A DNA stretch of 41,122 nucleotides, taken from the NCBI GenBank assembly GCA_035543055.1, contig DATKKJ010000037.1:1-41122 (forward strand), given 5' to 3'. The translations under genes were made by a program, and so were the position numbers. The DNA is from Terriglobales bacterium (lineage in GTDB: Bacteria; Acidobacteriota; Terriglobia; Terriglobales; Acidobacteriaceae). The notes beneath the pieces were generated by a model that saw only the letters and a list, made by a program, of their open reading frames with translations, ran no database searches and was not told where the DNA came from. Below, piece by piece: positions 1-41,122 of the stretch (position 1 is the first letter of the stretch; every line of letters begins with the position of its first letter).

Positions 1-449
1 GTGCGCTCGGCGAGGTAGCGGAACATCTCGCCGGAGAAGGCCTCGTACTCGGCGAAGAGGAAGTCCAGGAACTCGCGATAGAGCTTGCCGGCGGCGGCAT
101 CGCCGAAGTCGGGGACGTGGTAGCCGCTCTTCTTGAAGTCCTGGTAGCGGGTGGAGCGCTCCTGACCGTCCCAGCGCTGCTCGTCCACCACCGCGATGGC
201 CGCCAGGATGGAGAGCCGCTCGATGGCCAGGGCGATGTGCGCCAGGTCGGCGATGGAGCGGTGTCCGTACTGGAAGTAGAAGGTATTGAGGAACTGCTCG
301 GCTTTCTGCTCGCTGATCTGCTTCAGCGACTCTTTCATGGAGAGGGCGGAGCGCGAGTACTTGGCCATGGCGTAGGCCTGCACCTCGGGCTCGACGCCGT
401 GCACCGCGAAGACCTCGATCTTGGGCCCAGGCGAACCGTTGCTGGACAT
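1..449 (-). CDS. ThyX-like (FAD-dependent thymidylate synthase family) protein, 3' end outside window
   Basis: About 149 N-terminal residues are visible, from an ATG at 449; the gene continues past the left edge. The protein carries a GHRS motif (residues 62-65) and QERSTRY (96-102), which match the ThyX signatures GHxS and ExSxRY. ThyX makes dTMP from dUMP using FAD and methylene-tetrahydrofolate. The RHRxxS half of the ThyX signature is not conserved here: the aligned stretch reads DEQRWD. The visible half may therefore be a degenerate first domain of a longer two-domain ThyX-like protein, which is an inference because the rest is missing. No clear ribosome binding site precedes the ATG. 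The gene is separated from the upstream S9 peptidase gene by a strong terminator. Family assignment is good; catalytic activity cannot be judged. Confidence 0.7.
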   Translation of the reverse strand, partial: MSSNGSPGPKIEVFAVHGVEPEVQAYAMAKYSRSALSMKESLKQISEQKAEQFLNTFYFQYGHRSIADLAHIALAIERLSILAAIAVVDEQRWDGQERSTRYQDFKKSGYHVPDFGDAAAGKLYREFLDFLFAEYEAFSGEMFRYLAER

Positions 450-492
450 GAGGAGAGAAGATTACCGCAACCGGAAGTGGAAAAGAGGGATG

Positions 493-520
493 AAAAAAGC
501 GGAGGGCCTTCGCCCCCCGC
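493..520 (-). terminator. Rho-independent terminator of the S9 peptidase gene
   Basis: On the minus strand a 9-bp stem with one mismatch (GCGGGGGGC, loop GAAG, GCCCTCCGC) is followed directly by six T residues. It lies 18 bases past the peptidase stop codon and before the ThyX-like start. Confidence 0.85.
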
Positions 521-537
521 TCGAGGCAATCGCGTCG

Positions 538-2487
538 CTACTTCTGGGTGACCTCGCTGAGCAGTTTGGCCTCGTCGGGCGAAGGCGGCTCGGCGCGTCC
601 CCCCAGGGTCTTAGCGAGGAAGCGCTCGCTGGCGGCATTGAAGGCCATGTTGTTCTGCGGGCGGGCAAAGCCGTGTCCCTCGTCAGGGAAGACGATGTAC
701 TCGACGGGCAGGTTGTGCTTCTTCATGGCCTCGACGATCTGGTCGCTCTCGGCCTTGTTCACCCGGGGATCGTTCTTGCCCTGCCCGATGAGCAACGGGA
801 CCTTGATGCGGTCGGCCTTGAACAGGGGCGAGCGCGAGTTCAGGAATTCCTCGCCTGTGCCCATGCGCTTGTCAAAGACGGCCTTGATGGTCACCCAGTA
901 CGGCGGGATGGTCTTGAGCAGCGTGTTCAGGTTCGACGGCCCGACGATATCCACGCCGCAGGCGAACTCGTCGGGGGTGAAGGTGACCGCGGCCAGGGTG
1001 GCGTATCCGCCGTAGCTGCCGCCCATGATGCAGGCCTTCTTGGGATCGACGTAGCCCTGGTCGATGACCCACTTCTTGCCGTCGAGCAGGTCGGTGTGCA
1101 TCTTGGCGCCCCACTCGCGGTCGCCGGCGTTGAGGTACTTCTTGCCGTAGCCGGTGGAGGCGCGGAAGTTGACCTGCAAGACTGCATACCCGCGGTTGGC
1201 CAGCCACTGGGCATAGCGGTTGAAACCCCAGGTGTCGCGTCCCCACGGCCCACCGTGGACGAACTCGACCATGGGCAGGTTCCTGGGCTCGACCCCGGCG
1301 GGAAGCGTCAGGTAACCGAAGATCTCCATGCCGTCGCGGGCCTTGAAGGAGATGGGTCTCATGGAAGCGAGCTTGTAACCTTCCAGCTTGGGACGGTCGC
1401 TGAAGATGACGTTCGCCTTCTTCGCCTTGCGGTCGTACACGTAGAAATACACCGGCGAGTTGTCGGCGGAGTAGGCGACGACCCAGTGCTGGTCGGCAAG
1501 ATCGCGGCTGACCACCCGGAGATCGGCGTCGCGGACCTTCTTGATGGCCTCGAAGTCGGTCTTTACCGCCGGGTCGAGCACCTGCCACTCGGAACGGGCA
1601 CGGATGAACTCGACCGCTTCCAGGGCATGGCTCTTGGGGTTCACCAGCAGTTGTCCGGCGTCGTACTGCGGGTCCTCGGCGACCACCTTCTGCTTGCCGC
1701 TGGCGACATCGACCTCCAGCACGCGGAGGGTGTTACCGCCGACGCTGGTCAGCACCCAAAGGCTCTTGTTGTCGGGAGAAAACGACGCGGCCCCGCCCAG
1801 GCTCTCATCCGGTCCCCACTTGATGAGCTCGCGCCAGGGTGACTTGACGGTGTCGCGCACCCGGATCACCCACCCGCCGTCGGGCAGGGTGACGTCGGCG
1901 GCGCGGACCTGGAGATTGTTGTCCGCGGTCCAGCCGGAGACGTCGCCCGGGTTCTCGGTGTCGAGCTCCGCCTTGCCGCTCTTGAGATCCAGGCGATAGA
2001 CATCGTGGAAGCGTTTGTCGCGCGAGTTGATGTGCACCAGGATGGTGTCGGGGAATTGCGGGAAATACTCCCCCAGCCGGGCCTGGATGCCTTCGAAGGG
2101 CGTCAGATCGCGGGTTTGCTTGGTGCTCAGGTCGGTCTGGTAGAGGTGCCAGTTCTCATCGCCGTCCTTGTCCTGGATGTACAGGACATGCTGGGAATCG
2201 AATTGCCATTGGAAGAAGCGGATGCCGCGCTTCTTGTCGGCGGTGATCAGCTGGTCGTCGGTCTTGCCGATGGTGCGTACCCAGACGTTGAGCACGCCCT
2301 TGTCGTCGGGAGCCAGGTACGCCAGGCGGGCGCCGTCCGGGGAGATGCGCGGGCTGGTGCGCTCGGGGTTGCCAAAGAGCAACTGGCGCGGGATCAGGGG
2401 AGTGGAAATGGGCTGGTCGGAAGCCCAGATCAGCGGTGAAAGCAGGAGAAGCAGCAGGGGCAGACAAAGGATGCGATTGGGTCGCAT
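538..2487 (-). CDS. Secreted S9 family (prolyl oligopeptidase-type) serine peptidase
   Basis: A 649-residue protein with an N-terminal signal peptide (a leucine-rich stretch ending near LIWASD), so it is probably exported. The N-terminal two thirds have the repetitive pattern of a beta-propeller with WD40/PD40-like blades, such as RISPDGARLAYL and FSPDNKSLWVL. The C-terminal alpha/beta hydrolase carries the S9 triad: Ser491 in GGSYGGY, Asp573 in GKNDPRVN and His605 in DEGHGF. The family cleaves short peptides or acyl-peptides; the substrate cannot be told from sequence. The ATG is preceded by GGGAGGT at good spacing (2491-2497), which fixes the start. The gene appears to be transcribed alone and ends at a strong terminator. 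Confidence 0.93.
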   Translation of the reverse strand: MRPNRILCLPLLLLLLSPLIWASDQPISTPLIPRQLLFGNPERTSPRISPDGARLAYLAPDDKGVLNVWVRTIGKTDDQLITADKKRGIRFFQWQFDSQHVLYIQDKDGDENWHLYQTDLSTKQTRDLTPFEGIQARLGEYFPQFPDTILVHINSRDKRFHDVYRLDLKSGKAELDTENPGDVSGWTADNNLQVRAADVTLPDGGWVIRVRDTVKSPWRELIKWGPDESLGGAASFSPDNKSLWVLTSVGGNTLRVLEVDVASGKQKVVAEDPQYDAGQLLVNPKSHALEAVEFIRARSEWQVLDPAVKTDFEAIKKVRDADLRVVSRDLADQHWVVAYSADNSPVYFYVYDRKAKKANVIFSDRPKLEGYKLASMRPISFKARDGMEIFGYLTLPAGVEPRNLPMVEFVHGGPWGRDTWGFNRYAQWLANRGYAVLQVNFRASTGYGKKYLNAGDREWGAKMHTDLLDGKKWVIDQGYVDPKKACIMGGSYGGYATLAAVTFTPDEFACGVDIVGPSNLNTLLKTIPPYWVTIKAVFDKRMGTGEEFLNSRSPLFKADRIKVPLLIGQGKNDPRVNKAESDQIVEAMKKHNLPVEYIVFPDEGHGFARPQNNMAFNAASERFLAKTLGGRAEPPSPDEAKLLSEVTQK

Positions 2488-2711
2488 GGGACCTCCCTCA
2501 ACAGGGTTGCCATTCTAAGCAGCGGCACGAGATACGTAAACTCCAGGCTCGCGGTTCGAAATGTCCGGCAGCGGTGGCAAGACCAGGGAACTGCGATGGG
2601 CGCTCGTTCGTATCCAACGCAATGAATCGCCGGTACTTCGGAAGAGGGGTAATTACCTGAGTAACTTTATTCCGAAGCGAAAAGCAGGGTAAAATCAAGA
2701 ATTGTTGTGTT

Positions 2712-3509
2712 ATGCGATTAAGCACTACATCTAAGTTCGCGCTGGTGGTTGCGCTGGCATTGCCGGCATGGTCGCAGTCCTTCCTGGCACCGGATGCCCC
2801 GTCGGTTCTTGTGAGCCGGTCGACGCCTGAGCTGTCGTTCTCGTCACAACCGCCACGGATGTCGCCTGAGCTGGCGCTGGAGACCTACGAACAACGCTCG
2901 GCGCAACAGGGCGAGATGCTGGCCGCCTACACTGCCAGCACCACCATCGCGGCCGAATTGCCCGACACCGCGCAGCGCGGGGAGTATGAGCTGACCCGCG
3001 AGTATGTCGCCCCGCGGACGCTGAAGTTCACCGCTCTCCGCTTCAGCGGCGACAAGTTCGTCAAGAGCAACGTCATCCTGCGCATGCTGCAGTCGGAAGT
3101 GACCCACGTCGAGAAGCAGGAAGGCGCGCAGACCGCCATCAATTCGGCGAATTACAAGTTCAACTACAAGGGCGTGCAGGAGATCGACGGGCGCGCGGTG
3201 CACGTGTACGCGGTCAAGCCGCGGCAGAAGCGTCCGGGGCTGTTCAAGGGCAGGATCTACGTGGATGTGGCCAGCGGCAGCCTGCGCCGGGCCGAAGGGA
3301 GGCTGGTGAAGAACCCCTCGTTCTTCATCAAGAGCGTCGAGTTCGTGCAGGACTACGCCGACTTCAATCACTTCACCTTCCCGGTGCACGCCCATTCGGT
3401 GGCCAAGACGCGGGTGGTCGGCCGGGCGGTGGTGGACGTCTATAACCGCGACTACGCGCCGTCGGTACAGACCGCGCAACTGGTCTCCGCCGTCTCTGGC
3501 GGTAACTAG
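2712..3509 (+). CDS. Secreted protein of unknown function, LolA/MucB-like fold possible
   Basis: 265 residues beginning with a typical signal peptide (MRLSTTSKFALVVALALPAWSQ). The mature part contains blocks such as YKFNYKGVQEIDGRAVHVYAVKP and GLFKGRIYVDVASGSLRRAEG. These resemble outer-membrane lipoprotein-carrier or sigma-regulator (LolA/MucB/DUF4292-like) beta-sheet proteins, which report on bound lipid or fold into an open half-barrel. This is a weak pattern-level resemblance, not a firm family call. No Cys lipobox is seen, so it is probably periplasmic or exported. A possible -10 (TAAAAT, 2690-2695) precedes it, as does a perfect palindrome GGTAATTACC at 2648-2657. It is followed by a GC-rich hairpin and does not look operonic with its neighbours. 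Confidence 0.75.
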   Translation: MRLSTTSKFALVVALALPAWSQSFLAPDAPSVLVSRSTPELSFSSQPPRMSPELALETYEQRSAQQGEMLAAYTASTTIAAELPDTAQRGEYELTREYVAPRTLKFTALRFSGDKFVKSNVILRMLQSEVTHVEKQEGAQTAINSANYKFNYKGVQEIDGRAVHVYAVKPRQKRPGLFKGRIYVDVASGSLRRAEGRLVKNPSFFIKSVEFVQDYADFNHFTFPVHAHSVAKTRVVGRAVVDVYNRDYAPSVQTAQLVSAVSGGN

Positions 3510-3530
3510 GACTTGGTGATTTCCTGCAGC

Positions 3531-3550
3531 AGCCGGCGCTCGCGCCGGCT
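3531..3550 (+). terminator. GC-rich hairpin between the secreted protein and DUF2071 genes
   Basis: A perfect 8-bp stem, AGCCGGCG with loop CTCG and CGCCGGCT, lies 21 bases after a stop codon. The tail CTAATCTTCC is poor in T, so it is a weak terminator or an mRNA-stabilising hairpin. It ends only 11 bases before the next start codon and could hinder ribosome access there. Confidence 0.5.
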
Positions 3551-3561
3551 CTAATCTTCCT

Positions 3562-4335
3562 GTGAGCTCGATCCCGGAGATCCTGCGGGCCGTGCAGCAT
3601 CGTCCGTGGCTGCTGCCGCGGCGCCCCTGGATCATGGTCCAGACCTGGCACGACCTGCTGTTCGCCCACTGGCGATTGGCGCCCCAGGTGCTCCGGCCAT
3701 TGGTCCCCGAACAGCTGGAGCTCGATCTGTACGACGGGTCGGCGTGGGTGGCCGTCGCGCCGTTCTGGATGAGCGGCGTGCGCGCTCGCGGGCTGCCGCC
3801 GCTGCCGGGACTGTCGCGGTTCCCGGAATTGAACGTCCGCACCTACGTGACCCTGGGTGGGAAGCCGGGCGTCTTCTTCTTCAGCCTGGACGCCGCCAAC
3901 CCTGCTGCGGTGTGCAGCGCGCGCGTCGCATACCACCTTCCCTACTACCACGCCCGGATGAGGACCGAGCGTTGTGGCGAGGCGGTGCACTACGGCTGTG
4001 AGCGCCTGCAAGGGCCCCGCACGGCTGAATTCCGCAGCCAGTATCGGCCACTCTCGCCGGTCTTCCACTCCGAAGCCGGATCGCTCGAGCATTTCCTCAC
4101 CGAGCGTTACTGCCTTTACGCAGTCAGAGGCAGGCAGACTTGGCGCGGGGAGATCCACCATGTCCCGTGGCCGCTGCAGCGCGCGGAAGCCGTGATCGAG
4201 AAGAACACCATGGCGTCCGCGGTTGGACTGGAACTACCGAACGAAGCGCCCCACCTGCTCTTCGCGCGAGAGCTGAAGGTGCTCGTCTGGTGGCCCGAAA
4301 AGGCTCGCACCCAGCACCCGCTATCCAGTCCCTAG
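3562..4335 (+). CDS. DUF2071 (YqjF-like) family protein
   Basis: 257 residues from a GTG start. The N-terminus (RPWIMVQTWHDLLFAHWRLAPQVLRPLVP) and the following block (WVAVAPFWMSGVRARGLPPLPGLSRFPELNVRTYV) match the DUF2071/YqjF family of acetoacetate-decarboxylase-like fold proteins. No enzymatic role is established for the family. No signal peptide or membrane segment is visible, so it is probably cytoplasmic. The GTG has no clear Shine-Dalgarno sequence, and a strong hairpin sits just upstream. An internal in-frame ATG at 3634 (MVQTWHD) is a conceivable alternative, but the residues before it look family-like. The next gene, a TetR regulator, has its own promoter 33 bases later. Confidence 0.85.
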   Translation: MSSIPEILRAVQHRPWLLPRRPWIMVQTWHDLLFAHWRLAPQVLRPLVPEQLELDLYDGSAWVAVAPFWMSGVRARGLPPLPGLSRFPELNVRTYVTLGGKPGVFFFSLDAANPAAVCSARVAYHLPYYHARMRTERCGEAVHYGCERLQGPRTAEFRSQYRPLSPVFHSEAGSLEHFLTERYCLYAVRGRQTWRGEIHHVPWPLQRAEAVIEKNTMASAVGLELPNEAPHLLFARELKVLVWWPEKARTQHPLSSP

Positions 4336-4367
4336 ATAAGGCCAGGCTTCCGAACGAAAAATCCCAC

Positions 4368-4396
4368 TTGACAGAGTCTCAATGAGGAGGCAGAAT
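4368..4396 (+). promoter_or_regulatory. Sigma-70-type promoter of the TetR gene
   Basis: A consensus -35 TTGACA (4368-4373) is followed after exactly 17 bases by CAGAAT (4391-4396), a 4 of 6 match to the -10. The predicted start near 4403 leaves a leader of about 20 bases. An inverted repeat (AGGAGGC at 4385-4391 with GCCTCCT at 4398-4404) overlaps the -10. Confidence 0.65.
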
Positions 4397-4403
4397 CGCC
4401 TCC

Positions 4404-4422
4404 TTAGTTGGTTACCTAACTC
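4404..4422 (+). promoter_or_regulatory. Candidate TetR-family operator abutting the start codon
   Basis: The stretch GTTGGTTACCTAAC (4407-4420) is a near-palindrome with conserved arms GTT and AAC around a TA core. It lies between the predicted transcription start and the ATG at 4423. TetR-family repressors commonly bind such sites in their own promoters, so autoregulation is inferred. No Shine-Dalgarno sequence fits between it and the ATG. Confidence 0.5.
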
Positions 4423-5043
4423 ATGGTGACTGCACTCGCGACCTCGAAACTCTCGACAAGGCTGCGACTCGTGGAGGCGGCGCGCGAGTTGTTCTGGGAG
4501 AAGGGCTTCGAGGCGACCAGCCTGGGCGATGTGGTCAAGCGGGCCAAGGCGAATCCGGGAAGCCTGTACTACTGCTTCAAGACCAAGGAAGACCTGCTAC
4601 TGGCGGTGCTGGAACGCTACCGGGAGTTGGTGTGGCCGGTGGTGATGGAGCCGGCGTTCAACGCGGTCGACGATCCGATGGTGCGGATCTTCGCCGTACT
4701 GGAGGGCTACCGCCAAGGGTTGATGGCCACGGACTTTGCCCGTGGCTGCCCCATCGGCAGCCTCTCGCTGGAGATCGGAGAGGCTTTCCCCAGCGCCCGG
4801 GAGAAGATCGCGGCGAACTTTGACGGCTGGGTGGGATGGGTCAAGAAGTGTTTCGACGAGGCCGGTGACCAGCTGCCGCCGGAGGTAGACAGGGCGGCCC
4901 TGGCGCGGTTCGTGTTGACGGTCATGGAGGGCGCGGTGATGCAGGCACGGGCGTACCACAGCCTAGCCCCGTTCGATTCCGCGGTGGAGATACTGCGGGA
5001 TTACCTGGCCAGGCTGGTGACGGAGGCGGAGGCGAGGACTTAA
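4423..5043 (+). CDS. TetR/AcrR family transcriptional regulator
   Basis: 206 residues. The N-terminal helix-turn-helix (about residues 10-57) shows the family pattern: AARELFWEKGFEATSLGDVV, then AKANPGSLYYCFKTKEDLLLAVLERY. The C-terminal ligand-binding region (GCPIGSLSLEIGE, then a conserved helix near VLTVMEGAVMQARAY) resembles the group that controls efflux pumps or small-molecule detoxification genes. These proteins repress by binding a palindrome near the promoter and release it on ligand binding. A promoter and a candidate operator lie immediately upstream. The two genes downstream on the same strand (a membrane protein and a tandem SRPBCC protein) are likely co-transcribed targets, by inference. 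The ligand is unknown. Confidence 0.93.
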   Translation: MVTALATSKLSTRLRLVEAARELFWEKGFEATSLGDVVKRAKANPGSLYYCFKTKEDLLLAVLERYRELVWPVVMEPAFNAVDDPMVRIFAVLEGYRQGLMATDFARGCPIGSLSLEIGEAFPSAREKIAANFDGWVGWVKKCFDEAGDQLPPEVDRAALARFVLTVMEGAVMQARAYHSLAPFDSAVEILRDYLARLVTEAEART

Positions 5044-5130
5044 GGGGCTTCTTGGCGTTCGTGCGCTGCGCGCTGGACGGGGCCGGGGGCGGCCGTGCCA
5101 CAGCGTTTAAGAACTTTCTCAGGAGGAAGA

Positions 5131-5541
5131 ATGGACTGGAAGCGATCCGGAGTGGCGTTCTTGCTGATGTTCGTCTTGACGGCGGTGGCAAGCTATGTGA
5201 TCCACGGCATGCTCCTGCACCCCGATTACTCGCACTTCCCGAGCCTTCTGCGGACGGTGGAAGACGCCAATCGGCACTTTGTGTACCTGCTGGCCGCGTT
5301 CGCAGTCTTCTCCCTGGCCTTCGTGCTGGTCTGGGCACTGTGGGTGCCGAAGTACAGCTCCCCGGTGCGGGCCGGCCTGTTCTACGGCATCGTGATGTGG
5401 CTGGTGGAGAGCGCAAACCACTACCTGATCAATTACGCGGTGCAGCCGTGGCCCGCAGACGTGGTGGGCAAACAGGTGGGATACGAATTCGTGTGGCTGG
5501 CGATCATGGGGATGGTGTTGGGGGCGGTGTACAGAAAATAG
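5131..5541 (+). CDS. Small integral membrane protein, four predicted helices
   Basis: 136 residues. The ATG at 5131 is chosen because AGGAGG lies at 5121-5126 with ideal spacing; a longer reading frame upstream has no such support. Four hydrophobic segments are visible: about 7-25 (FLLMFVLTAVASYVIHGMLL), 48-70, 80-100 and 117-133. The HGMLLHPDY segment after helix 1 is polar and may face outside. The architecture resembles small uncharacterised DUF1761-like membrane proteins, but this is not a firm assignment. It lies 87 bases after the TetR gene and 41 before the SRPBCC gene, so it probably belongs to that cluster. Its function is unknown. Confidence 0.8.
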   Translation: MDWKRSGVAFLLMFVLTAVASYVIHGMLLHPDYSHFPSLLRTVEDANRHFVYLLAAFAVFSLAFVLVWALWVPKYSSPVRAGLFYGIVMWLVESANHYLINYAVQPWPADVVGKQVGYEFVWLAIMGMVLGAVYRK

Positions 5542-5582
5542 GGCCGCGCGGGTTCCTTTGTCGAACGATGGAGAGGTGCGAG

Positions 5583-6647
5583 ATGTCCAGCCGATGGATG
5601 TGGATAGTCGCAGTGGTCGTGATGGTGGGACAGTGCCGGGCCGGCGATCGGATCCTGCGGACGGAGGCGGTGGTACACGCGCCCGTTTCCGAGGTATGGA
5701 AAGCGTTCACCAGCAAGGAAGGCGTGCAGGCATGGATGGTGCCGGTGGCGGAGGTGGACCTGCGCCTGGGCGGCACCCTGAAGACGAATTACAACCCGCA
5801 GGCGAAGATCGGCGACCCGGGGACGATCGTGCACCACATCCTCAGCTACGAGCCGGAGCGCATGCTGACCACCCGCTTCACGGCGCCCGAGACCGCCCCC
5901 GATTGGGCAAAGGTGGCGCAGGCCACCTGGGCGGTCTATCGCTTCGAGCCGATATCGCCGCAGGAGACGCGCGTGACCGTGACCATGCTCGGTTGGGGCA
6001 CAGGAGCCGCGTGGGAGGAATCCTACGATCACTTCCGGCGCGGCAATGAGTGGGAGCTTCAGCAACTGGTGAAGCACTTCTTCCCGCAGATGTCCGAGCC
6101 GGAGTTGATGAAAGGGAAGGAGAAGACGGCGCACAGCGCCGAACTGGAAAAGAAGGTCATATGCGCTCCGGCGGCGACCTTCAAGCTGTGGACGACCGAG
6201 GAGGGCCTGCGCAAGTTCTTCAGCGAAGGCGCGCACGTCGATCCCTGGCCCGGCGGGCGCTACGAGATCATCTTCAATCCAAAAGTGGACCCGGAGGCGA
6301 AGTCCTACGGCACCGGCGGAGCGCGGGTACTGCGGTTCGTGCCTGACAAAGAACTGGCATTCGAGTGGGTGGCGTTCACCCTGGACGACGGGACGCCGCA
6401 TGTGGCCGGTCCGCCGCAGATGCCGGCCGCCGTCCGCAACCAGCGCCCTCTGCCGACCTGGGTGGAGCTCCACTTCCAGCCGGCGCAAGCGGGCGGGACC
6501 GATGTCCAGCTCGGCTACTATGGCTCGCGCGAAGGCGGCAAGTGGGACGAGTCGTTCGCCTATTTCCAGAAAGCCTGGGCGAAGGTGCTGGGGAACCTGG
6601 AGCAGTACTGCGCGGAGACAGCCGGGGCGGCTGTCCCACACGAGTAA
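5583..6647 (+). CDS. Secreted protein with two tandem SRPBCC (AHSA1-like) domains
   Basis: 354 residues from the ATG at 5583, preceded by GGAGAGGTG. A short signal peptide (MWIVAVVVMVGQCRAG) suggests export. Two copies of the AHSA1/SRPBCC fold follow. The first covers about residues 22-180 (TEAVVHAPVSEVWKAFTSKEG, ending at the C-terminal helix of the fold). The second covers about 190-345 (KVICAPAATFKLWTTEEGLRKFF, GGRYEIIF, ending FAYFQKAWAKVLGNLEQYC). The fold forms a hydrophobic cavity used for lipid or small-ligand binding or for chaperone contacts. Tandem exported versions are uncommon, and no catalytic residues are recognisable. It is the last gene of the TetR-led cluster, and recA follows with its own control region. 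Confidence 0.85.
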   Translation: MSSRWMWIVAVVVMVGQCRAGDRILRTEAVVHAPVSEVWKAFTSKEGVQAWMVPVAEVDLRLGGTLKTNYNPQAKIGDPGTIVHHILSYEPERMLTTRFTAPETAPDWAKVAQATWAVYRFEPISPQETRVTVTMLGWGTGAAWEESYDHFRRGNEWELQQLVKHFFPQMSEPELMKGKEKTAHSAELEKKVICAPAATFKLWTTEEGLRKFFSEGAHVDPWPGGRYEIIFNPKVDPEAKSYGTGGARVLRFVPDKELAFEWVAFTLDDGTPHVAGPPQMPAAVRNQRPLPTWVELHFQPAQAGGTDVQLGYYGSREGGKWDESFAYFQKAWAKVLGNLEQYCAETAGAAVPHE

Positions 6648-6653
6648 ATAGTT

Positions 6654-6668
6654 GTTCGCTTTTTGTTC
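6654..6668 (+). promoter_or_regulatory. Candidate LexA/SOS box of recA, GTTC-N7-GTTC type
   Basis: GTTC at 6654-6657 and GTTC at 6665-6668 are separated by exactly seven bases (GCTTTTT). This is the direct-repeat SOS box described for Alphaproteobacteria, not the palindromic types of Bacillus or E. coli. It overlaps the -35 region of the candidate recA promoter, where a repressor would act. That LexA binds here is inferred. Confidence 0.55.
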
Positions 6669-6694
6669 GCCTACAGGGATTTTCGGGATATACT
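6666..6694 (+). promoter_or_regulatory. Candidate recA promoter
   Basis: TATACT (6689-6694) is a 5 of 6 match to the -10. At 17-base spacing the -35 position reads TTCGCC (6666-6671), a weak match that overlaps the second half of the SOS box. The resulting leader would be about 85 bases. Confidence 0.5.
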
Positions 6695-6784
6695 CACACG
6701 CTAGGGTGATTCCAGCACTGACGGAAGACGCGCGAGGCGTGTAGTCTTAGCCGTCATTCATCCTCCATTCGAGAGGGAGCAATC

Positions 6785-7845
<1,061 letters not shown>

Positions 7846-7849
<4 letters not shown>

Positions 7850-7873
7850 CTGGTAGCCAGTAGCTGGTAGCTA
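7846..7873 (+). repeat. Four tandem heptamers starting at the recA stop codon
   Basis: Four consecutive 7-bp units of the type GTAGCTG (variants GTAGCCA and GTAGCTA) run without gaps. The recA stop TAG is part of the first unit. The array leads straight into the recA terminator. The same layout occurs at four other loci in this window. Confidence 0.85.
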
Positions 7874-7910
7874 GGACACGGAGCTTGAAAAGCTGCGTGT
7901 CCTTTGTGTT
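7874..7910 (+). terminator. Rho-independent terminator of recA
   Basis: A 13-bp stem with one G-G mismatch is formed by 7874-7886 (GGACACGGAGCTT) and 7890-7902 (AAGCTGCGTGTCC), with a GAA loop. It is followed by TTTGTGTTCTT. Confidence 0.88.
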
Positions 7911-7932
7911 CTTGCAGACATCCTAGAAAACC

Positions 7933-9651
7933 ATGCAGCAGCTTGCCGAACTGTGCGAAGCGGTCGCCGGGACCAGCAGGAAGACCGAAAAGGTCCGGCT
8001 GGTGGCGGCCTACCTGCGTTCGCGCGGCCTGGGAGATGCTGCCGTGTCCGCGGTGTTCCTGTCGGGGCGGCCGTTCCCGGCGCACGAAGAGACCACGCTG
8101 AACCTCGGCGGGAGGCAGTTGTGGCGGGTGATCGCGCAGCTCGCGAGAAAATCCGATGCGGCAATGACCGCCGCGTATCGCAAGCATGGCGACCTGGGTA
8201 GCGCGGCGTGTGAGGTATTGCAGGCAAGGGCGAAGAAGAAGAGCGATGTGAATGTATCGGATGTCGCGAATTACTTCCGGCAAATCGCCAAGGCGCGCGG
8301 GCCGGCGGCCAAGTCGGCGCTCGCTGCGGAACTCCTCTCCAAAGCTACACCTCTGGAAGCGAAGCACATCGTCAAGATCATCACCAGCGAGCTGAGGATC
8401 GGGCTGAAGGAGAGCTTGGTCGAAGAGGCCATCGCTCTTGCCTACGATGCCCCGCTGGCGCAGGTGCAGCGCGCTAACATGCTGCTGGGCGACATCGGAG
8501 AGACCTTGCGACTGGCCACGCGGGACGCTCTGCGGCAGGCACAGATGCGGCTCTTCCACCCCATCGGGCTCATGCTGGCCAGCCCGGCGGAGAATGCCGA
8601 CGAGGCGTTCACCGAGTTCAGCGAGGCCCAAGTCGAGGACAAGTACGACGGCATCCGGGCCCAGGCGCATGTCGGGGCGCAAGCGCCGCGCGTACGGCTG
8701 TTCTCGCGCACCCGCGACGAGATCACGGAATCCTTCCCCGAGCTGGCGCCGGCGCTGCGCGCCTTCCGAGGCGAGCTGATCCTGGACGGGGAGATCGTGG
8801 CCTGGCGCGAGGGGCGGGCGCTTCCCTTCTCCGAGCTGCAGAAGCGTCTGGGTCGGAAAAAGCCGACGCACACCCTGATGGACGAAGTGCCGGTGGCGTA
8901 CCTCGTCTTCGATGTCCTCTATACCGAGGGCGAGATGGTGATCGACCGGCCGCTGCGGGAGCGCGGCATCATGCTTGACGCCGCTTTTGCCGACGCGTCG
9001 CCAGTCATTGCGGCGGAAGCGACAGACGCGCAGGGGCAGCTCCTGTTCGAGCCAGCGGCGCCTTCGGATACTCCGAAGGCGGAGCCCAGGGTCATCCGCG
9101 CACCCACCCACCGCGCCACCTCCAGCCAGGAGCTGGAGGCGATGTTCGAGCGCGCGCAGGCAGGCGGCAACGAAGGCCTGATGGTCAAGGACGTCAACTC
9201 CCCGTACGTGCCCGGGCGGCGCGGCCGTTCGTGGCTGAAACTGAAGCGCGAGCTGGCGACGCTGGACGTGGTGGTGACCCAGGCGGAGTGGGGACATGGC
9301 AAGCGCGCCGGAGTACTGAGCGACGTCACGTTCGCGGTACGCTCCGGCGAGCGGCTGCTGAACGTCGGCAAGGCGTACTCCGGACTGACCGACGAGGAGA
9401 TTGCGGAACTCACCCAGTGGTTCCTGGAACACACGCTGGAAGACCGCGGTTTCGTGCGCCAGGTCGAGCCCAAAATCGTGCTCGAGGTCGCCTTCAACGC
9501 GGTGATGCGCTCCGACCGCCACGACAGCGGATACGCCCTACGTTTCCCGCGCATCCTGCGCATCCGCGGAGACAAGTCCGCGGAAGAGATCGACACGCTG
9601 GAGACCGTCCGCGGCATCTACGAACGGCAGAGGCTGGCGAAGTCCGCGTAG
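7933..9651 (+). CDS. ATP-dependent DNA ligase, archaeal/eukaryotic (LIG1/Cdc9) type
   Basis: 572 residues, close to archaeal ligases and distinct from the NAD-dependent LigA found in all bacteria. An N-terminal helical DNA-binding domain (about 1-200) is followed by the adenylation domain. Motif I is EDKYDGIRAQ with the AMP-accepting Lys237. Further motifs are the LDGEIVAW block, AYLVFDVLY, EGLMVKD (motif IV region) and WLKLKR (motif V). A C-terminal OB-fold covers roughly the last 130 residues. A Pro/Ala-rich insert lies between motifs (about 355-390). It seals nicks using ATP and probably acts in repair beside LigA. No strong Shine-Dalgarno sequence precedes the ATG. It is separated from recA by a terminator, and its stop lies 3 bases from the convergent PilZ gene. 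Confidence 0.95.
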   Translation: MQQLAELCEAVAGTSRKTEKVRLVAAYLRSRGLGDAAVSAVFLSGRPFPAHEETTLNLGGRQLWRVIAQLARKSDAAMTAAYRKHGDLGSAACEVLQARAKKKSDVNVSDVANYFRQIAKARGPAAKSALAAELLSKATPLEAKHIVKIITSELRIGLKESLVEEAIALAYDAPLAQVQRANMLLGDIGETLRLATRDALRQAQMRLFHPIGLMLASPAENADEAFTEFSEAQVEDKYDGIRAQAHVGAQAPRVRLFSRTRDEITESFPELAPALRAFRGELILDGEIVAWREGRALPFSELQKRLGRKKPTHTLMDEVPVAYLVFDVLYTEGEMVIDRPLRERGIMLDAAFADASPVIAAEATDAQGQLLFEPAAPSDTPKAEPRVIRAPTHRATSSQELEAMFERAQAGGNEGLMVKDVNSPYVPGRRGRSWLKLKRELATLDVVVTQAEWGHGKRAGVLSDVTFAVRSGERLLNVGKAYSGLTDEEIAELTQWFLEHTLEDRGFVRQVEPKIVLEVAFNAVMRSDRHDSGYALRFPRILRIRGDKSAEEIDTLETVRGIYERQRLAKSA

Positions 9652-9654
9652 CGC

Positions 9655-10620
9655 TTACTTCTTCTCGGTGGACTCCGCATTGGAAGCGAAGACCGAGCCG
9701 GCGGGGTGCTGAGCGCAATCGTGCGACTCGAATCCGGAGACGACCGGTACCGGCGGCTCATTGGCGTAGCGCCAGCGTGTCTCTTCCAGACGGATCGAGA
9801 AGCGCCAGCCGCATTCACTGCACTTCCAGGCGATCGGCAGGTTCTGGGCGAAGGCGTGGCATAGCAGGCGGCGAGGCATCCCGGAGGCGTCCGGGCGCTG
9901 AACCGCTCCCATGGTTTGCGGGACCGCGGGCAAGGGTGGCTGCGTGAGTTCGTACTGCTCCATGAGCCAGGCGACGAGCCGGGCCCGCGACTTGCTCGAC
10001 AGCCGAGTGAACTGCAGGCCGGCGCGCCCGCTGCGCGTCCACAGGACCTCGGCCTGGGCGTCGATGGGAGAACCGCCGGGCAGCGTGAAGCGGAGCTCGA
10101 GCAGGCTGTGCTCTGCCAAGGAAAGAGGCGTAACGATGCCCAGGCCGCCCTGGCTGAGGTCGCTGGCGGTGACCGGGATCTCGCCGCGACGGTCGTTGGG
10201 ACGCTGGACCCAGACCACCATGTCCACCGGATGACGGTAGTAGCGGCGGTTCTCCTGCGCCATGAGGCCCTGGGCGGCGCGAACGCTGCGCAGCAGCCAC
10301 TCCTGGGAAAAGCTGGCATCGAGCACGAAGCTGGCGCCCAGCATGGCGGCCTCGCGCGGGCTGGTGATCTCGCTGACGATGGCGAAGGTCACGGTGGAGC
10401 GATTGACGGGCGAGCGGCGCACATTCTCCAGGACGGTGCGGGCGCCGGGAAGCCCGGCGCAATCGATCAGCGTGGCGTCATAGCGATTGGCCACGAGCTT
10501 CTGCTCGGCGTCCTCGGCCCGGGTACAGACGTCGGTGTCGATCCCGGCAAGTTCGAAGACCGGGACCACCTTGCGGAGCAGCTGCGGATCGCAGCACACG
10601 ACCAGCGTGGTCAGAGCCAT
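9655..10620 (-). CDS. Receiver-like plus PilZ domain protein with C-terminal CxxC motif
   Basis: 321 residues. Residues 1-115 have a receiver-like fold pattern (LVVCCDPQLLRKVVPVFELAG, then ATLIDCAG with an Asp at the phosphoacceptor position). About residues 125-230 are a PilZ domain with the c-di-GMP signatures RRYYR (RxxxR) and DLSQGGLG (DxSxxG), so cyclic-di-GMP binding is likely. The C-terminal part has WKCSECGWRF and a later HDCAQH, suggesting a small zinc ribbon; metal binding is inferred. The phosphorylatable acidic pocket is incomplete (CCD in place of a DD pair), so the receiver part may be non-canonical. No signal peptide is seen. It is convergent with the ligase gene and has no obvious operon partner. 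Confidence 0.85.
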   Translation of the reverse strand: MALTTLVVCCDPQLLRKVVPVFELAGIDTDVCTRAEDAEQKLVANRYDATLIDCAGLPGARTVLENVRRSPVNRSTVTFAIVSEITSPREAAMLGASFVLDASFSQEWLLRSVRAAQGLMAQENRRYYRHPVDMVVWVQRPNDRRGEIPVTASDLSQGGLGIVTPLSLAEHSLLELRFTLPGGSPIDAQAEVLWTRSGRAGLQFTRLSSKSRARLVAWLMEQYELTQPPLPAVPQTMGAVQRPDASGMPRRLLCHAFAQNLPIAWKCSECGWRFSIRLEETRWRYANEPPVPVVSGFESHDCAQHPAGSVFASNAESTEKK

Positions 10621-10695
10621 GCGTCCCTAGAGTACGCTACCGGGAGGACCAATTGAACATTACCGAATGCCACTGCCGGACGTGTCCCATGGGGA

Positions 10696-11139
10696 TCAGT
10701 CTTCGACCCGGACGTTGAAGGTGGTTTTGCCGGACTTGCCGGCGGCGTTGGCCGTCAAGACGACTTCCCATTCGCCCGACATGGTGAACTGACCAGTCCC
10801 GTGGTACCGGCCGCCTCCGGCGGGTTGCAGTGCGAACTCGTTCTTCCCCATATCCATCAAGGGCATGACCAGCGAAGCTTGCACTTTGGCGTCGTTGACT
10901 GGCGCGCCGGAGAGGTCGGTGACAGTCATGTGAAAGGTGGTCTTCTTCGACATCACCGGCTGCGGAGGCTCGAAGCTGACCGACATCTTGAGTGTGGAGC
11001 CGGGAGCTACTGTAGTGGCGAGGATAACCGGCTGCGAGGAATGCGTGGCCTTGGCCGAAGGTGCGGTCTTATCCCTGGAGCAGCCGGCGAACAGTGACAG
11101 GAAACAGAATACAAGCAGCAAATGTTTCATCCGACCCAT
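10696..11139 (-). CDS. Small lipoprotein with FixH/YtkA-like domain
   Basis: 147 residues from the ATG at 11139, or 144 from an ATG at 11130 (MKHLLLVF). TGGAG upstream is better spaced for the first. A lipoprotein signal ends in a lipobox, LFAGC, so the protein is probably anchored in a membrane. The rest forms an immunoglobulin-like beta domain of the YtkA/FixH type: VMSKKTTFHMTVTDLSGAPVNDAKVQ, and a Met-containing stretch (MPLMDMGKNEF) followed by GRYHGTGQFTMSGEWEVVL. Such domains are often linked to copper or other metal handling. The gene begins 28 bases after the CDF exporter stop on the same strand, so the two probably form an operon for metal homeostasis. The specific metal is unknown. 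Confidence 0.8.
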   Translation of the reverse strand: MGRMKHLLLVFCFLSLFAGCSRDKTAPSAKATHSSQPVILATTVAPGSTLKMSVSFEPPQPVMSKKTTFHMTVTDLSGAPVNDAKVQASLVMPLMDMGKNEFALQPAGGGRYHGTGQFTMSGEWEVVLTANAAGKSGKTTFNVRVED

Positions 11140-11167
11140 TCTGAGGCGCTGCTCCACCGGTTGCAAC

Positions 11168-12100
11168 TCAGTGGCTGCGCCCTTCCCCGTGGGCGTTTTC
11201 CTCGGCGACCGGAACGACGCAGCCGTGGGCGACATCGCACACCGCGTGTTCGAACTGGATGGTGGTGTGAAAGATGCGGAAGGCGCTCGCCAGTTGCTCG
11301 TTGACCCGGCGGAGAATGATCTCGCTCTCCGACGGAGGGATGTCGGCGATCTGGATATGGCAGGAGAGCGCGTGGCTCTCCGACCCTAGGCTCCAGGCGT
11401 GCAGGTCGTGGACGTCGAGAACGCCGGGGATGGCGCGGATCCGGCCCGCGATCTCGTCGAGCTGCATGCCCCGCGGGGTGCCTTCCAGCAGGATGTTCAG
11501 CGTCTCGCGGATGATGCCGAACGAGGACCACAGGATGAGGGCGCCGATGCCAAAGGAGAGCGCCGGATCGATCCAGGTCTGGCCGGTCAGCAGGATGCCC
11601 CAGCCGCCGAACAGGACGGCGGCCGTGGACAGAGTGTCGCCGATCTCGTGGACCAGTGCGCTGCGGATGTTCACGTCCCGGCTGGTGCGATACAACAGCA
11701 CCGCGATGATGCCGTTCATGGCGATGCCAGCGGCGGCGACGACCATCATCACGCCCGCGTGCACCGGTTCGGGATGGTAGAGCCGGCGTCCGGCTTCGTA
11801 AAAGATCAGGAAGGCGACCGCCACCAGCGTCAGCGCGTTGATGAAGGCCGCGAGAACGCCCGTACGCTGGTAGCCGAAGGTCTTGGTGGAGGTCGGCGGC
11901 CGGCCCTGAAAGAACACCGCTACCCAGGAAAGCAGGAGGGCCAGGAAGTCGGACAGGTTGTGGCCCGCCTCGGAGAGCAGCGCCAGGGAGTGCGCGCGGA
12001 TGCCGGTGACGACCAGCAGGACGATGTAGGCCAGAGTGAGCAGCAGGGAGATGCGCAGGATGCGCGAGGCCTTCATGCCGTCGTGGACATGCCCCACCAT
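11168..12100 (-). CDS. Cation diffusion facilitator (CDF/CzcD-type) metal exporter
   Basis: 310 residues from the ATG at 12100 (MVGHVHDGMKASR). Longer starts (12131-12136) add residues with no family character. Six membrane helices are visible. The metal-site motifs are HSLALLSEAGHNLSDFLALLLSW in helix 2 and HEIGDTLSTAAVLFGG in helix 5. The HxxxD and HxxxD pairs there match the tetrahedral zinc site. A C-terminal cytoplasmic domain (GVLDVHDLHAWSLGSESHALSCHI) matches the family's metal-sensing dimerisation domain, and the C-terminus is His-rich. It exports Zn2+, Co2+ or Cd2+ by proton antiport. It is followed by the FixH-like lipoprotein gene on the same strand. Confidence 0.93.
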   Translation of the reverse strand: MVGHVHDGMKASRILRISLLLTLAYIVLLVVTGIRAHSLALLSEAGHNLSDFLALLLSWVAVFFQGRPPTSTKTFGYQRTGVLAAFINALTLVAVAFLIFYEAGRRLYHPEPVHAGVMMVVAAAGIAMNGIIAVLLYRTSRDVNIRSALVHEIGDTLSTAAVLFGGWGILLTGQTWIDPALSFGIGALILWSSFGIIRETLNILLEGTPRGMQLDEIAGRIRAIPGVLDVHDLHAWSLGSESHALSCHIQIADIPPSESEIILRRVNEQLASAFRIFHTTIQFEHAVCDVAHGCVVPVAEENAHGEGRSH

Positions 12101-12158
12101 GATGCTCAGTGTACGTTCGCAGCAACTCGGCATCAACCGGGGCGGGCACTGCCGGATC

Positions 12159-12671
12159 TCATGCGGGAAGCAGGTTGAGGGTGCGCGGCAGGGCGCCCTC
12201 GAGCTCCAGGAGCGCGCGCTTGAGGTCCAGTCCGCCGCCGTAGCCGCCGAGAGAGCCGTCCGAGGCCAGCACGCGATGGCAGGGGACGACGATGGCGACC
12301 GGGTTGTCGTGGTTCGCCATGCCTACAGCGCGGAAGCCTCGGGGGCAGCCCACGCGGCGCGCCAGCTCGGCGTAGGTGATGGTTTGCCCGTAGGGGATAT
12401 CCAGCAGAGCCTGCCAGCAGCGGAGCTGGAAGTCGGTGCCGCGCAGGTCAAGCGGGATCGAGAAATGCCGGCGCTTCGCGGCGAAGTAGTCGTTCAGTTC
12501 GGCGATGACGGGCGCGACCCGGCGGGCCGAGCGCGTCCACACATCGCCCCGCCGTCGCTGCGGCCGAAGATGGCCCTTCTCGAATTCCAGGACGGCAAGA
12601 CCCTCCTCGCTCACGCCGACGATCAGCGGCCCGATCGGTGCGACATGGCGGCCATAGAAAATCTCGCGCAT
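12159..12671 (-). CDS. ogt: Methylated-DNA--[protein]-cysteine S-methyltransferase
   Basis: 170 residues from the ATG at 12671, close to Ogt (about 171). A start at 12740 is possible but would leave only 18 bases to the divergent def gene. The active-site motif PCHRV has the methyl-accepting Cys131, preceded by the helix-turn-helix region (PYGQTITYAELARRVGCPRGFRAVGMANHDNP). The enzyme removes methyl groups from O6-methylguanine by suicide transfer to Cys131. The N-terminal domain is short and of the Ogt type, without the Ada phosphotriester-repair half. It is divergent from def-fmt. Confidence 0.95.
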   Translation of the reverse strand: MREIFYGRHVAPIGPLIVGVSEEGLAVLEFEKGHLRPQRRRGDVWTRSARRVAPVIAELNDYFAAKRRHFSIPLDLRGTDFQLRCWQALLDIPYGQTITYAELARRVGCPRGFRAVGMANHDNPVAIVVPCHRVLASDGSLGGYGGGLDLKRALLELEGALPRTLNLLPA

Positions 12672-12758
12672 GGACTGGACATTGTAATCGCCCGCAAACT
12701 CAACCGGAGAGGCAAACACATTGCCTAAGTTCCGCTGCATGTTTTAGTTTGGAGGAGG

Positions 12759-13268
12759 ATGATTTACCCCATCGTCAAGTTCGGCGACCCGGTGCTGGAA
12801 AAGCCAGCGGAGCCGGTCACGATCTTCGACGACGTGCTGCGCAAACTCATCGCCGACATGTTCGAATCCATGTATGCGGCGCACGGGGTGGGGCTGGCGG
12901 CGCCGCAGATCGGGATCTCCAAGCGGCTGGTGGTCATCGACGTGACCTTCAAGGAGGACCCGGGCGCCAAGCTGGTGCTGGTGAACCCGGAGATCGTCCA
13001 CTTGGAGGGCAAGCAGGCGGGGCAGGAAGGCTGCCTCAGCATCCCCGAGTTTCGCGAGCAGGTGACGCGGGCGAAGCGGGCCACCATCCGGGCACAGGAC
13101 GCCGAAGGGCGGTGGTTCGAGAGGGAAGGTGAGGACCTGCTGGCCCGCGCTTTCCAGCATGAGACCGACCACCTCAACGGACGGCTCTACATCTCGCACA
13201 TCAGCGCCCTGAAGCGCGACCTGATGAAACGCAAGATCCGCAAACTGGTCCGCGCAGGTGAATGGTGA
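12759..13268 (+). CDS. def: Peptide deformylase
   Basis: 169 residues. It removes the formyl group from nascent N-formyl-methionine. All three family motifs are intact: GVGLAAPQIG (43-52), EGCLS (90-94, metal ligand Cys92) and HETDH (134-138, ligands His134 and His138, catalytic Glu135). The start follows GGAGGAGG directly, with very short spacing. The gene overlaps fmt by 7 bases, the classic def-fmt operon, which couples removal and addition of the formyl group. Confidence 0.98.
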   Translation: MIYPIVKFGDPVLEKPAEPVTIFDDVLRKLIADMFESMYAAHGVGLAAPQIGISKRLVVIDVTFKEDPGAKLVLVNPEIVHLEGKQAGQEGCLSIPEFREQVTRAKRATIRAQDAEGRWFEREGEDLLARAFQHETDHLNGRLYISHISALKRDLMKRKIRKLVRAGEW

Positions 13269-14200
13269 CCGACCTGGTCTTCTGCGGCACGCCGCGCTTC
13301 GCGGTGCCCACGCTGGAAGCGCTGGTGCAGGCCGGGTTCCGCCTCCGCCTGGTGGTCACGCAGCCGGACCGGCCGCGCGGACGCGGCCAGGAACTGGCGG
13401 CGTCCCCGGTCAAGCAGGCAGCGCTGGCGCTGGGTCTGCCGGTCAGCCAGCCCGAGAAGATCAAGGACAACCCGGATTTCCGCCGGCAACTGGAGTCCCT
13501 GGCGCCCCGCGCCATCGTGGTAGTCGGCTACGGGCGGCTGATCCCGCCCTGGATGTTGGGGCTGCCGCCGCTCGGCAACATCAATCTGCACGCCTCACTG
13601 CTGCCTCAGTACAGGGGCGCGGCGCCGATCCAGTGGGCCATCGCCAACGGGGAGTCCGTCACCGGCAACACCACGATGCTGCTGAACGAGGGCCTGGACA
13701 CGGGCGACATCCTCTTGCAGGAGGAGATCCGAATCGCGCCCCAGGACACGGCCGCTACCCTGGGACCACGCATGGCGGAGTCGGGAGCGCGGCTGATGGT
13801 GAAGACGCTGCGTGAGCTGGAGGCAGGACGCATTCGTCCAAAGCCCCAGGACAGTTCGCGCGCCACGCTGGCGCTCATCCTGACCAAGGAGGACGGGCGC
13901 ATCGACTTTCAGCGCCCGGCGCGCGACATCTTCAACCGCATGCGCGGCTTCCAGCCCTGGCCCGGCGCATTCACGGTATTTCGCGGAAAGAACCTGGCAG
14001 TGCACACCGCCGCGCCGGTCGAAAGAAGAGACATCCCACCAGGAGAGCTACGCGTCGAGCAGGGCCGCCTGTTCGTGGGCTGCGCCCCGGGGACGGCGCT
14101 GGAGTTCCTCGAGCTGCAGCCCGAGGGCAAAAGGCACATGACGGCGGCCGACTTGGTGAATGGCTACCGCGTCCGTAGCGGAGAGAAGCTCGGCGGATGA
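13262..14200 (+). CDS. fmt: Methionyl-tRNA formyltransferase
   Basis: 312 residues, the normal length. It formylates Met-tRNAfMet using 10-formyl-tetrahydrofolate. The N-terminal formyltransferase domain contains the signature NINLHASLLPQYRGAAPIQWAI, with the catalytic Asn and His, and the later GLDTGDIL motif. The C-terminal OB-like domain starts at about residue 205 (KEDGRIDFQRPARDIFNRMRGFQPWPGAF) and binds tRNA. The ATG lies inside the def stop region, so translation is coupled. The stop codon is one base from that of the convergent PASTA gene. Confidence 0.98.
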   Translation: MVTDLVFCGTPRFAVPTLEALVQAGFRLRLVVTQPDRPRGRGQELAASPVKQAALALGLPVSQPEKIKDNPDFRRQLESLAPRAIVVVGYGRLIPPWMLGLPPLGNINLHASLLPQYRGAAPIQWAIANGESVTGNTTMLLNEGLDTGDILLQEEIRIAPQDTAATLGPRMAESGARLMVKTLRELEAGRIRPKPQDSSRATLALILTKEDGRIDFQRPARDIFNRMRGFQPWPGAFTVFRGKNLAVHTAAPVERRDIPPGELRVEQGRLFVGCAPGTALEFLELQPEGKRHMTAADLVNGYRVRSGEKLGG

Positions 14201-14201
14201 C

Positions 14202-14909
14202 CTACTTTGTGACCTCGAAGTTCACGGTCATGCCCGGCGTGACTCGCTGGCCGGGCGCGGGCGACTGTTTGAGGATCGTCCCTGGGGTCGCTCCGGCCTC
14301 CGTGGCTGTGACCGTTCCCAACTTGAGCCCGGCCTGTTGCAGGGCCTGGGCCGCGTCGGCCAGTTGCCGACCCCTCAGGTTGGGCATGACGTAAGCCTGA
14401 GACTCCTCGGGGGCGCTGACCAGCAGGTTGACCTTGGGACTCGCGACCGACGTCGCATTCGCGGGCGGCGATTGCGCCAAGACCTGGTCGGGAGCGGCGT
14501 CGGGGATGTGCGCCACCGCCACCACTCCCACGTCGAGCCCGCGCCGGCGCACGTTGATCTCCGCGGCCCGCGGGCTCTGGCCGGCCAGGTCGGGGATGAC
14601 AGCGCGTTGCGGCCCCAGGCTGAGCGCGAGCCTCATCCTCCAGCCGCGGCGGACCCGCGTGCCCGGCGCCGGCAACTGGGTGACGATGCGGCCCTCGGGG
14701 ACGGTGTCGCTGTAGAACCGGCTCTCGGTATCGAGCAGCAGGCCGCTGTCCGAGGCGACGCGCTCCGCTTGCTCCATGCTCAGCCCCAGCAGCTTGGGGG
14801 TCGCCACCTCGCGCCCGTGGATGGCCATGCGCATGGCGGTCATGGCAGAGAACAGCATGACCGTCAGCAGCACCAGGGCCATCAGCAGGTAGCGGAAGAA
14901 GCGACGCAT
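14202..14909 (-). CDS. Membrane-anchored protein with three PASTA domains
   Basis: 235 residues. One N-terminal membrane helix (YLLMALVLLTVMLFSAMTAM) is followed by three PASTA repeats, at about 36-100, 101-170 and 171-235. Each has the typical pattern of a (V/M)P-x-L-x-G start, a helix, and a P-xG end (for example VMPNLRGRQLADAAQALQQAGLK, then SPAPGQRVTPG). PASTA domains bind muropeptides or unlinked peptidoglycan and are usually found on Ser/Thr kinases and penicillin-binding proteins. Here there is no kinase or transpeptidase part, so it may be a structural or sensing partner; that is inference. GGAG precedes the ATG at 14909. Confidence 0.9.
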   Translation of the reverse strand: MRRFFRYLLMALVLLTVMLFSAMTAMRMAIHGREVATPKLLGLSMEQAERVASDSGLLLDTESRFYSDTVPEGRIVTQLPAPGTRVRRGWRMRLALSLGPQRAVIPDLAGQSPRAAEINVRRRGLDVGVVAVAHIPDAAPDQVLAQSPPANATSVASPKVNLLVSAPEESQAYVMPNLRGRQLADAAQALQQAGLKLGTVTATEAGATPGTILKQSPAPGQRVTPGMTVNFEVTK

Positions 14910-15004
14910 CGCTCCGATTTAACCACATGGCCCGACGGCGTGCTGAGGTTTAAGATTAGGGGTTTCCAGGCGCTGCGGCCCGGCCGCAGAAAGGACGCAC
15001 TCCT

Positions 15005-16315
15005 ATGTCGAAGCGTGAAGACCTTATCCGCAAGCAGAAGGAATTCATCTTCCCCTCAGTCTCGACCTTCTATCCCGAGCCGCTGGTCCTGGACCGCGGC
15101 AACATGCAGCACGTGTGGGACATCGAGGGGCGCCAGTACCTGGACTTCTTCGGCGGCATCGTGACGGTCAGCGTTGGCCACTGCAATCCGCGGGTGACCT
15201 CGAAGCTGAAGGCGCAGGTGGACAAGCTGCAGCACGTCTCCACCAGCTTCATCACCGAACCGATGGTGGACCTGGCGGAGAAGCTGGCTTCCATCGCGCC
15301 ACGCGGCATCAAGAAGTCGTATTTCACCAACAGCGGCACCGAGGCCAACGAAACCGCGGTGCAGATCGCGCGCATGCACACCGGCAACTACGAGCTGGTG
15401 GTGCTGCGCCACGGCTACAGCGGCCGCTCGTCCCTGGCCCGCAGCATGACCGGCATGAACACCTGGCGCAAGACCACGCTGGAAGTCGGCATCGTGCACG
15501 CCATGAACCCGTACTGCTACCGCTGCCCCATGGGACTGAAATATCCCGACTGCGGCGTGGCCTGCGCCAAGGACGTGGAGAACGTCATCCAGACCACCAC
15601 CACCGGGCGCATCGCCGGCTTCCTGGCCGAGCCCATCCAGGGCGTGGCCGGCTTCATCACCCCGCCCAAGGAATACTTCAAGATCGTCTTCAACATCGTG
15701 AAGCAGTACGGCGGTGATCTCATCTCCGACGAGGTGCAGACCGCCTGGGGCCGCACCGGACACAAGTGGTGGGGCATCGAGCATTGGGAGGTCGAGCCCG
15801 ACATCATCACCTCGGCCAAGGGGCTGGGGAACGGCCACCCGGTGGGCCTGACCATGGCGCGGCCGGAGATCGCGGATTCGTTCCAGGGGCTGACCATCTC
15901 CACCTTCGGCGGCAACCCGGTGACCTGCGCCACCGCCAAGGCGGTCATCGAGGTCATGGAAGAGGACGACCTGCGCACCAACTCCGCCGTGGTGGGCAAG
16001 CACTTCCGCGAGAAGCTGGAGGAGCTGCAGGAGCGGCATCCGCTCATCGGGGAGGTGCGCGGCATGGGCCTGATGCAGGCGCTGGAGCTGGTGGAAGACC
16101 GGGACACCAAGCAGCCGGCCGCCAAAGAGACCAACGCCCTCCTCGACGAGTGCCGCAAGGCCGGACTCCTGGTGGGTAAGGGCGGGCTGTACGGCAACGT
16201 CATCCGTATGTCCCCGCCGTTGAACATCACCAAGGCGGACGTGGACGAAGCCTGCCGCATGCTCGACAAGGCCTTCGCCGCGGTGGAAGAGGGCCGCATG
16301 GCCGCCACCAAGTAA
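15005..16315 (+). CDS. Class III PLP-dependent aminotransferase, AGXT2-like
   Basis: 436 residues. The fold-type I pattern is complete: YFTNSGTEANETAVQIAR, the EPIQGVAGF block, SDEVQTAWGRTG, and the PLP lysine Lys272 in SAKGLGNG. The C-terminal FGGNPVTCATAKAVIEVM and GLLVGKGGLYGNVIRMSPPLNITK closely resemble alanine-glyoxylate aminotransferase 2. It also has an internal Cys-rich loop (YCYRCPMGLKYPDCGVAC), like the one in AGXT2 homologues. Likely substrates are an omega-amino or beta-amino acid with pyruvate or glyoxylate as acceptor. 4-Aminobutyrate or beta-alanine transamination is also possible. It is probably transcribed alone. Confidence 0.9.
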   Translation: MSKREDLIRKQKEFIFPSVSTFYPEPLVLDRGNMQHVWDIEGRQYLDFFGGIVTVSVGHCNPRVTSKLKAQVDKLQHVSTSFITEPMVDLAEKLASIAPRGIKKSYFTNSGTEANETAVQIARMHTGNYELVVLRHGYSGRSSLARSMTGMNTWRKTTLEVGIVHAMNPYCYRCPMGLKYPDCGVACAKDVENVIQTTTTGRIAGFLAEPIQGVAGFITPPKEYFKIVFNIVKQYGGDLISDEVQTAWGRTGHKWWGIEHWEVEPDIITSAKGLGNGHPVGLTMARPEIADSFQGLTISTFGGNPVTCATAKAVIEVMEEDDLRTNSAVVGKHFREKLEELQERHPLIGEVRGMGLMQALELVEDRDTKQPAAKETNALLDECRKAGLLVGKGGLYGNVIRMSPPLNITKADVDEACRMLDKAFAAVEEGRMAATK

Positions 16316-16342
16316 GGGACGCGACCACGGAACCGCTGGACT

Positions 16343-18565
16343 TCAGTGGCCTTCGCGGTCGCCGGGCGCGACGTCCGGAGTATCGAGCTTAAGGGCCATG
16401 CCGCGCGGGATCTCGGGCGGGGCGGCGAAGTCTTCCTTCTCGTGCCCCGCGATGGCGGCCTTCATGAACTGCATCCAGATGGGCAGCGCTGCCAGGGCGC
16501 CTGTCTCCTTGTTGCCCAGCGTCTTCTTCTCGTCAAAGCCCAGCCACACTCCGCAGGTGATCGAGGGTGAGAAGCCGATGAACCAGGCGTCGGTGAAATC
16601 GTTGGTGGTGCCGGTCTTGCCGGCCAGCGGGTGCTTGAGGGTGCTGGCCGCGTATGCTGTGCCGTGCTGCACCACGCCCTGAAGCAGCGAGACCATCACC
16701 CGCGCGGTCTGCGCGCTGATGACATCCTTGACCTCGGTGTAGCTCTCCTCCAGCACCCGGCCTTCGTAGTCGGTCACTTTGCGGATGTAGCGCGGAGTGA
16801 CACGGACGCCGTCGTTGGGAAAGGTGCTGAAGGCGGCGGTCTGCTCGTACAGGGTGATGTCGGCGGCGCCCAGGGCCAGCGGGATCACCGGGGGCAGCGG
16901 GGAGGTGATGCCGAAGCGCCGCGCGTACTCGATGACTTTCTCCACCCCCACCTTCTGCTCCAGCTTCAGGGCGGGAATGTTGCGGGAGAAGGCGATGGCC
17001 CGGCGCACGGTGATGTTCCCTTCGAACTTGCCGTCGTAGTTGTGCGGCGTGTAGGGCCCGGAGGCGGTCTGGAAGGTGATGGGCGCGTCCAGGACGACGT
17101 CGTCGGGCGACCCGCCGTTGTCGATCAACGCCGTGTAGACGTAGGGCTTGAAGGACGAGCCCACCTGGCGCAGCGCCTGGGTGGAGCGGTTGAACTTGGA
17201 TTCGTCGAAATCGCGCCCGCCGACCATGGCCTTGATGTCGCCGGTGGAGTTGTCGATGGCCAGCAGCGCTCCCTGTGCCCCGGAATCCTGCTCCAGCTGG
17301 ACCTTGGCGACGGTGTCGGCGAGCGAGAGCACCTTGACGTACGCGATGTCGCCGGCGGAGAGGATCTCGACCGGCCGCTTGCGGCCGGTCCACTTCATCT
17401 CGGCGGTGGTGATGCTGGCGGTGTAGCGCCCCAGCTTCAGCGTCGCTGATTTGTCGCTCGCCGCCGTCACCAGCGCGTGTACGTAGGAATTGGGCCCGAT
17501 GGGTTGGTCCCAGTCGGGATCTGAGTAGCCATCGAGCGTGTTCCCCATGGCGATGACGTTCTTGAGCCGGCCCTTCCAGCCGTGGCGGCGCTCGTAGGCG
17601 GCTACGCCGTCCAGCACCGCCTGGTTGGCCGTGGCCTGCAGGTCCCGGTTCAGCGACGTGTACACCCGCAAGCCTCCGGTGTGCACCTCGTCGCTGCCGT
17701 ACTTGCGCTCCAGGTAGCGGCGGATCTCCTCGACGAAATAGGGGGCCAGCCAGTTGTTCCCGCTCTGCAGGTTGAGCTTCAGGGGAGCGCGCTTGGCCCG
17801 CTCGCCTTCTTCCTTGGTGATCTTGCCGTCCTCCACCATGTTGTCGAGGACCAGATTGCGCCGCCGGACGCAGCGCTCCGGGTTGTTGATCGGCGAATAG
17901 TAATTGGGCGCCTTGGGCAGCGCGGCGAGCACCGCGGCCTCTTCCAGGGCGAGCTGACGCGCGGGCTTATTGAAGTAGTACTGGGCGCCGGCCTCAAAGC
18001 CATACACGCCGTGCCCGAGGAAGATCTGGTTGGCGTAGAGGGTGAAGATCTGGGGCTTGGTGAAGCGCCGCTCGATCTGGATGGCCAGCATGATCTCCTG
18101 GATCTTGCGGCCGTAGGTGCGGTCGGCGGAGAGGAACAGGTTGCGGGAGAGCTGCATGGTCAGCGTCGAGGCGCCCTGCGCCCGGCTGCCCGCCACCAGG
18201 TCCCGGTAGGCGGCGCCCAGGACGCGCCAGAAATTGATGCCCCAGTGCTTCTCGAAGTCCTTGTCCTCGGTGGAGATCACCGCATCGCGCAGCGACTTGG
18301 GAAAATCCTCGTAAGCAGCGATGACGCGGCGCTGCAGGGCGAAGGAGCCGATCACGCGGCCCTGGTCGTCATACAACTCGGTGACCGAACTGGGCCGGTA
18401 GCGCTCCAGTTGCGTCACCTGAGGAAGGTCGGTGGTGTAGACCACCAGCAGGCCGCCGATGGCCCCGATGGCCGCCGCCGCCACCACCAGGAAGGCGAAC
18501 AGCACCCGGCCGACGTACTTCCGTCCGCCTACACTGATGGGAGGAAGATCCGAATAAAGGGCCAT
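16343..18565 (-). CDS. Class A penicillin-binding protein (PBP1A-type)
   Basis: 740 residues from the ATG at 18565. A GTG at 18607 falls inside a repeat array and is not favoured. An N-terminal helix (FAFLVVAAAAIGAIGGLLVVY) anchors it. The GT51 glycosyltransferase domain carries catalytic Glu100 in EDKDFEKHWG, followed by QGASTLTMQLSRN. An OB-like region follows. The transpeptidase domain has Ser470 in SSFK, SRN (SxN) in AFSRNIPALK, and KTGTT in PLAGKTGTTNDFTD. It polymerises glycan strands and cross-links peptides outside the inner membrane. The C-terminal tail is short and acidic/charged. It lies downstream of the S41-like gene on the same strand, but a terminator separates the two. Confidence 0.95.
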   Translation of the reverse strand: MALYSDLPPISVGGRKYVGRVLFAFLVVAAAAIGAIGGLLVVYTTDLPQVTQLERYRPSSVTELYDDQGRVIGSFALQRRVIAAYEDFPKSLRDAVISTEDKDFEKHWGINFWRVLGAAYRDLVAGSRAQGASTLTMQLSRNLFLSADRTYGRKIQEIMLAIQIERRFTKPQIFTLYANQIFLGHGVYGFEAGAQYYFNKPARQLALEEAAVLAALPKAPNYYSPINNPERCVRRRNLVLDNMVEDGKITKEEGERAKRAPLKLNLQSGNNWLAPYFVEEIRRYLERKYGSDEVHTGGLRVYTSLNRDLQATANQAVLDGVAAYERRHGWKGRLKNVIAMGNTLDGYSDPDWDQPIGPNSYVHALVTAASDKSATLKLGRYTASITTAEMKWTGRKRPVEILSAGDIAYVKVLSLADTVAKVQLEQDSGAQGALLAIDNSTGDIKAMVGGRDFDESKFNRSTQALRQVGSSFKPYVYTALIDNGGSPDDVVLDAPITFQTASGPYTPHNYDGKFEGNITVRRAIAFSRNIPALKLEQKVGVEKVIEYARRFGITSPLPPVIPLALGAADITLYEQTAAFSTFPNDGVRVTPRYIRKVTDYEGRVLEESYTEVKDVISAQTARVMVSLLQGVVQHGTAYAASTLKHPLAGKTGTTNDFTDAWFIGFSPSITCGVWLGFDEKKTLGNKETGALAALPIWMQFMKAAIAGHEKEDFAAPPEIPRGMALKLDTPDVAPGDREGH

Positions 18566-18602
18566 GGCCGCGCTTCGCGAGGAGCTACGGTCAGAATACA
18601 CC

Positions 18603-18627
18603 AGCACCCAGTACCCGGTACCTGGTC
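18603..18627 (-). repeat. Heptamer array upstream of the PBP gene
   Basis: Read on the minus strand, units GTACCGG, GTACTGG and GTGCTGG follow each other at a strict 7-bp period. They lie after the terminator and about 38 bases before the PBP start codon. They belong to the same sequence family as the array at the S41 stop. Confidence 0.75.
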
Positions 18628-18641
18628 AGCTTTTCCAGAGA

Positions 18642-18668
18642 AACGAAAACCGCGGTCGCCCGCGGCTT
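18642..18668 (-). terminator. Rho-independent terminator between the S41-like and PBP genes
   Basis: On the minus strand AAGCCGCGG, loop GCGA, CCGCGGTTTT forms a strong stem running into a T stretch (TTTTCGTTTC). It lies between two heptamer arrays. Confidence 0.75.
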
Positions 18669-18671
18669 CAG

Positions 18672-18702
18672 CTTGGTACTGGGTACCTGGTACTTGTTAC
18701 TA
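18672..18702 (-). repeat. Heptamer array starting at the S41-like stop codon
   Basis: On the minus strand, directly after the stop TAG (18702-18700), units GTAACAA, GTACCAG, GTACCCA and GTACCAA follow at a 7-bp period. A terminator hairpin comes next. Confidence 0.8.
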
Positions 18703-19923
18703 CGCCTTCAGCGGCTTCGCCTTCAGCACATCGATGGCGCGCTTAAGCTGCTCGTCGTTCTTGTTGGTCTTGCGTTCCTCGGGCGGAACGCTCTCGGTCT
18801 CGTTCTCGTCGGGCAGCACCGCTTCGTCGTCCTGGTCCGCGACCAGGATGTTCGGCGTGACGGCCGAATCCTGGATGGCCTTGCCGTTGGGCGTGTAGTA
18901 CTTGGCCACAGACAGGATGAGGGCCGAGCCGTCGGGCATGTTGATGAGGTTCTGGACCGAACCCACGCCGAAGGTCTTGTCGCCGAGCACGTCCCCGCGG
19001 GCGTTGTCGAGCACGGCGGCGGCCACGATCTCGGCCGCGCCGGCGGTGCCCCGATTCACCAGCACCGCCAGCGGCATGGGCGGCAGATTGGTGATGGCCT
19101 TGGAAGGATCGGCGTCAAAGGTCTTGCGCCCGTACTTCTGGCCCTGGATGTAGGTGATGACCCCGTGGTTCAGGAAGAGATTGGCGGCCGCGATACCTTC
19201 TTCCTCCTCGCCGATCGCCACATTGCGCAGGTCGAGCACCAGCTTCTTGGCGCCCTGTTTCTGCAGGTCCTTGATCTTGGCCGCAATCTCCTGCGCCTTG
19301 CCCTTGGTAAGGGCGTCCACACGGATGTAGCCGATGCCGTCCTCCAGCAGCTTGTCCGTGGCCGGCGGGACGCTCACGATGGTCCGGGTGATGGTGAGCT
19401 TCTGTGGCTCCACCTTGCGGGTGCGCACGATGGAGATACTCACGTTCGAGCCGGGCTGCCCGCTGAGCAGCGTGTTGACCTCGGCCAGCGACATCTCGCG
19501 CGTACTGCGGCCCTCGATGGCCTCGATGATGTCGCCCGTGTCCACCCCCGCCTTGTCCGCGGGGCCGCCCGGGAGGGTCGAGATCACTGCCGCGTAACCG
19601 TAGCGCTTCGAGACGGCCGCCCCGATGGTGCCCTTGCCGTCGCTCTTGTGCTCCTTGTACTGCTTGTACTGCGCGGGATTCAGGTAGCTGGAATTGGCGT
19701 CGAGCGATTCCAGCAGGCCGTGCAGGGCGCCGTCGGTGACCTTCGGGATGTTGGGGTCTTCGACGTATTCGGTGCGGATGCGCGACAGCACTTCGCTGTA
19801 CACGCCGAGCTGGCGATACGCGCCATCGTCGCTCGAGGCCTTCACTCCCAGGCCGCCGACTACGGCAACCAGCACGACGACCACGGAGATGCTCAGAACT
19901 GCTACCTTCAGGCTTTTGGACAT
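18700..19923 (-). CDS. S41 (CtpA-like) family protein lacking the catalytic Ser and Lys
   Basis: 407 residues. One N-terminal membrane helix (about 5-27), the N-terminal region with DANSSYLNP, a PDZ domain (about 95-185, GGPADKAGVDTGDIIEAIEG), then the S41 core. In active C-terminal processing peptidases the core reads SASASEI with the catalytic Ser, and FGKG with the catalytic Lys 25 residues later. Here the aligned text is NRGTAGAAEI and FGVGSVQ. The Ser position is Gly295 and the Lys position is Val320, both checked at codon level. The fold appears intact, so this is probably a pseudoprotease that binds peptides or scaffolds other envelope proteins. The next gene downstream on the same strand is the penicillin-binding protein. 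An S41 call without this note would be misleading. Confidence 0.9.
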   Translation of the reverse strand: MSKSLKVAVLSISVVVVLVAVVGGLGVKASSDDGAYRQLGVYSEVLSRIRTEYVEDPNIPKVTDGALHGLLESLDANSSYLNPAQYKQYKEHKSDGKGTIGAAVSKRYGYAAVISTLPGGPADKAGVDTGDIIEAIEGRSTREMSLAEVNTLLSGQPGSNVSISIVRTRKVEPQKLTITRTIVSVPPATDKLLEDGIGYIRVDALTKGKAQEIAAKIKDLQKQGAKKLVLDLRNVAIGEEEEGIAAANLFLNHGVITYIQGQKYGRKTFDADPSKAITNLPPMPLAVLVNRGTAGAAEIVAAAVLDNARGDVLGDKTFGVGSVQNLINMPDGSALILSVAKYYTPNGKAIQDSAVTPNILVADQDDEAVLPDENETESVPPEERKTNKNDEQLKRAIDVLKAKPLKA

Positions 19924-19959
19924 CAGGAAATCTTTCGCGGGCGGTCCCCTTGTGACTCG

Positions 19960-19965
19960 ATTATA
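19960..19965 (-). promoter_or_regulatory. Candidate -10 element of the S41-like gene
   Basis: A perfect TATAAT occurs on the minus strand, about 37 bases before the start codon. No convincing -35 is found at 16-18 bases, so the promoter call rests on the -10 and its position. Confidence 0.4.
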
Positions 19966-20071
19966 ACCCGGGCCGCGGCTGCTCGGGCCTACTCAATAGA
20001 CGCTTCTGGAGTGATCGGCGTTTCTCTGTTTTTTCCCTTCTCCGAAGGAATATTCTGGCTCCGGAACACCT

Positions 20072-21298
20072 GTGTCCCGGCTCGACGACATCCTCGGCCA
20101 AAGCGTAGGCGCGCTGCGCGCCCACAAGCTGCGCGCCTCGCTGACCATCCTCGGTCTGATGATGGGAGTCGCCACCCTGATCGCGGTCATGACCATCGTC
20201 CAGGGCGCGAACCTCTATGTCGAGAGCAAGATCGCGAACCTGGGCACGGACGTGTTCCAGATGGCCAGGACCCCCTTCGTGGTCACCGACTGGGACGCGG
20301 TCATCAAGGCGCTGCGCTACAAGCGCGTCGAGATGGACGACCTGCGCGCGGTGTCGGAACGCTGCACCAGTTGCGTGCTGGTCGGGGCCTCGGCCTCCGC
20401 CACCGTGCACGTGCGTTACCAGGACAAAGAGCTCAGCGACATCAGCATCATCGGGCACACCGCCAACATGGCGGAGATCGACACCCGCACCATCGAGCTC
20501 GGCCGCTACTTCAGCGACTCGGAGGACCGTGGCATGGCCAACGTGGCCATCGTCGGGCAGACGCTCGTGGACCAGTTCTTCCCCGGGGTCGATCCGCTGG
20601 GCCGGGTGCTGCGGGTGAACAATGAGGAGTTCCGCGTCGTCGGCACCTGCGAGCGCATCGGCTCGGTACTCGGCCAGGAGCAGGACAATTTCATGATCGT
20701 CCCGCTGCGCTCTTATCTGCGCCAGTTCGGCAGCCGCTCCAGCCTCACCATCAACGTGAAGGCGGCCGGGTCCGGCGTGCCCTTCAACAAGGCGATGGAC
20801 GAAGCCCGCCTCATCCTGCGCGGACGCCGGCACCTCCAGCCCGGCCAGCCCGAAGACTTCTTCATCGGCACCAAGGAGAGCTACATCTCCTTGTGGAACT
20901 CCATCAGCGGCGCCTTTTTCGCCGTCTTCGTGATGGTGAGCGCGATCTCCGCCGTGGTCGGCGGGATCGTGATCATGAACGTGATGCTGGTGAGCGTGAC
21001 CGAGCGCACCAAGGAGATCGGCGTGCGCCGCGCGGTCGGCGCCACCCAGCGCGACATCCGGCGGCAGTTCCTGCTGGAAAGCGTCCTGCAGTGCATCATC
21101 GGGGGGGCCGCCGGCATCCTGGGCGGCTTCACCTGCGCGGTGATGCTGCGCAATTTCACTTCTTTCCCGGCGGCGGTGCAGACCTGGGTGGCGATCCTCG
21201 GACTGGTCCTCAGTTCCGCCATCGGCCTGTTCTTCGGCATCTATCCTGCGACCCGCGCGGCGCGCCTTGATCCGGTGGAGGCCCTGAGGGCGGAATGA
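20072..21298 (+). CDS. MacB/FtsX-type ABC transporter permease (first of pair)
   Basis: 408 residues from a GTG. One N-terminal helix (about 25-47, ASLTILGLMMGVATLIAVMTIV) is followed by a MacB-type periplasmic core domain (about 50-270). The C-terminal FtsX domain has three helices, including VSAISAVVGGIVIMNVMLVSVTERTKEIGVRRAVGATQRDI. The KEIGVRRAVGA coupling motif is the typical contact to the ATPase. Such permeases move substrates or transmit force across the inner membrane, often for lipoproteins, peptides or macrolides. It overlaps the next permease gene by four bases (ATGA). No ATPase or membrane-fusion gene is present nearby, so those subunits must be encoded elsewhere. Confidence 0.92.
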   Translation: MSRLDDILGQSVGALRAHKLRASLTILGLMMGVATLIAVMTIVQGANLYVESKIANLGTDVFQMARTPFVVTDWDAVIKALRYKRVEMDDLRAVSERCTSCVLVGASASATVHVRYQDKELSDISIIGHTANMAEIDTRTIELGRYFSDSEDRGMANVAIVGQTLVDQFFPGVDPLGRVLRVNNEEFRVVGTCERIGSVLGQEQDNFMIVPLRSYLRQFGSRSSLTINVKAAGSGVPFNKAMDEARLILRGRRHLQPGQPEDFFIGTKESYISLWNSISGAFFAVFVMVSAISAVVGGIVIMNVMLVSVTERTKEIGVRRAVGATQRDIRRQFLLESVLQCIIGGAAGILGGFTCAVMLRNFTSFPAAVQTWVAILGLVLSSAIGLFFGIYPATRAARLDPVEALRAE

Positions 21299-22551
21299 CG
21301 CGCCACGACCTCAAGGAGAACCTGCTGAACGCTCTGGCCACCTTGCGCGGCCACAAGGTGCGCTCCGGGCTGACCGTGCTGGGCATCGTCATCGGCGTGA
21401 CCTCGGTGATCTCGGTAGCTTCCATCATCGACGGCCTGAACCTGTACATCCAGAAGCGGGTCGAGTCGTTCGGCTCGCGGACCTACTTCATCTCGCGCAT
21501 CCCCTTCGGGCAGCCGCCCGACCGGCTGCCCGAGAAGATGCGCTCTCGCCGCTATCTCGAGGTCGGCCACGCGGAATACCTGCGTAGCGCCTGCCCCGAC
21601 ATCGAGCTTGCTACCCCCTTCAAGACCCGGGCCTTCTTCTTCGGCCAGAGCAACGAGATGCACGTGGGCGACAAGCGCGTGGAACGAGTCATCCTGCGGG
21701 GCGCCCAGCCGGATTATGTGGACGCCATCCCCCTGTTCTCGGTCAGCGAGGGCCGTTTCCTCTCCCGCTTCGATGAGGAGCACGCGCGCGACGTCGCGGT
21801 CCTGGGGGCGGCGGTCGCTGATTCCCTCTTCCCCAATGCCGATCCGGTCGGGAAGACCGCTTACTTGAACGGCAGGCTGTACGAAGTGATCGGCGTCTTT
21901 GAAAAGGACCCTGGGCTGTTCGGGGGCGGTGGCGTGGATGCCTTCGTGATGATCCCGTTGTCCAACTTCCAGAAGAACTATCCGGAGTCGAAGGAGACCC
22001 ACATCGCCTTCACGATTCCGCGGAACGGCGACCCGCAACGGGGGGTGGACGAGGTCACCGAGGCGATGCGCCGCATCCGCCACCTGCGCCACGACCAGGA
22101 CAGCGATTTCGAGGTCATCTCCTCCGATTTCCTGACCCAGCTTTGGAACCAGCTCACCGGCGCACTGGTCATTCTGACCGGCGTGATCAGCTCCGTCGGC
22201 CTGTTGGTGGGCGGCATCGGGGTGATGAATATCATGCTGATCTCGGTCACCGAACGCACCCGCGAGATCGGTGTGCGGCGCGCCATGGGCGCCCGCAAGT
22301 CCGACATCCGGGTGCAGTTCCTGCTGGAATCGGTGCTCCTGACCAGCACTGGCGGCGCGCTCGGCATCATGATCGGCATCGTCGTCGCCGCGGTTGTGCG
22401 CAACGCCTTCGCATCCGTGCCTGCTACCGTCTCGTTGTTCTGGGTCGCCGCCGGCGTGGCCATGTCCGTGGGTGTCGGCCTGTTCTTCGGTTCTTACCCG
22501 GCAAACCGCGCCGCCAACCTCGACCCCATCGTCTGCCTGCGCTACGAATAA
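21295..22551 (+). CDS. MacB/FtsX-type ABC transporter permease (second of pair)
   Basis: 418 residues with the same architecture as the preceding protein: an N-terminal helix (VRSGLTVLGIVIGVTSVISVASII), a periplasmic core, and a C-terminal FtsX domain (GVISSVGLLVGGIGVMNIMLISVTERTREIGVRRAMGA). The two are clearly related but well diverged, which suggests a heterodimeric permease. Translation is coupled through the ATGA overlap. The missing ATPase must come from another locus. The radical SAM gene starts 141 bases later, and no terminator is evident between them. Confidence 0.92.
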   Translation: MTRHDLKENLLNALATLRGHKVRSGLTVLGIVIGVTSVISVASIIDGLNLYIQKRVESFGSRTYFISRIPFGQPPDRLPEKMRSRRYLEVGHAEYLRSACPDIELATPFKTRAFFFGQSNEMHVGDKRVERVILRGAQPDYVDAIPLFSVSEGRFLSRFDEEHARDVAVLGAAVADSLFPNADPVGKTAYLNGRLYEVIGVFEKDPGLFGGGGVDAFVMIPLSNFQKNYPESKETHIAFTIPRNGDPQRGVDEVTEAMRRIRHLRHDQDSDFEVISSDFLTQLWNQLTGALVILTGVISSVGLLVGGIGVMNIMLISVTERTREIGVRRAMGARKSDIRVQFLLESVLLTSTGGALGIMIGIVVAAVVRNAFASVPATVSLFWVAAGVAMSVGVGLFFGSYPANRAANLDPIVCLRYE

Positions 22552-22692
22552 CCTCGCCGCCCCCGTCCCGCCTCCTTATGTAATCTTTTTGTAAACCTGA
22601 CGGCCGTCACAGCATTGTGTGCCGGCGACACGTCATGCTTGCAGGACGGGAAACGCTGCCTCCAGCTCACTGAGCAGCTTCCGGCTTGATAC

Positions 22693-24342
22693 ATGGAACA
22701 ACATCCCAAAGGTTCGAACGCCCGCATCCTGCTCACCAGCGTGTTTGGCCCGTACGCGCGCGACGACGAGTTCGGCAGCCGCGCCATCAATCCCATGGAG
22801 CTCTTCCAGAACCAGGTGACCCGCGCCCAGGGCGCGTTCTCCCTGCGCATGTTCCACCGCTCCTGGGGGATCACCATGATCCAGCACAATATCTCCGCCC
22901 CCTGCACGGTATTGGATTTCCCCACGCGGGAGAGGCTCGCCGAGGAGCTCAGCCGGGAGCGCTATGACATCGTCGGCATCAGCTCCATCATCGTGAATCT
23001 GCGCAAAGTGCGGGAGATGTGCCGCATGGTGCGGGAGCTGTCGCCGGGGAGCACGATCATCGTGGGCGGGCACGTTGCCGCCGTTCCCGGGCTGGAGCAC
23101 ATGATCGACGCCGACCACATCGTGAAGGGCGAAGGCATCGCCTGGATGCGGCGCTACCTGGGCGAAGACGAGCACGCGCCTATCCGCCACCCGCACATCA
23201 TCTCCGCCTTCGGCGCCCAGGTGATGGGCGTGCGAGATCGGGAGCGCGCCGGCGGCACCGCCGCCACCTTCATCCCCTCGGTCGGCTGTCCCATGGGCTG
23301 CAACTTCTGCACCACCTCCGCGTTCTTCGGCGGCAAAGGCAAGTCCGTGAACTTCTACGAGACCGGTGACGAGCTCTTCCAGGTGCTGTGCGACATCGAG
23401 GCCGCCCTGGGGGTGCAGTCGTTCTTCGTCATGGACGAGAACTTCCTGCTCAATCATCAGCGGGCGCTGCAGCTCCTGCAGCGCATGAAGGAGCACGGGA
23501 AGGCGTGGATCTTCTACGTCTTTTCCTCGGCCAACGCCATCCGCAAGTACACCATGGAGGAGCTGGTGGAGTTGGGGATCTCCTGGATCTGGCTGGGGCT
23601 GGAGTCGCCGCGCTCCGGATACGCCAAGCTGAACGGCACCGACACCCTGGCGCTGGCCCGCGAGCTGCGCGCGCACGGCATCAAGGTGCTGGGCTCCACC
23701 ATCGTGGGCATGGAGCACCACACGCCCCAGAACATCGAAGAAGAGATCGAGTTCGCCGTCTCCCACGACACCGACTTCCACCAGTTCATGCTCTACACGC
23801 CGGTGCCGGGCACGCCTCTGTATGAACAGATGAAGGAGGAAGGCCGGCTGCTCGAGCACATGGACCTGGCCGACATCCACGGCCAATTCAAGTTCAACTT
23901 CCGGCACGCCGCCATCTCGCACGGCGATTCCAAGCGCTTCCTCGACTGGGCTTTTCGCCGCGATTTTGAGCGCAACGGCCCCAGCCTGTTCCGCGTCTGC
24001 CGCACGACGCTCGAGGGCTGGAAGCGCTACAAGGACCACCCCGACGAGCGGGTGCGCCGTCGCTTCGAGTGGGAGGCGCGCGACCTGAAAGCGACTTACG
24101 CCTGGCTGCTGTGGGCGATGGAGAAGCGTCTGAGGAAGCAGAATCCCCCGGTGAGCGCGAAGATCCGTTCCTTGCGTCGCGAGCTGTCGCGGGAGTTCGG
24201 GGTCCTGCGGACCCGCCTGCTGGCGGGCGTGATCGGCCCCGCCATCCTGTGGATGCACAAGCGCGAGGAGAAGCGCCTGGCCGCGGGCGTCACCTACGAG
24301 CCGCCCACCATCCTGGAGCGCAGGAATTGGGCCTCAGTCTAG
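22693..24342 (+). CDS. B12-binding-type radical SAM protein
   Basis: 549 residues. The N-terminal part (about 10-190) has the pattern of a cobalamin-binding Rossmann domain (YDIVGISSIIVNLRKVREMCRMVRELSPGSTIIVGGHVAAVPG), although no DxHxxG motif was found. The radical SAM cluster motif is Cys199, Cys203 and Cys206 (VGCPMGCNFC), the canonical CX3CX2C. Later segments include the GLESPRSGYAKLNG and STIVGMEHHTPQNIEEEIEF blocks common to this superfamily (B12-binding, HpnJ-like or methylthiotransferase-like). A C-terminal region rich in Arg and Lys (about 440-549) has no recognised domain. The reaction cannot be assigned. Its stop overlaps the stop of the convergent receiver gene by two bases. Confidence 0.9.
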   Translation: MEQHPKGSNARILLTSVFGPYARDDEFGSRAINPMELFQNQVTRAQGAFSLRMFHRSWGITMIQHNISAPCTVLDFPTRERLAEELSRERYDIVGISSIIVNLRKVREMCRMVRELSPGSTIIVGGHVAAVPGLEHMIDADHIVKGEGIAWMRRYLGEDEHAPIRHPHIISAFGAQVMGVRDRERAGGTAATFIPSVGCPMGCNFCTTSAFFGGKGKSVNFYETGDELFQVLCDIEAALGVQSFFVMDENFLLNHQRALQLLQRMKEHGKAWIFYVFSSANAIRKYTMEELVELGISWIWLGLESPRSGYAKLNGTDTLALARELRAHGIKVLGSTIVGMEHHTPQNIEEEIEFAVSHDTDFHQFMLYTPVPGTPLYEQMKEEGRLLEHMDLADIHGQFKFNFRHAAISHGDSKRFLDWAFRRDFERNGPSLFRVCRTTLEGWKRYKDHPDERVRRRFEWEARDLKATYAWLLWAMEKRLRKQNPPVSAKIRSLRRELSREFGVLRTRLLAGVIGPAILWMHKREEKRLAAGVTYEPPTILERRNWASV

Positions 24343-24704
24343 ACAAGCGAAAGCGCCGCCTCGACCCTTTGCAGGAAGGAATCCGAGAGTTCCTCGTCCC
24401 GGATCTGGTCACCATTGAAGAATAGCGGGCACAGCCGCTGGGAAGCGCTGAGTACGAACATGAACCCCTGGGCGGGATGGTCGCGCTGGATGCTTTTCCA
24501 GGCATCGATTTCCCGCCCCTTGCGGGAAGCCATGCTGAGCAGCACCAGGCCATAGCGCCCATCTTCCCACGGGCGGCCCAGATCAGCCAGTGAGCCGACG
24601 GTATCGACTGCATAACCGTGCGTGAGCAGCATCAGGGCGCGGAGCTTGCGCGCCTTTGAGTTGTCATCCACCAGCAGGATCTTTGCCGCGGAGTTGTCAC
24701 TCAT
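24339..24704 (-). CDS. Receiver-like protein lacking the phosphoacceptor Asp
   Basis: 121 residues from the ATG at 24704; the longer reading frame upstream lacks family character. The start ILLVDDNSKARKLRALMLLTHGYAVDTV is a typical response-regulator receiver. At the phosphoacceptor position the sequence is YGLVLLSMAS, with Ser57 in place of Asp. The conserved Lys near residue 109 is not seen either (FVLSASQRLCPLF). It is therefore probably a phosphorylation-independent pseudo-receiver. Its ATG overlaps the stop of the upstream receiver gene (ATGAGTGA), so the two are translationally coupled and possibly work as a pair. Confidence 0.82.
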   Translation of the reverse strand: MSDNSAAKILLVDDNSKARKLRALMLLTHGYAVDTVGSLADLGRPWEDGRYGLVLLSMASRKGREIDAWKSIQRDHPAQGFMFVLSASQRLCPLFFNGDQIRDEELSDSFLQRVEAALSLV

Positions 24705-25332
24705 CCCTGGATTCTTTCTCCGCATGGCGCACGGCCTCGGCGAAGGAGGATTGCGCAGAGCCTTCCATGGTAGGACTGGGCGCTGGACCACATCGCTCTC
24801 GGCGCAGGAGCGTCATTCGCCAAGCGGCTTCCAGCAACCGTCCCCGTCCGGGAAGTCCGTCGCAGGTCTTGGCGATGAGAGCGTGAACCCTCTTCCTGGG
24901 ATCAGCCGGGCCGGCCTCGGGAGACTCATGCTCATGCAAGGGGTTCAACCCCAGGTACGATGGTTTTCCGACGAAGAAGCGAACCGATTGTCCCGGTCGG
25001 TCTTCCTTCATGTCGGCGCGCAGCTTCAGCGCGGCTTGCCGGTCACGCGGCAGATCGATCAGCACCAGCGCGTAGGGTGACTCCCGCACCATGACTCGCG
25101 CCTGGGCGGCGTCGGTGGCGCAGCATACACTGATTCCCATGCGCGTCATACTCGCCAGCCGCAGCTTGCGCTTCCTCGGATCGGCGTCCACCAGCAGCAC
25201 GCGGTCGTTGCCGATGCCCACCGGCACCATGCCCGGCTCCGGTGAGGCAGGCCTCACCATCTCTTGCACGTTGTCCACGAGTTTCTCATTTCCCGGACCA
25301 GGAGAGCGGTCCGTCCGATGCTTGTCCCGCAT
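24697..25332 (-). CDS. Receiver-domain protein with extra N- and C-terminal tails
   Basis: 211 residues. A non-conserved N-terminal tail of about 42 residues is followed by a receiver-like domain (about 43-165). It has RVLLVDADPRKRKLRLASMTRMG, the phosphoacceptor Asp93 in YALVLIDLPR, and the conserved Lys123 in FFVGKPSY. A C-terminal tail rich in Arg and Ser/Glu (ends ESRDE) has no recognisable output domain. The true start could be later (ATG for MVRPASP at about residue 26, or MVPVGIG at 35), as no clear Shine-Dalgarno sequence supports 25332. It is coupled by overlap to the pseudo-receiver gene. No kinase gene lies nearby. Confidence 0.78.
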   Translation of the reverse strand: MRDKHRTDRSPGPGNEKLVDNVQEMVRPASPEPGMVPVGIGNDRVLLVDADPRKRKLRLASMTRMGISVCCATDAAQARVMVRESPYALVLIDLPRDRQAALKLRADMKEDRPGQSVRFFVGKPSYLGLNPLHEHESPEAGPADPRKRVHALIAKTCDGLPGRGRLLEAAWRMTLLRRERCGPAPSPTMEGSAQSSFAEAVRHAEKESRDE

Positions 25333-25472
25333 CTGGTGCGGGCCGGTTCAATCGCGAAGGCGCAAGGTGGGATAGGCGATGTGTCTTCGTGGTTAAGCGG
25401 TGACCCGAGTATACGCTGCGAGCGATGCCTTCCGGCAGAATTCGGAGGGCGTCAACGCCGCCGTGGAGAATG

Positions 25473-25498
25473 AAAGGGCGGCTTCACAGCCGCCCTTT
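25473..25498 (-). terminator. Terminator downstream of the cold-shock gene
   Basis: A perfect 11-bp stem (AAAGGGCGGCT with AGCCGCCCTTT, loop of 4) lies about 20 bases after the csp stop. On the minus strand it ends in TTTC. Confidence 0.85.
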
Positions 25499-25518
25499 CG
25501 AACCTTCTACACCGCGAT

Positions 25519-25719
25519 TTAGAGCGGCTGAACGTTCTCTGCCTGGAGTCCCTTCGGACCCTTGGTCACCGTGAACTGCACGGCCTGGCCTTCCTGCAGG
25601 CTGCGGAAACCGCTCGCCTGGATGGCCGAGAAATGCACGAACACGTCTTCGCCATTCTGCCGGCTGATAAAGCCGAACCCTTTGGCGTCGTTAAACCACT
25701 TCACTGTTCCTTGTTCCAT
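25519..25719 (-). CDS. Cold-shock domain protein (CspA family)
   Basis: 66 residues, the standard size. [18 protein letters not shown] contains RNP1 (KGFGFI), and DVFVHFSAI contains RNP2 (VFVHF). It is a single OB-fold that binds single-stranded RNA and DNA and melts mRNA structure. The ATG at 25719 is the conserved start; the longer upstream reading has no homology pattern. The region upstream to about 25827 could be a long leader, which is common for csp genes that are regulated by temperature-dependent RNA folding. The paralogue number is unknown, so no specific csp letter is given. Confidence 0.97.
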
Positions 25720-25833
25720 TTGTAACTCTTTTCTCTTTTTGTGATTTACGCTGAGACTGAATCGGAGGGTACTGCAGGCAGGAAACTCGTGAGAGAAACT
25801 TGCGCACAACCGCTTCACTTCAAACGCAGCCTT

Positions 25834-25839
25834 ATCATA
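25834..25839 (-). promoter_or_regulatory. Possible -10 of the csp promoter
   Basis: TATGAT lies on the minus strand with TG just before it, resembling an extended -10 but with imperfect spacing. It would give a leader of roughly 108 bases. No -35 is recognisable. Confidence 0.25.
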
Positions 25840-25949
25840 CAGGGAAGATGCAGATTCTCCTAGCGAATTCGGCGGCCGGCAAGAAATAGATTCCCCCGCC
25901 TGCGCCGACAACGCCGGCACTGAAGTCACGAATACCCTGAAGATAATAG

Positions 25950-25977
25950 GAAGGGCGGGTCACACAACCTGCCCTTC
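25950..25977 (-). terminator. Hairpin downstream of the peroxiredoxin gene
   Basis: GAAGGGC (25950-25956) pairs with GCCCTTC (25971-25977), with inner GG/CC pairs. On the minus strand it is followed by CTATTATCTTC. It lies beyond the heptamer array of the peroxiredoxin and before the csp leader. Confidence 0.6.
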
Positions 25978-25990
25978 ACCCTCTTTCACT

Positions 25991-26017
25991 GCGTACCGAG
26001 TACCGAGTACTGAGTAC
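25991..26017 (-). repeat. Heptamer array downstream of the peroxiredoxin stop
   Basis: On the minus strand, six bases after the stop TAG, units GTACTCA, GTACTCG, GTACTCG and GTACGCA follow at a 7-bp period. A hairpin comes next. The layout matches the arrays at recA and at the S41-like gene. Confidence 0.85.
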
Positions 26018-26022
26018 TTCCT

Positions 26023-26505
26023 CTACAGCTTGCGCAACACCTCGAACACATCCTCGTTGTCGGGCTGCTGGTCGAGGGGATAGATCTTGCTGAAGACGAC
26101 CTTCCCTCCCTTATCGATGATGAACACGGCACGCTCGTTGATGCCGGGGATGGGGTCGCCCTGCCGCAGCACGCCGAACTTCTGTGCCACCGAGCCATGG
26201 GGATAGAAATCGCTGCCCAGGGGATAGTTCAGCAAGCCGATATCTTTCTTCTGCCACGCGATGTGGCTGGGGATCGAGTCCACGCTTATGCCCACGACCT
26301 GGGCATCGAAGCCGGCGAACTTGTCGAGGTCCGCGTTATACGCCGGCATCTGTGCGGTTCAAACCGGGGTCCAATCAAGAGGATAAAAGGCCAGGACGAC
26401 ATGCTTCTTGCCCTTGAAGTCGCTCAGCTTTACCTTCTGCCTCTTGTCGCCGACGACCGCAGGGACCTCGAAGTCCGGCGCCATTTCACCGACTTTCAAC
26501 GCCAT
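26023..26505 (-). CDS. Probable selenocysteine-containing peroxiredoxin (in-frame TGA at the peroxidatic position)
   Basis: 160 residues if the TGA at 26361-26359 is read through. The start ATG at 26505 has GGAGG eight bases before it. The first half (MALKVGEMAPDFEVP, then VVLAFYPLDWTPV) and the second half (TAQMPAYNADLDKF, then PLGSDFYPHGSVAQKFGVL) are in one frame and form a complete AhpC/TSA-type peroxiredoxin of the 1-Cys AhpE/BCP kind. The TGA is residue 49, exactly where the family has its peroxidatic Cys (TPVC). No other Cys occurs in the protein. Selenocysteine insertion is therefore the best reading, as in the known PrxU-type selenoproteins. A mutated Cys codon (TGC or TGT to TGA) or a sequencing error is the alternative. 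It would reduce hydroperoxides in the cytoplasm. A good promoter lies upstream. A gene finder would split or truncate this gene. Confidence 0.85.
26311..26347 (-). promoter_or_regulatory. Candidate bacterial SECIS hairpin
   Basis: Eleven bases after the TGA, the minus-strand mRNA can pair GCCGGCG (26347-26341) with CGCCGGC (26317-26311), extended by AAC/GUU beyond a three-base bulge, with a 14-base loop starting with G. An alternative inner hairpin pairs GCGGAC with GUUCGC (6 bp, loop of 8). Both lie within the distance expected for bacterial SECIS elements, which sit in the coding region just after the UGA. No folding program was run. Confidence 0.5.
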
Positions 26506-26557
26506 TCGGGGTTCCTCCGCACTACTGCTTCGTCCGCCAATCGATGGCGAACATTCG

Positions 26558-26586
26558 ATTGTAGTCAGCGGGGAAAAAAGGGACAA
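26558..26586 (-). promoter_or_regulatory. Sigma-70-type promoter of the peroxiredoxin gene
   Basis: On the minus strand TTGTCC (26586-26581, 4 of 6) and TACAAT (26563-26558, 5 of 6) are spaced by exactly 17 bases. The predicted leader is about 45 bases and contains the Shine-Dalgarno sequence. Confidence 0.65.
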
Positions 26587-26601
26587 GTCACAGGCTAGCC
26601 G

Positions 26602-26706
26602 ATCCACCACAACCAGAGCGCCCAGGAACGGCACCATCACCAGGCACACGACATCGTTGACGAAGAATACCGAGAGCACCCCGCTGGTGAAGAAGATTCC
26701 CGGCCC
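26602..26706 (-). pseudogene. Short relic of an ArsB/NhaD-like ion transporter
   Basis: In one minus-strand frame about 33 residues (GIFFTSGVLSVFFVNDVV then CLVMVPFLGALVVVD) resemble the conserved SAFLVNDTVCLVxTPL helix of the ArsB/anion permease superfamily. There is no start, no other transporter segment before or after, and the promoter of the peroxiredoxin gene follows. It looks like a remnant of a deleted gene, although chance similarity of a hydrophobic stretch is possible. Confidence 0.35.
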
Positions 26707-26813
26707 ACACACACGCGGGGCACGGAACCTCTCCGGAGCGTATGATTCCCCTGCACGTTTTCCAGATAACGCGAGCGGAACAGCGCGGCATCGGAACCCG
26801 AGAGGAGGCATCC

Positions 26814-27755
26814 TTGTTCGGCTTCAGCTCCTACAACTACGAGAAGTTCACGCGCGACCTGCTGGTGAAGGACATGGAGGCCTGTAGGTCGGCGGGAGGC
26901 CCGGAACCGGGCGAAAAGGCCCCCGACTTCGAAGGGCGCACCCTGGACGGCGACAAGATCAGACTCAGCGACTTCCGGGGCGACCGGAACGTCGTGGTGA
27001 CTTTTGGGTCGGCCACCTGCCCGATGACCGCAGGTTCGATCGGCGGCATGAACAAGCTCTGCGAGGTGTACCGCGGCGAAGACGTGCGATTCCTCTTCGT
27101 CTATGTGCGCGAGGCCCACCCCGGCGAAGAGATCCCCGCCCACCAAGAGATGAAGGACAAGGTGCGGGCGGCGCAGATCCTCCAAGCAGAAGAGCAGATC
27201 GAGATGCCGATCGTGGTGGACGAGCTGAGCGGGCCCATCCACCGCAGGTACGGCAAGCTCCCGAATCCCACCTACCTGATCGACAAGTCGGGACGCGTCG
27301 CCTTCCGCTGCCTGTGGACGCAGCCTGGAGTGGTGGAGGACGCCCTGGAAGCCCTGCTGGAACGACAGCGCGAGCGCGGCGTGGATCACGCCGTGGTCAA
27401 TAGCGGGGAAGACCGCTCCATGCCGGTCTCGTATGCGGTCATCCATGCCTATCGGGCGCTGGAGCGCGGCGGCCAAAGGTCGCTTGCGGACTTTCGCGAA
27501 TCCATGGGCCTGCCGGGACGTGCCTTCCTGACCGCCAGCCGCGTAGTGCGGCCCGTGGCCATGAATCCGGGCAAGGCGATCGCGGCGGCAGCCTTGGCCG
27601 CGGGCGCGCTCACCGCCGGTCTGCTGGCCGGCAAGAAACTGCGCCAGCAGAGATGGCAGCGCGACCTGCCCTACGACGTCCACCAGGCGCCCACACAGCG
27701 CAAACCCAAACGAACGGCGACCGGGACGGACGATTACGAGCCGGTGGGGATCTAG
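26814..27755 (+). CDS. Deiodinase-like thioredoxin-fold (redoxin) protein
   Basis: 313 residues from a TTG at 26814. It is chosen because AGGAGG lies at 26803-26808 with 5-base spacing; an ATG at 26742 lacks this. Residues about 30-185 are a thioredoxin fold: PEPGEKAPDFEGRTLDGDKI, the active-site FGSATCPMT with Cys69, then FLFVYVREAHPGEE and NPTYLIDKSGRVAFR. The FGSxTC and YVREAHP elements closely resemble iodothyronine deiodinases (FGSCTU and IYIEEAHP), in which the equivalent residue is Sec. Here it is Cys. A C-terminal extension (about 200-313) has an Ala-rich hydrophobic stretch (251-272) that could be a membrane helix, then a basic tail. The natural substrate is unknown; peroxide or disulfide reduction is more likely than iodide removal. 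It is divergent from the TGA-containing peroxiredoxin. Confidence 0.82.
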   Translation: MFGFSSYNYEKFTRDLLVKDMEACRSAGGPEPGEKAPDFEGRTLDGDKIRLSDFRGDRNVVVTFGSATCPMTAGSIGGMNKLCEVYRGEDVRFLFVYVREAHPGEEIPAHQEMKDKVRAAQILQAEEQIEMPIVVDELSGPIHRRYGKLPNPTYLIDKSGRVAFRCLWTQPGVVEDALEALLERQRERGVDHAVVNSGEDRSMPVSYAVIHAYRALERGGQRSLADFRESMGLPGRAFLTASRVVRPVAMNPGKAIAAAALAAGALTAGLLAGKKLRQQRWQRDLPYDVHQAPTQRKPKRTATGTDDYEPVGI

Positions 27756-27780
27756 TCCTGGTTCTCAGTCCTCGGTCCTC
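27753..27780 (+). repeat. Heptamer array at the redoxin stop codon
   Basis: Units GTTCTCA, GTCCTCG and GTCCTCA follow at a 7-bp period, starting at the stop TAG. GTTCTCAGTCCTCGG (27761-27775) is the exact reverse complement of 27836-27850, so the arrays at both gene ends can pair around the terminator. Confidence 0.8.
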
Positions 27781-27791
27781 AGATACAAAAC

Positions 27792-27815
27792 AAGCGCCTC
27801 CGCGAGGAGGCGCTT
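27792..27815. terminator. Bidirectional terminator shared by the redoxin gene and acnA
   Basis: A perfect 10-bp stem, AAGCGCCTCC with loop GCGA and GGAGGCGCTT, lies midway between two convergent genes. It has TTTCC on one side and TTGTTTTG on the other (minus strand). Confidence 0.9.
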
Positions 27816-27821
27816 TCCTAT

Positions 27822-27852
27822 CTGCGAACTGACAACCGAGGACTGAGAACTA
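27822..27852 (-). repeat. Heptamer array at the acnA stop codon
   Basis: On the minus strand, from the acnA stop TAG onward, units GTTCTCA-like, GTCCTCG, GTTGTCA and GTTCGCA follow at a 7-bp period before the shared terminator. The first G of the pattern lies in the codon before the stop. Confidence 0.8.
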
Positions 27853-30549
27853 CCTCCCGGCGCTGACCACCTCCGGCTTCGGCCTGCCGGCCAGCAACTG
27901 CCGCAACACGTACTGCAGGATGCCGCCGTGGCGGTAGTAGAGCGTTTCCTGCGGAGTATCGATGCGCACCAGAGCGCGGAACTCCTTGACGCCGGCGGGC
28001 CCGGTGGCACGGACCGTGACCTCACGGCCGGTAGCGAAGTTGTTCTCTACCAGCTCCTTGAGGCCCACGATGTCGTAGGACTCCTCGCCGGAAAGGCCGA
28101 GGGAGTCGGCGGTGGCGCCGCCCAGGAATTCCAGCGGCACGATGCCCATGCCCACCAGGTTGGAGCGGTGGATGCGCTCGTACGATTCGGCGATGACGGC
28201 GCGGATGCCGAGCAGTCGCGGTCCTTTCGCGGCCCAGTCGCGCGAGGAGCCCGAGCCGTACTCTTTGCCGGCCAGGACGATGAGCGGCACGCCTTCCTGC
28301 TCATACTTCACCGAAGCGTCGAAGACGGTCATGGTCTCGCCGTCGGGGAAGTGGCGGGTCCATCCGCCTTCGGTGCCAGGGGCGACCTGGTTGCGCAGCC
28401 GGACGTTGGCGAAGGTACCGCGCACCATCACCTCGTGGTTGCCGCGGCGCGAGCCGTAGGAGTTGAAATCCTTGACCGCAACGCCGTGGCCGACGAGGTA
28501 CTTGCCGGCCGGGCTGTCGGGCTTGATGGAGCCGGCAGGCGAGATGTGGTCGGTGGTGATGCTGTGGCCGAGCTTGAGCAGCACGCGCCCGTCCTTGATG
28601 TCTTCCACCGCCGGCGGAGTGTGCGGCATGTCCACGAAGTACGGCGGATGCTTGACGTAGGTGGACTTGGGGTCCCAGGCGAAGGTCTCGCCGCTGGGAA
28701 CCTGCATGTTCTTCCAGCGCTCGTCGCCTGCGAACACCTGCGAGTAGTTCTGCTGGAACATGTCGGAGCCAAGCGCCTTCTGGATGGTGTCGGCCACCTC
28801 GCGCTGCGTGGGCCAGACGTCTTTCAGGAAGACCGGCTTGCCGTCCTTCCCCTGGCCGAGCGGTTCGTTGGCTAGGTCGATGTCGATGCGCCCGGCCAGG
28901 GCGAAGGCCACCACCAGCGGCGGCGACATCAGGTAGTTGGCGCGGACCTCGGCGTTGATGCGGCCCTCGAAATTGCGGTTGCCGCTGAGCACGGACACGG
29001 CAACCAGGTCGTTGTCCTGGATCTGCTTGGAGACGTCGGCCGGGAGCGGACCGGAATTCCCGATGCAGGTGGTGCAGCCATACCCTACGGTGTTGAACTT
29101 GAGCTGATCGAGATAAGGCGTCAGGCCGGCGCGCTTGTAGTAGTCGGTGACGACGCGCGAACCCGGAGCCAGCGACGTCTTCACCCAGGGCTTGGTGGCG
29201 AGTCCTTTCTCCACCGCTTTCTTCGCTAGGATGCCGGCGGCAACCATCACTGACGGATTCGAGGTGTTGGTGCAGCTGGTGATGGCCGCGATGACCACCG
29301 AGCCATTGTGCAGCTTGCCGTCGCCCGAGCCATCCTTCTTCGCGTTGGGCTTGAGCAGCGAAGGCAGCGCCTGCTGGAAGTTGGACTTCGCCTGGAAGAG
29401 CCCGACCCGGTCCTGCGGGCGCTTGGGGCCGGCGATGCTGGGCTCGACGATGGAGAGATCGAGCGTGAGCGTGTCGGAGTACTTGGCCTCCGGCGACTCC
29501 TTGGTGCGGAACAGGCCCTGCTCCTTGTAGTAGGCCTCGACCAGGGCGATGAGGTCGGGCGGGCGGCCGGTAAAGCGCAGGAAGCGCAGCGTCTCCTCGT
29601 CCACCGGGAAGATGCCGCAGGTGGCGCCGTACTCGGGAGCCATGTTGGCGATGGTGGCGCGGTCGGCCAGCGGCAGGTTGTCGAGCCCCGAGCCGTAATA
29701 CTCTACAAACTTCCCGACCACGCCCTTCTTGCGCAGCATCTCGGTGACGGTGAGCACCAGGTCGGTAGCGGTGGAGCCTTCGCGCAACTGGCCGGTCAGC
29801 TTGAAGCCGACCACCTGCGGGATGAGCATGGAAACCGGCTGGCCGAGCAGCGCGGCCTCGGCCTCGATGCCGCCGACCCCCCACCCGAGCACGCCCAGGC
29901 CGTTGATCATGGTGGTGTGGGAGTCGGTGCCCACGAGGGTGTCGGGGTAGGCGGTGGGCTGCCCGTTCTGCTTCACGAACACCACCCGCGCCAGATACTC
30001 GAGGTTGACCTGGTGCACGATGCCCATGTCGGGCGGCACCACCCGGAAATTCTTGAAGGCCGACTGCCCCCAGCGCAGAAATTGGTAGCGCTCGCGGTTG
30101 CGCTGGAATTCGAGGTCGGCGTTGATCTGCAGCGCCTGCGGCGTCCCGAACTCGTCCACCTGCACCGAGTGGTCGATGACCAGTTCGGCAGGCGAGAGCG
30201 GATTGATCAGCCCGGGATCGCCGCCCATCTTCCTCATGGCGTCGCGCATGGCGGCCAGGTCCACCACCGCGGGCACGCCGGTAAAATCCTGCAGCAGCAC
30301 GCGGCTGGGGGTGAAGGCGATCTCGGTGCTGGGGGTGGCGGCGGCGTCCCACTGCGCCAGGGCGCGGATGTCCTCCGGCATAACCGAACGGCCGTTTTCG
30401 GTGCGCAGCAGATTCTCCAGCAGGATGCGCAGCGAGTAGGGCAGCCGGTTGGTGGACAGGCCCTGCCTGTCGAGGGCATCGATGCGGTGGATCTCGTATT
30501 CCTTATTGCCGACGCGGAGGGAAGAGCGACTTCCGAAACTGTTCTGCAT
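27850..30549 (-). CDS. acnA: Aconitate hydratase (AcnA type)
   Basis: 899 residues, as expected for AcnA/IRP-type aconitases. It isomerises citrate to isocitrate in the TCA cycle using a 4Fe-4S cluster. The N-terminal block ([14 protein letters not shown]), [19 protein letters not shown], the cluster ligand [10 protein letters not shown], and the paired ligands in [10 protein letters not shown] are intact, as is the C-terminal swivel domain with [11 protein letters not shown]. The enzyme family is sensitive to oxidants and iron status. It is divergent from an Nramp metal transporter across a 157-base region containing an 18-bp near-palindrome, which suggests shared metal control. Confidence 0.98.
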
Positions 30550-30607
30550 GGCTACAAACCTTCATGAAGGGCGGTATCAAACCTCTTACACTACCACTTC
30601 AGGAACG

Positions 30608-30625
30608 CTGATTCTATAGATTCAG
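30608..30625. promoter_or_regulatory. 18-bp near-palindrome between acnA and nramp genes
   Basis: CTGATTCTATAGATTCAG matches its own reverse complement at 16 of 18 positions. It is centred between the two divergent start codons and contains -10-like TATAGA/TAGAAT on either strand. It is a candidate operator for a dimeric regulator, possibly iron- or manganese-responsive. The rest of the intergenic region shows no firm -35 elements. Confidence 0.5.
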
Positions 30626-30706
30626 GAGGGGGTTGAATGGACGCGCCGTCACATGCGGCCGAGGGCAGGGTGCTAGACTGCCACCGAGCTGCATCGATGA
30701 AGCGCC

Positions 30707-32089
30707 ATGACTGACCACATTCCCTACGACGGTCCACGCTCGCTGGAGGGCGTGCACAGCACGGTCGCGGTGCCGCACCATGAAGCCGGCTTCTGGGAGC
30801 AGTGGCGGGCCTTCGTCGGCCCGGCCATTCTCATCAGCGTGGGCTACATGGATCCCGGCAACTGGGGGACCGACCTTCAGGCGGGCGCACAGTTCAAGTA
30901 CGGCCTTCTGTGGGTGGTCGGCCTGGCCAGCCTGATGGCCATCTTCATGCAGATCATCTCAGCCCGACTGGGAGTGGTGACCGGAAAGGACCTGGCGCAA
31001 TGCTGTCGCGACTGGTATCCGCCCTGGACCCGCTGGCCCAACTGGTTGCTGGGCGAAGTCGCCATCGGCGCCTGTGACCTAGCCGAGGTCCTGGGCAGCG
31101 CCGTCGCGCTCAACCTGCTGTTTCACATCCCGCTGCTGTGGGCGGTGATCATCACCGGCCTCGATGTGCTGCTGCTCCTGGCCTTGCAACGCTTTGGCAT
31201 GCGCACCATCGAGGCCGTCGTGGTGCTGCTGGTGGCCACCATCGGCATTTGTTACTTTATCGAGCTGTTCGTTCTTCCGCAGACCAAGCCCGCCTTTTGG
31301 GAGATGGGGCGGGCGCTGGTCTCGCCGAATTTCCGTCAATACGGGATGATCTACGTCGCGGTCGGGATCATCGGCGCCACCGTCATGCCGCACAACCTGT
31401 ACCTGCACTCGGCGCTGGTGCAGAGCCGCAGGCTGCAGCGGGACGAACACTCCATCCGCAGCGCGATCCGATTTAACACCATTGACTCCATCGTGGCCCT
31501 GACCATCGCTTTCTTCGTGAACGCGGCCATCCTGGTGCTGGCGGCGACCGTGTTCTTCGGCAAGGCCAGCGTCGTGGCCGCCGGCGGCCAGGTGGTCACC
31601 TTCAGCGCGAACAGTGATTGGATCCGGGTCGCATACTTGACCCTGGCTCCCTTGTTGGGGACGGCCGCCGCCAGCACGCTGTTCGCGGTGGCCTTGCTGG
31701 CCAGTGGGCAAAGCAGCACGATCACCGGGACGCTGGCCGGACAGGTGGTGATGGAAGGCTTCATGCGCTGGCGGATCCAGCCGTGGCTGAGGCGGCTCAT
31801 CACGCGCACCCTGGCCATCCTGCCCGCGGTCTTCATCATCGGCTTGCGGGGCAACAGCGGCGTCACCGACCTGCTCACTCTCAGCCAGGTCGTGCTGGCG
31901 CTGCAGCTTCCTTTCGCCATGTTTCCCCTGCTGCATTTCACCAGCTCGCGCAAGCGCATGGGGCCATGGAGGAACAGCCGTTTGCTGCTGGTCGCCGGTT
32001 GGGGGAGTGCTATTCTCATCACCGCCATGGACCTCTATGGCCTTCCTGCCTCCCTCCGGGCCGCGTGGCAGGTGATCGCCGGCGGATAG
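30707..32089 (+). CDS. Nramp-family divalent metal transporter (MntH-like)
   Basis: 460 residues with about 11 hydrophobic helices. The helix-1 metal-binding motif is DPGN (Asp49, Asn52) within YMDPGNWGTD, and the helix-6 motif is MPHN (Met227) in ATVMPHNLYLHSALVQSR. Both match the transition-metal site of Nramp proteins, which take up Mn2+ or Fe2+ with protons. After DPGN, the residues WGTD differ from the usual FATN. The ATG lacks a strong Shine-Dalgarno sequence. It is probably the first gene of an operon with the universal-stress gene, 19 bases downstream. Confidence 0.95.
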   Translation: MTDHIPYDGPRSLEGVHSTVAVPHHEAGFWEQWRAFVGPAILISVGYMDPGNWGTDLQAGAQFKYGLLWVVGLASLMAIFMQIISARLGVVTGKDLAQCCRDWYPPWTRWPNWLLGEVAIGACDLAEVLGSAVALNLLFHIPLLWAVIITGLDVLLLLALQRFGMRTIEAVVVLLVATIGICYFIELFVLPQTKPAFWEMGRALVSPNFRQYGMIYVAVGIIGATVMPHNLYLHSALVQSRRLQRDEHSIRSAIRFNTIDSIVALTIAFFVNAAILVLAATVFFGKASVVAAGGQVVTFSANSDWIRVAYLTLAPLLGTAAASTLFAVALLASGQSSTITGTLAGQVVMEGFMRWRIQPWLRRLITRTLAILPAVFIIGLRGNSGVTDLLTLSQVVLALQLPFAMFPLLHFTSSRKRMGPWRNSRLLLVAGWGSAILITAMDLYGLPASLRAAWQVIAGG

Positions 32090-32108
32090 CTTCTCAACGG
32101 AAAAGGTC

Positions 32109-32531
32109 ATGTACGACACCATCCTCGTGACGCTCGACAGCACGCCCACCGACCGGGCGATCATCGAGCACGTCAAACGTCTGGCGAAGCTGGCGAACAG
32201 CCGCGTGGTGTTGCTCCATGTGGCGGATGGGTGGGCGGCGAGACAATACGGCCCCGACGCCGTCAGTCCCGAGATCGCCGAAGACACCGAGTACTTGCAA
32301 AAAGTGCGAGCGGAATTCCAGGCCGCCGGCGTTCCCGCTGAAGCCGAGCTGGCCTACGGCGAGCCCGCTCGGGAGATCGTCAAGTGGGTGGAGCAGAAGG
32401 GCTGCGACCTGGTGGCGATGAGCACCCACGGGCATCGCTTCCTTGCCGATCTGTTCCTCGGCACCACTGCCAGTCGCGTGCAACACAGCATCAGCGTCCC
32501 CGTTCTTCTGCTCCGGGCAAAGACGAAGTAG
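32109..32531 (+). CDS. Universal stress protein (UspA family)
   Basis: 140 residues, a single Usp domain. It starts YDTILVTLDSTPTDRAIIEHVKRLAK and ends with the nucleotide-binding signature STHGHRFLADLFLGTTASRVQHSISVPVLLLR, close to the G-2x-G-9x-G(S/T) pattern of ATP-binding members. It probably responds to stress or growth arrest. GGAAAAGG lies just before the ATG. The 19-base gap to the Nramp gene suggests co-transcription and a link to metal or oxidative stress, by inference. Confidence 0.95.
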   Translation: MYDTILVTLDSTPTDRAIIEHVKRLAKLANSRVVLLHVADGWAARQYGPDAVSPEIAEDTEYLQKVRAEFQAAGVPAEAELAYGEPAREIVKWVEQKGCDLVAMSTHGHRFLADLFLGTTASRVQHSISVPVLLLRAKTK

Positions 32532-32611
32532 CCGCGGGCCAAACGCGCAGCCTTCCTCTCGCGATTGACACCCGCACCGGCGGACGCCTAACCTTGTTTT
32601 CTTTTCAAGCC

Positions 32612-33889
<1,278 letters not shown>

Positions 33890-33895
33890 AGAGAC

Positions 33896-34405
33896 ATGGA
33901 CAAAAAGCCGGTAGTCTCCATCGTCATGGGCTCGGACTCGGACCTGGAGATCATGCAGGAATGTGCCAAGGCCCTGGACGGCTTCGGCATTCCCTACGAG
34001 ATCGATGTCACCTCGGCGCATCGCTCGCCCGCGCGCACCAGCAAGTACGCGCGCGAGGCCGCGGGGCGGGGCATCAAGGTGATCGTTGCCGGCGCCGGTG
34101 GCGCCGCTCACCTGGCCGGAGTCATCGCCGCCGAGAGTACGCTGCCGGTCATTGGTGTGCCCATCCCTTCCACTTCGCTGCAAGGGCTGGATTCCCTGCT
34201 GGCCATCGTGCAGATGCCCGCCGGCATCCCGGTCGCGACCGTCGCTGTCGGCAAGGCGGGGGCCACCAATGCCGGCATCCTGGCGGCGCAGATCCTGGCC
34301 ACCGCCGACCCGGAGATCGCCAGGAAAATGCAGGCCCACAAGGAGAAGCTCGCCCGGGGCGTGGAAGAGAAGTCGGCGAAGTTGCGAGGCTCGGCAAGGA
34401 AATGA
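33896..34405 (+). CDS. purE: N5-carboxyaminoimidazole ribonucleotide mutase
   Basis: 169 residues, class I PurE. It rearranges N5-CAIR to CAIR in purine synthesis. Signature residues are [20 protein letters not shown] (catalytic His) and [15 protein letters not shown]. No purK gene is visible here. The PurE type cannot be separated from class II by motif alone, but the SAHRSP context fits class I. Its stop overlaps the start of the DinB-family gene by four bases (ATGA). Confidence 0.97.
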
Positions 34406-34896
34406 GCGGCGTCAGCTTCAAAGAATTACTGCGTTACACCGAGTTGGAAACCGCCAAGTGGCACCACTTCCTGAATAGCGCCGGGCCGGGGATCCTCGAC
34501 GTCCCCTTCGACACCGCGAACCAGAAAGACGTGCGCGGGGTGCTGCTGCACATCTTCGCCGTCGAGTTGCGCTACTCCGAGCGGTTGCTCGAGACCGAAG
34601 TGACCGCCTACGAGAAGCTGCCCACCGGGACGCTGGACGAGCTGTTCGGCATCCATGCCCGGGCGCGCAAGAACATGGACCAGTGGCTGGCGCAGACCAA
34701 CGAGCGCGACATGGCCAAGGTCCTGACCTTCCCCACCATCACCGCCGGCACCCTGACGGCCAGCAAGCGCAAGTGCCTGATCCATGCCCTGCTGCACGGC
34801 GTCCGCCACTGGGCCCAGATGGCCAACACCCTGCGCCTCAAGGGCTATAAGCAGGACTGGATGCACGACTTCCTGCTCTCCGACGCGATGGAGTGA
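34402..34896 (+). CDS. DinB-superfamily protein
   Basis: 164 residues with four-helix bundle character. It contains [17 protein letters not shown], and near the end [25 protein letters not shown], which carries the His residues typical of the DinB/YfiT metal-binding fold. Some members are thiol-dependent S-transferases; others are uncharacterised. Coupled translation with purE (ATGA overlap) may be a matter of arrangement only. An octamer array starts four bases after the stop. Confidence 0.88.
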
Positions 34897-34900
34897 AGAG

Positions 34901-34936
34901 ATTGAGTAATTGGGAAATTGGGTGATTGAGTAATTG
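34901..34936 (+). repeat. Octamer array after the DinB-family gene
   Basis: Units ATTGAGTA, ATTGGGAA, ATTGGGTG and ATTGAGTA, plus a partial ATTG, follow at an 8-bp period. It is complementary in kind to the array at 34956-34986 and has no separate terminator hairpin. Confidence 0.8.
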
Positions 34937-34955
34937 CCATGCACCCGTCCGTGTT

Positions 34956-34986
34956 CCAATTACCCAATTACCCGATTACCCAATCA
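34956..34986 (-). repeat. Octamer array at the galU stop codon
   Basis: On the minus strand, units ATTGGGTA, ATCGGGTA and ATTGGGTA, plus a partial unit, follow at an 8-bp period. The galU stop TGA is inside the first unit. With the array at 34901-34936 it can form a long imperfect stem of about 30 bp around a 19-base loop. Confidence 0.8.
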
Positions 34987-35859
34987 GAGCTTCAGTGTCT
35001 TCAGATATGCGCGGAAATCCTCACCCAGGTCCGTCCGCTGGAGCGCGAACTCCACCGTGGCTTTCAGGAAGCCCAGCTTGTCGCCGGTGTCGTGGCGCTT
35101 GCCCTGGAAGCGGAACCCGTACATCTTCTCCTGCTGCAGCAGCAGGCGCATGCCGTCGGTGAGTTGCAGCTCACCGCCGGCGCCCAGCGGGGTGCGCTCC
35201 AGCATCTCGAAGATGCGCGGCGTCAGGATGTAGCGCCCGATCACCGCCAGTTTGGAGGGCGCATCCTTCATCTTCGGTTTCTCCACCACGTTCTTGATCT
35301 CGACCACGTTCTCACCGAAGCGCGAGCCGGAGTCCTTAGGATCGATGACGCCGTAGAGCGAGATTGCCGGCCCCTCCACCACCTGGGTGGCGATCACCGA
35401 CGACTGGGTCTGGTTGAAGACCTCCATCATCTGCTTCAGGCAGGGGGTGGGCGCATCGATCACGTCGTCGGCCAGCAGCACGGCGAAGGGCTCATCGCCG
35501 ACCAGTTCCCGCGCCATCAGCACGGCGTGCCCCAGGCCCAGGGCCTCCTTCTGGCGCACGTAAGCCACGTGGATCATGTCGGAGATCTGGCGCACCACCG
35601 TGAGCAGCTCGGTCTTGCCCTTCTCCTCCAGCATCTTCTCCAGCTCATAGCTGACGTCGAAGTGGTCCTCGATGGCGCGCTTGCCGCGGCCGGTGACGAT
35701 GATGATCTGGTCGCAGCCGGCAGCCAGCGCCTCTTCGACCCCGTACTGGATGATGGGCTTGTCCACCAGCGGCAGCATCTCTTTGGGCTGCGCCTTGGTG
35801 GCGGGCAGGAAGCGCGTGCCCAGGCCGGCAGCGGGGAAAACGGCTTTGCGGACTTTCAT
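34984..35859 (-). CDS. galU: UTP--glucose-1-phosphate uridylyltransferase
   Basis: 291 residues from the ATG at 35859 (MKVRKAVFPAAGLGTRFLPATKAQPKEMLPLVDKP), matching the family N-terminus. An upstream ATG at 35895 would overlap the DUF2442 gene. It makes UDP-glucose for polysaccharides and lipid glycosylation. The nucleotidyltransferase signature GxGTRFLPATK is intact, with KAQPKEM and the later VAYVRQKEALGLGHAVL. It is the only clearly metabolic gene in this stretch. Its start lies one base past the DUF2442 stop, so co-transcription is possible. Confidence 0.95.
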   Translation of the reverse strand: MKVRKAVFPAAGLGTRFLPATKAQPKEMLPLVDKPIIQYGVEEALAAGCDQIIIVTGRGKRAIEDHFDVSYELEKMLEEKGKTELLTVVRQISDMIHVAYVRQKEALGLGHAVLMARELVGDEPFAVLLADDVIDAPTPCLKQMMEVFNQTQSSVIATQVVEGPAISLYGVIDPKDSGSRFGENVVEIKNVVEKPKMKDAPSKLAVIGRYILTPRIFEMLERTPLGAGGELQLTDGMRLLLQQEKMYGFRFQGKRHDTGDKLGFLKATVEFALQRTDLGEDFRAYLKTLKL

Positions 35860-35860
35860 G

Positions 35861-36178
35861 CTATCTCGGGGCGGGGATGCGGCGGCGTTCGCCATTCTTG
35901 TTGCGGGTCGCTCGCTTGCGACCCTCAGGAGGAGCTGGGGCTCCTCGCAGCAATCCTTCGACGCTCAGGTCTTCATCGATTTCCGGCCAATGGATGCCGT
36001 AGCCTCCGGCGGAGATGCGCCACTGGCGGCGCTGCCGGGCAGAAGCGTTCAGCAAGCGCGGATACCACACCAGGGGGACACTGATGCTGCGTCCGTCCAT
36101 AAGCCGCACGACAAGGTCGTCGCTCGTGACTTTCACGTCGGCAACGCGCTCATCCGCCTGCAGCGCCAAAATACCCAT
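35861..36178 (-). CDS. DUF2442 family protein (downstream partner of DUF4160)
   Basis: 105 residues. The sequence DVKVTSDDLVVRLMDGRSISVPLVWYPRLLNAS, then GGYGIHWPEIDEDLSVEGLLRG, is the DUF2442 pattern. The C-terminus is strongly basic (KRATRNKNGERRRIPAPR). Its start overlaps the end of the DUF4160 gene by 29 bases. DUF4160-DUF2442 pairs recur widely in bacteria and resemble toxin-antitoxin modules in size and overlap; a toxin role is not established. Confidence 0.85.
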   Translation of the reverse strand: MGILALQADERVADVKVTSDDLVVRLMDGRSISVPLVWYPRLLNASARQRRQWRISAGGYGIHWPEIDEDLSVEGLLRGAPAPPEGRKRATRNKNGERRRIPAPR

Positions 36179-36395
36179 GCCATGCCTCCAGCAGTGTCGC
36201 CCGGTGTTCTCGGACGATCGATTCTATCCTGCGCAGCTCTGCAGCGGAAAACCCTAAGTTCCGGGCCAGTGCAACCGGATCGAGCCAGAACTTCGCGGAG
36301 AACTTCTCCCGATCGACGTGCACGTGTGGCGGTTCGTTCGGCTCGTGACTGAAGAAGTAGAACCGATACGGCCCGACTCTGAGCACGGTCGGCAT
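36150..36395 (-). CDS. DUF4160 family protein
   Basis: 81 residues from the ATG at 36395. MPTVLRVGPYRFYFFSHEPNEPPHVHVDRE is the DUF4160 signature, with a His-rich PHVHV motif. A long reading frame upstream of this ATG is only a shadow of mfd. It overlaps the DUF2442 gene by 29 bases. Family members are often paired this way and may be toxin-antitoxin systems or regulators; the true function is unknown. The pair sits between mfd and galU. Confidence 0.85.
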   Translation of the reverse strand: MPTVLRVGPYRFYFFSHEPNEPPHVHVDREKFSAKFWLDPVALARNLGFSAAELRRIESIVREHRATLLEAWHGYFGAAGG

Positions 36396-36430
36396 GCGCC
36401 CGCATTCTACGCCAGCCGCCTTTGCCGACC

Positions 36431-39963
<3,533 letters not shown>

Positions 39964-39964
<1 letters not shown>

Positions 39965-40578
39965 TACGGATTCATTCTAACAGTTGGCGGACGCGGGGCC
40001 GTGGTCCGCAGTAGCACGTCGAACAGCGGCCAGAAGATGGCGAAGTCGGTGGAGGGGACGTCATGATGCCGCATGTGGCGGGCTCGGGCCGCATCCAGCC
40101 AGCGCGGCAGCCAACCGCCCATGTGGAAGCGCCAATGGATTTCTTCGGTCACGATGAAATAAACCGCGAAGCTGATGAGCACGCCGGGAACCAGGTTCAG
40201 GCGCAGGTAGTAGTCGGCCAGGGCGAACGGCCAGATGTTCAGCACGAACATCCCGATGACGAACAGCGGGCGACCCGCGAGATTCACATAGAGCGGCTCT
40301 TCCGGACGGCCCAGCGAGGCGTGGTGCAGCATGTGTCCGTCGCCGGTCCAGGTGCCAGGCCAGTGCAGCGGCCAGCGGTGCAGCGCGTACTCGAAGCCAT
40401 TGGCCCAGAGGAAGCCGATCACCAGCCCGGCCGCCCACATCGCGGCACTCGGAAGGCTCTGCGCGGCGAAGATCGCGGCGGGGACCACGCCGCACAGAGC
40501 GGCGGTGACCGCATTCCGGGTGTTGATGGCGCGCCCGCGCCGCAAGGAAACGATCTCGGATTGGACTGCCGAAGACAT
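39964..40578 (-). CDS. Fatty acid hydroxylase/sterol desaturase superfamily protein
   Basis: 204 residues, an integral membrane protein with three to four helices. The His clusters typical of the di-iron superfamily are present: HRWPLHW (about residue 67), HMLHHAS (about 82-88), HWRFH (about 147-151) and HMRHHD. These would bind two irons and oxidise a lipid substrate; which lipid cannot be told. It is co-transcribed with mfd, judging by the one-base overlap; a functional link is not obvious. A perfect hairpin and the hemL gene lie upstream on the other strand. Confidence 0.88.
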
Positions 40579-40587
40579 CTTCCGGTA

Positions 40588-40609
40588 GAGACGCCCGTCA
40601 GGGCGTCTC
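40588..40609. repeat. Perfect 9-bp inverted repeat between divergent genes
   Basis: GAGACGCCC, loop GTCA, GGGCGTCTC. It lies 9 bases before the hydroxylase start (minus strand) and about 15 bases before the -10-like element of hemL. There is no T tract, so it is not a typical terminator. It may be an operator or a mobile hairpin element. Confidence 0.7.
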
Positions 40610-40621
40610 CCGCTCCCTGCC

Positions 40622-40630
40622 TGCTATATT
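40622..40630 (+). promoter_or_regulatory. Extended -10 promoter element of hemL
   Basis: TGCTATATT fits the extended -10 pattern TGnTATAAT with one mismatch. No -35 is seen at 17 bases, as is common for extended -10 promoters. It lies about 26 bases before the start codon. Confidence 0.45.
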
Positions 40631-40655
40631 AGATGGTTCTCAGCCTAGCGTCGCC

Positions 40656-41122
40656 ATGACTGTGAGCGCCTCCCGCAAACTCGAGAAGTCCCGCGAACTC
40701 CAAGAAAAGGCCGAAAAGCTCATTCCCGGCGGGGTGGATTCGCCGGTGCGCGCGTTCCGCGCCGTGGGCGGGGATCCGCCCTACATCGTGCGCGGCGCCG
40801 GCTCGCGCATGTACGACGCCGACGGCAACGAGTACATCGATTACGTGCTCTCCTGGGGGCCGCTGATCCTGGGCCACGCCTTCCCCGCCGTCGTCGCGGC
40901 CATCGCCGAGGCCAACAGGAACGGCTCCAGCTTCGGCGCCAGCACGCCGGCGGAAGCCGACCTGGCCGAACTGGTGCTCGAAGCCTATCCCTCGATGGAG
41001 AAGGTGCGCTTCGTCAGCTCGGGGACGGAGGCCACGATGTCGGCCATCCGCCTGGCCCGCGGAGCCACCCAGCGCAAGTACATCGTCAAATTCGAAGGTT
41101 GCTATCACGGGCACTCCGACGC
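40656..41122 (+). CDS. hemL: Glutamate-1-semialdehyde 2,1-aminomutase, 3' end outside window
   Basis: About 155 residues are visible from the ATG at 40656. The N-terminus has [59 protein letters not shown], and later [22 protein letters not shown] and [11 protein letters not shown], all diagnostic of HemL. It converts glutamate-1-semialdehyde to 5-aminolevulinate for haem in the C5 pathway. The catalytic lysine lies beyond the right edge. Gene identity is secure even though the sequence is truncated by the window. Confidence 0.96.

Follow-up and report, generated by a model that had tools for sequence, protein, structure and literature searches.

A predicted selenocysteine peroxiredoxin of Terriglobales with two hairpins downstream of its UGA codon

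A peroxiredoxin gene interrupted by an in-frame TGA in a Terriglobales genome is by far best read as a functional selenoprotein gene, a reading supported by exchange of TGA with Cys codons among homologues, by the presence of selB, selC, and selD, by co-occurrence with selA, and by RNA structure specific to Sec genes. We assign a probability of about 0.8 to the fuller proposal that the product is a Sec peroxiredoxin with a SECIS element of two tandem hairpins, of which the downstream one (hairpin 2) would bind SelB and the upstream one (hairpin 1) would act as a spacer. Decoding of the UGA codon would be carried out by SelB with tRNA-Sec, directed by this tandem element inside the coding sequence, and Sec49 would serve as the peroxidatic residue in an enzyme of thioredoxin fold that reduces peroxides; because the protein has no second Cys, a thiol from outside would have to reduce Sec49 again. 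The likely binding site of SelB is hairpin 2, whose loop carries AGGU, even though it starts 52 nt past the UGA codon; hairpin 1, directly 5' of it, probably folds out and thereby brings the loop to within about 21 nt in effect. These roles are proposed because of the geometry and the conservation of the two hairpins.

The stretch of DNA analysed (the window) is 41,122 nt long, and the features listed below lie on its minus strand; hairpin positions are counted with the T of TGA as 1.

26023..26505, minus strand: peroxiredoxin gene with a predicted Sec, encoding 160 residues when the TGA is read as U49; active-site set P42, T46, U49, R125
26359..26361, minus strand: TGA codon of predicted selenocysteine 49, the peroxidatic residue, from the TGA/Cys alignment of homologues
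26311..26347, minus strand: hairpin 1, proposed spacer hairpin, nt 15-51; stem GCCGGCG/CGCCGGC in this genome
26288..26306, minus strand: hairpin 2, proposed SelB-binding SECIS hairpin, nt 56-74; stem AUGCCC/GGGCAU
26294..26300, minus strand: loop of hairpin 2, AGGUCGU; AGGU in 115 of 119 Sec sequences
26558..26586, minus strand: sigma-70-like promoter match TTGTCC-17-TACAAT, by consensus match only
26513..26518, minus strand: Shine-Dalgarno-like GGAGGA, 7 nt upstream of the ATG, from the sequence

The frame runs from an ATG at 26505-26503 to a TAG ending at 26023, and its single internal TGA, at 26361-26359, is residue 49. A preliminary description of this DNA had placed the TGA at this position with both halves of the gene in one frame, which is correct. 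It had also reported a promoter and a good ribosome binding site; one sigma-70-like match is present at 26586-26558 (0.2 expected in shuffled sequence), and GGAGGA lies at 26518-26513. The damage that it foresaw from automatic annotation is visible in a program-made list of open reading frames, which ends the gene at 26359 and resumes it at an ATG at 26349. It had stated that the protein has no other Cys, and the read-through product of 160 residues indeed has none, as do 15 of 53 Sec orthologues; the remaining orthologues carry Cys at places that are not constant, with residue 97 being Cys in 29 of the 53. The divergent neighbour (26742-27755, plus strand) encodes an iodothyronine-deiodinase-like protein (PF00837 at 63.5 bits), in which Cys occupies what we take to be the position where deiodinases carry Sec.

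The read-through protein contains an AhpC-TSA domain (121.7 bits, cut-off 26) and a Redoxin domain, and the residues P42-L-D-W-T46-P-V-U49 form the motif PxxxTxxU. P42, T46, C/U49, and R125 are invariant in 20 aligned sequences; in a wider set of 35, T46, C/U49, and R125 are invariant and P42 occurs in at least 90%. Structure prediction from a single sequence was poor (mean pLDDT 56.9), and prediction from 35 aligned relatives gave a mean pLDDT of 96.5. With the latter model as query, the best fold match is 5zte (E 2.8e-19), and the 50 fold matches listed are 2-Cys types throughout. By sequence the best solved match is again the 2-Cys PrxA 5zte (2.5e-26), with the best AhpE, 5id2, at 5.8e-21. 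The preliminary assignment as AhpE/BCP-like is thus only roughly right: by both sequence and fold AhpE (the 1-Cys type, Rv2238c) is not the closest solved relative. The resolving Cys of a 2-Cys peroxiredoxin is absent from this Cys-free protein.

Sec peroxiredoxins are a known kind of selenoprotein (PMC13188914; PMC1088965), and the window protein belongs to it. It shares with the Sec-containing peroxiredoxins listed there (PF00578, TxxU) the thioredoxin-fold peroxidase, the Sec at the peroxidatic position of PxxxTxxU, and widespread Cys homologues; it differs from those listed in forming its own subfamily at the level tested, in having no resolving Cys, and in its tandem-hairpin SECIS. None of the NCBIfam equivalog cut-offs is reached. 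The best NCBIfam match is PrxU (NF040737), at 83.2 bits, far under the cut-off of 270; the window protein is shorter than PrxU and lacks a leader-like N-terminus. The same genome encodes a second peroxiredoxin selenoprotein (contig C117:18006-18416, locus L094), which resembles PrxU more, has a leader-like N-terminus and a TGA at the peroxidatic site, and shows the same tandem-hairpin layout. For Acidobacteria, a published table already records selenoproteins of three families, in four genes (PMC1794560).

The preliminary description had further placed the TGA at the peroxidatic Cys site and proposed an alignment of homologues at residue 49; the alignment bears out the placement. Among 298 genomes from the order, including this one, a search for rows of at least 51% identity with a single internal TGA gave 54 such rows in 52 genomes, of which 53 were read; one partial TGA row, in genome G206, was left out of the codon reading. 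Read codon by codon in 68 homologous loci (the 53 TGA loci and 15 others, forming the upper part of the order-level match list), residue 49 is mostly TGA (53/68), sometimes TGC or TGT (9/68), and otherwise Ser (6/68). The best 80 of 337 relatives in the genome collection, 29 of which are common to both sets, have TGA in 68 and Cys in 12. They span Terriglobales, other Acidobacteriota including Pyrinomonadaceae, and Bacillota; all eight Bacillota loci (Ammoniphilus, Neobacillus, Litchfieldia, Bacillus, and one Bacillaceae MAG) have TGA. On a tree of 93 proteins the Sec and Cys forms need seven changes each, at least four of them forced by supported branches, and the exchange between Sec and Cys is therefore repeated.

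Sixteen Ser forms fall on one side of one branch of this tree (support 98/66, from a bootstrap that had not settled). These paralogues (loci L087, L088, L090-L093, and L234-L243), from 16 genomes of the order, make up one clade with Ser at the peroxidatic site (AGC, AGT, TCA, or TCG), and 15 of the 16 have Cys at the PLCSDF position; each of the 16 genomes has, in addition, selA and a Sec (14) or Cys (2) orthologue. They look like putative non-peroxidase relatives of the selenoprotein.

A search for selA, selB, selC, and selD, which the preliminary description had proposed, recovered the last three. The tRNA-Sec gene (selC) lies at C9:7066-7159 and scores 63.1 bits against a gathering score of 47, with anticodon UCA by ARAGORN; the tRNA-Sec model itself is unspecific, with matches in 14 of 14 control genomes and over the cut-off in five. 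A second match over the cut-off (contig C151, 51.3 bits) was rejected as a tRNA-Ser by ARAGORN. In locus L001, a tRNA-Sec at 1497-1594 adjoins a Cys-bearing 1-Cys type peroxiredoxin gene at 1657-2349 on the minus strand (PF00578 and PF10417). SelB scores 380.2 bits (cut-off 242), with both SelB winged-helix families present, and SelD 368.5 bits (cut-off 125). The selD gene, at C182:17770-18693 (loci L015 and L095), has one in-frame TGA, lying in a G-U-A motif, and is itself a selenoprotein gene; all 13 selD genes found in 14 genomes contain a TGA, and in the seven of these 13 that were read the SECIS loop lies 20 nt after UGA, an ordinary short distance.

No selA match was found in this assembly (best 13 bits). 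The congener G042 has the gene order recG, selA (whole), DUF488, ACPS. The recG side matches G042 as far as base 10661, the last of contig C102, where selA is cut after 13 codons (VKAPTKADLYRKL vs VKAPSKAELYRKL), and the ACPS side is located at the end of contig C143. Because the contigs end at these points, the apparent absence of selA seems to be an assembly gap between C102 and C143. The genome is a draft of 255 contigs rated 100% complete, and such a rating gives no protection against a false gene absence of this kind. Elsewhere in the order, all 51 other genomes with a TGA orthologue have selA, which was found (E 1e-60) in 136 of the 297 other genomes (p ~1e-20, phylogeny ignored).

The preliminary description had noted a hairpin just after the TGA. 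This hairpin exists (hairpin 1), but a second and more conserved one, hairpin 2, had been missed. Both were followed in 119 unique sequences with Sec (53 from the order, 21 PrxU-like, and 45 others) and in 21 unique Cys/Ser sequences for comparison; they are kept in the Sec genes and decayed in the Cys/Ser relatives. In hairpin 2, nt 56-61 pair with nt 69-74 around a loop at nt 62-68. The Sec sequences form six pairs in 96 cases, five in 21, four in one, and three in one, compared with six in one, five in three, four in seven, three in eight, and two in two of the Cys/Ser sequences; the loop begins with AGGU in 115/119 Sec sequences vs 11/21 others. Codon choice in the order-level Sec set is narrow, with GCC for Ala in 52/52 and CAG for Gln in 53/53, vs 62% and 57% in 15 Cys/Ser sequences.

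Pair 58-72 of hairpin 2 is G-C in 84, A-U in 32, and other in three of the 119 Sec sequences, through an Ala/Thr change in one arm of the stem and synonymous Gly codons in the opposite arm; within the order it is G-C in 51, A-U in one, and G-U in one, so that the signal lies mostly between clades, which counts against it, as does a C.A at pair 59-71 in 20 of the 119. In a mixed alignment of 53 sequences, hairpin 2 has 27 double-changed cells vs 8.2 in shuffles and a covariation score of 0.297 vs 0.167, with none of 500 shuffles as high for both; the pairs with a double change (2 vs 1.8) and the further pair types (5 vs 4.8) are like those of shuffles. The order set gives 25 double-changed cells vs 5.3 in shuffles, with further pair types not above shuffles, and in the PrxU-like set alone covariation is nowhere above shuffles.

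In hairpin 1, nt 15-21 pair with nt 45-51 in 82.7% of cells of the order set, and four pairs show a double change. One register of hairpin 1 for all clades was rejected; a single register pairs 36.6% of cells, and the clades differ. RNAalifold on the 53 order-level sequences predicts hairpin 2 only, which counts against hairpin 1. A shuffle test that needs no common register, in which synonymous codons are permuted with the protein and codon counts kept, gives hairpin 1 mean z values of -2.24 (53 of the order), -1.54 (21 PrxU-like), and -2.24 (45 others), vs +0.30 in the 21 non-Sec sequences. The corresponding values are -1.95, -1.36, -2.08, and -0.32 for hairpin 2 and -0.22, +0.96, -0.02, and -0.18 for a control stretch further downstream. 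The window gene alone gives moderate values (hairpin 1 -2.1, hairpin 2 -1.4, control -1.1), which count against the structure. A basal helix joining the nucleotides just past UGA with those past hairpin 2, suggested by RNAfold for the window gene, was dropped after inspection of the alignment by eye because other sequences do not preserve it. Between 26000 and 26600 no Rfam family is over its gathering score; two weak, chance-like matches lie on the opposite strand.

Bacterial SECIS elements, in the bSECISearch model, have a loop of 3-9 nt, a stem of 4-16 bp, a G within the first two positions of the loop, a spacing of 16-37 nt between UGA and the apical loop, and an energy of -7.5 kcal/mol or below; certain putative elements do not fit the model and may belong to separate classes (PMC13188914, section 5 and figure 2 legend). 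Hairpin 2 has every feature of this model but the spacing in 96 of the 119 Sec sequences, each with GG or GU. Its distance from UGA to the loop is 60 nt in 67 sequences, 59 in 50, 58 in one, and 57 in one, outside 16-37. It resembles the consensus of the same source sections in most sequences (a loop of 3-7 nt that opens with GG or GU, a stem of 6-8 pairs, and sufficient energy) and differs in lying at 57-60 nt, with another hairpin intervening. The E. coli fdhF SECIS is likewise a small hairpin whose apical loop, containing G-U, is contacted by SelB (PMC8659212). Its loop bases are G23 and U24, with 11 nt between UGA and the upper stem-loop; the G and U of the hairpin 2 loop are nt 64 and 65. 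Hairpin 1 spans 37 nt, and if it is folded out, about 21 nt would separate UGA from the hairpin 2 loop, which is near the 20 nt found in selD; 24-fold closed loops give 22-23 nt.

The TGA could also be a plain pseudogene mutation or a sequencing error, as a draft assembly might suggest, but this is very improbable: the same TGA recurs within the order, in 52 more orthologues, as well as in isolates of Bacillota, the frame is otherwise intact, and both the selA co-occurrence and the Sec-specific RNA structure speak against it. Ordinary readthrough, or reassignment of TGA to another residue, would be compatible with a frame that is open under any reading of TGA; we consider it scarcely credible, given that TGA exchanges with Cys at the catalytic site, that the Sec machinery is present, and that the neighbouring genes end normally under table 11.

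A more substantial question is which hairpin does what. Because hairpin 1 satisfies the loose published model in 51 of the 119 Sec sequences, it could itself be the SECIS, at an ordinary distance, with hairpin 2 as an accessory such as an enhancer or a pause signal, and the shuffle test does find hairpin 1 to be Sec-specific. Its loop is not conserved, however, starting with GG or GU in 8/119 sequences vs 96/119 for hairpin 2, it keeps no common register across clades, and it is hairpin 2 that carries the near-constant AGGU; we regard this arrangement as unlikely. It is similarly doubtful that SelB binds a single composite site made up of the two hairpins, stacked for instance, with no simple split between spacer and binder: both are Sec-specific and hold a constant place in the 119 sequences, but conservation of loop sequence is concentrated in hairpin 2, whose distance was tested to an order of magnitude only. 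The spacer-and-binder proposal is preferred over both.

The tandem layout looks like a new variant and resembles the possible distinct classes of the review (PMC13188914, same sections). A literature search found no tandem-hairpin or long-spacing bacterial SECIS; the original bSECISearch and Eubacterium acidaminophilum PrxU papers lay outside its coverage, and such an element may be in print. Somewhat less securely than the reading of the gene itself, we favour a distinct bacterial SECIS class, with an AGGU hairpin for SelB 57-60 nt past UGA and a spacer hairpin restoring about 21 nt, used by two families of peroxiredoxin selenoproteins in Acidobacteriota and one in Bacillota, beside a short-range selD SECIS read by the same SelB. 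If such a class is real, programs that search for SECIS elements would have to count folded distance rather than nucleotides; a search by linear spacing would take the wrong hairpin or miss such genes, because the 16-37 nt limit excludes hairpin 2. If hairpin 1 is a spacer, it offers a direct test of whether it is nucleotide length or folded distance that the ribosome and SelB measure, and the test is practical because cultured Bacillota isolates carry the same element, among them the soil isolates Ammoniphilus resinae and Neobacillus niacini (loci L173 and L203). The gene itself is a further, well-supported example of a Sec peroxiredoxin, one that plain annotation breaks in two.

The element also serves as a search model. 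The hairpin pattern GCCCAGGTNNTGGGC preceded by TGA matches the window gene alone in the genome. A covariance model built with hairpin 2 only scores the two Sec peroxiredoxins of this genome at 91.1 and 69.5 bits, with the next match at 15.1. The congener and genome G188, both outside the training of the model, give 94.1, 70.7, 94.6, and 51.0 bits, and four selA-negative genomes give at most 22.9 bits. Across the phylum, 87 of 297 genomes match at E 1e-6, and in 26 of the 28 loci read the match begins with a TGA that occupies the peroxidatic position of a peroxiredoxin reading frame.
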